From NCBI GenBank assembly GCA_028275165.1, contig JAQCNF010000169.1, forward strand, positions 1-64,000: a stretch of DNA of 64,000 bases, written 5' to 3'. Below the pieces are notes generated by a model. It saw nothing but the letters and a program-made list of their open reading frames with translations. It was not told where the DNA came from and searched no databases. Below, piece after piece: positions 1-64,000 of the stretch. The DNA comes from Haloquadratum sp. (GTDB lineage Archaea > Halobacteriota > Halobacteria > Halobacteriales > Haloferacaceae). The translations under genes and the position numbers were made by a program. How positions within the stretch are numbered: the stretch's first letter is position 1; the number at the start of each line of letters is the position of its first letter.

Positions 1-1
1 C

Positions 2-130
2 AACGCTGACGTGAATGGGGCGGAGAACATCCGTCTCGACATCAACGACGAAAGTAACTCTGAGTCTGCACCCGATTTGGGTGGCGATAGGAGTACCGGC
101 TGGTTGGCACAGCCCGGAGTCTACCTTTAG
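2..130 (+). CDS. tnpB: TnpB C-terminal end (IS1341/IS605-type element), cut by window edge
   Basis: An open frame enters from the left edge and ends at TAG 128-130. It begins with NADVNGAENIRL, the pattern around the last catalytic Asp of the TnpB RuvC-like nuclease (usually H/NAD-NGA-NI). The remaining 30 residues form the poorly conserved tail. TnpB is the RNA-guided nuclease of IS200/IS605-family elements; most haloarchaeal IS1341-type copies carry no tnpA. Only the last 42 codons are visible, so intactness cannot be judged. A hairpin-bearing right end follows at once. Confidence 0.75.
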   Translation, partial: NADVNGAENIRLDINDESNSESAPDLGGDRSTGWLAQPGVYL

Positions 131-245
131 GACCTCTCCCGAGGATTCCAACCTCGGATAGAGGTGGGAGACTGCAAACCGTCATATCCCAACCCAGCGG
201 TGCGGCGCCGTGGGATTCCTCCGCGTGAACGCGGAGGTGGATGTC
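131..245 (+). mobile_element. Right end / putative omega-RNA scaffold of the tnpB element
   Basis: Downstream of the tnpB stop there is a perfect 8-bp hairpin, cctccgcg (218-225), loop tgaa, cgcggagg (230-237), followed by gatgtcaa. The same blocks (gggagactgcaaac, catatcccaac, tgggattcct, gatgtcaa) recur on the - strand at 10695-10761, so this is a dispersed element end. In IS200/IS605 elements this region is the right end, and its transcript (sotRNA or omega-RNA) guides TnpB. The exact boundary is inferred from the last conserved block. Confidence 0.65.
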
Positions 246-362
246 AATAGTAGAGTATAATTCTGAGTCTATGGGTAACAGTTTGATAAAGATTATCATA
301 TTTTCTCGTTACTCCAGCTAAAATGCGTCTAGAACGTCTGTGCAGGCAGTATCCGTGTCGTA

Positions 363-372
363 GGGTATAAGT
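363..372 (+). promoter_or_regulatory. TATA-like box of the middle-rhodopsin gene
   Basis: The sequence gggtataagt lies 22-31 bases before the GTG at 394. That is the usual archaeal TATA-to-start distance for a leaderless haloarchaeal transcript, and it favours the GTG at 394 over the ATG at 400. A second AT-rich run (gatataaaat) at about 379-388 is too close to serve this start. Confidence 0.4.
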
Positions 373-393
373 TGAGTCGATATAAAATGGTAT

Positions 394-1128
394 GTGGGTA
401 TGGCGATGCCAGGCTCAGCAACGACTTGGCTGTGGTTCGGGTTCATAGGAATGACCCTTGGAACGGGCTACTTCCTTATCCAGAGCCGAAAGGCGCGTAC
501 GGACCAACAGAAGTTATTCGTGGTTACGACGCTAATACCGGCAATCGCTGCAGTCTCATATTTTGCGCTTATCACAGGGTATGGCGTGATTTCGATGCCT
601 ATTAGCGGATATGGGACAGTCGACATATATTGGGGTCGTTACGTAGATTGGTTACTGACAACACCGCTGTTGCTACTCGATCTAACTCTTATTGCCAAAG
701 CGGAGCGAAAAACAATCTACAAGTTGCTCGGTGCTGATCTGGTCATGATACTCGGTGGATTGGCTGGTACGATGGCGCCGCCGGATGCACCAGTCAGGAT
801 TGCGTGGTGGTCATTGAGCACTGCAGCGTTCATTGTACTGTTGTATTACTTGCTTGGAGCGCTCTCAAGAAGAGCCGCCGACTATTCCTCTCAAACTGGG
901 TCTCTCTTTGATACACTTCGAAACTTAACACTCGCTGTCTGGTCACTGTATCCGTTGGTCTGGATTGCTGGAACAACAAGCGGGTTTGGGCTTATTACGT
1001 TTGGAGTCGAAACAGCACTATATACATCATTGGATCTGGTCGCCAAGATAGGATTTGGGACGATCTTATTTGCACATCAAGATGCTCTCGTGCAGACAGT
1101 GCAGGCAACTACTCGGGATGAAGTGTAA
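394..1128 (+). CDS. bopII: Bacteriorhodopsin-like retinal protein, middle-rhodopsin type (squarebop II-like)
   Basis: This is a 244-residue seven-helix microbial rhodopsin. The retinal lysine is K218 in LDLVAKIGFG, with its counter-ion partner D214. Helix C reads GRYVDWLLTTPLLLLD, giving R82, the Schiff-base acceptor D85, W86 and the cytoplasmic donor D96. The pair of extracellular glutamates used for proton release in bacteriorhodopsin is incomplete: the first site is GTTSG, while E206 matches the second. The sequence most resembles the H. walsbyi middle rhodopsin, reported to combine features of sensory rhodopsin II and bacteriorhodopsin. Whether it pumps or signals cannot be read from the sequence; no transducer gene is adjacent. 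The start is GTG, with an upstream TATA-like box fitting a leaderless message. Confidence 0.88.
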   Translation: MGMAMPGSATTWLWFGFIGMTLGTGYFLIQSRKARTDQQKLFVVTTLIPAIAAVSYFALITGYGVISMPISGYGTVDIYWGRYVDWLLTTPLLLLDLTLIAKAERKTIYKLLGADLVMILGGLAGTMAPPDAPVRIAWWSLSTAAFIVLLYYLLGALSRRAADYSSQTGSLFDTLRNLTLAVWSLYPLVWIAGTTSGFGLITFGVETALYTSLDLVAKIGFGTILFAHQDALVQTVQATTRDEV

Positions 1129-1133
1129 ATCGC

Positions 1134-1376
1134 CTATATCATCTGTTCCCCATCATCATCATACACTTCAATAGCATCCACCGGACAAGCCCGGGCTGCA
1201 AATTTGGCGTCAAGTTCTGCCGTTTCCGGGACTTCAAGCTCAAACACTCCCGAATCAACTTCTTCTGCACCCTTGAGATCAGCCTTTCCAGCATCCTTGT
1301 TTTCAACGAAAGCATCCCACGCTTCAACGCACTGAAACATACCGATACAAGTATTTCGATTGAAACGAACGAACAT
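1134..1376 (-). CDS. Small single-cluster ferredoxin
   Basis: This 80-residue acidic protein has the ferredoxin pattern C11-x2-M14-x2-C17 near the N-terminus and a single ACPVDAIEV motif near the C-terminus. Methionine stands where a 4Fe-4S ferredoxin has its second cysteine, so three cysteines remain. That fits a [3Fe-4S] cluster or a labile fourth ligand. It would be a soluble electron carrier. It lies tail to tail with the rhodopsin gene, 5 bases apart. Its electron donor and acceptor are unknown, and no P450 or oxidoreductase is next to it (a P450 lies 34 kb away). Confidence 0.8.
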   Translation of the reverse strand: MFVRFNRNTCIGMFQCVEAWDAFVENKDAGKADLKGAEEVDSGVFELEVPETAELDAKFAARACPVDAIEVYDDDGEQMI

Positions 1377-1620
1377 ACATAAATTACCAGAACAAGCGGG
1401 ATAATCGTACCGCTAATTAACCATCAAGTAGGAGAGATCAGCGGTTACGAACGTGGAACTGAACTTTGAACTCACAGTTATGATGTTACTGGGATGGTTG
1501 TTTGCATATGTGTCGCCACAGATAGCATACTCATAGACACATCGCCTTTCGTTTCAGAGACAGAACCTGAAAGTATCGTAAGTCTCGATATAATAAAATG
1601 TACTCGCTCCACACGAACGC

Positions 1621-1962
1621 TTAGAACTCGTGAAAGACACGGCCACACTGAGAACATTTGATTTTTGAACTTCGGAACCATGGACTCACCTTAACCACAG
1701 GTCCATGACAATCTGGGCATACCCCTGTTGCATCACCACTCGCAACTCGTGTTGAAAGATCTAATACAAGATCCTCAAGCTCCTCAATACGACTCTGCTG
1801 GTCATCTACCTGTTCTCTGAGTTTCTCGATATACTGTTCACGCTCAGCGGCTGCCTCAACGTCAAGCGTTGCTTCTGCCTCAGCACTGGAACTTGTTGAC
1901 GTCTGCGTCGTTGTGTTTTCGGTCTCTGACTCATCAGTTTCTGTGGTTTCATTACCGGACAT
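1621..1962 (-). CDS. Coiled-coil plus zinc-ribbon protein of unknown function
   Basis: The frame is open further upstream, but the ATG at 1962 (MSGNETTETDESETE) begins a typical haloarchaeal acidic Ser/Thr/Glu-rich N-terminus and is preferred, giving 113 residues. After about 40 low-complexity residues there is a charged heptad-like helix (about residues 40-75), then a C-terminal zinc ribbon with CPDC and CSQC about 20 residues apart. This suggests a small nucleic-acid or protein-binding factor. Its place between two rhodopsin genes recalls the small zinc-finger regulators near bop in Halobacterium, but no homology to them is visible. Confidence 0.6.
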   Translation of the reverse strand: MSGNETTETDESETENTTTQTSTSSSAEAEATLDVEAAAEREQYIEKLREQVDDQQSRIEELEDLVLDLSTRVASGDATGVCPDCHGPVVKVSPWFRSSKIKCSQCGRVFHEF

Positions 1963-2090
1963 AGTGTTAGTATTGTATGTTTGTGGCGTTAGTTTGCCAA
2001 TGCAGTCCCGCGATGTAGTCCCCAATGTCAGGAGACTCCACTTGATTAAATTCCATGGGATGGTGCTTAAAATTTGTTCTATCTAAAGAG

Positions 2091-2100
2091 ATTATAATTA
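2091..2100 (+). promoter_or_regulatory. AT-rich TATA region of bopI
   Basis: The sequence attataatta lies 30-39 bases upstream of the ATG at 2130, where a TATA box would give a leaderless or very short-leader transcript. No sequence clearly matching the Halobacterium bop upstream activating element was recognised. Confidence 0.4.
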
Positions 2101-2129
2101 AGTGTGAGGAGCACATACGATTGCTTGCA

Positions 2130-2891
2130 ATGGTAAATCAGCTGGCGCTGCAAGTAAGTAGCTTAGGAGTTGAGGGCGAGGGTATATGGTTAGCCCTCGG
2201 AACGATTGGGATGCTGTTAGGAATGTTCTACTTCATCGCTGATGGATTGGACGTCACTGATCCACAGATGAAGGAGTTTTACGTCATCACTATCATGATC
2301 CCAGGTATCGCGGCTGCGTCATACCTGTCAATGTTCTTCGGCTTTGGGTTGACCGAAGTTGAACTAGCGACAGGTCGCGTCGTTGATGTCTACTGGGCAC
2401 GGTATGCTGACTGGCTATTCACAACGCCGCTGCTCCTGCTTGATATTGGGCTTTTAGCTGGAGCAAGCAATCGGGATATCCTTACTCTCGTTGGTCTTGA
2501 CGCATTCATGATCGTGACTGGCTTGGGTGCAACCCTGATGAAGATTCCAGTGGCACGATTTGCCTTCTGGACTATAAGCACAATTGCAATGCTCGTCCTT
2601 CTGTACTACCTCGTTGCTGTGTTCGGAGATGCAGTGAGTGGTTCAGATCCGGATACTGTATCAACGTTCAATGCACTGCGCAATATCATACTTGTCACGT
2701 GGCTTATTTACCCAGTCGCGTGGCTTGTGGGGACTGAAGGACTTAATCTCATCAATCTGTACGGTGAGACACTGCTGTTCATGGTTCTTGACATCACCGC
2801 AAAGGTTGGCTTTGGATTTGTGCTCCTGCGCAGCCGTTCAGTTATTGGCGGCGGCGAGGCACCAACGCCATCTGAATCAGCCGCTGACTGA
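2130..2891 (+). CDS. bopI: Bacteriorhodopsin, light-driven proton pump (squarebop I-like)
   Basis: This 253-residue seven-helix rhodopsin should pump protons outward in light. It has R91, acceptor D94, W95 and donor D105 in helix C (RYADWLFTTPLLLLD), D221 and retinal lysine K225 (LDITAKVGFG). Both proton-release glutamates are present, E203 in GTEG and E213 in YGETLLFM, ten residues apart as E194/E204 are in Halobacterium bacteriorhodopsin. All key pump residues are therefore intact. The frame is open upstream to 2055, but the ATG at 2130 (MVNQLALQVSSLGVEGEG) matches the squarebop I N-terminus as I recall it and has a TATA-like region in place. No brp/blh retinal-synthesis gene or bat regulator lies in the window. 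Confidence 0.93.
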   Translation: MVNQLALQVSSLGVEGEGIWLALGTIGMLLGMFYFIADGLDVTDPQMKEFYVITIMIPGIAAASYLSMFFGFGLTEVELATGRVVDVYWARYADWLFTTPLLLLDIGLLAGASNRDILTLVGLDAFMIVTGLGATLMKIPVARFAFWTISTIAMLVLLYYLVAVFGDAVSGSDPDTVSTFNALRNIILVTWLIYPVAWLVGTEGLNLINLYGETLLFMVLDITAKVGFGFVLLRSRSVIGGGEAPTPSESAAD

Positions 2892-3028
2892 TCTCGCCAA
2901 ATGCCGCTATACTAATCGCGGTCTTTTTTTTGCTCTGTCAACCACGGAGATTGAAGTATATCGACTGTGAATATACATATGTAAACCAAGACCGCTCGGT
3001 AGCGAGTCCGGTCAATTGGCACTTAGCA

Positions 3029-3289
3029 ATGCTCTCAGATATTAATCAAAGCGACAATGACGAAGAGCCGCTCGCGCCAGAGCGGTTGAATGAACGAGCG
3101 GTTATTGGATTGATGTTCTCAGTTGCGCTTGGCGTGGCTGGGCTATTCGTGTTGCCAGCTATCCGCAGTATATTTCAGCTGGAGTTTCTCACCGCTTTCG
3201 GTATTGTGCTGATAATTGAACTCATTGCGGTTGCAGGGATCGTCGCGTCAATGTTTCGATTTCACGTCGATCGACAATTCGACACATGA
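3029..3289 (+). CDS. Small two-helix membrane protein, unknown
   Basis: The ATG at 3029 gives 86 residues: an acidic N-terminus (MLSDINQSDNDEEPLAPERLNE) followed by two hydrophobic segments at about residues 27-49 and 55-78, then a short charged tail. The frame is open further upstream but that part is cysteine- and arginine-rich and unlike a haloarchaeal protein. It sits about 140 bases after bopI and is convergent with the AAA ATPase gene. No family is recognised. Confidence 0.55.
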   Translation: MLSDINQSDNDEEPLAPERLNERAVIGLMFSVALGVAGLFVLPAIRSIFQLEFLTAFGIVLIIELIAVAGIVASMFRFHVDRQFDT

Positions 3290-3340
3290 AACACCTTGTT
3301 CACGGGACGGGAAAGCCAAATTACGGACATACGTGTTTCA

Positions 3341-5476
3341 CTACTCTCGAGAGAAAGATGCATACCGCTCGCGCGCTTGCGATGAAAGAGATGGTCCAAC
3401 GCGTTCAAGTGCCAACTCAATATGATTTTGTGTGAGCGTGACCGAAGAGAGCGTCTCTGCTGGTGACTTCCCGCGTTCAGTAGCCTGCTCAATATTTGCC
3501 TCAACTGCAAGGAGACTTGCCTCTTGAAGAAGTGCGGCGATATCGCTCCCGGAGTAGTTTTCGGTTTCTGCTGCAAGGTATTCTATATCAGGTGACTCAA
3601 CAGGGCGATCGGCTATGTGAATCCTGATGATGTCCTTACGGGCCTCATAGTCTGGTAGAGGAACCTCAACGAGCCGATCGAAACGTCCTGGGCGAACGAG
3701 TGCATCATCAATCCGATCGGGACGATTTGTCGCCCCAATAACAGTTAACTGTTGACGTGGAGTGATGCCATCAAGTTCAGTCAATAGCTGCGAAACGACG
3801 CGCTCAGGAGCTGAGGATTCACCCTCACTCGTTCGTGAGGAGCCCAGCGCGTCTAACTCGTCAAAGAAAATCACGACTGGGGCACTATCGCGAGCACGCG
3901 CAAAGAGCTGTCTCACTCGCCGTTCGCTTTCACCGACGTATTTATTCAGTAATTCTGGACCGTTAACTGTCAAAAAATTCGCATCAGTGGTGGATGCAAC
4001 TGCTCTGGCGAGCATCGTCTTCCCTGTCCCAGGCGGTCCATATAACAGAACACCAGCGGGAGCATCGACGCCTAATTCGGCGAGTGCATCGGGATACTGC
4101 AATGGCCATTCGACAGCACGAGTCAGTTCTCGTTTTGCTTCAGACAACCCACCGATGTCCTCAAACGTGATTGAGGGTACTGACTGCGTCGGGTCGGCCG
4201 TACTTGGGGTGGTCTCAGCTAATGCGGTCTCAAAATCAGCGTCAATAAGATGCGGAGTCGTTGCAGTATCGCCTGACTGGCGCTCGAGAGCGGTTTCAAA
4301 CACTTTGCTACGCAATGACACCAGATCAGCCGCCACATAGCCGAGAGTTTTTTTACTAATTAGAGAGAGACTCAGACCTGAGTCGAAGTCAGCATCATCA
4401 AACAAGATTCTGAGAATGTCTGCCCGATCCTGTTCGTCAGGAGCTGAAAGAGAAATCGTTCGATCCAAACGACCACCGCGTGTCAAGACAGTGCCGATAT
4501 CTTCACTATCGGTCGTCTCACCAACGACAATCACCCCATCTTGTTTGTTCAGTCGCTCAATCCAACCGCCCAAGATTTCGAGAAGCGCCGAGTGATTATC
4601 ATCACTGACGAAATCAAGGTTATCAACATGGACAAGCGAGCTACCACCATTGATAGCTGTGCTTGCATATTCAGTGAGATGATCTTGTAGTGAATCAGTG
4701 TCGAATTCAGGAAGACGACCTGCATTCACACGGACTATTCGTGCATCAGCTAGCCACCCAGCATGCCGGATATGCTGTGTCTTCCCGACTCCATTTTGCC
4801 CCTCAAATAACACCCCACCACTGACAGATTGCCCATCGATGTGATATCCATCGGCCTGTGTAATTGGTGAGACAACCGCAGCTTGATATTTCGATTTGAG
4901 CACATCATACCCGCCAACGCTGTGAGGTGGGACCGGACCCTGATATTGGTCGGTCGGGTGGGTCGCTGGACCCCCCTCTAAGATTAGCTCTGTTGAGTCA
5001 GAAATTGTGACGGGTGCTGCGGGCGCTGCATCGACAACACGGACAGGAAGGTCAAGAGTCTCATCAAGGAATGAAACGGATTCAACATCTCCGATACTCA
5101 GCGGGACAGCACTCAGTTGGCGGCGGATTGAGCGCTCTCCGCCACGAATAGAGAGTCTGGCCACCGGAGCAAAGGTGACTGAACTGGCTGTCTCAACTGT
5201 GGTTGACTCAACCGCAACAGTTGTGTCGGAAGTGACATCGAGGCTCTTTGCGACCGACTCAGCGATAAGCGCAACTCCGGTATCAAGATCCTGTGCCGTG
5301 ACGACCTTTGCGACAGTCGTGGCACCGGTTCCTGCCCGAAGACGCGCAACAGGATTCTGTGTATCTACTCCAGGAGCCGTAGCCTCACCGTGAGGAAACG
5401 TGGATGAAGCGATATGAATGGTTGAGCGGTTCAACTCAGAATCTACAGTAACTGATACGGCACTGCTGAACGGCAT
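3341..5476 (-). CDS. CDC48-type AAA ATPase with degenerate first ATPase domain
   Basis: The 711-residue protein has an N-terminal region like the CDC48/VAT N-domain (about 1-165) and two AAA modules. The first has a Walker A GQNGVGKT (226-233), but its Walker B reads HVDN (283-286), with Asn in place of the catalytic Glu. The second is canonical: GPPGTGKT (480-487), FFDE (537-540) and the second region of homology NRPDRIDDALVRPGRFDR. CDC48 proteins unfold or remodel protein complexes, often feeding the proteasome. Here only the second domain appears able to hydrolyse ATP, so the first may bind nucleotide without turnover. It is a divergent CDC48 paralogue; partners are not evident from the neighbours. 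Confidence 0.85.
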   Translation of the reverse strand: MPFSSAVSVTVDSELNRSTIHIASSTFPHGEATAPGVDTQNPVARLRAGTGATTVAKVVTAQDLDTGVALIAESVAKSLDVTSDTTVAVESTTVETASSVTFAPVARLSIRGGERSIRRQLSAVPLSIGDVESVSFLDETLDLPVRVVDAAPAAPVTISDSTELILEGGPATHPTDQYQGPVPPHSVGGYDVLKSKYQAAVVSPITQADGYHIDGQSVSGGVLFEGQNGVGKTQHIRHAGWLADARIVRVNAGRLPEFDTDSLQDHLTEYASTAINGGSSLVHVDNLDFVSDDNHSALLEILGGWIERLNKQDGVIVVGETTDSEDIGTVLTRGGRLDRTISLSAPDEQDRADILRILFDDADFDSGLSLSLISKKTLGYVAADLVSLRSKVFETALERQSGDTATTPHLIDADFETALAETTPSTADPTQSVPSITFEDIGGLSEAKRELTRAVEWPLQYPDALAELGVDAPAGVLLYGPPGTGKTMLARAVASTTDANFLTVNGPELLNKYVGESERRVRQLFARARDSAPVVIFFDELDALGSSRTSEGESSAPERVVSQLLTELDGITPRQQLTVIGATNRPDRIDDALVRPGRFDRLVEVPLPDYEARKDIIRIHIADRPVESPDIEYLAAETENYSGSDIAALLQEASLLAVEANIEQATERGKSPAETLSSVTLTQNHIELALERVGPSLSSQARERYASFSRE

Positions 5477-5511
5477 TTAATTGCACCTCTGCATGGTACT
5501 CATCACCGTTG

Positions 5512-5712
5512 TCAGTACAGGTCGACATCCATTGGAACTGGACTGCCGTGCATCATATACCGAAGAATTCCAAACGTCGCAATAGCGACTGGAGCGGCAA
5601 TAATTGTCAGGTAGATTGTTACATTTGCGATATATCCAATAGCGTTTCCAAGGGCCATTACCACGATCGCAGCGATAAGAGGAATACGGTCCTTGGAGTC
5701 AATTTGACTCAT
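5512..5712 (-). CDS. Small two-helix membrane protein, unknown
   Basis: The ATG at 5712 (MSQIDSKDRIPLIAAIVVM) gives 66 residues with two hydrophobic helices at about 10-29 and 33-52. The longer upstream frame is basic and less plausible. It is divergent from another two-helix protein at 5864 and lies 35 bases upstream of the CDC48-like ATPase gene on the same strand, so the two may be co-transcribed. Function unknown. Confidence 0.5.
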   Translation of the reverse strand: MSQIDSKDRIPLIAAIVVMALGNAIGYIANVTIYLTIIAAPVAIATFGILRYMMHGSPVPMDVDLY

Positions 5713-5863
5713 GGCAGGTACGACTATACATGATAGGAGCGAGTGAATTAATCTTGTTGTCCAATGACGGTTGAGGAAACTCACAATATTTAGCTTACTG
5801 CTCTTGATTTGAACCGTCTGGAGATACCTTAATCTCTTTAGTTGCTCGTGATATCGCATTCAT

Positions 5864-6112
5864 ATGCAGAGTGAACAGTCAAAAACGAAAGGAGACAATA
5901 CAGGATCGCAATCAAGAGGTTCTCAGACCCGGGCGTCAGTCGGATTTCCAGAGATTGTATTCGGAATGCATGCCATCGTTGCAGTTGCGCTCTTGCCGTT
6001 TATCTGGGATGCGCTGCAGACGGGAAACCTACCCCTCGTTGGATCGCTCACACTTCTTGGAGGATTACTGGTCGGACTCGGAGTGGTAATGCGACGGGTC
6101 GCAGCCCGCTGA
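5864..6112 (+). CDS. Small two-helix membrane protein, unknown
   Basis: 82 residues: a polar N-terminus of about 28 residues, then two hydrophobic segments (about 29-47 and 57-76) ending in an arginine-rich tail (VVMRRVAAR) likely to face the cytoplasm. It lies about 80 bases ahead of hel308 on the same strand. No family recognised; haloarchaea carry many small membrane proteins of this kind. Confidence 0.55.
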   Translation: MQSEQSKTKGDNTGSQSRGSQTRASVGFPEIVFGMHAIVAVALLPFIWDALQTGNLPLVGSLTLLGGLLVGLGVVMRRVAAR

Positions 6113-6189
6113 GGATAACTCATCCCTCTCTTGTCACCACACTGTAGTAACCGAAGCCTCAAATTCGATGCAGACTGAATGTATGTATC

Positions 6190-8556
6190 ATGAAGCCGGC
6201 AGAAGTGCCAGCACTTCCTGATGAGGTCGCTACCGAATTAACCGACTCAGGAATTACGTCACTGTATCCACCACAAGAGAGTGCTGTAGAGGCTGGCGTC
6301 ACGAGAGGTGAAAGTGTTGTTGCTGCCGTTCCAACTGCATCAGGCAAGACATTGATTGCCGAGTTAGCAATGTTATCCTCCGTCGGACGAGGCGGAAAAG
6401 CACTATACATTGTGCCTCTCCGAGCATTGGCATCAGAAAAGCACGATACATTCTCACGCTGGGAAGCATGCGGTGTGACAACTGGCATTTCGACGGGAAA
6501 TTATGATTCAGATGGAGAGTGGCTAAGCACGCGAGACATTATCGTTGCAACATCCGAGAAAGTAGATTCACTCATCCGAAACAATGCATCATGGATCGGC
6601 GAACTTGAGTGTGTCATCATCGATGAAGTCCATTTGGCAGACGACGATCAACGTGGTCCGACCTTGGAGGTGACATTGGCGAAACTTAGACAGATTAATC
6701 AAAGTCTTCAGACGGTAGCACTCTCAGCGACAGTAAGTAACGCGGGTGAAATTGCTAACTGGCTTGATGCAACGCTCATCGAATCCTCGTGGCGTCCGAT
6801 TGAACTGAAGATGGGTGTCCACTATGGGCAGGCAATTACATTTCAGGATCAGAGCCAGCGGAAGATACCGAGCGAGAATAATGAACGCCCGACCACTGCA
6901 TTGGTTCGGGATGGACTTCGTGGAGATGACGCCGACGACCAAGGCTCCTCATTAGTGTTCGTCAACTCTCGTCGAAATGCTGAAACGGCTGCCGAGCGCT
7001 TCAGTGAAGTTACCGACCGGGTTCTAACCGAGAGAGAGAGAGACGAACTCGCAGCAGTCGCAGAAACCATACGAGATGTGTCCGATACGGAGACAAGTGA
7101 GGCGCTTGCAAGCTGTGTCGAAACTGGTGCTGCGTTTCATCATGCGGGACTCGCAAGTAAGCACCGGAGTGCGGTCGAGAGTGCGTTCCGTAAGCGTCTG
7201 ATTAAGTGTATCGCCGCGACACCAACACTCGCGGCAGGGGTCAATACACCGAGTCGACGCGTGATTGTGCGTGATTGGCGTCGGTATGATGGAGATTATG
7301 GCGGTATGAAGCCACTCGATGTACTGGAAGTACATCAGATGATGGGTCGAGCAGGTCGTCCAGGCTTAGACCCCTACGGCGAAGCCGTCGTGTTAGCAAA
7401 AAATAACGATCAACGTAGCGAGCTTCGGGATCGATACATAGAGGCCGACCCCGAGACAGTCGATTCGAAACTTGCGAATGAACCTGCACTGCGGACACAT
7501 ATTCTCTCAACGATAGCCACTGGATTCGCCCACTCGAGAGATGAACTCAGTGAATTTCTTGAGGAAACGCTCTATTTCTCCCAGACTGAGCAGACTCCGT
7601 ATCTCAAGAAGGTCACTGATGATGTTCTCCGATATCTTGAGCGGAATGGGTTCATCGAGCGGACGAGTGAGACACTACAAGCAACAAGTCTTGGTCATAC
7701 TGTTTCACGAATATATATTGATCCAATGAGCGCAGCTGAAATCATTGATGGACTCCGTTCAGCAGAAAACACATCGATGCGGGGATCAGTATCACCACAC
7801 AGTGAGTTTACTCCTGCAAGTAAGCTCGCTAACAGTAATGAATCTGAAACAGACGATACCGTGTCGTTCTCTGCGCTTGGGCTCTATCAACTCGTCTCAC
7901 GGACCCCAGACATGTACCAGCTGTATCTAAAGTCAGGAGATAAGCAGCGATTCAGTGAAATCTGTTATGATCGCGAAGCCGAACTGCTTGGACGAACGCC
8001 CTCTGAGTATGCTGAGGTTGAGTTCGAAAACTGGCTTGCTGCAGTAAAGACTGGATGCATGCTCGAAGATTGGGCATGCGAAGTCGATGAAGACCGACTT
8101 ACCGAGCGGTATGGGGTCGGGCCAGGGGACATCCGTGGGAAAGTCGAAACAGCACAGTGGCTTCTTGAGGCGACAGAGCAACTCGCTGATGAGGTAGGAA
8201 CCGACCAGTTGACAATCAGAGAGGCGAAAATGCGTGTCACATACGGTGTTCGTGAGGAGTTACTACCGCTCGCAAATATCCCGCAGATTGGACGAAAACG
8301 GGCTCGTTTACTTTTCAATGCAGGAATTGAATCGCGTGCAGACTTGCGTGTGACAGCAAAGTCAGTGATTCTTCGTGCACTCCGTGGACGGCGCAAGACA
8401 GCTGAAACTATCTTGGAAAACGTTGGTCGAGAGGACCCGTCGATGGACGGAGTGGACGATGCAGATGAGATGTCTCCAATATCAGACGAAACGAACACCA
8501 CCTCAGAATCAACGACGGATACCAGAGATCAAGCGAACCTGGGTGACTTCAATTGA
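6190..8556 (+). CDS. hel308: ATP-dependent DNA helicase Hel308
   Basis: A 788-residue superfamily 2 helicase of the archaeal Hel308 (PolQ-like) family, which acts at stalled or branched replication forks. It has Walker A PTASGKT (48-54), DEVH (145-148), the SAT motif LSATVSN and the motif VI region [16 protein letters not shown]. The C-terminal part includes the winged-helix and ratchet region and a helix-hairpin-helix ([18 protein letters not shown]), followed by an acidic, poorly conserved tail. Length and motif order fit an intact enzyme. Its last codon overlaps the TTG start of cgi121. Confidence 0.92.
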
Positions 8557-9041
8557 AGATATTCTCTGGAGAGGCGCGCATTAATGAAGTGGACCAATAT
8601 ATCAGATCCGTTCGTGCACTTGCAGACGAATTGGAGACGACAATACAGGTATTCGATGCAAAATATATCGTGAGTCGCGAACATCTCAGATGTGCGGTTG
8701 AGTTAGCTGATCGGGCACTGTCGAGAGGCACGAATGTGGCGGACGATAGAGCCGTTGAAATATTATTATTTGCCGCTGGGCGGAGACAAATTACCGACGC
8801 ACTTGAACTCGGTATTCATGCGGGAACAGACGAGGTGATACTCTTACTGGATCCAGTCCCCGAAATTGCAGCGAAAACAATCATCGAGAGAGGTCTTATC
8901 GAAAACCTGACCGAAGTCACATATGACCAACAGTTGGTTCAGTCATTTTACGATATCAATGATGCTGAAATGGCTGTCGTTGACGGCGATATCGAGTCAC
9001 TCGTGCGCGAGCGAGTCGCTCTGCTTGTCATTGAGCGGTAA
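8553..9041 (+). CDS. cgi121: KEOPS complex subunit Cgi121
   Basis: A 162-residue protein with the Cgi121/TPRKB features: an internal [13 protein letters not shown] helix and [19 protein letters not shown]. In the KEOPS complex Cgi121 binds tRNA and works with Kae1, Bud32 and Pcc1 in making t6A37. The start is TTG at 8553, overlapping the hel308 stop (ttga), which implies translational coupling. The nearest ATG would remove conserved N-terminal residues. The rest of the KEOPS genes are not in the window. Confidence 0.85.
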
Positions 9042-9176
9042 TATCGGCTTCGGCTGCGATAGGCATTTGCCGGCGAAATTGCAGACACACATCTCACCAC
9101 TGTGCTAATCTCACAGGGAGTGCTCTCACCGAACAGTGGTCCATATTTAACCTAACCGTTCCGAGTAAGAGTAGAG

Positions 9177-10445
9177 ATGGAATTGACGCAGATATCAGAT
9201 CTGACGCCGTCTGCGCGAGGAGAAGTCATGAGTCGGGGATCAGAGCTTGCTGCAATCGAATCAGATGTCAAGCAGATCATTGATAACGTGCGAGCAGATG
9301 GAGACGCAGCACTCCGTGAGTTCAGCCGTGAATTTGATGATGTTGAGATGAACGCGATTGAAGTGACAGGCGCAGCCACCAAGGCCGTTGAAACAATACA
9401 CTCAGACGTACAGGCAGCAATTGCGTCAACGATTGATCGAATCGAAACATTTCACCGACACCAGCTGCGAGACGATTGGCAGGCCGACTTCGATGGGAGG
9501 ACACTGGGAAGACAATTCAGGCCTATCGAACGGGCTGGCGCATACGTTCCTGGAGGAAGCGCTGCATATCCATCGACAGCGATGATGACTGTCGTTCCTG
9601 CTCGTGTCGCCGGTGTCAATACCATTATCGCTGTAACACCACCAGCAGATCCAATAAATAAGGTGACATTAGCAGCTCTGAGTTTGGCCGGCGTTGATCG
9701 GATTTTTGCAGCAGGTGGAGCACAGGGGATTGCTGCACTCGCATATGGCACCGAAAGCATTCCAGCTGTGGATACGATCGTCGGTCCAGGGAATCGGTGG
9801 GTTGCAGCCGCTAAAGCAGCAGTACAAGGCGATGTCTCAATCGATATGATCGCTGGACCGTCAGAAGTCCTCATTCTCGCTGACGAGACTGCAGATCCTG
9901 AGTTTGTTGCGAGCGATCTTATTGCACAGGCTGAGCACGATCCACATGCCTCTGCTGCTGCGGTCACTCCTGATTTAGAACTTGCGAAAAGAATAGGTGA
10001 CGCGGTCAGAGACCAACTGCCGAAGCGGACGCGAGGCGGTGTCGCTGAATCTGCATTCTCGAATGAGAGTAGCGGAATATTCGTGGCAGAGTCGATGGAT
10101 CAAGCCGTTGAGTTTACCAACGAGTACGCAGTTGAGCATCTCGGTATCATGACCGCTGATAATGAGTCCATTGTTGAGCAAATCAAACACGCAGGGAGCA
10201 TTTTTGTTGGTGAGTATAGCCCAGTGGCAGCGGGTGATTATTCAACTGGACCAAACCACGTGCTCCCGACAGCACAGACAGCACGGGTCTCAAGCGGATT
10301 ATCGGTTGATACGTTCATGCGGTCGCGGACAGTGCAGCATCTCGATAAATCAGCACTCAAGGACATTAATGAGACAATCACCACGCTTGCTGAGTTGGAG
10401 GGACTGGAAGCGCACGCAGAGAGTATTCAGCACCGGATAGATTAG
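9177..10445 (+). CDS. hisD: Histidinol dehydrogenase
   Basis: The 422-residue protein catalyses the last two steps of histidine synthesis, histidinol to histidine, using NAD and Zn. Visible family blocks are ERAGAYVPGGSAAYPST, AAGGAQGIAALAYGT, VGPGNRWVAAAK, IAGPSEVLILAD, the Zn-binding AQAEHDPHASA, the catalytic region EYAVEHLGIM, and GPNHVLPT. Length is normal. A TATA-like atttaacc at about 9146-9153 precedes the start by some 25-30 bases, fitting a leaderless transcript. No other his gene is adjacent, so it appears monocistronic. Confidence 0.95.
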   Translation: MELTQISDLTPSARGEVMSRGSELAAIESDVKQIIDNVRADGDAALREFSREFDDVEMNAIEVTGAATKAVETIHSDVQAAIASTIDRIETFHRHQLRDDWQADFDGRTLGRQFRPIERAGAYVPGGSAAYPSTAMMTVVPARVAGVNTIIAVTPPADPINKVTLAALSLAGVDRIFAAGGAQGIAALAYGTESIPAVDTIVGPGNRWVAAAKAAVQGDVSIDMIAGPSEVLILADETADPEFVASDLIAQAEHDPHASAAAVTPDLELAKRIGDAVRDQLPKRTRGGVAESAFSNESSGIFVAESMDQAVEFTNEYAVEHLGIMTADNESIVEQIKHAGSIFVGEYSPVAAGDYSTGPNHVLPTAQTARVSSGLSVDTFMRSRTVQHLDKSALKDINETITTLAELEGLEAHAESIQHRID

Positions 10446-10473
10446 ACAGTACGGTAGCTGATTTATTTTGATC

Positions 10474-10591
10474 TAACAGTCGTTGGTAATGTGGTTTTGT
10501 TTACTCGAAATGGGACGTGCAAACTATCGCTCCAGGTCAAATTGGTGTGGTTTCGAGTATACATATTGGTCATATTGCCAACGACTGCTAA
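10474..10591 (+). repeat. 118-bp imperfect foldback (MITE-like) repeat
   Basis: The left arm taacagtcgttggtaatgtg (10474-10493) matches the complement of the right arm ending at 10591 in 17 of 20 positions. A second inverted pair (tactcgaaa / tttcgagta) lies inside at equivalent positions, so the whole segment can fold into a long imperfect hairpin with a loop of about 30 bases. No coding capacity is evident. This fits a miniature inverted-repeat element or a structured RNA just after hisD. A target-site duplication was not recognised. Confidence 0.5.
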
Positions 10592-10694
10592 GGAGATAAT
10601 TCGAACTCGTAGGGGGACAAGTAGCGGCTTCGCAGCAACGCTACTCACTGCCAGAAGTATGATATTTATGTCCATCCGAATCAGCAGCAGTCAG

Positions 10695-10870
10695 TTGACA
10701 TCTTCTCCGTCTGCAAGCAGAGGAATCCCAAGCGTTGGGATATGAGCGTTTGCAGTCTCCCTGCTCTCTGGGTGTCCGCTCTCGCGGATACTCTCGGGAA
10801 CCCCACGAACTCGCGGGAAGATGTCACAATCGGGTGTATTAATGAGGAAACAGCGAGTGTATCGGCTGAA
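10695..10870 (-). mobile_element. Right-end relic of an IS1341/IS605-type element
   Basis: Read on the - strand, this stretch repeats the blocks at 131-245: gggagactgcaaac (10748-10761 on the + strand as its complement), catatcccaac, tgggattcct, then a degenerate hairpin and gatgtcaa ending at 10695. The coding part ahead of it is degraded and no TnpB can be read. It is a truncated second copy of the element family at the left edge of the window. Confidence 0.55.
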
Positions 10871-11395
10871 CACATAGATAATATAACTGACTGGCTACCC
10901 TGCAAGAGGTCGAAATCGAAGTGGTTCGGAACTAGCTTTGGGGAGTCTGTCCGCATACATTACACAACAAGACAGTACCGAAAACAGCAGCCGGCGAACG
11001 CCACACTGCAAAAGAGTGTGCTAGCTGCTTATACCACAGCATACGACACGGTATTCTTGGCCCTGTCGACACTTGCTGGTGTCCCCTTGAGAAGGATTCA
11101 TTAGAAGTGGAAATGGAGATATACAATCAGCAAAAGATCCGAAAGCGGTTCGAAACTGCCAGCGGTCGACCGTTCTGACGATGTCGAACTCTCCGTGGGT
11201 AGACGGCTGTCTGGTAACTGGACTCAATACCTCCAACTCCGATCAAGATTTCCCTCCGTTCACGCCGACAACAATCTCAAGCTAACTATATTCACTTGGC
11301 GACTTCTCAAATTGAATGATTGCCCTGTCTGAGTCGGATATGTGCTCAGAGAATGATAGAGAAACCGATATGCTATTCTATGATGTTCGGTTGGT
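10871..11395. other. Intergenic, no gene recognised
   Basis: Open frames here are short and lack haloarchaeal composition. It probably includes further decayed DNA of the neighbouring element relic and, at its right end, the promoter of the cyclophilin gene. No RNA gene was recognised. Confidence 0.4.
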
Positions 11396-12067
11396 ATGAA
11401 GTCCTCGCGGCGACGGTATGTAGCTGGCCTTGCCGGGTGTGCATTGGCATCTATCACAGGTTGTCTCTTCGAAGAGCCGTCATCAGATACATCCACAGCA
11501 ACAGCAACAGCGACAGATGTGTTCACGTCTACACCGCGCACTGTCGCGTCGGAGAATGAGCCGATGAGTGCTGTGCTACGCACCTCACGTGGGAGAATTG
11601 AGTGTCGGCTGTATCACAAAAAAGCTCCGCGCACTGTCCAGAATTTTGTAGGGCTCGCCACGGGGTCGATACCATGGCGAGATCCAGAGACCGACCAGAT
11701 ACGTACGACGCCGTTATATAATGATCTACTCTTCCACCGGGTGATAGCTGGATTTATGATCCAAACTGGTGATCCCAGTGGCACCGGACTGGGCGGTCCT
11801 GGATATACATTTGATGATGAGCTTGATTCAACTCTCCGACATGACAAACCAGGAGTCTTGAGTATGGCAAATTCGGGGCCAGATACGAATGGTTCACAGT
11901 TCTTTATTACAGTGAGCCCACAACCACACTTGGATGGCCAACACACTGTGTTTGGACAAGTTGTCGACGGGATAGAGACGGTATATGAAATCAGCCGGGT
12001 GCCCACTGATAAAAATAATCGGCCAGCCACGCCGGTTGAATTAAACACAGTAATTATTAACAGCTAA
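11396..12067 (+). CDS. Exported lipoprotein cyclophilin (peptidyl-prolyl isomerase)
   Basis: The 223-residue protein starts with a Tat lipoprotein signal: SSRRRYVAGLAGCALASI followed by the lipobox TGC, giving a lipidated Cys near residue 23. A Thr/Ser-rich linker (about 24-58) precedes a cyclophilin domain with LFHRVIAGFMIQTGDP, GPGYTFDDE, LSMANSGPDTNGSQFFIT and HLDGQHTVFGQVV, the usual active-site blocks. It should act outside the membrane on prolines of secreted proteins exported, like itself, by Tat. Most archaeal cyclophilins are cytoplasmic, so the lipoprotein form is notable. The ATG at 11396 is required for the signal. Confidence 0.88.
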   Translation: MKSSRRRYVAGLAGCALASITGCLFEEPSSDTSTATATATDVFTSTPRTVASENEPMSAVLRTSRGRIECRLYHKKAPRTVQNFVGLATGSIPWRDPETDQIRTTPLYNDLLFHRVIAGFMIQTGDPSGTGLGGPGYTFDDELDSTLRHDKPGVLSMANSGPDTNGSQFFITVSPQPHLDGQHTVFGQVVDGIETVYEISRVPTDKNNRPATPVELNTVIINS

Positions 12068-12201
12068 GAAAAGGTGGTCTCAGTTGAGCCATCGATATGT
12101 GTCTGTGCGTTCGACAGATTGGGACCAATGCCGAAGCCTTAGGCTGAAACCCAGAGAGTGTGTATAACTGATGAGCAGAAACCCTTCTGCGATCAAAGCG
12201 T

Positions 12202-13062
12202 ATGATTATCGCGAAATCATCAAACGAGTACCGATGTATCACTCAACACGAACATGGTAAAATAGCTGGATTATGTGCTATGTACTGGGGCAGTGGGGAT
12301 TTTGAGTCGCCAAGCCCAGAAGGTTCGCTGGTCACAGCCGCATTCATGCATGACACCGGATGGCAGGAGTTTGATCATCAGCCACGTATCAACGCTGATG
12401 AGAAAGCAGACACTCCAACACCGATTAATTTTCATGAATTACCGCCACAGACATGGGTTGATATGTATGAGCAGGGCATCGATACAGTCAGCAGTGTTGA
12501 TCCGTACGCAGGACTGGTCGTGTCTTTGCATGGGGTCGGATTACAAAATAGACGATATGGGCTTACCCCGGAGTGGAGTAGGCCTGGGACGACATTTACT
12601 GAGTTTATTCACAGAGAACAGAGACGCCAGCGTCGCTTGATAGAGCAGATAGGAGAGCAAGATGGCACCAGCATAACTGCCGAAGACAAAGTGATGTTGA
12701 GGCGACTACAGGACGACGATTATGAACCCGAGCGATATAATGGGCAGCTCTGGTGCAACTATAAATTACTCCAAACGTGGGATACTCTTTCGCACATACT
12801 GTGCGCGACAGCCGACCAGACAGTAGAAACAACGATTGAGCATACTCCAGTCTCGGTCCATACTGACGCGAGTATTGAGGTTTGCTCAGAGGGAGTAAGT
12901 GCATATCAAGTTGACCCATACCCGTTTAGCATTGACCCATTGGTCATTTCAGCGATTGGACGAACAGTCTCCGAACAAACGGTTAATTCAGGGGATGAGT
13001 CAGCGATTGCACGTGAATATTTCTCAAACACAGAGGAAATTGAGTTTCGAATCCACTCGTAA
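12202..13062 (+). CDS. DUF3891-family protein
   Basis: The 286-residue protein starts like DUF3891 members (MIIAKSSNEYRCITQHEHGKIAG) and keeps the histidine/aspartate-rich core AAFMHDTGWQEFD and VSLHGVGLQNRRYG. The HD-like residues suggest a metal-dependent hydrolase fold, but the activity is unknown. The stop TAA (13060-13062) lies inside the terminal gtaaac of an insertion-element relic on the opposite strand, so the last residues may be set by the element. The protein otherwise seems full length. Confidence 0.75.
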   Translation: MIIAKSSNEYRCITQHEHGKIAGLCAMYWGSGDFESPSPEGSLVTAAFMHDTGWQEFDHQPRINADEKADTPTPINFHELPPQTWVDMYEQGIDTVSSVDPYAGLVVSLHGVGLQNRRYGLTPEWSRPGTTFTEFIHREQRRQRRLIEQIGEQDGTSITAEDKVMLRRLQDDDYEPERYNGQLWCNYKLLQTWDTLSHILCATADQTVETTIEHTPVSVHTDASIEVCSEGVSAYQVDPYPFSIDPLVISAIGRTVSEQTVNSGDESAIAREYFSNTEEIEFRIHS

Positions 13063-13395
13063 ACAGCCTCGGGCGCGGTGGCCCGGGGCTTTTCTACTTT
13101 CCTCAGCCGTGTGCTAGCACTCCCTGCTCGGCAAGCGAGCGGGATGAGGGTGGGCGACTTATACGCCCCGACCCGGACAGACGCACCAACCGAACCGATG
13201 GGTTTTGAGTTGTAGTACGCGTCCACCGTGTCCGTCGGAATCTCTCGCCACGTCGCCTTGTACGACACGAATGTCTCGCACTTTGAGACGATCGGCCTCG
13301 GATTGTTCGACGGATGATTGGACAGAGTCCGTCTCGTCATCAGTGACAGGTTCAGCCGCGTTAAGACGACCAAACGCGTCATCGTGGTCGGTCAC
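13059..13395 (-). pseudogene. Decayed TnpB element, 3' part with right-end hairpin
   Basis: On the - strand the frame before the hairpin contains FVSYKATWREIP and TVDAYYNSKP, resembling the TnpB region before its zinc ribbon, but the cysteine knuckles and catalytic end are lost. It ends with a hairpin whose arms are gcctcgggc (13066-13074) and gcccggggc (13081-13089), then gtttac on the - strand (13059-13064). The general layout matches the relics at 14301, 16533, 23845 and 48646. GC is higher than in the flanking DNA. Confidence 0.5.
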
Positions 13396-13451
13396 GCAAC
13401 ACCACCCTCAAGAGAAGACCCTGTCCTCCAGGATTATCGCGTTATGAGAAG

Positions 13452-13524
13452 TAGTCCCGCCAGGATTCGAACCTGGGTATCGAGCCCCAGAAGCTCGAAG
13501 GATTGGCCACTACCCTACGGGACT
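13452..13524 (-). tRNA. tRNA-Gln (anticodon CUG)
   Basis: The reverse complement folds as a 73-nt tRNA without encoded CCA. The acceptor arms AGTCCCG and CGGGACT pair perfectly with discriminator A. The anticodon stem CGAGC/GCTCG encloses loop TTCTGGG, giving anticodon CTG. The T arm CCAGG-TTCGAAT-CCTGG is canonical. No intron is seen. It reads codon CAG. Confidence 0.95.
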
Positions 13525-13641
13525 ATTAAGCATTATACATTACTGTCAAGCTGTATATCAGTGTTGCGAATTGTATAGCTGTAGCCTTGGTTTCATATGG
13601 GCAGTAGGTTCATATCCGCTGATTATACACATTAACGTAGT

Positions 13642-14223
13642 ATGTATATCGGTCGATTTCTCGTTGTTGCTCCCAATTTTGCCGCCTATCGAGTGTCCTC
13701 TCGATCATTTCCACATAGAAAAATTATCAAACATGCGGACAACTTGACCGTCACCCCAACGCCAGAAGCACCGCCAACAGATAATCCATACATCTCATAT
13801 AATTGTCTGCAAGTGAACGACTCAACCGCGATTATTGGAAATGGGTCACACGTTGATCCAATAGCAGAAAAGTTGGAAATGGGTTACCCAGCACGTGACG
13901 CGCTCGCGATGAGTTTACTATCGATGGATTATGAAAAAGATGAATACTCAACACCACGCATTGCAGGAATACTCGGACCGAATGCATATATTGGTATTGT
14001 GAGACCAGATGCACTTATTATCAAGAGCGTGTCCGAGCCGACACTGATCGCCACGTATCAAGAGGTTCACCCAACACCATTCGATATCACTCCAGGAGAG
14101 ACACCAGATGAAACGGCGAGAAGAGTCCTCAGACTGGACTATGGGCATCCAGTGTGTGCTGGCGCTGTTCATCAATCTCAAGAGGAATTCGAGATGGGAT
14201 ATATCAATCAGACAGATATGTGA
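13642..14223 (+). CDS. purO: IMP cyclohydrolase, archaeal PurO type
   Basis: A 193-residue protein of the archaeal PurO family, which closes FAICAR to IMP in the last step of purine synthesis. Recognisable blocks are MYIGRFLVV, YRVSSRSFPHRKI, NPYISYNCLQV, IIGNGSHVDPIAEKLEMGYPARDAL and TPRIAGI. Length is normal for PurO. It starts 118 bases after the tRNA-Gln 5' end and is divergent from it. An element relic (14301-14427) follows. Confidence 0.9.
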   Translation: MYIGRFLVVAPNFAAYRVSSRSFPHRKIIKHADNLTVTPTPEAPPTDNPYISYNCLQVNDSTAIIGNGSHVDPIAEKLEMGYPARDALAMSLLSMDYEKDEYSTPRIAGILGPNAYIGIVRPDALIIKSVSEPTLIATYQEVHPTPFDITPGETPDETARRVLRLDYGHPVCAGAVHQSQEEFEMGYINQTDM

Positions 14224-14300
14224 TGACACATCGCTTGAAGACTTCACAGCCCTCCAGTTCACTAGTAGTCAATTTAGTTCCTCTGGCGCACATAGTCGTG

Positions 14301-14427
14301 GATGGAAAGCGCGTTCGTGAGAGAGAATCTCACAGGCTGTCAGACGCCGTCTGACACTGTCGTGGAAACAGGAAGCCCCACCCTCAAGGAAGCGACGCCA
14401 GTCGCTGAGTAGGGTGGGGTAGTTCAC
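14301..14427 (+). ncRNA. Structured repeat copy A: putative solo TnpB omega-RNA / right end
   Basis: Hairpins are visible in order. First gtgaga/tctcac (14317-14322 with 14328-14333). Second gtcagac/gtctgac (14339-14345 with 14349-14355). Third a compound stem, ccccaccct/agggtgggg (14376-14384 with 14411-14419), enclosing agcgac/gtcgct (14391-14396 with 14401-14406). All stems pair perfectly. It ends in gtagttcac. The frame before it ends KRVRERESHRLSDAV, apparently a relic TnpB tail; the same ending recurs in copy B. No tnpB is attached. Confidence 0.6.
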
Positions 14428-14484
14428 CACGGGATCTCGAATTATATTGAGTGAAAGGCAACGCCGGTATCAGCGCTCAGGCGA

Positions 14485-15666
14485 CTACTTAAACTCATCT
14501 TGTACAATTGAAAGGGTTTCCTCGCGGTCACCCCAGGCCACAAAGATGGCCACGGAAGTAGCAGAGGTAATCACATCGTGTATATTAATTCCCGCATCGG
14601 CGATTGGCTGAACAATATCTAAGATAACTCCCGGTCGATTTGGGAGTTCGCCACCAGTCACCCGAATAACAGCAATATTATCATCAACTGTGACTGAAGA
14701 GAGGGTCTGGTCGTCTACTACTTTTGCATGAAGAAGATTTTCAGCCTGTTGAGCAATATCTTCTTGAATGTAGAAGGTAATTGAGTCCATTCCAGAGGCA
14801 ACTGCGTCAATGTTGATATTTGCATCACGGAGAGCCTGTGAGAGATCAGCTAATTTACCAGGGCTATTGCGAATTGACCGGCCTGCAACAGTGACACATG
14901 CAAGTTCATTTTCTTGCATATCGATCAAATTCTCAAACTCTCCCTCAATGACAGTTCCACCATTCAGCAGATCACCATGCTGATAATGAACAACTCTCAC
15001 CCCAAGTTTAGAATTTTTATATGAGAGCGCTGACGGTGCAATGACCTCCGCCCCTCGAAACGAGAGGTTGCGGAGTTCATCGACTGTAATATGTCCGACG
15101 TTCCTTGCCCCTTCGACAACGTGAGGGTCACCGGTCATGACCCCCTCAACGTCAGTGACGATAACTACCTCATCCGCATCTGTATATCGACCAAGCATTA
15201 CTGCAGTCGTATCTGAGCCCCCTCGGCCGAGAGTCGTAGTCTCACCAGCTTCGTTCTCTGCTAAGAAGCCTGTAATAACTGGAACCATCTCTCCAAGCTG
15301 GGCGCTCAACTCAGCCGTTCGACGCTGTGTTTCAGCAACTTCAACCTCTCCGAGATCGTTCGTAAGGATTGGCCATTTGTCCGTGCCCGGTTCAAGAAAC
15401 TGAGCACTGACCCCCCGCGCTCGAAGTGCACCCGTGAGCATCCGAACACTCGTCCGCTCCCCCATTGAGACGATTTCTGCACGATCCTTATCAGCGGCAT
15501 CAAATTCAATCTCATCAAGAAGGTAATCGGTCGTCGAACCCATCGCAGAGGCAACGGCGACAATCTCATGACCTTTCTCAACGGCGTTCGCAATTGAGTC
15601 GGCGGCACGATTAATTCGATCTCCACTCCCTAAGGACGTCCCGCCAAATTTCACAACTACGCGCAC
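14485..15666 (-). CDS. lysC: Aspartate kinase
   Basis: The GTG at 15666 (VRVVVKFGGTSLGSG) begins at the universal KFGGTS nucleotide-binding motif and gives 393 residues; the longer ATG frame adds a Cys-rich leader without homology. It phosphorylates aspartate on the way to lysine, threonine and methionine. The kinase domain (about 1-245) includes TLGRGGSDTTAV and a VTDVEGVMTGDP block. Two ACT regulatory domains follow (SIRNSPGKLADL and GELPNRPGVILDI), so feedback control by end-product amino acids is likely. It appears to be a lone gene. Confidence 0.92.
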   Translation of the reverse strand: MRVVVKFGGTSLGSGDRINRAADSIANAVEKGHEIVAVASAMGSTTDYLLDEIEFDAADKDRAEIVSMGERTSVRMLTGALRARGVSAQFLEPGTDKWPILTNDLGEVEVAETQRRTAELSAQLGEMVPVITGFLAENEAGETTTLGRGGSDTTAVMLGRYTDADEVVIVTDVEGVMTGDPHVVEGARNVGHITVDELRNLSFRGAEVIAPSALSYKNSKLGVRVVHYQHGDLLNGGTVIEGEFENLIDMQENELACVTVAGRSIRNSPGKLADLSQALRDANINIDAVASGMDSITFYIQEDIAQQAENLLHAKVVDDQTLSSVTVDDNIAVIRVTGGELPNRPGVILDIVQPIADAGINIHDVITSATSVAIFVAWGDREETLSIVQDEFK

Positions 15667-15828
15667 GGTTGCCCTCGTTGGACAGCACCTATCCGCCAAG
15701 TATAAATATGACAATGATCGTCCCACCGATATCGCTTGTGAGTCATACCCATCGATTGACTGTGATAAGATAAAATAGTGTCTTCATGCAGTAGTGCAAA
15801 CAGACGTGGTTTCAAGACAAAAGAATGA

Positions 15829-15901
15829 GTGGACTACCCCTCCTTGCTTGCTCACTTCGCTCGGGCTTGTTTGGTTCCGTGAGGAATGGGGGTGAGTCTA
15901 C
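15829..15901 (-). mobile_element. Possible truncated right-end hairpin (copy F)
   Basis: On the - strand, actcacccccattcctcac, a hairpin-forming middle and aggaggggtagtccac resemble the terminal stem and gtagttcac end of the other relics. Only about 70 bases remain and pairing is imperfect. It could instead be chance similarity in a palindrome-rich intergenic region. Confidence 0.3.
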
Positions 15902-15935
15902 AACAGTTAAACGGGTGCATCCGTTAGCATGTCGC

Positions 15936-16370
15936 ATGCAAATGGAGGTCCGGGATGCTGTTGAGGCTGACGCGGAGACGCTCGGGGAAATTGTAGATTT
16001 GCCTGCGGATGTCCTTCGAAACGTGATTCACGACCGGACAGTTCGAGTTGCAGGAGATGCCGAAAAAACAGTTGGGCCGGACGCTGATGAGAAAACAAGG
16101 GCAGATGAGATTGTTGGATTCGTTGCTTATGATGTGCGAGGTGGCACGGTTCACGTAACCCAGCTGGCCGGTGAGGAGCAGGTTGCAAAGAAACTCTTAG
16201 CAGAGCCAATACGATTTGCCACGGCCGAGAGCTTCAACGTCGAATTTGTCGTTCCAGTATCAGACACTGAGGTGCGTCAAGCAGCGGAGAATGCTGGTTT
16301 TGATCCAATTGGCTATGGACCACGCTTCGGTGAGGAGCGCACCCGTCGGTATCGATACACAATATCGTAA
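15936..16370 (+). CDS. GNAT-like acetyltransferase-family protein
   Basis: The ATG at 15936 (MQMEVRDAVEADAETLGEI) gives 144 residues. A TATA-like agttaaac at 15905-15912 fits a leaderless start there; an ATG two codons later is equally possible. The opening VRDAVEADAETL and the pattern of strands and helices resemble haloarchaeal GNAT-fold proteins. The acetyl-CoA loop (Q/RxxGxG/A) is not clearly visible, so enzymatic activity is uncertain. The longer upstream frame runs through the relic at 15829 and is rejected. Confidence 0.6.
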   Translation: MQMEVRDAVEADAETLGEIVDLPADVLRNVIHDRTVRVAGDAEKTVGPDADEKTRADEIVGFVAYDVRGGTVHVTQLAGEEQVAKKLLAEPIRFATAESFNVEFVVPVSDTEVRQAAENAGFDPIGYGPRFGEERTRRYRYTIS

Positions 16371-16532
16371 CTAAACTCTTCCAGACAAGATCACACTCAG
16401 TTTGCACGCAGAACCCGAGGCCCCGATACTGTTTGAAATCCCCGCAACTCTTCGCTTGAGCAGAAGTAGTGTCTCTCCAGCTGTGATGATCTTGGCACAG
16501 TTTACACAAATCGTCGGGTGCTTTGATGTCAT

Positions 16533-16665
16533 GAATCGAAAGCGCGTTCGTGAGAGAGCATCTCACGGACTGTCAGATGCCGTCTGACAACGTCATTGAA
16601 TCAGGAAACCCCTCAAGCGACGTCAGCCTCTGAGTGGGGTGGTAATTTACTCATGAGTAGCTCAC
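16533..16665 (+). ncRNA. Structured repeat copy B: putative solo TnpB omega-RNA / right end
   Basis: A 47-base core from gcgcgttcgtgagagag to the second hairpin differs from copy A at about four positions. The stems gtgaga/tctcac and gtcaga/tctgac are kept. The terminal stem is weaker (cccctca 16609-16615 with tgagtgggg 16631-16639, one bulge). The preceding frame ends KRVRERASHGLSDAV. The end motif gtagctcac (16657-16665) contains the complement of the stop codon of the polD small-subunit gene; an alternative end is aatttac at 16644-16650. Confidence 0.55.
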
Positions 16666-18149
16666 AGGAACTTTCGGACAGTCATCTCAAGTGTGTCAAG
16701 ACTGACAATCGGTGCATACCCAACATCAGGATTAATATTTACAGACTTCTGAAAGGAGGTCTGTGCTTGCCAGCAGCCGGAATTGATCGTGAGCACACCG
16801 TGATATTTCGCCCATCCCAACTTATGAACGTGTCCTGCATGGAAGATATCGGGGACTCTATCGACAACCAAATAATCTTTCTCTTCAGGTGCTACACGAG
16901 TTTTACCACCGAATTGAGGTGCCAAATGTCGCTTCTTGAGAAGATGTGCCATCGCCGTGTGCGGGTTATCATAGGATGCTTTTTCATCCGGAAGTTCAGC
17001 GATTATTTCGTCGAGCGATGTTCCGTGGTAGAGCAGGATATCCACACCCTCAATGGTTACGAGCGAGGGATTCCCTGTAATTCGGGGGTCATGTGCCGAC
17101 ATGATCGAGCGGAGTTCTTCATCAAACCCTGGTTGTGGCTCGGCAAGACGAACCGCGTCATGGTTACCAGGGATCATTAGTATCTCTAAATCACCGGGCA
17201 CAGCCTTGAGGTACTCAGCAAAGGATTCATATTGTTCATAGATATCGACAATATCGAGTTCTTTGTCTTGATCTGGATAGACACCAACGCCCTCAACCAT
17301 GTCACCGGCAATGAGCAGGTATTCCACGGCAGACGCCTCATCAGTGTGTAGCCATTCTGCGAACCGGTTCCATGCGCTCTCGACGAACTCATTACTTCCA
17401 ACATGAATATCAGAAATCAGCGCCGCCTGTACATGCCGGTCAGCTGTGTTTGGCTCATATGTTCGTGGAATATCTGGAAAATGGACCGCTTCAGCGAAGA
17501 GAATTCCGGCATCCTCTGAAAGTGTGCCCTCAACTGCGATGCACTCATCGAGTAATAACTCGTCAACAATCGCTGAGAGCGGATGGTCAGACATCAGAAG
17601 ACACGGAAAGGTGCCAGTTGTGTCTTCGATCTCGATGAGCCAGTGCCCATTTTTTGTAGACCGTATATCATTAACGAGACCGATGACTGCTGCCTCCTGA
17701 CCACCGTTCATTACAGAGACTGCTCTTGATGGTCGATGGTTCACTCGCCCTCGAAGCTGCTGAGATAACTGTTTGTAGCGATCACGAAACAAAGACACAA
17801 AATCACGATACTCACCCGTTCCAGTCGATTCACCAGTAATGTCCCCGCTGACACGCATCTCCGCTGAGTCGGGTGGAGAGGAGGAGCGCTCATCCTCAGG
17901 GGTTGAGCTGTCAGTCTCTCTTGATTGTGTGACGACAGCGGTCTCATCGGTGCTCGATGAGTTATCAAGCAGCGTTCTGACATCAGCAGTAGTAATTCGA
18001 AGTTGCTCAGACGGTGTCTGCTCAATCAGATTGCTCAGTGTTGCTGCAACATCATCAGCTCCAGCAAGCAGGGTTACAGCTTCCCGTTCGGCGTTATATC
18101 CCGATTCAGTCAGCTGCTGAACAATTTGAACGGGTGTTTCCGATGGCAC
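16662..18149 (-). CDS. polD1: DNA polymerase D small subunit (DP1)
   Basis: The 495-residue protein is the exonuclease/small subunit of the replicative polymerase D. An N-terminal helical region (about 1-60) and an acidic linker (60-125) precede an OB-fold and a calcineurin-like phosphoesterase domain with SDIHVGS, LIAGDMVEG, IPGNHDAV, LLYHGTS and DIFHAGHVHKLG, so the metal-binding motifs for 3'-5' exonuclease are intact. The start is GTG at 18149 (VPSETPVQIVQQL). Its position next to sec11 and orc1 is the common haloarchaeal oriC1 arrangement. The stop codon falls in repeat copy B. Confidence 0.93.
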   Translation of the reverse strand: MPSETPVQIVQQLTESGYNAEREAVTLLAGADDVAATLSNLIEQTPSEQLRITTADVRTLLDNSSSTDETAVVTQSRETDSSTPEDERSSSPPDSAEMRVSGDITGESTGTGEYRDFVSLFRDRYKQLSQQLRGRVNHRPSRAVSVMNGGQEAAVIGLVNDIRSTKNGHWLIEIEDTTGTFPCLLMSDHPLSAIVDELLLDECIAVEGTLSEDAGILFAEAVHFPDIPRTYEPNTADRHVQAALISDIHVGSNEFVESAWNRFAEWLHTDEASAVEYLLIAGDMVEGVGVYPDQDKELDIVDIYEQYESFAEYLKAVPGDLEILMIPGNHDAVRLAEPQPGFDEELRSIMSAHDPRITGNPSLVTIEGVDILLYHGTSLDEIIAELPDEKASYDNPHTAMAHLLKKRHLAPQFGGKTRVAPEEKDYLVVDRVPDIFHAGHVHKLGWAKYHGVLTINSGCWQAQTSFQKSVNINPDVGYAPIVSLDTLEMTVRKFL

Positions 18150-18527
18150 AGTTAGTGAAACGTACAGTACGACTAAAACGTATTGAAGCGACTGATGCGT
18201 CTCATACGGATGCAGCGCGGAAACATAGCCTGTCTATAGGTGCGAAAAAGCGCGTTCGCTCCGCGTCACGATCCACCGACGATAGCACGGCGGACTCCAT
18301 AGCGCAGTCTTCATTTTTTCAAAGCTAAACCGAGGTTCTGTTACGAGCTATCTGCAGTGTGCGATACATAGATTGGCTCTCAACGTCCCCGTTCTGGCCT
18401 TGAGATCAATATTCTTCGGGGACATGCGCGAAACTCTTCGGTACTCAACTCGTGCATACACTTCCTGACATTGGATAAATTAGTAAGTCCAGAAGGTTGA
18501 AACGCGGTGACAGCAAATTCTTACCAT
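18150..18527. other. Intergenic between divergent polD1 and sec11
   Basis: It should hold both promoters. A basic 61-codon frame (18143-18328, +) overlaps the polD1 start and is doubtful as a gene. AT-rich patches occur, but no convincing TATA box or origin box was picked out. Confidence 0.35.
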
Positions 18528-19265
18528 ATGGCGGAAAATTCAGAGGATGACCGCCCGCCGGCGGATGACGAACCGGCCAAACGGACCGATTCTGATGTGG
18601 ACGGTGGAGAAACCACGGTCGATATAAACTCCTCTGCTCCCGCCTCACTACTCACTAAATTTCGGACTGCGGAGAGTGGATTTCTCGCTCTTCTTCGCGA
18701 GACGCTTTACAGTGTAATTACTGTTGTCGCAATCGGATTACTCTTGTTTGCGGTGAGTGGCGTGTGGCCGCCAATGGTTGCAGTGGAGAGCGGAAGTATG
18801 GAGCCTGAGATGTCTCGCGGTGATCTCATTTTTGTTACAGAAACAGATCGATTCACGCCTGAATACGGATATGACGACACGGGTATTATCACCGTTGCGG
18901 TTGGAGAAACTCAACAATATCGCAGCTTCGGCGGTAAGGGGTCGGTGATTATCTATGAGTCGCCGAACAGAGCGGGATCACCAATTATCCATCGGGCACA
19001 CTTTTATGTTGAGAATGGCGAAGATTGGTATCATAAAGCCAATCAATCATACATTACTGCTGATAGCTGTGCGGAGTTGAGTAACTGTCCAGCTCCGCAT
19101 GCAGGATTTATCACGAAAGGTGATGCGAATACCCGATATGATCAGGCGCTAGCTATTGCCGGTCCAGTTCGAATTGAGTGGATCAGAGGGAGCGCTCGAT
19201 TTCGAATTCCATATCTTGGATATATACGATTGGAGCTGGCCCAGGCGGTATCTGTCGGACCTTGA
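18528..19265 (+). CDS. sec11: Signal peptidase I, archaeal type
   Basis: The ATG at 18528 gives 245 residues; a GTG seven codons earlier is less likely. After a hydrophilic acidic N-terminus (about 1-45), one membrane helix (about 60-80) leads into the catalytic region with VESGSMEPEM (nucleophile S90) and RGDLIFVT. A later SPIIHRAHF and FITKGDANTRYDQ supply the His and Asp of the Ser-His-Asp archaeal/eukaryotic-type enzyme. It removes Sec signal peptides on the outer face of the membrane. It sits beside orc1, the usual oriC1 neighbour. Confidence 0.9.
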   Translation: MAENSEDDRPPADDEPAKRTDSDVDGGETTVDINSSAPASLLTKFRTAESGFLALLRETLYSVITVVAIGLLLFAVSGVWPPMVAVESGSMEPEMSRGDLIFVTETDRFTPEYGYDDTGIITVAVGETQQYRSFGGKGSVIIYESPNRAGSPIIHRAHFYVENGEDWYHKANQSYITADSCAELSNCPAPHAGFITKGDANTRYDQALAIAGPVRIEWIRGSARFRIPYLGYIRLELAQAVSVGP

Positions 19266-19453
19266 CGATAGGATCCGTTAGCGTATCGAACAAGACCTGT
19301 ACGTATCTAAAGGCGTATGACGCAGCGTTCAATCCGGAGGTGAGGATGAGTCTCCGACCAAGCTGGACCGAAATAGCCGTACTGGGTGGCACAGTTCGGA
19401 GTAGAAATTAAACAGCTTCATGCGAGGCGCCTGTTCTCAATCTGGAGAGTATA

Positions 19454-20911
19454 TTAACTATCGAATCGAGATTGCACAAATGGTTCAGCATCCTCAACAT
19501 CGCCGAGTCGTGAGTCGGTCATCAGAACTGTCTCGGTCTCTTCCATTGGAACTGATAGTGAGATCTCTTTTGTTCGACCGTATCTGCCCTTTGAGACAAC
19601 AACTGCATTGACGATTCCTAACATGTCAAGCTCTGATATGAGGTCTGTCACTCGGCGCTGTGTAAGCACATCAGCGTCAAGTTCATTACATAGTTGTTTG
19701 TATACGTTGAATACTTCACCCGTGTTGACGTTGTGGACACCGTTTTTTTCCAGCAAAATTGTCGCATATAGGACAACTTTCGATTGAGTTGGGAGTGTAC
19801 GCACAACCTCAATAACCCGATCCAATTCAATCTTATCTTGTGCCTGACGGACATGTGATTCCCCAACGGTATCTGCCTGTCCACGCTCGGCTAACTCGCC
19901 GGCTGTTCGGAGTAGATCAAGTGCCCGCCGGGCATCACCGTGCTCTTGGGCCGCAAATGCAGCACACAGCGGGATGACTTCGTCATTGAGCGCACTCTGT
20001 TTGAACGCAACATTTGCACGGTGCTGGAGGATATCACGGAGTTGATTTGCATCATATGGTGGGAAAACGATCTCTTCTTCACCGAGGCTTGATTTGACAC
20101 GGGGGTCAAGGAAATCGGTGAATTTGAGATCGTTTGAGATACCAATCAGAGAGATACGTGAGTTCTGTAGCTCAGAGTTCATCCGTGAGAGGTTATACAA
20201 TGTATCATCTCCTGATTTCTCGACAAGTTTGTCAATTTCATCGAGCATAATAACGACAACGCGCTCGCGGTAATCGACAGCTTCGAAAAATGTGGAATAT
20301 ACTCTATCAGTTGGCCAGCCGGTCATCGGCACTAACTCCATACTCTCTCTGTCAGTCTCAAGCTGGTCGATTCGTTCGTGGAGTTGGTCGATTGACTGAT
20401 ACTGTGAATCAGATGGAAGCTGACCACTCTCTTCATACGCTGTCAGTGACTGATTCAGCTGCTCAACTTCGGAGCTGATTGCGGACTGATTCTTTTCGAT
20501 GAATTTGTTGGCGAGTTGAGCAAGTACCCGGTATTGCGTGTCAGTCACTTCACAGTTGATATATTCGACTTGACATGGAACGTCATACTTTTGTGAAGTT
20601 GACTCAAGTTCTTGACTCACAAACTTCGCGCTTGCTGTTTTACCTGTTCCTGTCTTTCCATAGATGAGTATATTTGACGGGGTGTCCCCTCGTAATCCAG
20701 AAACTAAGATCGTCGCCATCTGATTGATTTGGTCCGATCTATGAGGGAGTTTACGTGGTGTGTATGATGGCCGTAAGACCTCTTTATTCTCAAATATGGG
20801 TTTGCCTGAAAGAAGATCATCAAACAGTCCCTGACTTTCCTCGTCAGCAGATGCTGGGTCGTCAATACCGGATGTAGAGATTATCGAGTTATTAGTATCA
20901 TCTGCATCCAT
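19454..20911 (-). CDS. orc1: Orc1/Cdc6 replication initiator
   Basis: The 485-residue AAA+ initiator has Walker A GKTGTGKT (85-92), Walker B VIMLDEID, sensor region LIGISNDLKFTDFLDPRVKSS, and a C-terminal winged helix (about 390-470) that binds origin-recognition boxes. A coiled, charged insert (about 145-200) lies within the first AAA subdomain. It points away from the origin at 21119-21760, as orc1 does at haloarchaeal oriC1. The strong synteny suggests this is the orc of the main chromosomal origin. Confidence 0.95.
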   Translation of the reverse strand: MDADDTNNSIISTSGIDDPASADEESQGLFDDLLSGKPIFENKEVLRPSYTPRKLPHRSDQINQMATILVSGLRGDTPSNILIYGKTGTGKTASAKFVSQELESTSQKYDVPCQVEYINCEVTDTQYRVLAQLANKFIEKNQSAISSEVEQLNQSLTAYEESGQLPSDSQYQSIDQLHERIDQLETDRESMELVPMTGWPTDRVYSTFFEAVDYRERVVVIMLDEIDKLVEKSGDDTLYNLSRMNSELQNSRISLIGISNDLKFTDFLDPRVKSSLGEEEIVFPPYDANQLRDILQHRANVAFKQSALNDEVIPLCAAFAAQEHGDARRALDLLRTAGELAERGQADTVGESHVRQAQDKIELDRVIEVVRTLPTQSKVVLYATILLEKNGVHNVNTGEVFNVYKQLCNELDADVLTQRRVTDLISELDMLGIVNAVVVSKGRYGRTKEISLSVPMEETETVLMTDSRLGDVEDAEPFVQSRFDS

Positions 20912-20914
20912 GGT

Positions 20915-21118
20915 TCACCACATATGTGTTTGTGTCTCTGCGCCATCTGTTGTTAATACCTCATCTTTGTCCACTTCTGGCGCCAATTCAGTCAGATTTA
21001 GCGTATCAACATTGTTTTGATCGTGTACTGTACCATCATTTCCTGATACAAGTGGTTCCTGCATTCCGAGAGTATCATTATTTGATCGATTGGTATACTT
21101 TCTTTTGTTTCCCATCAT
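20915..21118 (-). CDS. Possible small acidic protein upstream of orc1
   Basis: A 67-codon frame from ATG 21118 (MMGNKRKYTNRSNND) ends 3 bases before the orc1 start, like an operon leader gene. Its second half is acidic (LNLTELAPEVDKDEVLTT), as haloarchaeal proteins are. The frame begins directly beside an origin-recognition box (21121-21143), so it could instead be origin DNA or the orc1 5' leader. No family recognised. Confidence 0.35.
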   Translation of the reverse strand: MMGNKRKYTNRSNNDTLGMQEPLVSGNDGTVHDQNNVDTLNLTELAPEVDKDEVLTTDGAETQTHMW

Positions 21119-21120
21119 AA

Positions 21121-21143
21121 TCCCCCCTATTTCAACTGGAAGT
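21121..21143 (+). promoter_or_regulatory. Origin-recognition box 1
   Basis: C-run followed by tatttcaactggaagt, matching the tttcaactgga core of box 2. It lies just before the small frame upstream of orc1, so Orc1 bound here might also repress its own transcription (inference). Confidence 0.65.
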
Positions 21144-21532
21144 TGCCATGCCACGACTTGGCATTCATTAAACGACCGTTTAAAATCGGCTAGCTGAGGT
21201 ATCTATTGAGTTACTTCCAGTTTGTGCACCTGAAATGAAGGAGAAGAGGGGTAAAAAAGGTGTCTCTTTCTTATGTCTCATGATCAGGGCTTCCAAACGA
21301 AGAGCGAGGGTGAAGACGTGAAAGAACTGTATTCAAGCAGTTGTGATGACTCAGAAGGTGCGTGCTCTTCTCGCATGTATCTTCGTTCCATGAGAGGTAC
21401 TTACGAGTCGATGAGCTGATGAAGAGTAATCTGTGTTGTTGTATCGACTTCGCAGTGCATCTCTGCTCACATGCACGTCTTAATCTAAGCGGTCAATACA
21501 GCTATACTTTGAATTTTTCAGACAGGATGCTA

Positions 21533-21564
21533 CCCCCCAACCCCTTTGTTTCAACTGGAGACTC
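21533..21564 (+). promoter_or_regulatory. Origin-recognition box 2
   Basis: Long C-run (the G-string of the box on the other strand), then tttgtttcaactggagact. It shares the tttcaactgga core with box 1 and faces box 3 across the AT-rich tract. Confidence 0.75.
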
Positions 21565-21600
21565 ACAAACCCTTCCCCCCCGTTTAGACGAGCGCTTACG

Positions 21601-21715
21601 TGTAGAAAATATTAAGTAGTATTCTTGTGTATAGTGCCCTCGATAATAATCAGTTTCGTATTATTGTTATATATATTACAATTTATTCCAATTATTCGCA
21701 GATCAGTGTGGACAG
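21601..21715. other. AT-rich putative DNA unwinding element
   Basis: Long runs of A/T including tattattgttatatatatta near 21660-21680, far richer in A/T than the flanks and lying between two inverted origin-recognition boxes. It is the probable melting site. Confidence 0.7.
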
Positions 21716-21724
21716 ATATGCCCA

Positions 21725-21753
21725 GTTCCACCTGAAACAGAGGGGTGGGAGGG
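21725..21753 (-). promoter_or_regulatory. Origin-recognition box 3
   Basis: gttccacctgaaacagaggg followed by a G-run is the inverted form of box 2 (tgtttcaggtggaac on the - strand). It closes the unwinding region on the oapA side. Confidence 0.75.
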
Positions 21754-21865
21754 TGTTCGATACATTAGATAACATATATATGTCTGACGCAGTATTTAAG
21801 TAAGCACGCAAACCTTCTGTGGCATACACTCCTCGTGAACAACCGGGAGAGGTGTGTTACATAAG

Positions 21866-22507
21866 ATGGGATTGCTTACTGATCTACGCACCAGCGTCTC
21901 GCGGGTAATAGACCGAGTCTTCTCGGATTCAGAACCCAAGCGGATAGGAATATATGGCCCTCCAAACGCTGGAAAGACGACTCTTGCAAATCGAATTGCA
22001 CGTGATTGGACTGGCGATGCAGTCGGCCCTGAAAGCCATATTCCTCACGAGACGCGCAGAGCTCATCGTAAAGAGAATATTGAAATTGAACGAAATGAGA
22101 AAGTCGTTAGTATTGATATCGTGGATACGCCCGGGGTAACAACGAAGGTTGACTACAAGGATTTTCTTGACCACGATCTTGAGAAAGATGATGCAGTACG
22201 TCGATCTCGCGAAGCGACTGAGGGTGTTGCAGAAGCTATGCATTGGCTTCGCGAGGATGTCGACGGCGTAATCTATGTTCTGGATTCCTCAAGGGATCCC
22301 TTTACTCAAGTAAACACGATGCTCATTGGGATTATAGAAAGTCAAGACCTCCCGGTTCTCATATTCGCGAATAAGACTGATCTTGAACAGGCGAACGTCC
22401 AGCGAATTGGTAATGCGTTCCCACAACACGAGACAGTTCCGCTGTCTGCACTGGAAGGGACAAATATGGACGAGGTATACGATAGAATTGCGGAGTACTT
22501 TGGCTAA
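21866..22507 (+). CDS. oapA: Origin-associated GTPase OapA (Era-like)
   Basis: The ATG at 21866 (MGLLTDLRTSVSRVIDR) gives 213 residues; a GTG four codons earlier is possible. It has the GTPase motifs GPPNAGKT (31-38), the switch region HIPHETRRAHRKEN, DTPG and NKTD. Haloarchaeal origin studies named three genes beside oriC1 oapA, oapB and oapC; the gene order and protein types match here. The exact role of the GTPase in initiation is not established. It leads a probable three-gene operon reading away from the origin. Confidence 0.88.
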   Translation: MGLLTDLRTSVSRVIDRVFSDSEPKRIGIYGPPNAGKTTLANRIARDWTGDAVGPESHIPHETRRAHRKENIEIERNEKVVSIDIVDTPGVTTKVDYKDFLDHDLEKDDAVRRSREATEGVAEAMHWLREDVDGVIYVLDSSRDPFTQVNTMLIGIIESQDLPVLIFANKTDLEQANVQRIGNAFPQHETVPLSALEGTNMDEVYDRIAEYFG

Positions 22508-22511
22508 TACC

Positions 22512-22901
22512 ATGCCGGAAATGACATCTGAGGAGTTTGCAGGTGGAGTTCAGATCGATATGATAAGCAGTGCACGAATGGATGATCTAGCCAGCATGGA
22601 AAAAGTCCGGCTCATTTTAGATGGAGTCCGTGACGGGAATATTGTCATTCTTGAAGAGGGCCTCTCTCCAAGCGAGGAATCAAAATTGATCGAAGTGACG
22701 ATGACCGAGATTAGTCCGGACGAATTCAATGGAATTGAGATTGAAACCTACCCACATACAAAACGTAACGATCCGGGTCTATTCGGAAGATTGATTGGCA
22801 AACAATCCGACAAGAAACTCACTGTCATCGGACCAGCAAACCAGATCGAAACGTTACATAAGGATGAAAATCTTATCAGCGCACTTATTTCCCGACAATG
22901 A
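22512..22901 (+). CDS. oapB: Origin-associated protein OapB (DUF2073)
   Basis: The ATG at 22512 lies 4 bases after the oapA stop and gives 129 residues. Blocks such as GGVQIDMISSARMDDLASMEKVRLILDGV and ILEEGLSPSEESKLIEVTM are typical of DUF2073. In Haloarcula hispanica oapB was implicated in control of replication initiation at oriC1 (recalled literature). It has no enzymatic motif. The near-contiguous spacing with oapA points to coupled translation. Confidence 0.85.
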   Translation: MPEMTSEEFAGGVQIDMISSARMDDLASMEKVRLILDGVRDGNIVILEEGLSPSEESKLIEVTMTEISPDEFNGIEIETYPHTKRNDPGLFGRLIGKQSDKKLTVIGPANQIETLHKDENLISALISRQ

Positions 22902-22980
22902 GGGTATGCTCATTTAACAGAGAGGGCGTGTCTGCGTCTACGAAACGAATCAACACCACTGATAGGAGACGCTAATTCCG

Positions 22981-23577
22981 ATGCCACATGAATGTACAAA
23001 CTGTAGTCATATATTCGCTGATGGCTCGAAAGAGATGCTTTCAGGGTGTCCAGACTGTGGTGGGCACAAATTTCAGTTTCGTCCACCAGACCAGCAGCAC
23101 CCATCAGTAACGAATACAGCTAAGCAACCTGACTCACAGCATACTGACCAATCTCGGTCGAGTCAGACGCACACTGACTCAAGTTCACATGATAGCTCCC
23201 CAAGGACTCAGCGTGAGAACGCATCGAGATCCATCTCAGCAGAAAGCGAGGATGTAGCACAGGCAGATGCTCGATCAGATGTGGTTTCAGTTGACGAACT
23301 GCAAGCAGCGAGTCGACATATACCTAACTCCGCTGAGAACGGAGAGATCTATCCGGAGAGATCGTCTGATAAAGGTCAAAACTCACGAGAGAACTCCGAA
23401 CCAGATACAGACTTGATTGGACTTAGAAATGAACTCAACCAACAGTTTGAGAGCATCAAAATCGTTGCTCCTGGTGAATACGAGATCAATCTCATGGAGT
23501 TATACGATCGCTCAGAATATATTATTTCGCTACAGGAGGACGGTCGATACGTGATCAACGTCCCTGGCTCATCCTGA
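22981..23577 (+). CDS. oapC: Origin-associated zinc-ribbon protein OapC
   Basis: A 198-residue protein with an N-terminal zinc ribbon (CTNC at 5-8 and CPDC about 18 residues on), a long hydrophilic Ser/Gln/Asp-rich linker (about 40-140) likely to be disordered, and a conserved C-terminal module GEYEINLMELYDRSEYII. It is the third oap gene, 79 bases after oapB. The ribbon suggests nucleic-acid or protein binding. The linker is less acidic than usual for the organism. Confidence 0.8.
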   Translation: MPHECTNCSHIFADGSKEMLSGCPDCGGHKFQFRPPDQQHPSVTNTAKQPDSQHTDQSRSSQTHTDSSSHDSSPRTQRENASRSISAESEDVAQADARSDVVSVDELQAASRHIPNSAENGEIYPERSSDKGQNSRENSEPDTDLIGLRNELNQQFESIKIVAPGEYEINLMELYDRSEYIISLQEDGRYVINVPGSS

Positions 23578-23719
23578 TACAATGAGAGAGTCTTCGCATC
23601 TACGCCAGGAAAGAATCGCGTGAGTTCGGTGTCACCCTTGCTACGACTGCTGCCATTTTAAATACCGATTGTGGCATCCAAACAGACACTCACATAGATA
23701 TGTGTGAACAGACATAGAC

Positions 23720-23848
23720 ATGCAACGTGACGGCGATCTACACGAATGTGTCCAGCAGTACGCCCATGAGAGCGGTATCTACCACCCGAAGGCTAACCGC
23801 GGGCTAATCGAGATGGAGTTAGAAGCAACAGCCGTTGATTCCGAGTAA
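23720..23848 (+). CDS. Short ORF ending in an element relic, unknown
   Basis: MQRDGDLHECVQQYAHESG onward, 42 residues, acidic and plausible as a haloarchaeal protein. Its stop TAA (23846-23848) lies inside the terminal gtaaac of the relic on the - strand, so this may be the 5' part of a longer gene cut off by the insertion. No family recognised. Confidence 0.4.
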   Translation: MQRDGDLHECVQQYAHESGIYHPKANRGLIEMELEATAVDSE

Positions 23849-24120
23849 ACGACGCCACCCTACCGCACTCGGAGCTCTCCTCTCGCTTATTGAGGGCTTG
23901 CTGTTTCTGTGTCGGAGCTTGTCAGGTGGACATAGCGGCTCCAGACTCCGTAGGCGAGTTGGACTCAAGAGTTCGGAGTCGGAGTTTCCCACTCCTCCCG
24001 GATGGACACTCGAGAGCGATGGTGCGCGTTTCCTGTCGCGCTCGAACACCCTACATGGTGAGCATCGGACTACCTCATTTGACCGAAAGGGGCTAGCATG
24101 GTGGAGAAACAATAATCAAC
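23845..24120 (-). mobile_element. TnpB-element right-end relic, copy D
   Basis: On the - strand the blocks aaacagcaagcc, ctcaataagcga, tagggtggcg and gtttac appear in the same order as in copy A (aaacaggaagcc, ctcaaggaagcga, tagggtgggg, agttcac). Upstream coding sequence is degraded beyond recognition. It abuts the ORF at 23720 and provides its stop. Confidence 0.45.
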
Positions 24121-24540
24121 TTGTGCGGGTGCTATCTCGCCTCCCTGCTCGCGTTTCCGACGCTCGCGAAGGCCGAGGGGAGGGAGTGGGATTCCCTCAT
24201 ACAGCTAAACCCGGCAGACAATGACCTCACTGACGCAACGAGAGTGTCTGTGACAGCACTGCGAGCCACACCAAACAGAGCAGATATCGATTGGTGATTT
24301 CGGATCGAAACCCATCGCCAGCGGTCACTGGGATTCCGTAGCGAAGCCCGGCCGTTCACAGGGAGAGAGATGCCACAGAATCCCAGTGAGTGACCTCTCC
24401 TAATGAAAGTTCGTCGCATCCAGATACTGGTCGCCCAAGCACTCTGTTTTAGTTCCAACGTGTGCTCAAAAGCGAACAGCGACATCTCGGCCATCCGCCT
24501 TCGAGCGAGAACCCAAGCAAGAACCGCTTAAGAGTGATAC
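24121..24540. mobile_element. Mosaic of decayed insertion-element DNA
   Basis: This gene-free stretch is GC-richer than its surroundings. It holds a palindromic block with ctccct/agggag arms around 24171-24207 and an inverted repeat, cactgggattccgt (24326-24339) against acagaatcccagtg (24375-24388), 13 of 14 paired. Such hairpins are typical of IS200/IS605 ends. No transposase can be read. Confidence 0.4.
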
Positions 24541-24592
24541 GGCCGACAGAAAATGATCAACGGTTATGTATTCTCCTTGAGTTGGTCTCAAT

Positions 24593-24682
24593 ATGAGTCA
24601 GGCTACACAAATTGTATTAGGAACTGTCGGTGTCGCTGCAGTACTTACCATCCTAGTTGTGTTTTTCATGGCGCTTAGCTAA
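24593..24682 (+). CDS. 29-residue single-helix membrane protein
   Basis: ATG to TAA encodes MSQATQIVLGTVGVAAVLTI and a further hydrophobic run ending FFMALS: a short polar start and one membrane span. It has its own AT-rich upstream region and lies between the element graveyard and a conserved unknown gene. The composition is that of a genuine microprotein, not noise, but homologues were not checked. Confidence 0.5.
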   Translation: MSQATQIVLGTVGVAAVLTILVVFFMALS

Positions 24683-24781
24683 TGTACGTGATCGAATCGC
24701 AAAGGTGACGTAAGCGAATGAATATGGCTACACATACGCCCAGATAGGACCTCTGAAACCTCTCGAATCAATATACCCTAT

Positions 24782-25579
24782 ATGTTTAGTCATCGCAATC
24801 TTTCGGATCCTCTTGTCACTGTTCGCAAGCAATACGCTCCGGAGGCAACTGTTCTTGACGTGACTGGCGACTTTGAGACAATTCCCCCTGCGGCAGCCGA
24901 AGATCTTGGGCTCTTTGCAGACAAGCTTGAACCAGTCAGCTATCCTGACAGTTGGCTCACTAACACCGCACCCAAGCCGCTTCATAGATACGCGAGTAGT
25001 GACCTCACAATCGGTATGCCCGGCGACGGAACTGTTGTACGAACCGAGCAGACAGTCCCACCGACAATCTTAGTCAAAGGGCGTGCATCAGGTACTCCAA
25101 CTGGATTTTTGAATTTCCTTATCGCTGAAGCGCTGGTTGAGAGTAGCATTGGTCTTCCAGAGCACTTCTTAGGCTATTTTGAAGACGAATATACGCGCCT
25201 CGCAGATGCTGTTCCACTTGATCCTGCATCAACATATCAGATTGCTTCGGCATTGTTTGATGGCTGGATTGGACTCCACACGCGGTCAGTGTTCACCGAG
25301 TGGGAGGATTCGCACCCGAGGTTATATGATAGCTGGATTGATGCAGGAACTCGAATAGAGGGTCGACTCGGACGGCTTTCAGAGGCAGTCGCCCATGGCG
25401 AGACATCATTCGCGGAAGCGACTGAATATGCCTGCGCAGCGATCAAACATGGTCTTGAGATCCCACCTCCATTCGCTGCACTGGACACGCAAGCGTATCA
25501 GGAATACGGCGCTGAATATGGAATCAAATGGGCATCGAAGACATTTGACAAAATGGATACGAAAGAACAGACAGAATGA
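24782..25579 (+). CDS. Conserved haloarchaeal-type protein, unknown
   Basis: 265 acidic residues without membrane segments. The N-terminal half is mixed strand and loop with ILVKGRASGTPTGFLNFLIAEALVE; the C-terminal half is largely helical (YQIASALFDGWIGLHTR, ATEYACAAIKHGLEIPPPFAALD). No catalytic motif is recognised. Composition and length suggest a soluble cytoplasmic protein. It is convergent with the next gene, 12 bases apart. Confidence 0.65.
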   Translation: MFSHRNLSDPLVTVRKQYAPEATVLDVTGDFETIPPAAAEDLGLFADKLEPVSYPDSWLTNTAPKPLHRYASSDLTIGMPGDGTVVRTEQTVPPTILVKGRASGTPTGFLNFLIAEALVESSIGLPEHFLGYFEDEYTRLADAVPLDPASTYQIASALFDGWIGLHTRSVFTEWEDSHPRLYDSWIDAGTRIEGRLGRLSEAVAHGETSFAEATEYACAAIKHGLEIPPPFAALDTQAYQEYGAEYGIKWASKTFDKMDTKEQTE

Positions 25580-25591
25580 GTTGCGCCTTCG

Positions 25592-26179
25592 TCAACCCAT
25601 ATCAAACTGTGTAGTCACCGCGCCATCCTCATCTATTTGCATCGTCGCATCAAACAGCGAACGGAACCTCTCAATGGTTTCAGCGTCATGCACCTCGTTT
25701 GAAACATGAAACAGCCCAACGGCATCATATTCTTGGAGTTTGTCAATAACTCGTTTCGTGGCGGTGAGTGCCCCATCCACATGGGCATAATATGCCAGTT
25801 CTGTTACTGAATCCAAGCTGACTCTCAGCTTTCCGTCATGACTGTCCAGGAACGTCGTTGTTCGTTCAACAATTCCATCGAGATCGTCCGGAGACGAAAC
25901 ATAATGAACATGATCTGACTCGCGGCGAGAGTATCCCCGTTCAACAGAGAGTGTATCAAGAATAACTGCTCGAGATTCATCTACATCATAATAATCAAGC
26001 TTCTGTTCGACTTCTCGTGCTGTCGTTCGTGTCGAAATAACAAGAAAATGATCAGTATCTGTATTGAAAAAGTCCGTATCAATTCGGTCCGTTTCACCGA
26101 TGCTTGGGTGTAATAAAAGAATTCCAGTCCCACCTGGCACTGTGTCTGGAGTGTCCTCAATAGCAAGCCTGTAGTTCAT
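25592..26179 (-). CDS. RecA/KaiC-fold-like protein lacking Walker A, haloarchaeal
   Basis: The ATG at 26179 (MNYRLAIEDTPDTVPGGTGILLLH) gives 195 residues. The strand-helix layout, with HFLVISTRTTAREVEQKL, DTLSVERGY and LRVSLDSVTELAYY, follows the RecA-like fold of haloarchaeal KaiC/DUF835-like proteins. There is no P-loop (GGTGILLLHP in its place), so ATP hydrolysis is unlikely. A regulatory or signalling role is only inferred. Confidence 0.55.
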   Translation of the reverse strand: MNYRLAIEDTPDTVPGGTGILLLHPSIGETDRIDTDFFNTDTDHFLVISTRTTAREVEQKLDYYDVDESRAVILDTLSVERGYSRRESDHVHYVSSPDDLDGIVERTTTFLDSHDGKLRVSLDSVTELAYYAHVDGALTATKRVIDKLQEYDAVGLFHVSNEVHDAETIERFRSLFDATMQIDEDGAVTTQFDMG

Positions 26180-26380
26180 ACCATTATACGTGCACAATGG
26201 AACTTAATAGTTCTTCAGCGAACTGCCGGATATATATCGGCTGGAGATAGCTATATCCCACTCACCCCATCGAAGATAGCGCGATATCTCTGCCAGGTGA
26301 CGCAGCGATTCAACACACGATGAGTCAGCAGTGGTTTATTTATCTAAATATAATCCCTTCCAACGGCATCAGCACCAATT

Positions 26381-27061
26381 ATGAGTATTCAACAAGAATT
26401 TGACCAGTGGGCCGATTCTGGAAGAGACCGTGGGATGGAGGAGCGCCACTGGCATACCGCGAAACATGCCTTGGCCCGCATGCCAATTGAAAAAGGCGAA
26501 TCTATTCTTGACCTTGGCACAGGCTCAGGCTATGCACTCCGTGCACTTCGTGAGACGCAGCAGACTGGCAAAAGTATCGGTCTCGACGGAAGTCCACAGA
26601 TGGTACAAAACGCACGGGAGTACACTGAAGATGCACATCTCTCTTTTGTTCACGGCGACTTCCATCATCTCCCGCTCAAAGCAGGAAGTGTCGACCACGT
26701 ATGGAGTATGGAGGCATTTTATTATTCTGAGCGTCCGGTCAAAGTGCTTAGAGAGATTAATAGAGTGCTTCGAAGTGGTGGAACGTTCTTTTGCGCGGTC
26801 AACTTCTATGAAGAGTCTGAACACACACACGACTGGCAGAAGAAGATTGATGTCGACATGCAGCTCATGAATAAAGAGGAGTATCGAAACATATTCCATG
26901 AAGGTGGGCTATATGTGGCTGAGCAGGACACAATCGAGGATACTGAGACGGAAATTCCGCCGGCAGGGGCCTTCCCGACGTCAGAGTGGGAGAGCCGAGC
27001 TGCGATGGTTGACCGATACCGCACTTGGGGAACGCTGCTAACCGTTGGCGTCGCTCCCTGA
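26381..27061 (+). CDS. SAM-dependent methyltransferase (class I)
   Basis: The 226-residue protein has the class I methyltransferase motif I ILDLGTGSGYALRAL (about 43-57), GLDGSPQMVQNARE (motif II) and VHGDFHHLPLKAGSVDHVWSMEAFYY (motifs III-IV). It is closest in pattern to UbiE/methyltransferase-11 proteins. The substrate cannot be told from sequence. It is flanked by genes on the opposite strand and so is transcribed alone. Confidence 0.82.
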   Translation: MSIQQEFDQWADSGRDRGMEERHWHTAKHALARMPIEKGESILDLGTGSGYALRALRETQQTGKSIGLDGSPQMVQNAREYTEDAHLSFVHGDFHHLPLKAGSVDHVWSMEAFYYSERPVKVLREINRVLRSGGTFFCAVNFYEESEHTHDWQKKIDVDMQLMNKEEYRNIFHEGGLYVAEQDTIEDTETEIPPAGAFPTSEWESRAAMVDRYRTWGTLLTVGVAP

Positions 27062-27084
27062 GACGAGGTTAGATATTTGAATGC

Positions 27085-27867
27085 CTATATTTCTGTTTCA
27101 ATCGGTGCATTCCGCTCTTTCCAGTCGGTGAGACTTCCCTCGTAGAATCCCAGATGGGTAAATCCTAATTCGCGGAGGATCAAATAAGTATGACTGATCC
27201 GTCGCGCGGTGTTACAATATAGTACTACCTCTGTATCAGAGCTAATACCATGGTCAGCAAATATCGATCTAATGTCACGTGTATGTTTGATTCCACGCGT
27301 CTTCTCATCAATCACGACTCTCCAATCAATATTCACTGCACCCGGTATATGCCCTGCAACGTACTCCTCATCATCTCTGGTATCGAGAATCGTGACTGAT
27401 GGGTCATCGATGGCGTTAGCGACTGTTTCATGATCGACGATGAGTGATGAATCCTGATTGGAGAGCTGATAGCTGCTCTCTTGAGTGTTCGAGACCGCTG
27501 TAGTGGTTTGGTGGTGTATGTTCCACCGACTATAGTCTCCGTTGAGCAGATGAAGCTGGGAGCGGGAGTGCCCAAGTATTTCAGCAGTCACCAGAAACCG
27601 GGCGGCAAAGACCCCGTGCATATCATCATAAGCGACAATGGCCGTATCTTGGTCTATTCCAGCTTCTCTGATGAGTGATTGCCATTCAGCGGGGTCTGGT
27701 AGCATGCCCTTGCCAGCAGAGTCTCGAAAGCTGTCAAACGGGACGTTGACCGCATTTGGTATGTGACCAATTCCCTCAAATTCCCACGTATCGCGGACGT
27801 CGACAATCTGCACCGAGTCTTGATTTGATGCAACCCACTCTGGAGAGACGAATATCTGTTCACCCAT
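27085..27867 (-). CDS. tssA: Thiosulfate sulfurtransferase (rhodanese), two-domain
   Basis: 260 residues forming two rhodanese domains. The first (about 5-125) has DVRDTWEFEGIGHIPNA but no active cysteine. The second (about 145-255) has LDTRDDEEYVAGHIPGAVN and the active-site loop VVLYCNTARRISH, so the catalytic Cys is present although the loop is unusual. It transfers sulfane sulfur from thiosulfate to an acceptor. It is divergent from a second rhodanese gene. Confidence 0.88.
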   Translation of the reverse strand: MGEQIFVSPEWVASNQDSVQIVDVRDTWEFEGIGHIPNAVNVPFDSFRDSAGKGMLPDPAEWQSLIREAGIDQDTAIVAYDDMHGVFAARFLVTAEILGHSRSQLHLLNGDYSRWNIHHQTTTAVSNTQESSYQLSNQDSSLIVDHETVANAIDDPSVTILDTRDDEEYVAGHIPGAVNIDWRVVIDEKTRGIKHTRDIRSIFADHGISSDTEVVLYCNTARRISHTYLILRELGFTHLGFYEGSLTDWKERNAPIETEI

Positions 27868-28105
27868 ATCTACACTAATTTGGCTGGATGCTTCAAACTG
27901 ACAGACTTCTAATTAGCAGACCTGTCAGAGAAACCGGAATATATATCTCGTATCCTGTTCGTTGAGATGAAACGTACGGTTCGTACGCTAACGTTCGTTG
28001 TTCTTCAGGCGTTTTATCGGCAATTTTTGCATATTTGACGGAGGATGGGCAGCACACGCCGTAGTTGTGGGAATTATACCGATACCCGACATAGTTGCAT
28101 ATGTA

Positions 28106-28972
28106 ATGAGCGAATCAGGCTATGCGAATGATGTCTTAGTGACGCCCGAGTGGGTGGAAGACCATCTTGATGAGTTCCAGAGCGACGACCCGTCACATCG
28201 TCTGGTTGAGGTCGATGTGGACACAGAGGCGTATGATGAAGGTCATGCCCCGGGGGCAATTGGGTTTAATTGGGAAACACAGCTGCAGGACCAGACCAAC
28301 CGAGATATTCTTGATAAACAAGACTTCGGTGATCTGCTTGGATCCCACGGTATTTCCCCTGACTCGAAGGTTGTCTTGTATGGAGACAATTCAAACTGGT
28401 TTGCTGCGTATACATATTGGCAATTTAAATACTACGGACACGATGATGTTCAACTACTGGATGGTGGGCGTGATTACTGGGTATCGAATGAGTATCCACT
28501 GACCGAGGAGGTGCCAGAGTACTCGCCCGTCGAATATACCCCAGATGGACCGTATGAGTCAATTCGTGCTTATCGCGGTGAGGTTGAAGAGGCCATCGAC
28601 GATGGACTACCGCTCGTTGATGTCCGATCTCCAGAAGAATTTAGGGGAGATATTCTTGCACCGCCGGGACTCAATGAGACTGCTCAGCGAGGCGGTCATA
28701 TTCCGGGTGCCTCAAACGTCTCATGGGCTGCGACAGTGAACGACGACGGAACGTTCAAATCAGCCGAAGAACTCCGTGAGATGTATGAAGAACACGGCAT
28801 CGATGATTCTGAAAAGACAGTTGCCTACTGCCGTATCGGTGAGCGATCATCAATTGCATGGTTTGCGCTGAGTGAACTCCTTGGCTTCGATAATTGTGTC
28901 AATTACGATGGATCGTGGACCGAGTGGGGGAACCTCATTGGTGCACCTGTTGAGACAGGCGAAGCAGACTAA
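28106..28972 (+). CDS. tssB: Thiosulfate sulfurtransferase (rhodanese), second copy
   Basis: The ATG at 28106 (MSESGYANDVLVTPEWV) gives 288 residues; the upstream extension is hydrophobic and has no match to the family. The first domain is inactive (VVLYGDNSNWFA at the loop position). The second carries LVDVRSPEEFRGDI and the canonical thiosulfate sulfurtransferase loop YCRIGERSSIAWF. It is paired head to head with the rhodanese at 27085 across about 240 bases, so the two may share a control region. Confidence 0.88.
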   Translation: MSESGYANDVLVTPEWVEDHLDEFQSDDPSHRLVEVDVDTEAYDEGHAPGAIGFNWETQLQDQTNRDILDKQDFGDLLGSHGISPDSKVVLYGDNSNWFAAYTYWQFKYYGHDDVQLLDGGRDYWVSNEYPLTEEVPEYSPVEYTPDGPYESIRAYRGEVEEAIDDGLPLVDVRSPEEFRGDILAPPGLNETAQRGGHIPGASNVSWAATVNDDGTFKSAEELREMYEEHGIDDSEKTVAYCRIGERSSIAWFALSELLGFDNCVNYDGSWTEWGNLIGAPVETGEAD

Positions 28973-29089
28973 TTAACTGTTATACTTTCCAACCACACTC
29001 GGTGGGCAGATACACCACTGTAATCGTCAAGAGTCACCCGACCTTAGACCGACGCCTGATGGACTACCACGCTGAGCAGGGTTTCCGCA

Positions 29090-30595
29090 TTATGAAATCA
29101 AAACGTTCGCAATCGATGGTGTGAGAAACGCTTCAATGAACCCTGCGATAACAAATAACGGTATCAGCCCGAGAAGCACACGAAACGCATACTTGATCGC
29201 ATTAGCTGTTTCACTTATTGAGTAATATCCACGAAGGGCTTGCACTCCAACAGCTCCGAGCCATAGGCCAAGGCCTCCTCCAATGGCGATTGCTGGGAGT
29301 TCAATAATTCCGTGAGGAGCAACAAGAGCAACGAATGCAGCAAACGTCGTTGCCCCACCGACTGCTCCGACGACTACGCCATTGAATATAAGATTGGTTA
29401 TCGTTGGCACTCCTGCGATGATTCCACCAAGGCCTAAGTCTGCTGCAACAAGCCAATTGTTAATCGAGAGATTGACGAAGGTTCCGATGGGAAGACTCCC
29501 GAAGACGGACCCAATATTGGTTTCGGCTGGTAATTCAGTGTCTATTCCTGCGGTTATACTCCATCCTATGAGGCTCCCAAGTGCAAAGACAGAGGCTGAA
29601 GCGATATTTGCGAGTGGGTGTGACCGCACGAATCTGAGAAGTGTCTGTGCCCCATCTCTTCCCGTTTCTACGAATCGACGGCGGAGCGTGAGTGTGTATG
29701 TTGAGCGGAAGTTCCGCTCTGCATAGATAGACGTTTTAAACCCATCAACGATAGCCGGAAGCACGATAGCAGTTCCGAGTGTCAGTATTCGAATTGCCCC
29801 TCCGAGCGCTGCGATCGCTGCCAGCACACCCGCTACGACAACCGCCCCGAGCGCGACACCAACGTATCCAACGATAATCATTGGTCGCTGAAACGGCAAT
29901 TTAACACTCTGTGAAACGGCATCAAGTCCTGTCCGTTTATCAATTACAACTGCCTGTTCAGCAAAAGCGAATACTAGTATCCATGTAAGTATCAACACTC
30001 CACTCACAACCCCGCCAACAGAGACAGCCACAGCAACTGCGATTGGACTTGCCTGATCTACTGACCCACTGATGTTTGCTGCGATAAGAAGCCCGACAGC
30101 GACAAACAGAGTCACCCCGAGATAGAAACTCAACTTGACAATTAACAACGCACGCCAATGTGTAGCCAATGTATGTAGACTATCCTCTATTGGCCGTTGT
30201 TGGCGGAGTAAGCTATGAATACCCCCGATCGTGACTGCACTGCTCAGCGCAGAGAACAAAATGAAAAGCCCAACCGCAGTCGCAACTCCCACTCCCGTGA
30301 TACCGAGGATGGTCGGCGTTACCGCTGTCTCAACAGCGTCACGGAGCAGTCCAACCACTTCTCCGTTCGGCATCGAAGATGATTCAACTGATGCCTGAGT
30401 TTGAGTGACTGTCTCAGCCAAGCTGTCGAATGTCTCACGAGTAGATAGAATCCATCCGATGAGACCAAGTGTGATGAGGATCGGCACTCGAGCAACCGTG
30501 CCGAGTCCGCTCGCAAATAAATACAGTGTCAATACGATGCGCGGTTCATACCACAGCATTCGTAAACTGGCTCGCAGTGACTTTATCGGGTTCAT
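29090..30595 (-). CDS. SpoIIM/DUF95-like integral membrane protein
   Basis: The 501-residue protein has about ten hydrophobic segments. The C-terminal 190 residues carry the SpoIIM (DUF95) signature VAPHGIIELPAIAIGGGLGLWLG preceded by TNLIFNGVVVGAVGGAT. The N-terminal 300 residues are a separate multi-helix membrane region with a topology like that of other prokaryotic polytopic proteins of unknown role, so this looks like a two-module fusion. Archaeal members have no known function. Confidence 0.75.
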   Translation of the reverse strand: MNPIKSLRASLRMLWYEPRIVLTLYLFASGLGTVARVPILITLGLIGWILSTRETFDSLAETVTQTQASVESSSMPNGEVVGLLRDAVETAVTPTILGITGVGVATAVGLFILFSALSSAVTIGGIHSLLRQQRPIEDSLHTLATHWRALLIVKLSFYLGVTLFVAVGLLIAANISGSVDQASPIAVAVAVSVGGVVSGVLILTWILVFAFAEQAVVIDKRTGLDAVSQSVKLPFQRPMIIVGYVGVALGAVVVAGVLAAIAALGGAIRILTLGTAIVLPAIVDGFKTSIYAERNFRSTYTLTLRRRFVETGRDGAQTLLRFVRSHPLANIASASVFALGSLIGWSITAGIDTELPAETNIGSVFGSLPIGTFVNLSINNWLVAADLGLGGIIAGVPTITNLIFNGVVVGAVGGATTFAAFVALVAPHGIIELPAIAIGGGLGLWLGAVGVQALRGYYSISETANAIKYAFRVLLGLIPLFVIAGFIEAFLTPSIANVLIS

Positions 30596-30674
30596 ACTGA
30601 ATGGCAGCTATCTAATATCAAAGAACTTGTGAACGCGCCGATGGCTACAAACAACTCCTGTGTGTTGAATACGT

Positions 30675-31286
30675 ATGGAAAATCTTGAGGAAAAACTCAA
30701 AGACGCAAATGAAACTGCTTTCTCCCGACTTGGCTCCTCGAAGGCATTGTATGCATTGACAAATGGCGAGATGGAAGCCGCTCCGATCACGAACGCAGTA
30801 GCAGCTGATAGTGCTCTGACGTACGATATTTGTCGGCAGTGGGCGGGAGAGCTAACAGATCCGCTCGGTTCAGCTGTCGAAAAGATAGCAACAACTGCAG
30901 GTGACAGACATCAAGCAATAAACGACAACATCACAGAACCGGCTGACTCAACTATCAAAACAACGCTCACGCAGATGACGCGTCCGCCAGCTCGGGCTGG
31001 CGGGTTATTTGGGTGGACACTCGTCCGCGAAGAGCGACTTGGGCAGGTCACTGGATTCTTTGTGGGAAACGCTGACCCGCGGGCTGCCTCCCAATTTCGC
31101 TCATATCGAGCAGAAGTTAGCACTGAGGCCGATCAACTTGCCGAGGCAATTGTCACACAGTACAACGATACCGATTCACAACAGGAGGCAGTTAACAGAG
31201 CTGCAAACGATATAATTGAAGCAGCTTATGATGAGTACGTCACGACGCTACAATCACTTGGGATTGAGCCAAAAAATGTCTGTTAG
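30675..31286 (+). CDS. Helical haloarchaeal protein, unknown
   Basis: 203 residues, mostly helical, acidic and without membrane spans. Conserved-looking parts are FSRLGSSKALYALTNGEME and FFVGNADPRAASQFRSYRAEVSTEADQL. The four-helix character and repeated small residues suggest a bundle fold, perhaps ferritin/rubrerythrin-like, but no metal-binding ExxH pattern is seen. It is divergent from the SpoIIM-like gene. Confidence 0.6.
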   Translation: MENLEEKLKDANETAFSRLGSSKALYALTNGEMEAAPITNAVAADSALTYDICRQWAGELTDPLGSAVEKIATTAGDRHQAINDNITEPADSTIKTTLTQMTRPPARAGGLFGWTLVREERLGQVTGFFVGNADPRAASQFRSYRAEVSTEADQLAEAIVTQYNDTDSQQEAVNRAANDIIEAAYDEYVTTLQSLGIEPKNVC

Positions 31287-31316
31287 TCGTTAGACAGCCA
31301 GCCCGGAGTGAAACAC

Positions 31317-31580
31317 TTACTCAAGCCTTGATTTACGCTCTAAAATGAGCTGTTGAGCCTCTTGAATCGATGCCTTCGATGCATCTTCGGTCGCTCTTTT
31401 CATGACCTCAAGTGTATTGAGAAGCTCGTCTAACTCGCCAGAGGAGATAGTCACATCATCTGTAGCCATCTCTGCGAGGGCATTTGAGCGCTGATACAAT
31501 TGCCGCTGATTATCACCGCTCGCTGCAGCACTTGCCACCCGCAAGGATTCACTTGCTTGTTGAAGGAGTTCATCAGTCAT
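31317..31580 (-). CDS. Small helical protein, unknown
   Basis: The ATG at 31580 (MTDELLQQASESLRVASAAA) gives 87 residues with heptad-like hydrophobic spacing, probably two long helices. It is acidic and has no cysteines. It lies between two + strand genes, with its promoter facing uvrB. Function unknown; small helical proteins of this kind are widespread in haloarchaea. Confidence 0.6.
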   Translation of the reverse strand: MTDELLQQASESLRVASAAASGDNQRQLYQRSNALAEMATDDVTISSGELDELLNTLEVMKRATEDASKASIQEAQQLILERKSRLE

Positions 31581-31668
31581 ACTTATACACAACAGCGTAT
31601 CGATAAAAAGTACCTAACGTATCGGTCAGGCGACCTGCTCAAGTAGCTCTGGTCCGTATAAGCGAGAG

Positions 31669-33771
31669 ATGAGCGATACTACCAAGTCTGGTCCACTTAG
31701 CCCCGACAGACCTACTGTGGTTCGTGATTTTTCTGTTGATGCGCCATTTGACCCTGCAGGCGACCAACCAGCAGCAATCGAAACGCTCGCAAATGGATAT
31801 GCATCAGGGATGGATGCACAAACACTGCTGGGTGTGACCGGCTCTGGCAAGACAAATACGGTTTCGTGGGTTCTTGAAGAAATCCAACGCCCCACGCTTG
31901 TTCTTGCACATAATAAAACGCTCGCAGCACAACTGTATGAGGAGTTTCGTAATCTCTTTCCTGAGAACGCTGTCGAATATTTTGTTTCGTATTACGATTA
32001 CTACCAGCCAGAGGCATACGTTGAACAGACAGATACGTATATTGATAAAGATATGTCGATCAATGAAGAGATCGACCGGCTGCGCCACTCTGCAACCCGG
32101 TCTTTACTCACCCGTGACGATGTCATTGTTGTCGCCTCTGTCTCGGCTATCTATGGGTTGGGTGATCCAACAAATTATACTGATATGGCTGTTCGTATCG
32201 AACGTGACGATCAGATCAACCGCGATGACCTACTACAACAACTCGTTGAATTAAATTATGAGCGGAATGATGTAGACTTCCAACAGGGAACATTCCGCGT
32301 TCGTGGCGATACGGTTGAAGTATTTCCGATGTACGGTCGATACGCTGTCAGGATTGAGTTCTGGGGCGATGAGGTGGACCGGATGATGAAACTCGATCCG
32401 CTCTCAGGCGACGTCATCTCTGAAGAACCTGCGATACTCGTTCACCCGGCAGAGCATTATTCAATCCCCGAGGAGAAGCTCCAATCAGCAATCACCGAGA
32501 TTGAGTCGCTCATGCAAAGCCGGATTCGTTACTTTGAGCGCCAGGGGAATTTGGTAGCTGCACAACGCATCGAAGAGCGAACAACGTTCGACATTGAGAT
32601 GCTCGAAGAAACTGGCTACTGCTCCGGCATTGAAAATTACTCGATCCATATGTCTGACCGCCAGTCAGGTGACCCTCCATACACTTTGCTGGACTATTTC
32701 CCAGATGATTTCCTGACGGTTGTCGACGAGTCACATCAGACACTTCCACAGATTCGTGGGCAGTTTGCTGGTGATAAGTCTCGAAAAGACTCCTTAGTAG
32801 AAAACGGGTTTCGTCTTCCGACTGCATATGATAATCGACCTCTAACGTTCGAAGAATTTGAGGAGAAAACGGACACACTTCTCTTTGTTTCTGCAACTCC
32901 CGGTGAGTATGAGCGCACGAACTCAGAGGAGGTCGTTGAACAAATTGTTCGTCCGACCCATCTTGTTGACCCAGAGATTGAGGTGGCGGATGCAACTGGA
33001 CAGGTCGACGACTTGCTTTCACGCATCACTCACCGTGTTGACCGCAATGAACGTGTCCTCGTCACGACGCTTACAAAGCGGATGGCCGAAGACCTCACAG
33101 AATTCTTGGACGAATCAGGTGTCTCAGTCGCGTACATGCACGATGAGACAGATACATTGGAGCGACACGAACTTATTCGTGACCTTCGACTCGGCAATAT
33201 CGATGTCCTCGTCGGCATTAATCTTCTCCGTGAAGGACTCGATATTCCTGAGGTGTCGCTTGTTGCAATTCTCGATGCCGATCAAGAGGGATTCCTCAGG
33301 TCCACGACAACTCTCGTCCAAACAATGGGGCGAGCGGCACGAAATGTTGACGGCGAGGTAGTGCTCTATGCTGACGAAGTAACTGATTCGATGCAGGATG
33401 CAATTGACGAGACAAGCCGTCGACGTCAGATTCAGCGACAATTTAATGACGAACACGATTTCGAGCCCAAAAGCATCGAGAAAGCCGTCAGCGAGGCAAG
33501 CCTTCCAGGCAGCGACAGCACTGAATCAACATATTCTAACGAGAGCCCGACAGACAAAGAGTCCGCTCGTGCACAGATTGAGAGTCTCGAGACACGCATG
33601 GAAGAAGCAGCGTCAAATCTTGAATTTGAGCTTGCAGCAGACATTCGGGACCGGATTCGCGAACTCCGCCGTGAGTTCGGTTTAGATGACGACGATGCGG
33701 CTATTGAGCCGGAGCAAGAGTCGGGCGATGAAGGAATTCCAGTTGATGAGCAAAGCTTTCTTAACGACTGA
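31669..33771 (+). CDS. uvrB: Excinuclease ABC subunit B
   Basis: The 700-residue helicase-like subunit loads onto DNA damage with UvrA and recruits UvrC. It has Walker A GVTGSGKT, the damage-probing beta-hairpin [11 protein letters not shown], the DESH box [10 protein letters not shown], motif [20 protein letters not shown], and a C-terminal UVR domain ([21 protein letters not shown]) that contacts UvrC. It is complete, with an acidic haloarchaeal extension after the UVR domain. uvrC lies 18 kb away in the same window; uvrA is absent. Confidence 0.97.
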
Positions 33772-33835
33772 GCCATCTGTGCCAAACCCCGAAGCCTGAG
33801 GAGACGGCTCTCAAATCATTTGGCCCCGAAATGAC

Positions 33836-33994
33836 TTACACTTCGGTGTTATCTCCGCTACTGAGATTACTATTTTCCATATGTCGCGTTCGATAGAGGT
33901 TTACTAACAGTCCGGCGATGAACATTACCATTCCAGTGATGATGACCCACAGGAGCTTTGGATGCTCTATGCCAGTATGGAGTAGTGAAACCAT
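33836..33994 (-). CDS. Small single-helix membrane protein
   Basis: The ATG at 33994 (MVSLLHTGIEHPKLLWVII) gives 52 residues with one membrane span (about 13-33) and a polar tail. The longer upstream frame is basic and Cys-containing and is rejected. It is convergent with uvrB. No family recognised. Confidence 0.5.
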   Translation of the reverse strand: MVSLLHTGIEHPKLLWVIITGMVMFIAGLLVNLYRTRHMENSNLSSGDNTEV

Positions 33995-34297
33995 GTCCAA
34001 CCAAATGAAACCGACTATATCATATCTTTCGTTCTCATATTTGCAATTTCGCTCCGATTTGAAGCACATTTGCAATCGTCGCATATCCAGGATATCTGAT
34101 TAAATTCTGGAGTGGATCATACGGAGGTGTTGAAACCGGTGGTTGACGAACATCGGCTGACTATCCAACCTGACACAGCGCGCGGCTCACTCACGGTCAC
34201 TCAGTTCACCCAGCGGCTTGGAACCGTAACGCGTTTCATCGATCCCCTGTAGCATACTGAAACAGTGTCTTTACCGCCGAACTCTATATCAACATAT

Positions 34298-34822
34298 ATG
34301 TTTAGCATCAATGTACCCGTTCCGACTGAGGTTGCACGCGTCCGCGAGACATTATATCATGAGTTGGCCGGATTTGAACGCATCCGTAACCGACACACAC
34401 TGGTGCTAAAGCGGATCGATACTTCCGATTCTGGGGGCCAACGCCTTCATCGAGTCCGTGAACGGGTTCGTGAGTGCCTCCGCTCATCAAAGATGCCTGT
34501 CCAGAGGTCGATTCATCTAAAAATCGACACGATTGATTTTTTCGACGACCCCCCAGCCGGGAGTGCTCCGGTTGTTTATTTTCATGTTGACAGTGACCCG
34601 CTCCGTTATCTCCACTTGTATCTATGTGGTCAATTCAATCCCGTTGAGGAAATCGAAGCAACAGATTATGTGCCTCACGTAACACTCGCACGCGGTGGAT
34701 CAGTTGATAATGCTCGACGAGTCTGTTCGAATGTTTCTTTCGAACCGATTTCGTGGCAAGTAAATGAATTGCATATCTGGGATAATCGATATCGTGAAGT
34801 CGGAGCTTCGGTTTCAATTTGA
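34298..34822 (+). CDS. 2H phosphoesterase / 2'-5' RNA ligase-like protein
   Basis: The ATG at 34298 (MFSINVPVPTEVARVRETL) gives 174 residues and matches the family N-terminus. Two motifs of the 2H fold are present: RHTLVLKR in the first half and PHVTLARG in the second. The second is a clean HxT; the first has Thr directly after His, so it is atypical. Such enzymes hydrolyse 2'-5' or cyclic phosphates on RNA or nucleotides. No RNA-processing neighbour is present. Confidence 0.65.
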   Translation: MFSINVPVPTEVARVRETLYHELAGFERIRNRHTLVLKRIDTSDSGGQRLHRVRERVRECLRSSKMPVQRSIHLKIDTIDFFDDPPAGSAPVVYFHVDSDPLRYLHLYLCGQFNPVEEIEATDYVPHVTLARGGSVDNARRVCSNVSFEPISWQVNELHIWDNRYREVGASVSI

Positions 34823-34910
34823 ATAAAATACCTCCCAATGTGAGTGACATGAACTGCCTCGGGGTCGCAGATAGGCTCCGAAACACTTAGTTTGTGATCT
34901 GTCGAGTGAA

Positions 34911-35114
34911 TCACATAGCGCTGTCGATGACATCAATCTCACATAGCAGGAAAACTTTTAATCCAGACCAGTGTTTTCGAGCGTCAACCACTCCAGGGTA
35001 CTTGTATATGAGTGCGTGGTTGTGTACTTCTCGACAGGTTCGAATATGATTCCACGCAGTTTTGCCAGTGGTTGCGTCCTCGGAAACTCCTCGATACTGA
35101 AACGCCTCTTCAAC
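34911..35114 (-). pseudogene. TnpB N-terminal fragment
   Basis: From a TTG at 35114 the - strand frame reads LKRRFQYRGVSEDATTGKTA, then WNHIRTCREVHNHALIYKY, resembling the start of haloarchaeal TnpB proteins (a Trp/Ala-helix followed by CR-x2-NHAL). It then runs out of similarity and stops at 34911. Only about 67 codons remain and there is no catalytic part. The rest of 34823-35312 shows no other gene. Confidence 0.45.
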
Positions 35115-35312
35115 TATCCATTTCTTCTAGGTGTTCGTGTTAGTTGTATTTTGTAATACGGAACGGCTCTGTTCGCTCCTTAAGAGAGCTTTCACCGCTT
35201 GTTGACAGATAAAGTATCCGAATGATGACTCCAGAATAATGACTGGCTCTCGTACCTGTGATATCGACTATGGACATCTGTCGCAGCAATCAGGGCAAGA
35301 TAGCAATTCAGT

Positions 35313-36689
35313 TCATACGTTGCGGTGACGAACACGCATTCCCATGGGCTCATCAGGATGCATCGTCAACGATCCTCGAAGATCGAATGGGCGATTGCGG
35401 ATGTAATCTAACTCATACTGCTGTGCAACTGTCCCCAGGATTATTTTTGCTTCAAGCATTGAGAGATGTTTTCCAATGCAATGTCGTGGCCCACCACCGA
35501 AGGGGAAATAGGCGAATCGAGGTCGATCTTTGCGTCGCTCGGGCTGCCATCGATCAGGGTCGAACCGATCGGGTTCATCATACCATCGCGGAGATCGATG
35601 AACTGCCCATTGTGACAGCATGATCGCAGATCCGGCTGGGATACGATATCCTCCAAGTTGAACATCAACTTGCGGCTCACGGAAAATCACGTATACTGGT
35701 GGATACATCCGCATTGCCTCCTGTAATACCTGCTCAATGTAATTCAGTTTCCGTGCCTCTGTGCGTGTCGGAATCGTCTCATTACACGTCTCGTCAAGCT
35801 CTTGTTGAACGCGGGCCCGCGTTTCAGGGTGTTCTGAGAGTAGATACCATGTATAGGTGAGCGTGAGTGCTGTCGTATCATGTCCGGCGAGTAATATCGT
35901 CATCAGTTCATCTCTGAGTTGTGAGTTTGACTGTTCTCCCTGACGTTGTGCTCGAAGTAGTATCGAGAGAAGATCCATCGGCGTATCATCGCTTGTCGGA
36001 CTCTTAAGACCTGGATCAACGCGAGGATCGTCCTCGGTTCCTCGCCGTTCAGCAACGATATCATCCAGGATTCCCTCTAAAATCTCCACAGATTCATTGT
36101 ACTCTCGATTCTCCTGTGTGGGTACCCAGTCAGGAACTAAAAATCGTAGTGGATCTGGCTCAAATCGCTTCCCGAGTGGCTCAAGATTTGTCTGAATAGC
36201 GTTCGTTTGCTGTTGAGTCAGTTGTGAACCGAACATTGCTTCAACAATAATCTTCACTGTCACCCGCGCCATCTCAAGATGGATATCACGGGTTCCACCA
36301 TCCTCCCACGAATCGATCATTTCGACAGTGTGTCTTCCCATCATGTCGGCTAATGACCCGATTCGCTTCGGCCCAAAGGCAGGCTGTGCCAAATTTCGCT
36401 GTGCGTGCCATGTCTCTCCTTCGCTCAATAATAACCCGTCACCAAGGAGCGTTCCAATCGCATCGTCTTGGAAGTCTGGTTTCTGATATTTTGTATCATC
36501 ACTGACAAGCACTGTCTCAATATCTGCCGGGTTGTTCAGCATGTAGGTATCGATCGGCCCAAGATCGAAGCGGACGATATCACCGTATGCATCAGCGACA
36601 TCCCGAAGAAAACTAAATGGATCTTTCGCATATTGTCGACTATTTCCAAATATTGGCATCCCATTTGGCCCTGGTGGCTGGGTACTCAT
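35313..36689 (-). CDS. Cytochrome P450
   Basis: The 458-residue heme monooxygenase has the oxygen-activation helix LAGHDTTALT, the ExxR motif EAMRMYPPV, and the heme ligand loop YFPFGGGPRHCIGKHLSM with its proximal cysteine. There is no N-terminal membrane anchor, so it is soluble like bacterial P450s. Substrate unknown; haloarchaeal members are often placed in CYP174-type families. No ferredoxin or reductase gene is adjacent. Confidence 0.92.
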   Translation of the reverse strand: MSTQPPGPNGMPIFGNSRQYAKDPFSFLRDVADAYGDIVRFDLGPIDTYMLNNPADIETVLVSDDTKYQKPDFQDDAIGTLLGDGLLLSEGETWHAQRNLAQPAFGPKRIGSLADMMGRHTVEMIDSWEDGGTRDIHLEMARVTVKIIVEAMFGSQLTQQQTNAIQTNLEPLGKRFEPDPLRFLVPDWVPTQENREYNESVEILEGILDDIVAERRGTEDDPRVDPGLKSPTSDDTPMDLLSILLRAQRQGEQSNSQLRDELMTILLAGHDTTALTLTYTWYLLSEHPETRARVQQELDETCNETIPTRTEARKLNYIEQVLQEAMRMYPPVYVIFREPQVDVQLGGYRIPAGSAIMLSQWAVHRSPRWYDEPDRFDPDRWQPERRKDRPRFAYFPFGGGPRHCIGKHLSMLEAKIILGTVAQQYELDYIRNRPFDLRGSLTMHPDEPMGMRVRHRNV

Positions 36690-36947
36690 TATCTGGCGGT
36701 TATATCGCGAGGCGTATCAGGTGTTCGAAGTCACTGGGTATAATTCGGAATTGCGGTCAGAGATAGTGCCGACACTCGTGCCGAGCCAGCGCTGTGAGAT
36801 CGGGCGAATCCGGATTCGTTCTTTCACCACGGCAGGTCTGACACGAAATGATTAATGTAGATGTCTGTATCGTACATAGACACCAATCTCATCTGGTCAC
36901 TCAATTCGGCCGGAGGAGAATCACTGTTCTTCACCAGGCGGAAGCGA

Positions 36948-39125
36948 TTACTCTGGATGTGGGTGACGTCCGTTATACGCATCAAACTGTTGAAAGAAAT
37001 TCAACATTGAGTACTTCACTTTCTCAGGCGCAATGTCAACGAATTCTGTTCGCTCTTCTGTCGGGAATGCGTCTCGCACGCCATACTTTCCCATCTCTGT
37101 ACTTGCTTTCGTATATCGCTTATCAATCAATAACCGCACTCCATAATCCTCTGGAGACCGAATCACTCGGCCGAGCGCCTGTCGGGTTTTTCGTATCGTC
37201 GGAATTTCAACACCATACTGCCAGCCAGCATTCGTGTCGTTACTATACGCTCGGTCATACGCTGCTTCGATTGCTTTCGTTCGCTCAGAAAGATACGGAT
37301 ATCCGACCCCGATAACCGCGACTGCTCGAGCGGCATCATCGTCAAAACTCACACCCTCTGTTAGTGTTCCCCATAGTGATGTACAGAGGATAGCATCTCC
37401 ATTAGAAATGAACGATTGTTTCAATGATTCAGTATCGGTCTCAGCATCATCAATGTAGATACTTTGACTCACCGCCGTATTTGATTGCAAGCGCTGGCCA
37501 TAGCGTGCAGCCTCACGATATGAGGGAAAGAAAGCAAGCGCATTACCAGGTGTATAACGGCCAATATCTGCGAGAACATCACTGACAACTGTTTGTACCT
37601 CGGGATCACTCCGTTCAGCACTGAACAGCGCAGGTGCTTTCACTGCAAGTGTTCGGCGCCGTGCAGACGGATATGCGAGTCCATAGGCTAATGTCTCTGG
37701 ATGGGTGACGCCCAAAACCTCCTTAATAACGTCGAACGGTCGCAGCGTCGCTGACATGAGAATACTGGCGTATACCTCTTCGAACAGTGACTCACTTACC
37801 GACCGGGGGAGACATTGATACAGCTCTGCACGCCCATATACCGTTTGTTGTGCCTCATCTTGACGCACTGATACGAGTGGATACTGGTCTGTATCATCGT
37901 TTTCGAGCCACTGCGTAATGAATCGGGCTGCCTGCAATGTCTGACACTCTGACCGTGTTGTTGATTGCCCGTTTCGGTATCTCTCTTCATACTGCGCGTC
38001 CAGTTCTACGCCCAGCGTCTTGGCTGCCTCAACGTCATGATCGATTCCACGGCCTTCATATTCAGACAGAAATGTGAGAGTGAGTGCATCGCGTTTATTC
38101 TCGTTTTGAATCGAGAGGTCATACCAGTCCTGCTCAATCTGTTCTCGCTCGCCGAAGGCGAGTCGATCATCGTATGTCTTCTCAAGCGCTGTATGGAAAC
38201 TCTTGATGACGTTCAGTGCTGGGACGCTTCGAGAGTCATCAACACCATCCAATTCGGTACACGCTTCAGCAAGCGTTCGCTCAGTCAGGCTCTCACCGGC
38301 ATGCTCACGGGCAGCAGCTTCGATATTGTGTGCTTCATCAAATACAGTGATGATCTGCTCAGCGTCTTTGCCTAACCATTTGAAAAACTGCGTTCGAATG
38401 TTTGGATCTAAGAGATGATGATAATTACAGATAACGAGATCAACTGCTTCAATCCCTTCCTTGAGAAGCTCGTATCCACACACCTGCCGCGATTCCGCGT
38501 ACTCGTATATCTCCTCTGCAGTCCGGACGTCATTAAACAGCCACTTGAAAAAAGCTGTATTTGACTGCACAAGATTTCGCCGGTAATACTCACACGTGTT
38601 TCCAGACTCAAGAATCTCTATCTCTTCATTCAGTGAGTCAATCTCGTCCATTACTGCTGTTCGGGCACTGGCTGCCTCCTGACTACCATCTTCGATCTCA
38701 TCGGCCAGTGCTCCCGCCTGCTCACGCAAATTCGCCCGAGATTCTTTTGCCTCAACGAGGTCGTGGGTTGCATCTCGAAGTGTTTGGCACTGCTCGTAAT
38801 CGACATCGATATGACACATCGACCCCTTTCCTTTGAACACGACAGCACGAATGGAATTTTCCTCTGCAATCGCCTGTGCATCGTTGATGAACTGGCGCAT
38901 CTGCTGGTGAACGTTCGTTGAAATGACGACAGTCTGGTCGTTTCGACGTGCCTGTGCCAAAGCTGGGACGAGTGCAGCAAGGGTTTTACCAGTACCTGGT
39001 GAACCCTCAAAGAGAATATCTTGACCGGTATCTAAAGCGTCAGCAATCGATGCCATCGCCTCATTTTGATTTGGATACGTCGAATCATATGGAAAAAATC
39101 GATCGTATCCTTTTCGCGTAGCCAC
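36948..39125 (-). CDS. XPD/Rad3-type DNA helicase
   Basis: The 725-residue superfamily 2 helicase has Walker A GSPGTGKT (about 40-47), a DEAH box (VFDEAHNIE), and cysteines in CHIDVDYEQC, NTCEYYRR and RQVCGYELL. Together they can ligate the iron-sulfur cluster of XPD-family enzymes. The motif VI region TRQALGRVIRSPEDYG is intact. XPD unwinds DNA 5'-3' in repair. It lies upstream of the P450 gene on the same strand, separated by about 260 bases. Confidence 0.92.
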   Translation of the reverse strand: MATRKGYDRFFPYDSTYPNQNEAMASIADALDTGQDILFEGSPGTGKTLAALVPALAQARRNDQTVVISTNVHQQMRQFINDAQAIAEENSIRAVVFKGKGSMCHIDVDYEQCQTLRDATHDLVEAKESRANLREQAGALADEIEDGSQEAASARTAVMDEIDSLNEEIEILESGNTCEYYRRNLVQSNTAFFKWLFNDVRTAEEIYEYAESRQVCGYELLKEGIEAVDLVICNYHHLLDPNIRTQFFKWLGKDAEQIITVFDEAHNIEAAAREHAGESLTERTLAEACTELDGVDDSRSVPALNVIKSFHTALEKTYDDRLAFGEREQIEQDWYDLSIQNENKRDALTLTFLSEYEGRGIDHDVEAAKTLGVELDAQYEERYRNGQSTTRSECQTLQAARFITQWLENDDTDQYPLVSVRQDEAQQTVYGRAELYQCLPRSVSESLFEEVYASILMSATLRPFDVIKEVLGVTHPETLAYGLAYPSARRRTLAVKAPALFSAERSDPEVQTVVSDVLADIGRYTPGNALAFFPSYREAARYGQRLQSNTAVSQSIYIDDAETDTESLKQSFISNGDAILCTSLWGTLTEGVSFDDDAARAVAVIGVGYPYLSERTKAIEAAYDRAYSNDTNAGWQYGVEIPTIRKTRQALGRVIRSPEDYGVRLLIDKRYTKASTEMGKYGVRDAFPTEERTEFVDIAPEKVKYSMLNFFQQFDAYNGRHPHPE

Positions 39126-39173
39126 ATAAGAACGTCATTAGTTCATCAGTAAAAACACACCGCTCACCTGAAG

Positions 39174-40082
39174 CTACTCGTCAAGAAGTTCGACAAGCAG
39201 TCCCTTTTGAGCGTGCAACCGGTTCTCTGCCTGATCCCACACACGCGCTTTGTCAGACTCTAAAACGGCGTCTGTTATTTCCTCACCGCGATGTGCTGGG
39301 AGACAGTGCAAAACATCTGCGCTGGACGACTCAAGAAGTGACTCATTCAGTTGATATCCATCGAAGGCATTGAGTTTATTGGTGCGTTCATCCTCCTGTC
39401 CCATCGAAACCCACACATCGGTATACACGACATCTGCATCATTCACCGCTGCGTCCGGAGTGTCAGCGATTGTTGGCCCTGATCCAAGATGTTCTGCCTG
39501 TTTGAGGACCACCTCATCCATCTCGTAGCCTGGTGGTGTTGCAACGGTGAGGTCTAACCCTACCATGGCTGCCCCTCGGACAAACGACTGGCCAACGTTG
39601 TTTCCGTCACCAACCCAGGCAACAGTTACCTCATCAAATCCTCCATACATCTCTCTGATTGTCAGCAGGTCAGCTATTGTTTGACACGGGTGTGCATCAT
39701 CGGTTAATCCATTGATCACAGGAACATCTGCATGCGCAGCAATCTCCAAGAGGTCATCATGATGAAATAATCGTGCCATCACCGCATCAACGTATCTGGA
39801 GAGTACGCGAGCGGTGTCTGCAAGCGGTTCACCGTGCCCCAATTGGATATCATCCGGCCCGAGAAAGATTGCATGACCGCCAAGCTGGGTCATCCCCGTC
39901 TCAAAAGAGATACGTGTGCGAGTGCTTGGTTTCTCGAAGAGCATTCCGAGCGTTTGCTCTTTGAGTCGCGGTTGCTCTCTGCCTGACTTAATCGCCGCCG
40001 CCCGGTCTAAGATACGAAATAACTCTGTCTTCTCCAGGTCGTCTATCTCAAGAAAGTGATCAGTGCTGAGCATTGCGTTCAT
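39174..40082 (-). CDS. argF: Ornithine carbamoyltransferase
   Basis: The 302-residue enzyme forms citrulline from ornithine and carbamoyl phosphate. It has the carbamoyl-phosphate loop KPSTRTRISFETGM, the ornithine-binding HCLPAHRGEEI, and VTVAWVGDGNNV. Last gene of the arginine cluster, overlapping argE by 4 bases. Length is standard. Confidence 0.96.
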   Translation of the reverse strand: MNAMLSTDHFLEIDDLEKTELFRILDRAAAIKSGREQPRLKEQTLGMLFEKPSTRTRISFETGMTQLGGHAIFLGPDDIQLGHGEPLADTARVLSRYVDAVMARLFHHDDLLEIAAHADVPVINGLTDDAHPCQTIADLLTIREMYGGFDEVTVAWVGDGNNVGQSFVRGAAMVGLDLTVATPPGYEMDEVVLKQAEHLGSGPTIADTPDAAVNDADVVYTDVWVSMGQEDERTNKLNAFDGYQLNESLLESSSADVLHCLPAHRGEEITDAVLESDKARVWDQAENRLHAQKGLLVELLDE

Positions 40083-41215
40083 TCGGATAGTTTACACAGT
40101 CGTTCACACACGTCGGTAAGCACCCGTGTTGAACTCTCGAACTCTGCGAGGTCAAGATGTTCATTTGGTGCGTGGTCCAACGACGAATCGCCCGGTCCAT
40201 ACGTTGCGATTGGGCAGTCCCACACGTCCGCATAGATGTTCATATCACTTGTTCCAGTTTTTCGTAGAAGTCGAGGTTTCCCGTCGGCCTGCCTGATTGC
40301 GGTCCGGAAGGCCCGCCCAATGTCAGTGCGAGGACTTTCCATGACTGGTGGAATTGGGCGCTCCCAGTGAACGCTTCCTCGTGTAAGTTCACTTTCTGCG
40401 ACTTCTCGGACGTCCCCAATCGTATATTTCGGCGGAACTCGAAACTGTACATCCACAGTCGCTTCGACAACCAGTCCATCAGGAGTTGGACCGCCATCAA
40501 ATGTTACTGGCTTAGTCGTGACCGTATCGAAGACTCCACTGGTTTCATCTTCGTCAAAAAACCTCGCAACGCGAGACCACCAATTGACCGCCGATTGAAT
40601 GGCATTATTCTCTGGTCTTGATGAATGGCCAAGTTCACTGGTCGATACGTATGTCCCTGCGAGAAACCCACGATATCCCAGTGTAATACCATCCCACCCA
40701 GATGGCTCTCCGTTAATCACACGTTCTGGAGACGGACGGTCCGAAACGAGGTGCCACGCACCAGCCGAGGTACTCTCCTCATTGACCACCCCAGCGAATG
40801 AGACGCCAGTTTCGACCGCAGTCACCGCCATCGCAGCCAGCGGCCCCGTCGCATCAACGCTTCCGCGGCCCCACAACACGCCGTTTTCAATCTTAACCGG
40901 CACATCACCCGGCACGGTGTCCATGTGCGAGGTTAGTAGCACCGCATCGTTACCTGGCGCGCGGACGTTCCCAGCTGTGTCGATCCACACCTCACGGTCA
41001 TGGGATTCAAAAAATGCACGCAATCGTCTTGCAACTGTCTCTTCCTCACCAGATGGTGAGGGAGTCGCCACAAGGTCCGCAAGCAATGTTTGTGGGTCAC
41101 TGAGACCGTCAGTTAACGATGGTTGGACCTCAAACGCATCGTGCTCGGTGACAGTGAACGAAGATTCTCCGGACGATTCAGTAGCGCGCTCCTCTCGATC
41201 TGCGTTCAAACTCAT
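40079..41215 (-). CDS. argE: LysW-ornithine/lysine hydrolase (ArgE/LysK)
   Basis: The 378-residue M20-family metallohydrolase releases ornithine (or lysine) from the LysW carrier. It shows the metal and catalytic motifs LLTSHMDTVPGD, GRGSVDATGPLAAM and VVNEESTSAGAWH. A 4-base overlap (ATGA) on each side ties it to argD and argF. In this carrier pathway the enzyme replaces a free N-acetylornithine deacetylase. Confidence 0.93.
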   Translation of the reverse strand: MSLNADREERATESSGESSFTVTEHDAFEVQPSLTDGLSDPQTLLADLVATPSPSGEEETVARRLRAFFESHDREVWIDTAGNVRAPGNDAVLLTSHMDTVPGDVPVKIENGVLWGRGSVDATGPLAAMAVTAVETGVSFAGVVNEESTSAGAWHLVSDRPSPERVINGEPSGWDGITLGYRGFLAGTYVSTSELGHSSRPENNAIQSAVNWWSRVARFFDEDETSGVFDTVTTKPVTFDGGPTPDGLVVEATVDVQFRVPPKYTIGDVREVAESELTRGSVHWERPIPPVMESPRTDIGRAFRTAIRQADGKPRLLRKTGTSDMNIYADVWDCPIATYGPGDSSLDHAPNEHLDLAEFESSTRVLTDVCERLCKLSE

Positions 41216-42351
41216 CCAAGTACCTCGATAAAGGACTCAGTAAAGCTATCTGCATGCGCTTGCTTAATCGTGAGCGGTGGTAGCAAACGAACAACGCTTC
41301 TTCCTGCAGGCAGTGCAAGTACCTGCTCGGAGAGTGCTAATCGCTTGAGAATTCGATTCGCACCTCGTTTTATTTGCACTCCGATCATCAGTCCCTCACC
41401 GCGAATTTCGCGGACAGGCAACTCGTGATCCTCGGTCGCTCGCTCTAATTCTGTTCGGAGATATGACCCGATCTGTGCAGCGTTTGCTGGAATATTCTCA
41501 TTTATAATCGTTTCCAGCGTTGCATTTGCTGCTGCACACACAATCGGATTCCCTGAAAAGGTTGAGCCATGATCTCCATAGTCCTCAGCAATCCAGTCTC
41601 GAACGAGTGTTGCACCTAGCGGCAACCCGTTTGCGATACCTTTTGCAGAGGTGAGAATGTCGGGCGTGACATCAATCCCATCAGATGCCCACAGTGACCC
41701 AGTCCGTCCAACTCCCGTCTGGATCTCGTCAAAGACGAGTGCAGCGCCAACTTCGTCTGTCGCCTCGCGTGCCGCTTGCAAATACGGCTGATTTGCGGGA
41801 TATATTCCTCCTTCTCCCTGTATCGGTTCGAGAAAAACCGCTGCAGTCTCTTCATCAACGGCTGATTGAAGTGCTTCAATGTCTTCGTATGGAACGAACT
41901 CGATTCCCCCAGCCAGAGGTTCGAACGGAGCTTTGTATTTATCTTTCCACGTCATTGCCAGCGCACCCATCGTTCGTCCATGGAAGCCACGCTTGGACGC
42001 GATTATCTTTGATCGACCTGTCGCTGCGCGAGCAAACTTCATTGCTGCCTCGTTTGCTTCTGTGCCTGAATTACACAGCCAGACATTATCGATATCACCC
42101 GGAGCGAGCGCCCCAAGCTTCTCATACAGCGCCGTTCGTTCAGCAGTTGGATATGATGCTTGCACGTACGTGAGACTCTCAACCTGCGACTGAACAGCCG
42201 CTGTTACTGCTGGGTGTGCATGCCCGATTGAGATGACTGCGTATGAGGCACCAAAGTCTAAGTACTCTGTCCCGTCTGCTCCGTAGAGGTACGCCCCTGA
42301 CCCAGATTCAATCTCAATTGGCTTCTCTGAAAAAACGAATCCACCCGTCAT
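41212..42351 (-). CDS. argD: LysW-semialdehyde aminotransferase (ArgD/LysJ)
   Basis: The 379-residue PLP enzyme converts the LysW-bound semialdehyde to the amine using glutamate. The PLP lysine is in LTSAKGIANGLPLGA; other blocks are CNSGTEANEAAMKFAR, RGFHGRTMGALAMTW, LEPIQGEGGIYPA and VFDEIQTGVGRTG. It overlaps argB and argE by 4 bases each. Confidence 0.95.
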   Translation of the reverse strand: MTGGFVFSEKPIEIESGSGAYLYGADGTEYLDFGASYAVISIGHAHPAVTAAVQSQVESLTYVQASYPTAERTALYEKLGALAPGDIDNVWLCNSGTEANEAAMKFARAATGRSKIIASKRGFHGRTMGALAMTWKDKYKAPFEPLAGGIEFVPYEDIEALQSAVDEETAAVFLEPIQGEGGIYPANQPYLQAAREATDEVGAALVFDEIQTGVGRTGSLWASDGIDVTPDILTSAKGIANGLPLGATLVRDWIAEDYGDHGSTFSGNPIVCAAANATLETIINENIPANAAQIGSYLRTELERATEDHELPVREIRGEGLMIGVQIKRGANRILKRLALSEQVLALPAGRSVVRLLPPLTIKQAHADSFTESFIEVLG

Positions 42352-43214
42352 TCGCTCGTCTCCTGCGATTCTGTGTCAACTGCGCGTTTGAGTATTTCTG
42401 TTCCATCGCCATCAAGAGCCATCTTCACCGGTTTGGCTTGATTTGCATCGGCAATGATGACCTCTGAAGCTCCTTCGTTAAGCGCTTCGTGCGCTGCAAT
42501 CACTTTCTTGTACATAAATCCTTCTGCCACTGACCTTAGCTCTTCGAATTCGCCTGGCTGTTTCACCTGTTCGATTCGAGTTGACGCATCCTCAGGATTG
42601 CGATATACCCCAGCAACATCACTGAGTAATACCAGTCTCGCACTGAGTGCACTAGCGATCGCAGCAGCTGCGCGATCTGCGTCTGCATTGACTGCTACGC
42701 CATCATCCGCAAATATTGGGACCGTCACCACGGGCGTGAGATCCATCTCTATGAGTTGATTCAGTAATGAACTGTTCACATCAGTAATCTTTCCAGAATG
42801 GTCGCCACGCTTTATTCTCTTCCGCCCATCCTTGATGATCCGCACTGCTGACTTCCGTTTCCCCGTCAGAAGTCCTCCATCGATACCAGAGAGGCCAATC
42901 GCGTCGATACCAGCGTTACGGAGTTTAACTGTGAGCTCAGTATTGAGTTTGCCAGGCAACACCATGTTAAAAACATCCATCGTATCAGCGTCGGTAAACC
43001 GGCCACTTACACCACGAGGTGTCTCAACATAGGTCGGCTCTTTACCCAACGTCTTGAGTGTGTCATCAACTGCCGTTGAACCACCGTGTACGACAATAAC
43101 TTGCTGACCCTGCTTAATTCGGCTTGCAATGTCCTCAATAGCCCCGGCTGGCTCAACTGCCCGTGCCCCACCAATCTTGACGACGATCGGAGAATCTTCG
43201 GTGTGCTTACTCAT
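42348..43214 (-). CDS. argB: LysW-glutamate/aminoadipate kinase (ArgB/LysZ)
   Basis: The 288-residue amino-acid kinase phosphorylates the LysW-linked substrate. It has VVKIGGARAV, VVHGGSTAVDDTL, LSGIDGGLLTGKRKSA and AVNADADRAAAAIASAL. The GGSTAVD loop is the LysZ-type version of the acetylglutamate-kinase glycine loop. It overlaps its neighbours in a tight operon. Confidence 0.94.
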   Translation of the reverse strand: MSKHTEDSPIVVKIGGARAVEPAGAIEDIASRIKQGQQVIVVHGGSTAVDDTLKTLGKEPTYVETPRGVSGRFTDADTMDVFNMVLPGKLNTELTVKLRNAGIDAIGLSGIDGGLLTGKRKSAVRIIKDGRKRIKRGDHSGKITDVNSSLLNQLIEMDLTPVVTVPIFADDGVAVNADADRAAAAIASALSARLVLLSDVAGVYRNPEDASTRIEQVKQPGEFEELRSVAEGFMYKKVIAAHEALNEGASEVIIADANQAKPVKMALDGDGTEILKRAVDTESQETSE

Positions 43215-44254
43215 GGCGACCCCACTGGGTGCAACCCAGGGAACTCAAGCCCTGCTGTTTCATCAATTCCAAGCGCGATATTTGCTGCATGAACAGCCTG
43301 TCCCGCCGATCCCTTCATCATATTATCGATTGCTGAGAACACCACGATGCGGCGATTTTCAGGGTCCAGTTTAAATCCAACCTCGCCGAAATTTGTTCCT
43401 GCGACAGCCTTTGGCTCAGGATAGCGATAAACCCCGCCCCCACCAGCGACAGTTCGCATAAATGGTTCATCAGCGTATACACCCCGATATGTCGACCACA
43501 GGTCAGTCTTCGAAACCGGCCTGTCTGGAAAGATATGACATGTCGCACTCGCGCCTCGCACCATTCCGACAGCATGAACAGTAAATGAAACTGACACCCC
43601 GAGATACTCTTCGATTTCGGCCTCATGTCGGTGTCCAGCAGGTGCGTATGGTCGCACGGTCCCGGTACGCTCAGGATGACTAGATGCTTCACCACCACCA
43701 GTCCCTCCTTCTGATGAGCCAACTTTGACATCAGCAACCACTTGCTCAGACCCATCAAGAATATCATTCTCAAACAGGGGTAATAACCCAAGAATCGTGG
43801 CAGTTGCATTGCATCCTCCAGCAGCAATCAGTGAGGATCCAGGGAGTGCTTCACGATTTAGCTCCGGGAGTGCATATGTGGATGTCGGAAGATGGCTTGG
43901 ACTGGTGTGCCCATCATACCATGTGTTGTATTGCTCTTCAGTCGAAAGTCGAAAATCTGCAGACAGGTCGACAATCGTGTCAGCCGCCTGCTCAAACGCG
44001 TCAATCTGCTCCATTGAAACTCCGTGTGGGGTCGCTGCAAACAACACATCCACTGACCTGAGATCATCCGGGTCGCTGAATCGAAGGTCTATCGATCGGA
44101 GATTCGGATGGACATTTCCAATGGTTTTTTTTGTTTTCGAACGGCTGGTTGCTTGGACGATTTCAAATGCAGGATGGCTCGCGAGTAAGCGTAGTAGCTC
44201 ACCGCCAGTGAATCCGGACCCACCAACAACAGATGCTGTGTAGTGCTGGCTCAC
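43211..44254 (-). CDS. argC: LysW-glutamyl/aminoadipyl-phosphate reductase (ArgC/LysY)
   Basis: The 347-residue NADPH-dependent reductase has the Rossmann loop VVGGSGFTGGELLRLL and the catalytic cysteine in IAAGGCNATATILGL. Further blocks are VKVGSSEGGTGGGEASSHPER and VGMVRGASATCH. It reduces the acyl phosphate made by ArgB to the semialdehyde. It overlaps argB and argX by 4 bases each. Confidence 0.95.
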   Translation of the reverse strand: MSQHYTASVVGGSGFTGGELLRLLASHPAFEIVQATSRSKTKKTIGNVHPNLRSIDLRFSDPDDLRSVDVLFAATPHGVSMEQIDAFEQAADTIVDLSADFRLSTEEQYNTWYDGHTSPSHLPTSTYALPELNREALPGSSLIAAGGCNATATILGLLPLFENDILDGSEQVVADVKVGSSEGGTGGGEASSHPERTGTVRPYAPAGHRHEAEIEEYLGVSVSFTVHAVGMVRGASATCHIFPDRPVSKTDLWSTYRGVYADEPFMRTVAGGGGVYRYPEPKAVAGTNFGEVGFKLDPENRRIVVFSAIDNMMKGSAGQAVHAANIALGIDETAGLEFPGLHPVGSP

Positions 44255-45117
44255 GCGTGTACCTCTTTGCCGGTCTCAACCTTTGTTTCAATCCAGTCGA
44301 CGACGGCTGTCGGGAGTGAGACAGACACAGCTTCGTTGAGTGCTTTGAATTCGACGGTGTGATTTACTTCATGAACTGTATACCCTTCTGCAGTCTCCAT
44401 GAGATCAATTCCAAGAAGTCCACCACCAACTGCGGATGACGCTGCGGTTACAAGCTGACGGACTCGTTGGTTCACTTCAAATGCCTCAGCTGTCGCACCT
44501 TTGGCTGCGTTCGTCACCCAGTGCTCGGAACTCCGTGTCATCGCAGCAATTGGATTGCCGTCGGCAGCAACAACTCGAATATCCCGGTCAGGCTTGTCAA
44601 CAAACTCCTGAATGTAGAATACCTTGTGTTCGTAGTGACCTAACGTTGATTTATGCTCAAGAATAGCCTCTGCAGCCGACTGTGAGTCTATCTTGGCCAT
44701 TAGCCGCCCCCACGATCCCGTTACTGGCTTGAGCACGCATGGGTACCCGAATGACTCGATTGCGGTCATAGCACTATCAGTCGTATAAGCAACCTTAGTC
44801 TCTGGTGTCGTAACTCCTGCATCTTCCAGAGCCAGACTGTTCTTGATCTTGTCTGCACAGATGGCTGCTGTTTCTGGACTGTTGATCACTGGTATATCAT
44901 ACGAGTCAATAAATTTGGTCAAGTACAGACTCCGACTCGTTGCTAAGCAACGATCAAAAACAATATCCACGTCGTCGAGGATGGCTGGTGGTCTTGCAGT
45001 GTCGAACTGCTCTTTCCGTACATCAATCTTCGTGACTTCATGATCTCGCTCACGAAGTTCATTCAATAACAGCTTCTCATCCTGACGGATGCGAGAGTAG
45101 AGCAGTCCGACATGCAT
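44251..45117 (-). CDS. argX: LysW-glutamate ligase (ArgX/LysX)
   Basis: The 288-residue ATP-grasp ligase attaches glutamate (and perhaps aminoadipate) to the C-terminal Glu of LysW. It has the ATP-grasp features FGYPCVLKPVTGSWGRLMAKI, YIQEFVDKPDRDIRVV and GIDLMETAEGYTVHEVNHTVEFK. The last stretch resembles the ArgX/LysX specificity motif, but substrate preference cannot be fixed by eye. It starts 2 bases after lysW. Confidence 0.92.
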   Translation of the reverse strand: MHVGLLYSRIRQDEKLLLNELRERDHEVTKIDVRKEQFDTARPPAILDDVDIVFDRCLATSRSLYLTKFIDSYDIPVINSPETAAICADKIKNSLALEDAGVTTPETKVAYTTDSAMTAIESFGYPCVLKPVTGSWGRLMAKIDSQSAAEAILEHKSTLGHYEHKVFYIQEFVDKPDRDIRVVAADGNPIAAMTRSSEHWVTNAAKGATAEAFEVNQRVRQLVTAASSAVGGGLLGIDLMETAEGYTVHEVNHTVEFKALNEAVSVSLPTAVVDWIETKVETGKEVHA

Positions 45118-45119
45118 GT

Positions 45120-45299
45120 TTATTCGCCCCAGTCCTCTTCGAGTTCCGGAGCCTCCTCAAGTGTGATCGGATCAATCGCAATGACCTCGAGTTCAGCTCC
45201 TGTTGCTGGACTATCAACGATCTCCCCAATCTCGACATCTGCTGGGATTTCGATCTCTTCACCACTGAGCGGATCTTCTGTGGTCATCATTTCAACCAT
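45120..45299 (-). CDS. lysW: Amino-group carrier protein LysW, cysteine-free form
   Basis: 59 residues from ATG 45299, ending in the diagnostic LEEAPELEEDWGE, whose final Glu is the attachment site for substrates. The middle (EIEIPADVEIGEIVDSPATG) aligns with the LysW beta-ribbon, but the two CxxC zinc knuckles expected near the start and middle are missing; Thr, Asp and Ser occupy them. The protein must fold without zinc, perhaps helped by high salt. The neighbours argX, argC, argB, argD and argE identify it beyond reasonable doubt. Confidence 0.9.
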   Translation of the reverse strand: MVEMMTTEDPLSGEEIEIPADVEIGEIVDSPATGAELEVIAIDPITLEEAPELEEDWGE

Positions 45300-45434
45300 A
45301 CTGGTTTGAATACGGAGAATTGACTTAAATCCATCGAAAGTATCGGATAAATTAACTAATTGAAGATGTATCTAAAACCCAAATAATGGATATCTGAAGC
45401 CTAAGCCGAATCATGTATCAAAATTCATATATAT

Positions 45435-45450
45435 GCTCCTGTCGAGGAGC
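45435..45450 (-). terminator. Possible small hairpin downstream of argH
   Basis: gctcct-gtcg-aggagc forms a 6-bp stem with a 4-base loop about 33 bases beyond the argH stop. It could mark the end of the argG-argH transcript before lysW. Archaeal termination rarely needs hairpins, so this is tentative. Confidence 0.25.
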
Positions 45451-45482
45451 TCCGCCGAGGACACGGGCCATTATAAATATAA

Positions 45483-46958
45483 TCACACATACTTGTCTAC
45501 CTCCATCTCAAGATTACTTGCTGCCTGTTCGATCGATGTCCGATTCGATATAACCATTTGCTGATATGTTTCGTGTGCAGTAGAGCGAGCATCCAACTCA
45601 GCCTGAACCGTTGAGGGCGCAGGACCCCCATATGAGTCCCGATTCTTCACATTCTCCACTGGATCAAGCGCATCCTCAATCATCTCTTTTGAGACTCTCT
45701 CAAACAGTGGTTCATCAAGTATCGACGAGGCAATATCTTCAATTTGGTCAACCGATGGCCTATCGCCCTTTGCTGCGGCACTCGCTTTTGCAACTACCTC
45801 GTGTGCCTGTCGAAAAGGGACGCCTGCGGTTGCCAATGCATCGGCTACCCCCGTTGCTGTTCCGAACCCTTCACCAGCGGCCTTTCCGAGTGCATCGCCG
45901 TCCCACTCTGCGTCCTCAATTGCACCTCCGACGATTTTGATTGCCTCACTGACTGTGTCAACAGCACGCCAGGCGTGTGGTGTTACTCGTTGGAGATCTC
46001 GATTGTACGCCCGTGGCAGCCCTTTCAGTCCAGCTTGAATCGCTGATTGCTCACCAATCATATCGCCTGCAACTGCCCGAACTAACTCTATCGTATCAGG
46101 ATTCACCTTTTGTGGCATAATCGAAGACGTTGAGGCGTAATCGTCACCCAATATGAGATGTCCACGACTGGCAAACAACACGAGATCCTCTGCTAGCCCC
46201 GACATCCCCGTTGCAAGCGTGGTAATTGCATTTACAGTCTCGACGAGGAAATCGCGAGATGCACTTGCATCCATCGCATTCGATAGCACCTCGTCAAACC
46301 CGAGCAGCTCGGCTGTTCGCTCACGGTTGATATCAAATGGTGTCCCAGCAAACGCAGCAGCACCTAACGGTGAGACATTCGTTCGCTCGAAAGCCGCTAA
46401 CAGCCGCTCAATATCCCGCTCAAGTGCGCTTGCATACGAGAGAAGAAAATGTCCCACAGTCGTTGGCTGAGCGAGTTGTAAATGTGTATATCCCGGCATT
46501 ATTGTTTCAACGTTGGCAGATGCTGTTTCGATAAGCACATCGTGCGTAGCCAAGACGTCCTCAACAACACCAAGGATATCGGTGCGAAGTCGGTATCGGA
46601 TACACGTGGCGACTTCATCATTTCGGCTTCGCGCTGTATGCATTTTTCCACCCAGAGAGCCGATACGATCGATTAGTTCTGTCTCGATCGCCTCATGAAC
46701 ATCTTCGCCATCCGGAAGTGCTCCGTGTCCATCGGATTCGATACTCTCAAGCCCACTAAGAATGGCACGTCCCGTGTCGTCCTCGATTATTTCTTGCTCA
46801 GCTAACATCACTGTATGTGCGCGGTCAACGGCTATATCCGCTGAGAAGATGCGTTTATCTGCCGCTAGACTTGACATGAACTCTCGTGCTGGCCCGCCTG
46901 TGAAACGATCGCGACGAACGACACTGGTCTCATCTGTCGTTTTACCATTCTCAGTCAT
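45483..46958 (-). CDS. argH: Argininosuccinate lyase
   Basis: The ATG at 46958 (MTENGKTTDETSVVRRDRF) lies 4 bases after the argG stop and gives 491 residues. The fumarase-superfamily signature SSIMPQKVNPDTIELVRA is present, with GKMHTARSRNDEVAT and PGYTHLQLAQPTT. It cleaves argininosuccinate to arginine and fumarate. Co-transcribed with argG. Confidence 0.95.
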   Translation of the reverse strand: MTENGKTTDETSVVRRDRFTGGPAREFMSSLAADKRIFSADIAVDRAHTVMLAEQEIIEDDTGRAILSGLESIESDGHGALPDGEDVHEAIETELIDRIGSLGGKMHTARSRNDEVATCIRYRLRTDILGVVEDVLATHDVLIETASANVETIMPGYTHLQLAQPTTVGHFLLSYASALERDIERLLAAFERTNVSPLGAAAFAGTPFDINRERTAELLGFDEVLSNAMDASASRDFLVETVNAITTLATGMSGLAEDLVLFASRGHLILGDDYASTSSIMPQKVNPDTIELVRAVAGDMIGEQSAIQAGLKGLPRAYNRDLQRVTPHAWRAVDTVSEAIKIVGGAIEDAEWDGDALGKAAGEGFGTATGVADALATAGVPFRQAHEVVAKASAAAKGDRPSVDQIEDIASSILDEPLFERVSKEMIEDALDPVENVKNRDSYGGPAPSTVQAELDARSTAHETYQQMVISNRTSIEQAASNLEMEVDKYV

Positions 46959-46962
46959 TATG

Positions 46963-48153
46963 TTACTCTGTATCAGATTCAATTCCGGTTGCTAACCGAC
47001 CCTGAAACCCATGATACTTTGCAATCCCAGTTGCATCTTGTTGGGTGATACTGCCGACGGAACTCGTATTAAACGAGGCGGCACCGGCTGAGTACGCTGC
47101 ATACGGTGACTCGCGACTTACTGGCCGTGCACGTCCGCCCTCGAATTTGATTGTGACGTTCCCCGTGACTCGTGACTGTGTTTCCTGAATGAATCCCTCT
47201 AACGCAGTAAGTAGCGGGTGGTTGATGAGTCCCTCATACGCCTTTTGTGCCCATTCAGCGTCGACGTGACGTTTGAAATCACGCTCGTCCTTTGTCAATA
47301 CGAGCTGTTCAAGCGCTTCATGCGCTGTAAGTAATGTTGTTGCTCCAGGGTGCTCATAATTTTCTCGCACTTTCAGCCCGAGCATACGATCCTCCATCAT
47401 ATCTGTTCGACCGACTCCATGAGTGCCTGCCTGTTTATTTAATTGAGTAATGAGCTCGACTGGTTCATGATGCTGTCCATTAAGACTGACTGGAATTCCG
47501 TCTTCAAACCCGATCGTTATTTGCTCGGTCGAAGGTCGATTGGTGGGATTTGCTGTCCACTCATATATATTTTCATTTGGAACATGCTCAGGGTCCTCAA
47601 GCTTCCCACCTTCAATAGACCGACTCCAGAGATTTGTATCGATTGACCAGACTCCATCATTCCCAGCCTGCACGGGCAAATTCTGCTCTGCGGCGTACTC
47701 TTGCTCCCATTCACGCGTCAATTCTAATTCTCTCACTGGAGCAATCACTTCCATATTGGTATTCCGCCAGACAGCCTCAAACCGCAACTGGTCATTGCCT
47801 TTCCCAGTACATCCATGAGCGAGTGCATCGCAGCCCTCTGCCTGCGCAACATCAACAATTGAAGATGCGATAATCGGACGTGCGAGTGCTGTCCCAAGCG
47901 GATATCCCTGATATGTCGCATTTGCACAGACGGAGTCGAAACACAGGGCAGCGAACTCAGATCTGGCATCCACGACGTGAAGATCAAGATCATGTGCAGC
48001 AGCTGTTTCTTCAGCCTCAACGAACTCACCGTCTGGTTGACCGACGTCGACAGTCACTCCAACGATCTCGTCATACCCGTACTCCTCTTGAAGCAGCGAG
48101 ACACAAACGGTTGTATCGAGTCCCCCAGAGAAAGCTAATGCCACCTTTTTCAT
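46963..48153 (-). CDS. argG: Argininosuccinate synthase
   Basis: The 396-residue enzyme joins citrulline and aspartate. It has the ATP loop ALAFSGGLDTTVCVSLL, AHGCTGKGNDQLRFE and VGRTDMMEDRMLGLK. First gene of the arginine cluster; a TATA-like atttatac (complement at 48179-48186) lies about 29 bases before the ATG, fitting a leaderless start. Confidence 0.96.
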   Translation of the reverse strand: MKKVALAFSGGLDTTVCVSLLQEEYGYDEIVGVTVDVGQPDGEFVEAEETAAAHDLDLHVVDARSEFAALCFDSVCANATYQGYPLGTALARPIIASSIVDVAQAEGCDALAHGCTGKGNDQLRFEAVWRNTNMEVIAPVRELELTREWEQEYAAEQNLPVQAGNDGVWSIDTNLWSRSIEGGKLEDPEHVPNENIYEWTANPTNRPSTEQITIGFEDGIPVSLNGQHHEPVELITQLNKQAGTHGVGRTDMMEDRMLGLKVRENYEHPGATTLLTAHEALEQLVLTKDERDFKRHVDAEWAQKAYEGLINHPLLTALEGFIQETQSRVTGNVTIKFEGGRARPVSRESPYAAYSAGAASFNTSSVGSITQQDATGIAKYHGFQGRLATGIESDTE

Positions 48154-48178
48154 ATATTACGGTTTCATGCGGTTTAGC

Positions 48179-48186
48179 GTATAAAT
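48179..48186 (-). promoter_or_regulatory. TATA-like box of argG
   Basis: On the - strand the sequence atttatac precedes the argG ATG (48153) by about 27-33 bases, the canonical archaeal spacing for a leaderless message. It may drive argG-argH and possibly the whole cluster. Confidence 0.5.
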
Positions 48187-48645
48187 TTCACGATAATATA
48201 CGATGAAATTAAATGTGGAGATACGGCTCTACTATGCGATAGGACTCACAAGCAACCAATCGAATAACATGAAGAGGAGAGATAGGTGGGCCTAAACGGC
48301 CCGTCGTCGAGGCGTACCAGCGACCGCGATTGCGCAGTGACATTGATACTGCGCTATCTGAAATAGCACGATTAAATTCAATTTCAGATACTACTAAGTC
48401 TTTTCGAGTTGCTGTGCAGTTAGCTGAATGCAGGTGCCCAGCCCCTACCCCCTCACTCAAGGAGTCATTCGAGAACCGGAGATTATTGTGATCCCGAAAA
48501 TCGGCGACTTTCGGACGACACTGCAGTCCGCGCCATCGGACAGGAGATACGGTGTCCCCAGAAATCGAAGCTGGTGTGCGAGCAAATCGCGAACGCTTGT
48601 AGGAACTGGCTCTCACTGTTCACCTCCTCTGGTGTATCAAAGGTT
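48187..48645. other. Intergenic with probable decayed element DNA
   Basis: No gene recognised. The right half (from about 48420) leads into repeat copy C and may be decayed tnpB sequence, but no TnpB motif can be read in any frame. Confidence 0.35.
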
Positions 48646-48785
48646 GTGGATAGAGGGCGCGTTCGCGAGAGACCATCTTACGGGTTGTAGACGTCGTCTG
48701 ACACTATCACCGAAACAGAAAGTTGAGTTCTACCTCTGTCTCAAGGACGGCTATCGCCGCGAGTGAGTAGGCAGAGGTAGTTCAC
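48646..48785 (+). ncRNA. Structured repeat copy C: putative solo TnpB omega-RNA / right end
   Basis: Homologous to copies A and B (gcgcgttcgcgagaga, gtcgtctgacactatcac, aaacag). The terminal stem is ctacctctg/cagaggtag (48730-48738 with 48772-48780), nine perfect pairs, where copy A has ccccaccct/agggtgggg: the bases differ but pairing is kept. An inner stem cggc/gccg (48748-48751 with 48756-48759) also remains. It ends in gtagttcac, which contains the complement of the stop codon of the next gene. Confidence 0.6.
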
Positions 48786-49432
48786 CCAGCAATCAGTATC
48801 TCAATCAGACGCCAACTCACGTATCCACTACCCGAAGCAACGAATGGAATTGAAAGATTATCATCAACCACATACCCACGTACTACGGGCTTGAATCCGT
48901 CAGCCAACGTTGCAGTCGTTGAGGCGACACCTGCGATAATCGACCCGCGAGCTATTCCCGCGGCTGGAACAGTGAATGGCACCGACACTGCCATACATAC
49001 CACAAACATTACCGAGAGGGTTGAGAGCTGTTTTGACTCCTGTGCATCACGTGTCGACCCAACTATCCCCGCAATCGGATCACCGATCGTCAACATTAGG
49101 ACTGCCGGGAGAGCTAAAGACGGGTCAAACACAAGCACGACTGTTGCGATACTAAACATATATAGTGCATATCCGGCCACATTATTCCGCTCGTACGGCC
49201 GAATAAGTGCATCATATATGGTCCACTCAGTCGTTGTGCTCAGTCGAACTACCTCAAGGACACTGACGATAACGACGCAACCAATCACCAACGTACCAAG
49301 CGTTGTCCAAGTAACTATGTTGGCAATATATAAGACTGGAAGTCCCGTCCCACTCAAGTGCACGAGTCGGCGTTTTGTCTCATTCGGCGAGTCATGAGCT
49401 TCCATCGTCTGGCTATCCACCTCTGAGGGCAT
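48782..49432 (-). CDS. Dolichol-kinase / CTP-transferase-like membrane protein
   Basis: 216 residues with about six membrane segments. The motifs KRRLVHLSGTGLPVLY near the start, TIGDPIAGIVGSTRD in the middle and TATLADGFKPVVRGYVVDDNLSIPF near the end fit the SEC59/DGK1/VTE5 family of CTP-dependent lipid or polyprenol kinases. In archaea a role in lipid or dolichol-linked glycan supply is likely (inference). The stop TGA lies within the terminal motif of repeat copy C. It is 15 bases downstream of glyS on the same strand. Confidence 0.8.
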   Translation of the reverse strand: MPSEVDSQTMEAHDSPNETKRRLVHLSGTGLPVLYIANIVTWTTLGTLVIGCVVIVSVLEVVRLSTTTEWTIYDALIRPYERNNVAGYALYMFSIATVVLVFDPSLALPAVLMLTIGDPIAGIVGSTRDAQESKQLSTLSVMFVVCMAVSVPFTVPAAGIARGSIIAGVASTTATLADGFKPVVRGYVVDDNLSIPFVASGSGYVSWRLIEILIAG

Positions 49433-49447
49433 TACGCAACGACTCGT

Positions 49448-51238
49448 CTATTCCCCTTCGATTACAGGGTATCTGGAACGTAGATCACTAAACGTTGTCT
49501 GTCCCTCAGTGAGCCCAGCAAGTTGCTCAATCAATTCTGTGGTCGGGACACGAACTTGCTCAGCCGAATCTCGTTCGCGGATAGTCACTGTTCCACTCTC
49601 GCCTTCTGCTGTGCTTTCTCGGTCGACAGTCACGCAAAATGGAGTTCCAATCTCGTCTTGGCGTCGGTAACGCCGACCGATTGTTCCAGAGTCATCCTGT
49701 ATCACACTAAATCCTGCATCTCGAAGTGAATTGACAATCGCTTCGGTGCGATCAACCAGCTCCGGAACGTTTGATACGAGTGGAAATACGCCAACCGTAG
49801 TTGGTGCCATGGTGGACTCCAGCGAGAGGTAGGACCGATCCTCTGTATCAATCGCATCCTCACGATACGCATGAACCAGCAGTGTGTACACAGTTCGGTC
49901 GATGCCAAACGAAGGCTCAATCACATGTGGAATAATATGTTCGCCATGTTTCGTCTGTGTCTCGACTCGAAAATTCGTATCTGCGACGTCAATTGTGTAG
50001 TCTGTTCCATCAACAGTGACTGTCACTTGATCACCATCGAACGCATCGGGCTCGCGGCCAGCCAGCGTCTTGATTGCTTCACTGATTTCGCTGGCCAGTG
50101 ATCCAAATGCTGGCCCTAAAACGCTCATATCTGGCTCAACGATAACTTTCTCAACCGTTTTTGGTTCATCATACGGCACAAAGACACTGAAATCATCATC
50201 CGCGTGCGCATCGTGCTTTGAGAGGTCATAGTTTCCTCGATGCGCAAATCCCGCAATTTCGATCCAGTCGCCACCCACCTCGCTCTCTGCATCCCAACAG
50301 TCGGCAGCATAGTGTGCTCGTTCACCAGCAAGATGTTGTCTGAATCGGAACCGACTCATGTCGACTCCAATATTCTCATACCACTGGTGTGCGATCCCTA
50401 AGTAGTAGCCAATCCACGGGTTCTCAATCACGGACTCCTCGACTGCCTCAGCAACCGTTAATTCACGATATGTTGTTGTTTCACCCGCCTGCTCGGATGC
50501 TGGATATAGTGACAGTTCAACATCTGCAACCGCTGAAATATCTGGCACATCACCGGCGGGATCAATGAAATGCTCCAATTCAGCCTGCGTGAATTCTCGG
50601 GTGCGGACAATACTCTGCCGTGGCGAAATCTCGTTTCTGTATGCACGACCAATTTGTGTCACTCCAAACGGTAGCTGATTCCGTGCATACTCTTTGAGTT
50701 GTGGAAATTCAACGAATATACCCTGTGCAGTTTCTGGACGGAGGTATCCCGGTGTCCCCAAGCCGGGACCAATTTCTGTCTCAAACATGAGGTTGAATGT
50801 ATCAACCGCTTCACCGGCGAGCCCTGCATTACAGGATGGACAACAGACCTCGTAACGTGCAACGAGTTCCTCAACCTCTGGTGCTGGAAGCGACTCTGCA
50901 TCCTCAACTGTCGTGGCAGTTTCTACGAGATGATCAGCGCGATGAGATGCATTGCACTCGGAGCACTTGATCAACATATCATCAAACCCATCAAGATGCC
51001 CGGAGGCTTCGAAGACCGGTTCGGGCATTATTGTGGGTGCTTCAATCTCGAAGTGACCCTCTTGTACAGTAAATCGCTCACGCCAGGCATGTTCAACGTT
51101 TGATTTAACTGCTGCCCCTCGTGGGCCGAATGTATACAATCCAGCGGTGCCTCCATATGCAGTTGATGCGGCAAAAAAGAACCCACGTCGCTTTGCAAGT
51201 TCGGTAACTTGTGCCACTTCGGTATCGCTCTGCGTCAT
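49448..51238 (-). CDS. glyS: Glycyl-tRNA synthetase
   Basis: The 596-residue class II synthetase of the alpha2 type has motif 1 YTFGPRGAAVKSNVEHAW, motif 2 FGVTQIGRAYRNEISPRQS with RTREFTQAELEHF, and motif 3 EPSFGIDRTVYTLL. A C-terminal anticodon-binding domain (about 490-580) follows. A zinc-binding insert (CSECNAS and CCPSCNAG) is visible. The ATG overlaps the stop of a small upstream ORF. Confidence 0.96.
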   Translation of the reverse strand: MTQSDTEVAQVTELAKRRGFFFAASTAYGGTAGLYTFGPRGAAVKSNVEHAWRERFTVQEGHFEIEAPTIMPEPVFEASGHLDGFDDMLIKCSECNASHRADHLVETATTVEDAESLPAPEVEELVARYEVCCPSCNAGLAGEAVDTFNLMFETEIGPGLGTPGYLRPETAQGIFVEFPQLKEYARNQLPFGVTQIGRAYRNEISPRQSIVRTREFTQAELEHFIDPAGDVPDISAVADVELSLYPASEQAGETTTYRELTVAEAVEESVIENPWIGYYLGIAHQWYENIGVDMSRFRFRQHLAGERAHYAADCWDAESEVGGDWIEIAGFAHRGNYDLSKHDAHADDDFSVFVPYDEPKTVEKVIVEPDMSVLGPAFGSLASEISEAIKTLAGREPDAFDGDQVTVTVDGTDYTIDVADTNFRVETQTKHGEHIIPHVIEPSFGIDRTVYTLLVHAYREDAIDTEDRSYLSLESTMAPTTVGVFPLVSNVPELVDRTEAIVNSLRDAGFSVIQDDSGTIGRRYRRQDEIGTPFCVTVDRESTAEGESGTVTIRERDSAEQVRVPTTELIEQLAGLTEGQTTFSDLRSRYPVIEGE

Positions 51239-51483
51239 CTCAGTTGCTCCGCGGGTTGAAGTTCAATCTGTCTACCAATTTCTGTAACTCTCCAGTCAGG
51301 AGCGAACGAAGCGATCACACGAATACCGTGTGTAGAAATCTGTCTAGTACGTGTAAGTTGCTGTTTGACCGCAGTCATCGCCGATTCATGTATGCGTTCA
51401 TTCAGGGGCCAGATTGATGAGTCTCTATCATACACAGAGGCACATTGGTTACCTCTGTCTTCTGTTGTTTTTTTGATCATCAA
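51235..51483 (-). CDS. Small ORF coupled to glyS, unknown
   Basis: The frame ends in TGA that overlaps the glyS ATG as ATGA (51235-51238), a strong sign of a translated gene. ATG 51483 gives 82 residues; an inner ATG (MTAVKQQLTRTRQISTHG) gives 47. The C-terminal part IRVIASFAPDWRVTEIGRQI looks structured. It may be a short protein or the tail of a truncated gene. No family recognised. Confidence 0.4.
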   Translation of the reverse strand: MMIKKTTEDRGNQCASVYDRDSSIWPLNERIHESAMTAVKQQLTRTRQISTHGIRVIASFAPDWRVTEIGRQIELQPAEQLR

Positions 51484-51894
51484 TGTATTATCTCCTCACC
51501 GGCAAACTCACCAGTCTCACTCTCTGCAGATTCGACAATGAGAGTGATGCTCTCTAAGATGTGTGTACAAATAATAGATATTGAATGGTCAGGACACACT
51601 ACCTTGGCCCGAGTTGTCATCGTATCAGCTATATGCATACCGCCGATTACTCTACGATACCTCTTGTACTCTTTGAACAGTCAGCAGCATACGCACTCGG
51701 CAATCTTTCGCTGATCATATGCGTTTCACTGATATCATATGCCCATTTATATTTGACTTTCTACCAAGAGTCTGTAATAATATGGGAAGAGATTGGTTTA
51801 TAGAATAGCTGAGACAAATATATGAATACATATGTTAATATAGACCCGGATTCTTTTCGACGCATTTATATATCCGTGTTATCCTATACCACAT
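51484..51894. other. Intergenic, no gene recognised
   Basis: AT-rich, with tatatatccgtgttatc-type sequence near 51869-51885 that probably serves as promoter for the small gene at 51895. No RNA gene, hairpin family or element relic was recognised. Confidence 0.4.
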
Positions 51895-52062
51895 ATGACC
51901 CCGAATGCGACGGCTGCGCCGAACGCGTCGCGTGATGAGATCATGGCCTCAGTAGATACGACAATGGGTACACGCGAGTATATTATTGCCGACGTAACAT
52001 GTGATGGGGCGTGGCTTTCGGTACAGGCCTCAGAAGCCGTGGCACTTACTGAATGGGCATAG
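51895..52062 (+). CDS. Small acidic haloarchaeal protein, unknown
   Basis: 55 residues (MTPNATAAPNASRDEIMASV, then TREYIIADVTCDGAWLSV and a final ALTEWA). Acidic, one Cys, predicted mixed alpha/beta, with no membrane segment. Similar-sized proteins ending in a TEW motif occur in many haloarchaea as unknowns (recalled, unchecked). It is convergent with uvrC, 8 bases apart. Confidence 0.6.
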   Translation: MTPNATAAPNASRDEIMASVDTTMGTREYIIADVTCDGAWLSVQASEAVALTEWA

Positions 52063-52070
52063 GTACAAAC

Positions 52071-53822
52071 TCATAACCGGTCTTGCAAATTAGTTGCTGT
52101 CTGGCTTCCAACGCCTGGAGTGTCCAATAACGCCTCATGAGAGGCCTGACGGACGTTATCAACGCTTCCGAATCGCCTAAGCAGCGCCTTTCGAGTCTGT
52201 TTTCCGACTCCTGGAATGTCTTCAAGTATCGTTTCAACATTATCACGCAGCGTCTGATGATACTGCACGGCGAATCGATGCGCTTCGTCTCGCACACGCT
52301 GTAAAAGATGCAGATACGATGCATCGGTTGGCCAGTCATACTGTTCATCTTCAGTATACACAATCTCTTCGCCTTTCGCGAGTGAAATAATCGGGACATC
52401 CCACCCGGTTGAGTTGACTGCTGCTGTCGCTGCTTTCAATTGTGCGTCCCCTCCATCGATAAGAAGCAAATCAGGATCCGGTCGAACATCCCGACCTGCA
52501 ATAGCCCGGTCTGCTCGCCATTTCAATAGCTCCTGCATTCGCTCGGGATCATTATTCCCCTCAGTGAGTTTCTTTCGGCGGTATGCTGACTTCTCAGCAG
52601 AGCCATCAACAAAGCAGACGTTCGACCCAACGACTTGTTTTCCTTGTGCATGACTCACATCAAACCCTTCGATTCGATGTATCTGTCCGCACGAAAGCTG
52701 CTCTGCGAGTGCGACTGACTCGTCGGTAGTGACCGGGCCTGTTCGTGCATTCTTCAGTGCTAAATCGACGAGCTTCGCTTCTCGACCGGCACCTGGAATC
52801 CGTATCTGCACTCCTTCGGTCTCAAGCCAATCAATCACATCGGCATCTCCAGGTCGCTCTGAGCATAAGATCACGTCTGGAAAAGAACGTTCTGCATAGT
52901 ATTGAGTGAGAAAGGCGGCTAAGACAGTCGCGCTTGGTTCTCCTGCAGAGGGGGCATCCAACTGGTGTTGTGACCGGTCTATAAGTTTGCCTTGCTCGCT
53001 GTGTAACCGTGCGACATGAGCTGTTTCACCCTTCACAGCGGCGCCGATCACATCAATAGCCGTTTCAGCAGTCGTTGCTGATACAGCCTCTCCCCCCTCG
53101 CCATGAAATGACCGAACAGCAGATAGTCGATCTCTCAGATTGGCTGCCCGCTCAAACTGTGTTGCAGCGGCCGCTTCCTCCATCGCAGACTCGATTGGCT
53201 CTGCCAAGACACCCGTCTCTCCTTCAAAAAATCTCTTGACGCTTTCGACAGCCTCCTTATAACGCTCGACGCTAATTTCACCTGTGCAGGGGGCACTACA
53301 AAGTCCCATCTCATAGTCAAGACACGGCCGTCTCCGATTTTTGTATTTGTGCTCTGAGCAGCCACGAAGTCCATATACCTCTCTAAGAGCCTTGATGACA
53401 GTCTGTACGCGTCCCGCATTCGTAAACGGACCAAAGACCGCTGCGTCTCCATCTGGATCGCGCGTCATTTCAATCCGAGGAACCGGATGCTTCGTCAATT
53501 GAACGAGGGGATAGGATTTGTCATCCTTCAGTCGAACATTGTACTTCGGCTGGTGTCTCTTGATCAGGTTTGCCTCCAGAAGTAACGCCTGCGTCTCAGT
53601 ATCAGTTACTGCCACATCGATTGCATCAGCACGCTCGATCATCTGCGCAATCCGATCACTCCGCGGATCAGTATATGACCGCACTCTGTTACGAATATCG
53701 AGTGCCTTGCCAACATAGAGGACGACTTCGGTGCTCTGACTCTCGTGTACGAGAAACTGATATACCCCTGATTCGGTCGGCAACTCCGCTGCTCGCGATC
53801 GGAGTTCACCCTTATCCATCAT
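52071..53822 (-). CDS. uvrC: Excinuclease ABC subunit C
   Basis: The 583-residue nuclease has an N-terminal GIY-YIG domain ([27 protein letters not shown]), a Cys-containing linker ([20 protein letters not shown]), a UVR motif, an RNase H-like 5' incision domain ([29 protein letters not shown]), and C-terminal tandem HhH ([20 protein letters not shown]). All domains for dual incision in nucleotide excision repair are present. Confidence 0.96.
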
Positions 53823-54296
53823 ACTGAGTTAAGATATCGACTTGCTTGAGGTTGACGTCATCCGGGTGATAATACCTCAATCATAGAGATTCAAGTAGAG
53901 CACTGATGACCTTCGCCACCAGATCTGACCATTTCACTCTCCACCACCGTCCCGGGACGCATGCAGAACTGGCGGTTGAGTCGGTGTTCATACCCGAAAT
54001 CAAAAACGAAGCCGGCCACGCCGACAGTCGTGAAACGAGTCACTCAAAGCCCATTGTTGGCGACGAGTCACGACTTCCAGACCAACTGGTTGACTGTCCA
54101 GCGAACCTTCGACTCCCGAGCTTCAGAATTGACATACTCAGCTAACCCCTGACTGGGAGGCCCGCGTCTTGACCCACGGATGTCACGCTGCAGGCGACTG
54201 ACTGATATGCAAACCCGCTTACCCGATTCAGCTTGAGTTGCATGGTGTCGATATGAGTCAAAATGTGTGTCCAGCTCCACGTATCGACCTGACCGA
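53823..54296. other. Intergenic with GC-richer patch, possible element relic
   Basis: About 53880-54200 is noticeably GC-richer than the surroundings. It is open in several frames (for example 53906-54145 on the + strand) without a recognisable product. Such composition resembles decayed foreign or transposon DNA. No hairpin end of the repeat family was found here. Confidence 0.35.
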
Positions 54297-54306
54297 ACTT
54301 TTTAAT
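54297..54306 (+). promoter_or_regulatory. TATA-like box of the ABC-2 operon
   Basis: The sequence actttttaat lies about 25-34 bases before ATG 54331, fitting a leaderless transcript starting at that codon. Confidence 0.45.
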
Positions 54307-54330
54307 CAGGTGACTCGCCAATTCGATGAT

Positions 54331-55275
54331 ATGGGTGCTATCGAGTTCGACGAGGTAACGAAACAGTTTGGATCTGTCACTGCCCTGTCGAACCTCTCAT
54401 TGACTATCAACGAAGGCGAGATCTTTGGATTTCTTGGGCCGAATGGTGCTGGGAAGTCAACAACAATCAACCTCCTGTTAGACTTTGTTCGACCAACAAG
54501 CGGCACAGTTACTGCACTTGGTCATGATGCTCACACCGAGACAGTCGCAGTTCGGCGTCAGACCGGCGTCTTACCTGAGGGGTTTGATGTATACGACAGA
54601 TTGAGCGGTCAAGCGCACATTGAATTCGCCATCGAATCAAAGGATGGAAACGAGACACCAGCAGAGGTGCTTGACCGCGTTGGTCTCTCTGACGCGGCCG
54701 ACCGACTCGCAGGCGGCTATTCGAAAGGGATGAAACAACGATTAGCACTTGGAATGGCGCTTGTAGGCGACCCCGACCTGCTGGTCCTTGATGAACCAGC
54801 AACTGGTCTCGACCCGTCTGGCGCCCATGATATGCGTCGAATCGTACTTGATGAGGCAGCATCTGGGACGACCGTATTCTTCTCAAGCCACGTGCTGGAG
54901 CAGGTTGAGGCTGTGTGCGACCGAGTTGGTATTCTTCGAGGGGGAGAACTTGTTGCGGTTGATTCAATCGATGGACTCCGTGCAGCGACCGAGACTGGAA
55001 CGACACTGTCTGTTTCTGTCGAGTCATCCCCACCAGAAGTGGCACTGGAATCCGTTCGGTCACTTGATGGCGTATCAAGTGTCACACAGGTCGATAACCG
55101 AACACTCACTATCAACTGCACGTCATCCGCAAAAACCACGGTGCTATCCGAACTGGACGAATGTAGCTTGACTATCGCAGACTTCGAAACAGAGGAAACG
55201 TCGCTTGAAGATCTTTTCTTACAGTATACCAATGATACATCAAACTCAACTGACAGTGCGGAGGCACCTGCATGA
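54331..55275 (+). CDS. ABC-2 exporter ATP-binding protein
   Basis: The ATG at 54331 (MGAIEFDEVTKQFGSVTAL) fits the family N-terminus and the upstream TATA box; it gives 314 residues. The frame is open earlier, from 54238. Walker A is FGFLGPNGAGKSTT, the signature region GGYSKGMKQRLALGMALVG (the usual LSGGQ is YSKGM), and Walker B LLVLDEPATGLDP. A C-terminal accessory domain follows. It powers the permease encoded next, with which it overlaps by 4 bases. Substrate unknown. Confidence 0.92.
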   Translation: MGAIEFDEVTKQFGSVTALSNLSLTINEGEIFGFLGPNGAGKSTTINLLLDFVRPTSGTVTALGHDAHTETVAVRRQTGVLPEGFDVYDRLSGQAHIEFAIESKDGNETPAEVLDRVGLSDAADRLAGGYSKGMKQRLALGMALVGDPDLLVLDEPATGLDPSGAHDMRRIVLDEAASGTTVFFSSHVLEQVEAVCDRVGILRGGELVAVDSIDGLRAATETGTTLSVSVESSPPEVALESVRSLDGVSSVTQVDNRTLTINCTSSAKTTVLSELDECSLTIADFETEETSLEDLFLQYTNDTSNSTDSAEAPA

Positions 55276-56183
55276 CGTGGCAGGCTGTTGCTCGCAAAGA
55301 TATCCGTGATGCGATTCGGTCACGCTGGCTTCACGGTGCAACCCTCTTTTTTGCACTCTTCCTTGGTGGAACAGCAGCGATCTTTTTCGGGCCACTTGGA
55401 GCGGAATCGGTCTCAAATCTGTTCGGTATTTTCGTGAATCTTGGCTTTATTAGCTTCTCATTTACTGGCTTAGTTGGACTTGTGTTGGGATTTTTTGCGC
55501 TGAGCACCTCGTATGGGGCGATTACCGATGAACGCGAATCTGGAGCGATTAAACTCCTGCTGTCACTACCAAACTCTCGTCTTGATGTTGTTGTTGGAAA
55601 GGTCATTGGTCGAAGTGCTGTCGTCACGGCTTCGGTGTTAGTTGGGTTTGTTGTGACATTTATTGTACTCATCACCACGGGTGCAGCACTTGAGCTCGAC
55701 TCGTTCGCCCCACAAATTCTCCTCACTCTCATGCTTGGCGTTGCATTTGGCTCAATTGGTCTCGGTATCTCGGCGTTAGCCAATTCGAACCGTGAAGCAA
55801 CGCTTGCAACGATGGGACTCTATCTGATGTTTGCCGTCTTATGGGGGGCGGTGACACGTGGGATTCCTCGTATTATCAATGCCGGTGCTGACCAGATTGG
55901 GTTTAGCGGTCTCTCAGACACGGCAAGTGCTGAACTTACGCTGTTTTTGTCGTATCTGAATCCATTACGGGCGTATGAGACACTCTCGGCCGAATTATAT
56001 CTTGACTCAGTGCAAGCACGATTAGTGACAGCTGATTTCACACAACAACAAGCGCTTGCTCCAAGCTTCAGTGACTCACTTCCACCGTATTTCAGTGCAG
56101 GTGCGCTTGTGTTGATTCTCCTTATTTGGACTGTCGCTCCAGTCATCCTTGGATACTATTCATTCCAAAAAGCTGATCTTTGA
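55272..56183 (+). CDS. ABC-2 exporter permease
   Basis: 303 residues with about six membrane helices and the ABC-2 features ARKDIRDAIRSRWL at the N-terminus and SYGAITDERESGAIKLLLSLP in the first loop. A NosY-like fold is suggested. The ATG overlaps the ATP-binding gene, so the two subunits are coupled. Members export copper-enzyme factors, drugs or lipids; the cargo here is unknown. Confidence 0.88.
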   Translation: MTWQAVARKDIRDAIRSRWLHGATLFFALFLGGTAAIFFGPLGAESVSNLFGIFVNLGFISFSFTGLVGLVLGFFALSTSYGAITDERESGAIKLLLSLPNSRLDVVVGKVIGRSAVVTASVLVGFVVTFIVLITTGAALELDSFAPQILLTLMLGVAFGSIGLGISALANSNREATLATMGLYLMFAVLWGAVTRGIPRIINAGADQIGFSGLSDTASAELTLFLSYLNPLRAYETLSAELYLDSVQARLVTADFTQQQALAPSFSDSLPPYFSAGALVLILLIWTVAPVILGYYSFQKADL

Positions 56184-56238
56184 ATGCCCGCATATGAGTG
56201 TTGATCTAATCGAAGACGCAGTAACATCCTCCGATGAA

Positions 56239-56355
56239 TTAAATCGTGGGCTTTCTCTTCGGTTTTCTATCAGCACGCACAGTTGCCCAGTCCGGCCCTG
56301 GAATTAAAACTTCAAAGCGCTCGTCGCACTCACGAGGCTCCTCAACGATACTCAA
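56239..56355 (-). CDS. Possible 38-residue protein after ligA
   Basis: A TTG at 56353-56355, 3 bases past the ligA stop, opens a frame reading LSIVEEPRECDERFEVLIPG, then DWATVRADRKPKRKP. It ends at TAA 56239-56241. Acidic then basic halves and near-contiguity with ligA suggest translational coupling. One could also view it as read-through sequence without function. No family recognised. Confidence 0.35.
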   Translation of the reverse strand: MSIVEEPRECDERFEVLIPGPDWATVRADRKPKRKPTI

Positions 56356-56358
56356 CGG

Positions 56359-58500
<2,142 letters not shown>

Positions 58501-58587
58501 TTAGCCTCTACGATGACGAGTGTGTATAGATCACATGCCCCGTCTACTAACCCACATGTCTTATATCGACACATAATAACTCCGAGT

Positions 58588-59793
58588 ATGGACGAGGATT
58601 TCTTGCTCCTCAACCCGGGTCCGGTGCCCGTTACCGACGAGGTGGCGGCGGCAATGGATGAGCGGATGATTTCACACCGGTCCACGGAATTCGAGGCAAT
58701 CTATGAGCGCGCACAGAACGGTCTCGATTACATCTTTGAGCAGTCAACAGTTGACCGGAAGACGACTGAACCACCTGGTGGAGGGACCTCACTTATCCTC
58801 AACGGCACAGCAACGATGGGGATGGAGGCTGCTGTCGCAAATCTGGTTGGTGATGGTGGGAACGTTGTTTCGTTGATCAATGGAAAGTTTGGTCGACGGT
58901 TCGCGCGCATCGCTGAACGATACGCTGAAGTGACACGCGTCTCGGTGCCGTGGGGGGACTCAATTCCATTGGAGGACGTGCGTGCTGCTGTGTCTGACTC
59001 AACCGACCTCGTAACGATGGTTCATAACGAAACGAGCACTGGGTTACTGAACCCAGCTTCTGGTGTCGGCCATATTGCAGCCGAGCATGATGCTCGCTTC
59101 GTTCTTGATGGGGTTACATCGATTGGCGGCGACGTCTTCTGTCTTGATGCGTGGCACGTCGATATCGCCGTCACTGACGCTCAGAAGGCCTTAGCTGCAC
59201 CGCCAGGAATCAGCGCCATGTATGTCGCTGAGGATGTCATCGATGAACTGAATGGAGAGATAGCGCCATTTTATTCAGATCTTGAGTGGCACTTACGGAA
59301 AGCACAGTCTCATCAGACACCGTTTACCAGTGCAGTGCCACTGTTCCGAGCACTTGCCGTAGCCATCGAAGACATCGTTGATGAAACAATGGCTACCCGG
59401 ATCCAGCGACATCGAAATCAGGCCGAAGCATTCAGACGTGGATTCACCCGAATGGGACTGTCACTGTTCGCCAATCCAGCGGATTTGACGGTGCTCTCGA
59501 ACACTGTTACCGCTGTATCGCTTCCTGAGACAATCGCCGGTGAAGACGCGCCAGCATTTTTTGATGCCGTCAGCGAACGGAATGTAAGCATTTCTGGTGG
59601 GCAAGCACATCTTGGAGGAGAGATATTCCGCGTCAGCAATATGGGACGTCTACCAGATACGGCAATCTTGCGCGGAGTTGAAGCTGTTGGAGACGCCTTG
59701 ACCGATGTTGGTGTTGATGTTGATGTGACTGCTGGGCTCGCCGCCGCTCGTGATCAGTTGGACGTCGCTGTCGCTCAATCAGCGGACGACTAA
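58588..59793 (+). CDS. PLP aminotransferase, alanine-glyoxylate / serine-pyruvate type
   Basis: The ATG at 58588 (MDEDFLLLNPGPVPVTDEV) gives 401 residues. The PLP lysine is in VTDAQKALAAPPGISAMYV. LNPGPVPV near the start and ISHRSTEFEAIYE are hallmarks of the AgxT group in class V aminotransferases. Likely reaction: transfer between alanine or serine and glyoxylate or pyruvate. The preceding TATA-like ttatat at about 58561 supports the start. Confidence 0.88.
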   Translation: MDEDFLLLNPGPVPVTDEVAAAMDERMISHRSTEFEAIYERAQNGLDYIFEQSTVDRKTTEPPGGGTSLILNGTATMGMEAAVANLVGDGGNVVSLINGKFGRRFARIAERYAEVTRVSVPWGDSIPLEDVRAAVSDSTDLVTMVHNETSTGLLNPASGVGHIAAEHDARFVLDGVTSIGGDVFCLDAWHVDIAVTDAQKALAAPPGISAMYVAEDVIDELNGEIAPFYSDLEWHLRKAQSHQTPFTSAVPLFRALAVAIEDIVDETMATRIQRHRNQAEAFRRGFTRMGLSLFANPADLTVLSNTVTAVSLPETIAGEDAPAFFDAVSERNVSISGGQAHLGGEIFRVSNMGRLPDTAILRGVEAVGDALTDVGVDVDVTAGLAAARDQLDVAVAQSADD

Positions 59794-59902
59794 GCCATAC
59801 GACGTCGGATGTTTGTGGGTGATGAGGAAACACTCGGCATGAGGGGTGGCCCCGCAACGTAACCGACGGTTATAAGTTTGGACAGAATTATGCATGTAGT
59901 AC

Positions 59903-61195
59903 ATGAATCACGGGTTCCTGACTCAGAGTCTGCACGCTGGACACTCACCGGACTCGACAACTGGCTCCCGCGCACCTCCAATATATCAAACTACATCATA
60001 CACATTCGACGATGCCGAAGACGCTGCGGCCCGCTATGCACTTGAGCGAACCGATGATGTGTACACCCGAATTTCGAATCCGACAACACGATATCTTGAG
60101 AACCGTCTCGCAGTGATCGAACAGGGAGTTGCCGCTGTCGCGACAGCATCGGGAATGGCAGCACTGGATACAGCAACCAGCGTGCTGGCGCAAGCAGGAG
60201 ATAACATCGTCGCTTCCACTGATATGTATGGCGGGACAGCGTCCTACTTCACAAATATGGCCTCACGCCGCGGAATTGAACTGCGGACAGTCTCCACTGA
60301 AGACCTTACGGCGTTTCAGGATGCTATTGATGAGCAAACAGCATTCGTCCACCTCGAAACAGTTGCAAATCCATCATTGAAAACGCCAGATTTTGCCCCG
60401 ATTGCAGACATCGCACACGAGCGACGAACTCCAGTCGTGGTTGACAATACCTTTGCAACTCCGTACTTATGCCGCCCAATTGAGCATGGCGCAGATATTA
60501 TTTGGGAATCGACGACAAAGTGGCTGCATGGAAAGGGAACGACTGTTGGCGGTGTCTTGGTAGATGGTGGAACATTCCCATGGAGACGAAGTGGATATGA
60601 TGAACTCGATGGGAACAATCCTGCATTCGATATCGATTTTGTCTCTCGTTTCGGAGAGGCTGCTTTTGCGAACGTCGCTCGTCATCGGGGTGTGCGGTCC
60701 CTTGGTAATCAACAGTCTCCCTTTGATGCATGGCAGACATTGCAGGGGATCGAAACACTGGGACTACGAATGCAGCGACACTGCAAAAACGCAACCCAAA
60801 TTGCTGAAGCACTGAAGGACCACCCCTCAATTTCATGGGTATCATACCCTGGATTTGAATCTCACCCAACACATGATATGGCCACAAAATATCTTGAGCC
60901 TGCCGATAGGAGTCACGACGGATTTGGTGGGATGATCACGTTCGGGCCTGAAGGTGGGTATGAGGCAGCAAAGCGAATATGTGAGGAAACGCAACTCTCC
61001 TCGTTTTTGGCTAACATTGGCGACGCTAAATCAGTACTTATCCATCCGGCTTCAACGACACACGCACAGCTCTCGACCTCTGAACAACGCGCAGCAGGCG
61101 TGAGTCCTGACATGGTTCGACTCTCTGTCGGCCTCGAGACAGCGACAGACATTGTTGCTGATCTGAGCCAGGCTATCGCCGCATGGGCATCATGA
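59903..61195 (+). CDS. metY: O-acetylhomoserine sulfhydrylase (MetY)
   Basis: The 430-residue Cys/Met-metabolism PLP enzyme has [55 protein letters not shown] and the PLP lysine in [16 protein letters not shown]. Length and sequence are of the acetylhomoserine aminocarboxypropyltransferase type, not cystathionine gamma-synthase. It makes homocysteine from acetylhomoserine and sulfide. Its TGA overlaps the metX ATG, so the two are coupled. Confidence 0.93.
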
Positions 61196-62397
61196 AGACT
61201 GAGAGCAATATCGCTAATCTCGGTGCATTTGATTTTGCGTGCGGTGATTCAATCGAGACGCTCAAAATCGCCTACGAAACGTATGGTGAATACGAAGGCG
61301 ATAATGCAGTCTTGATCTGCCATGCATTGACTGGGAGTCAAAACGTTGCTGGCTATGGCTCCGAGACCACGGGGCAGGCTCGGGCATGGTGGAACGACAT
61401 TGTCGGACCCGGAAAAGCAATCGACACAACAAAGTATTATGTAGTATGTGCAAATGTCCCTGGATCATGCTATGGTAGTTCGGGCCCATCAGCGACTGGC
61501 CCAGAAGATTCACCATATGGGACTGATTTCCCACCAGTTACTGTTGGGGACTGGACGCGGTCCCAGCGACGACTACTGGATACACTGGGTGTTGGCCGAC
61601 TTCATGCCGTCGTTGGGGGAAGTGTTGGCGGGATGAACGCACTTGATTGGGCGAAGCGGTATCCCGATGATATTCACCGGATCATCTCTGTTGCAGCAGC
61701 CGCTCGTCTTGATGCTCAATCGCTTGGGCTCGATGCAATTGCTCGTCGGGCGATTACGACCGACCCTGCATGGCAGGAGGGTGACTATTATGAGAGCAAT
61801 TCATCTCCGACTGATGGATTAGCCATTGCCCGCCAAATCGGCCATATCATGTATCTCTCGAAAGCATCAATGCAGAAAAAGTTCAGTCGGCGAGCCGCTG
61901 GCCGAGACGCACGCCGCGATTCATTCCCAGTTGACCCAGCTGCAGCGTTCTTTCCGTACCGTGACGTCGAGTCGTATCTCGATTATCAAGCGGAGAAATT
62001 TGTCGATCGATTCGATCCGAACGCGTATTTATATCTCACGCGAGCGATGGACGATTATGATTTAGCTGAAGGATACGACGATGATGCACACGCCTTGGCA
62101 GCTTACACGGGCGAAGCTCTTGTTGTCTCGTTCACTGGTGATTGGCATTTCACCACTGAGCAGTCAGAAATCGTCGCAGATGCCTTCCGTCAGAGTGATA
62201 CGCCGGCCGCACATCATATTATTGAATCTGATCACGGTCACGATGCCTTCTTAGTCGAACCAGGGAAACTTGGTCCTCCACTTCGTGACTTTCTGGACGC
62301 TGGCGTTGCTGGCCGTGCAGTGCATGATAATGATGGTCCTACCCCTAAAAATGATTCTAACTTCGCTCCGGTCCATGCCTCATTATTCAGTGAGTGA
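61192..62397 (+). CDS. metX: Homoserine O-acetyltransferase
   Basis: The ATG at 61192 overlaps the metY stop as ATGA and gives 401 residues; an ATG three codons earlier is also in frame. The alpha/beta hydrolase fold is shown by [14 protein letters not shown], the nucleophile elbow [14 protein letters not shown], and a C-terminal [13 protein letters not shown] with the catalytic His. It supplies the substrate for MetY. Confidence 0.94.
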
Positions 62398-62442
62398 GTC
62401 GAACGCACAACGCTCAAACCAGTCTCACACTGACTGGGACAC

Positions 62443-63612
62443 GTGCTTGATACGTGGCGTGATGTTGGATTAGTCTCTGGATGGCAGGCCGCAGCAAGTT
62501 TATGTTACTACAGTATTTTTGCGGCAACAGGGTTCATCCGCGACAGCTTTGCTCTTTCTGAGTCCCTAGTCGGTCTATTTCTAACAGCTGCAGTTGTTGG
62601 CTATACAGTCGCATTGTTTCCGAGCGGTGCGGCTGTCGATGGCTTTGGTGAGCGACGGATCATGGTCTGTGGACTGATCGGGTTAGCTATCGCCGCTGTC
62701 GTGCTGCCCGTTGCGCCCTCATATGGAGCACTTCTCGTGGCGACTGTGTTGCTCGGGGCATCGTACTCGCCAGCGATGCCTGCATCAAATCGAGGGATCG
62801 CTCGGAATGCACCTCCAGGTCAACTAAACTTGGCAATGGGGGTCAAACAGGTCGGTGTTACTACTGGAAGTGCGCTCGCCTCAGTCATCATCACCGGAAT
62901 TGCTGCTATTGTCTGGTGGCCAATCGGATTTTGGGTTATTGCACTGCTTGCAAGCGGGTACACGGTAGGTTTTGCACAGACATATCATGGTGGCAATGGC
63001 ACTGGAGAATTGACACTCCCAGACATTCGGAGCCTCCTCACAAGGCCAGCATATCTGCTTTTACTTGCCGCGGGTGCATTTATTGGAGCAAGTATTTTCA
63101 CAATGTTAGGGTACATTGTCCTCTATTTCCAAGACGTAGTTGGTGCAGCAGCCGCGATTGGCGGACTGGTGCTTGCGGGCACGCAGTTGACTGGCAGTGC
63201 AGCACGGATTGGAGCTGGAAGCCTTGCAGATCGTCTTTCAGGTGTGCGCGGTGCTGCTACAGTTGCACTTGGACAAATCGCAGTGGCGGCCGTTCTCTTC
63301 ACCATACTTACCCTCGAACCGGAATCTCTTCTTACCTCCGTGGGCCTCTTCCTTGGATTAGGACTATCAATTCATGGGTCGACCGGCATTTATTATTCAT
63401 GTCTCACAGGATTAGTAGAAACCGATGAACTCGGTGCCGCTTCCGCAGGCGGACAGACGGCAATTAATCTTGGCGGTATCACAACTCCACCGTTATTTGG
63501 CTATCTTGTGCAGACAACTGGATATTATTCCGGGTGGGCTATCTTGGCTGTGATGACTGCTATCGCAACTATTCTTTTGTTCATCGTTCGGCGGCGCGTA
63601 TCCCCGCTATAA
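62443..63612 (+). CDS. MFS transporter
   Basis: 389 residues with about 12 hydrophobic helices. The start is GTG 62443 (VLDTWRDVGLVSGWQAA). The motif-A region between helices 2 and 3 reads FPSGAAVDGFGERRIMVCGL, keeping the G-x3-D-x2-GxRR pattern. Substrate unknown. It follows metX by 45 bases on the same strand, so it may be co-transcribed, but no link to methionine metabolism is visible. Confidence 0.85.
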   Translation: MLDTWRDVGLVSGWQAAASLCYYSIFAATGFIRDSFALSESLVGLFLTAAVVGYTVALFPSGAAVDGFGERRIMVCGLIGLAIAAVVLPVAPSYGALLVATVLLGASYSPAMPASNRGIARNAPPGQLNLAMGVKQVGVTTGSALASVIITGIAAIVWWPIGFWVIALLASGYTVGFAQTYHGGNGTGELTLPDIRSLLTRPAYLLLLAAGAFIGASIFTMLGYIVLYFQDVVGAAAAIGGLVLAGTQLTGSAARIGAGSLADRLSGVRGAATVALGQIAVAAVLFTILTLEPESLLTSVGLFLGLGLSIHGSTGIYYSCLTGLVETDELGAASAGGQTAINLGGITTPPLFGYLVQTTGYYSGWAILAVMTAIATILLFIVRRRVSPL

Positions 63613-63764
63613 TCACATTCTTTACTCCTGACTTGCTCAATATGTCAAACGAAAAGTAACGATTCTCGGATAGAGCATGTGAACACAATCGAGTGTCAAT
63701 CGAACAGTCACTGCGGCTTCTGCCCTCGAAAGTAGTTAGAATGATGCCGCCTAAATTACCATAT

Positions 63765-64000
63765 ATGGCGGCAGATGTCGTTGAGAGTGAACGACCAGTC
63801 CCAGCTTTGGAGCCACGCGCGACTGCGGCTGCAGCGCATCTCCAATCTGCTGAGACCGTGTTGTTAATCTCACATATCGACGCAGATGGGTTGTCCAGTG
63901 CAGCAATCGCTGCTCAAGCGCTTCAGCGAGCTGAAATCTCATGCGAGGTCAGCTTTGCAAAGCAGCTTGACGATAATAAAATCAGTGCAATCGCTAATAC
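63765..64000 (+). CDS. DHH-family RecJ-like nuclease, cut by window edge
   Basis: The first 78 codons are seen. MAADVVESERPVPALEP leads into VLLISHIDADGLSSAAIAAQAL, the first metal-binding motif (DADG) of DHH phosphoesterases. Archaeal RecJ-like proteins degrade single-stranded DNA or RNA, and one partner group associates with GINS. Which RecJ paralogue this is cannot be told from the fragment. Confidence 0.82.
   Translation, partial: MAADVVESERPVPALEPRATAAAAHLQSAETVLLISHIDADGLSSAAIAAQALQRAEISCEVSFAKQLDDNKISAIAN

Follow-up and report, generated by a model that had tools for sequence, protein, structure and literature searches.

Repeats at convergent gene ends

The 3′ end of polD1 (16662–18149, minus strand), which encodes the small subunit of DNA polymerase D (archaeal Pol II; NCBIfam NF003116, 880 bits; Pfam PF04042), is faced on the plus strand by an ωRNA scaffold joined to the right end (RE) of an insertion element, at positions 16546–16650 of the window, as we call the 64,000-nucleotide stretch of DNA that was analyzed. 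The MAG to which the window belongs, as contig C24, is haloarchaeal and comprises 3.1 Mb in 194 contigs (G000). Its closest relative among the genomes compared is Haloquadratum sp. J07HQX50 (G001), with a polD1 gene 97% identical to that of the window, and neither of these two key MAGs is complete (73% and 68%, respectively). The RE of the polD1 copy ends in the tip TTTAC (16646–16650), and the predicted 16-nt guide, TCATGAGTAGCTCACA (16651–16666, plus strand), follows directly 3′ of it. A first-pass annotation of this DNA had started the read-out of the polD1 copy at 16657. That boundary was ruled out, as the tip lies at 16650, and the overlap of the guide with polD1 consists of the stop codon (16662–16664) and 2 nt of the last codon, nothing more.

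To describe the repeats at the RNA level, we used a covariance model, R1, built from 15 copies of the polD1-type repeat. At the DNA level, the repeat at 16528 occurs 24 times in G000, and the R1 search yielded 38 copies there and 19 to 47 in each of four relatives; some weak matches in G011 (L193 and L200) were simple repeats and false. A conserved scaffold lies directly 5′ of the RE, scoring 89 to 129 bits with R1 in the window copies (105.9 bits at polD1) versus 131 bits in a tnpB-linked copy, and R1 also scored 41.6 bits 3′ of an uninterrupted tnpB gene (L027). Among the 103 copies read with their flanks, the RE tip is TTCAC in 68 and TTTAC in 5, and the copies diverge abruptly right after it. 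A subterminal RE hairpin is present in the fold of 14278–14443, and in some copies, including that at 16533, the hairpin is degenerate. The only match to Rfam RF02657 (sot2652) was 13043–13216 on the minus strand (100.3 bits; cut-off, 61), the copies at 16533, 14278 and 48646 having no match to that family. These results confirm that, in this Haloquadratum-like haloarchaeon, the repeats consist of the RE and ωRNA scaffold of IS200/IS605 (IS1341-type) elements. The first-pass annotation had read them as TnpB guide-RNA ends, and it was right in this and in taking the DNA immediately 3′ of the RE as the guide. The window copies are very probably non-autonomous or decayed elements of this type, of the kind called PATEs (palindrome-associated transposable elements) in Haloquadratum.

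The copy at 13059 represents another ωRNA family, sot2652, for which the target motif is taken over by analogy with the R1 family. Its ωRNA and RE occupy 13059–13216 on the minus strand, with the tip TTTAC at 13063–13059, and directly 3′ of the tip lies the predicted guide GAGTGGATTCGAAACT (13043–13058, minus strand), antisense to the last codons of a DUF3891 gene (12202–13062, plus strand; Pfam PF13030). On the 3′ side of its DUF3891 gene (L112), J07HQX50 has no sot2652 copy at the stop, and the RE of another IS605-type element is found ~80 nt further on. The scaffold and RE of the copy at 48646 span 48661–48785 on the plus strand (R1, 89.4 bits; tip TTCAC at 48781–48785) and are followed directly by the predicted guide CCAGCAATCAGTATCT (48786–48801, plus strand), antisense to the last codons of a 216-aa gene (48782–49432, minus strand), previously labeled dolichol-kinase-like, that has no Pfam or NCBIfam match. 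The guides of both copies fall entirely on the last codons of the facing genes. At 23845, a weak ωRNA/RE relic (23845–23918, minus strand; R1, 17.5 bits; tip TTTAC) lies opposite a questionable 42-aa ORF (23720–23848, plus strand) in the same pattern as the copies at stop codons, and this ORF was rejected as a gene because it is not conserved in the sister genome. The earlier claim that the DNA downstream of four copies is antisense to the end of the adjoining gene therefore stands for the copies at 13059, 48646 and 16533 and is doubtful for that at 23845.

Insertion target and expected TnpB target

Seven sites are occupied in one and empty in the other member of the G000/J07HQX50 pair, and at all of them the empty allele has TTTAR (R = A or G; TTTAG at five sites and TTTAA at two) directly before the flank that matches the guide, with 13 to 16 of the 16 guide bases matching behind it. 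Insertion is 3′ of TTTAR, and target duplication is absent at the seven empty sites. The clearest of these sites are L003 and that of the window's 14278–14427 unit, described below. At L003, the occupied allele reads TTTAG/CTGAATGC...TTCAC/AGGAAGG around a 375-bp element, and the empty allele of J07HQX50 reads CCATTTAG/ACGAAGG. The seven sites belong to copies other than those at polD1, 48646 and 13059, for which we infer the pre-insertion state.

One empty site lies in the window itself. J07HQX50 has a copy (L169, G001:C1:1306269-1306365) at the place orthologous to 24448–24468, where the window, without the copy, has TTTAG (24448–24452, plus strand) followed by 15 of the 16 guide bases of L169.

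At occupied loci the guide is preceded by TTCAC or TTTAC, and at empty sites the matching flank is preceded by TTTAR. The possibility that the RE tip is itself the target motif (TAM), which would mean self-targeting, was ruled out by the empty sites. Because the occupied loci carry TTCAC or TTTAC before the guide, TnpB is expected to target the element-free allele and not the occupied locus, and it would cleave with TTTAR as its TAM, to judge from the insertion target. For ISDra2 TnpB, the TAM plus the guide equals the empty site (Karvelis 2021; PMC8612924). When G000 was searched with the polD1 guide plus TAM, allowing at most one mismatch, only the polD1 locus itself was returned, and the mismatch sits in the TAM (TTTAC). 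With TTTAR at the seven empty sites, TTCAC or TTTAC at occupied loci and this mismatch at polD1, the suggestion of the first-pass annotation that the RNA could guide TnpB to its own locus is not supported. Copies ending in TTTAC, which is one base off the TAM, may target themselves weakly.

A candidate source of TnpB is present in the genome. L027 of G000 encodes an uninterrupted TnpB of 382 aa with RuvC-type catalytic motifs and a zinc finger, and its R1-like RE ends in TTCAC. G000 also has uninterrupted TnpA-like frames (PF01797), which are candidates for moving the ends found in the window. Of the tnpB-linked copies, the one closest to the units at the RNA level (L002/L041) has a 39%-identical TnpB-like stretch without a full-length open frame (183 aa). 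Processing of tnpB transcripts appears to yield the ωRNA in Halobacterium (PMC12558985). The guide units described here are mostly detached from tnpB, and TnpB would therefore have to act in trans on them, which is possible. G000 is unusually rich in IS605-type remnants: its 3.1 Mb contain 17 TnpA matches and 125 to the TnpB C-terminal family, the latter mostly short or broken fragments.

ωRNA-only units of 150 bp

A 150-bp ωRNA-only insertion, left out by the first-pass annotation, was verified at 14278–14427 (plus strand; R1, 129.3 bits). It follows the TAM TTTAG (14273–14277, plus strand), which forms its left junction, and ends in the RE tip TTCAC (14423–14427). J07HQX50 has a clean empty site, reading TTTAG/CACGGGATCTCG without the insert, and the predicted guide (14428–14443, plus strand), which is intergenic, matches this empty site at 15 of 16 positions. 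A convergent aspartate kinase gene ends 57 nt away. The predicted fold of the unit is more stable than those of shuffled sequences (z = -3.2).

A 152-bp copy elsewhere (L007) has the same ends as the 14278–14427 unit and is 91% identical to it. These two and a third unit (L004, 150 bp) have one left junction, in which TTTAG is joined to the identical point of the tnpB 3′ region. Longer copies have TTCAC where the left junction of the short units has TTTAG, which suggests that the 150-bp unit is mobilized as one piece, delimited in its parent by two TTCAC motifs. We consider it rather unlikely that the unit is not mobile in its own right and that a full element was inserted whose core was later deleted, as for the PATEs of Haloquadratum walsbyi. 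Core deletion between direct repeats is documented for IS605-type elements and PATEs (PMC3119063), but here the left junction is exactly the same at three loci, and it is improbable that independent deletions all stopped at a single base; one deletion may, however, have been followed by the spread of its product. In J07HQX50, a left-end fragment, TTTAGCAGTTTGTAGGCGCTCAGGCCCCC (L249, G001:C2:923314), is joined directly to flank DNA that follows an RE in G000, by either core deletion or a second insertion.

Orientation toward gene ends

We compared the orientation of the copies with that of unoccupied TTTAR sites drawn from the same loci, using genes called by codon score. Among 78 independent copies whose downstream gene could be called, 47 are antisense and 31 sense to it, versus 110 and 178, respectively, of the unoccupied non-coding TTTAR sites (Fisher p = 7e-4; p = 4e-3 with five questionable edge ORFs taken as sense). 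At distances of up to 60 nt, the ratio is 18:2 versus 26:33 (p = 5e-4; p = 0.03 with the five edge ORFs as sense). This antisense excess would fit a scenario in which selection acts against insertions in front of gene starts, which are presumably lost.

The antisense placement, which is real at three gene ends, had been taken by the first-pass annotation as a sign that the copies may be regulators whose RNAs pair with the facing gene or guide TnpB to it. Scaffold folds are still more stable than those of shuffled sequences (z = -3.2 and -2.4), haloarchaeal ωRNAs are expressed (PMC12558985), and TnpB relatives can turn into RNA-guided regulators, as described for TldR proteins (PMC13418256). 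We nevertheless regard regulation as very unlikely. Site survival would account for the orientation, the match at the copy's own locus is not preceded by TTTAR, and the polD1 guide hardly reaches the coding region. The polD1 copy occupies the same site in the window and in J07HQX50, but the element is only 89% identical between the two, whereas the flanking genes are 96% identical and other intergenic DNA is 92 to 97% identical; this faster divergence argues against selection, and the scaffold has an indel. With the L027 TnpB as the query, no significant match to a tnpB coding remnant was found 5′ of the polD1 copy or elsewhere in the window, so that nothing detectable is there to supply a processed ωRNA, and in the regions inspected no copy of the polD1-type family faces polD1 beyond the two sister genomes. 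Judged by its sequence, the polD1 copy looks like an old, decaying relic shared by two species. In a more distant relative of the same genus (G013), the DNA 3′ of polD1 (L072) appears sot2652-like by eye and has no Rfam match.

Rebuilding of interrupted stop codons

Insertion into an antisense stop codon restores the stop in frame. Read on the opposite strand, TTTAR gives Y-TAA-A and the RE tip gives G-TGA-A or G-TAA-A, without a change of frame. We found this in three genes, those for Pelota, DUF3891 and the 216-aa protein. In the Pelota gene (L004/L152; named from its sequence), TTTAG stands at the left end of the element and the RE tip forms the stop, and the protein ends in RYRLS with the element versus RYRLQ or RYRIQ in 15 relatives. 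A 150-bp unit lies exactly at a Pelota-like stop codon at L004 (G000:C21:28370-28484), L152 and L268, the last residue being S versus Q in relatives. The DUF3891 stop, TAA at 13060–13062, sits inside the reverse complement of the RE tip TTTAC, and the C terminus (IHS before the stop) is identical in three relatives without the sot2652 copy; here, too, the stop was rebuilt with the element. The TGA stop of the 216-aa gene (48784–48782) sits inside the RE tip TTCAC, and the protein ends within a few residues of the ends of its relatives. Stop-codon insertions would thus be tolerated because the RE tail rebuilds the stop. The literature examined contained no account of IS605-type elements rebuilding stop codons, which is not proof of absence. 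We regard it as very unlikely that the elements prefer stop codons as targets: three independent R1 copies and the sot2652 copy do lie exactly in antisense stop codons, but such insertions do not exceed availability (3 of the 78 copies versus 8 of the 288 available TTTAR sites; p = 0.71), and the ~3% of genes that end in YTAAA supply the targets.

Discussion

The elements described here resemble the PATEs of Haloquadratum walsbyi (PMC3119063) in being short, transposase-free, heterogeneous, decayed and very numerous, in having IS605-type termini and no target duplication, and in residing in a related haloarchaeon. They add to that picture that the internal part is an ωRNA scaffold, the 150-bp units being little else, that the empty sites fix TTTAR as the target and that interrupted stop codons are rebuilt. 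A homogeneous PATE family of ~575 bp, with copies about 90 to 95% identical (L226, L227, L228, L229 and L231), a left end of TTAGCTGAATACAGGCGCT and a right end of GTAGTTCAC, occurs in G013, which belongs to the same GTDB genus. With the haloarchaeal sotRNAs and ωRNAs (Rfam RF02656 and RF02657; PMC12558985), the elements share the arrangement of a scaffold followed by a 16-nt flank, and the copy at 13043–13216 matches RF02657; unlike them, the window copies have no intact tnpB on their 5′ side, and most belong to a family outside Rfam. The donor-joint targeting of ISDra2 TnpB-ωRNA (Karvelis 2021; PMC8612924) likewise has the motif to the left of the element and the guide in the right flank, but its motif is TTGAT instead of TTTAR, and the units here are mostly detached from tnpB.

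The elements end in TTCAC or TTTAC and insert 3′ of TTTAR without target duplication. We propose that ωRNA, if read from such a copy, would have the adjoining downstream sequence as its guide. TnpB supplied in trans would then be directed to TTTAR plus that flank in the element-free allele, on a sister chromosome or in a relative, and not to the occupied locus. Insertions before gene starts would presumably be lost and those behind a convergent gene would be harmless, so that copies often face gene 3′ ends, the extreme case being a copy inside a stop codon with the stop rebuilt in frame. Taken as a whole, this combination of decayed or non-autonomous elements, targeting of the empty allele and site survival at gene ends is, in our judgment, highly likely to be the right explanation. 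A further step, which we put forward only tentatively as one possibility, is that the ~150-bp units are mobile guide-RNA genes, consisting almost entirely of the ωRNA scaffold and RE and acquiring a new guide with each landing, that are kept or spread by TnpB cutting element-free alleles in trans in polyploid haloarchaeal cells; the antisense TAA stops of conserved genes, such as that for Pelota, would offer neutral sites whose sequence is also present in related strains.

The regulatory reading is thus replaced by a testable rule: TTTAR precedes the guide match at the target and TTCAC or TTTAC precedes it at the occupied site, and therefore it is the five bases preceding the guide that tell the self allele from the empty one. 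The presence of elements in conserved genes would have a simple reason, namely that the tail rewrites the stop codon that the element interrupts. RNA-guided homing could carry non-autonomous elements along, provided that TnpB acts in trans with the detached ωRNA units.
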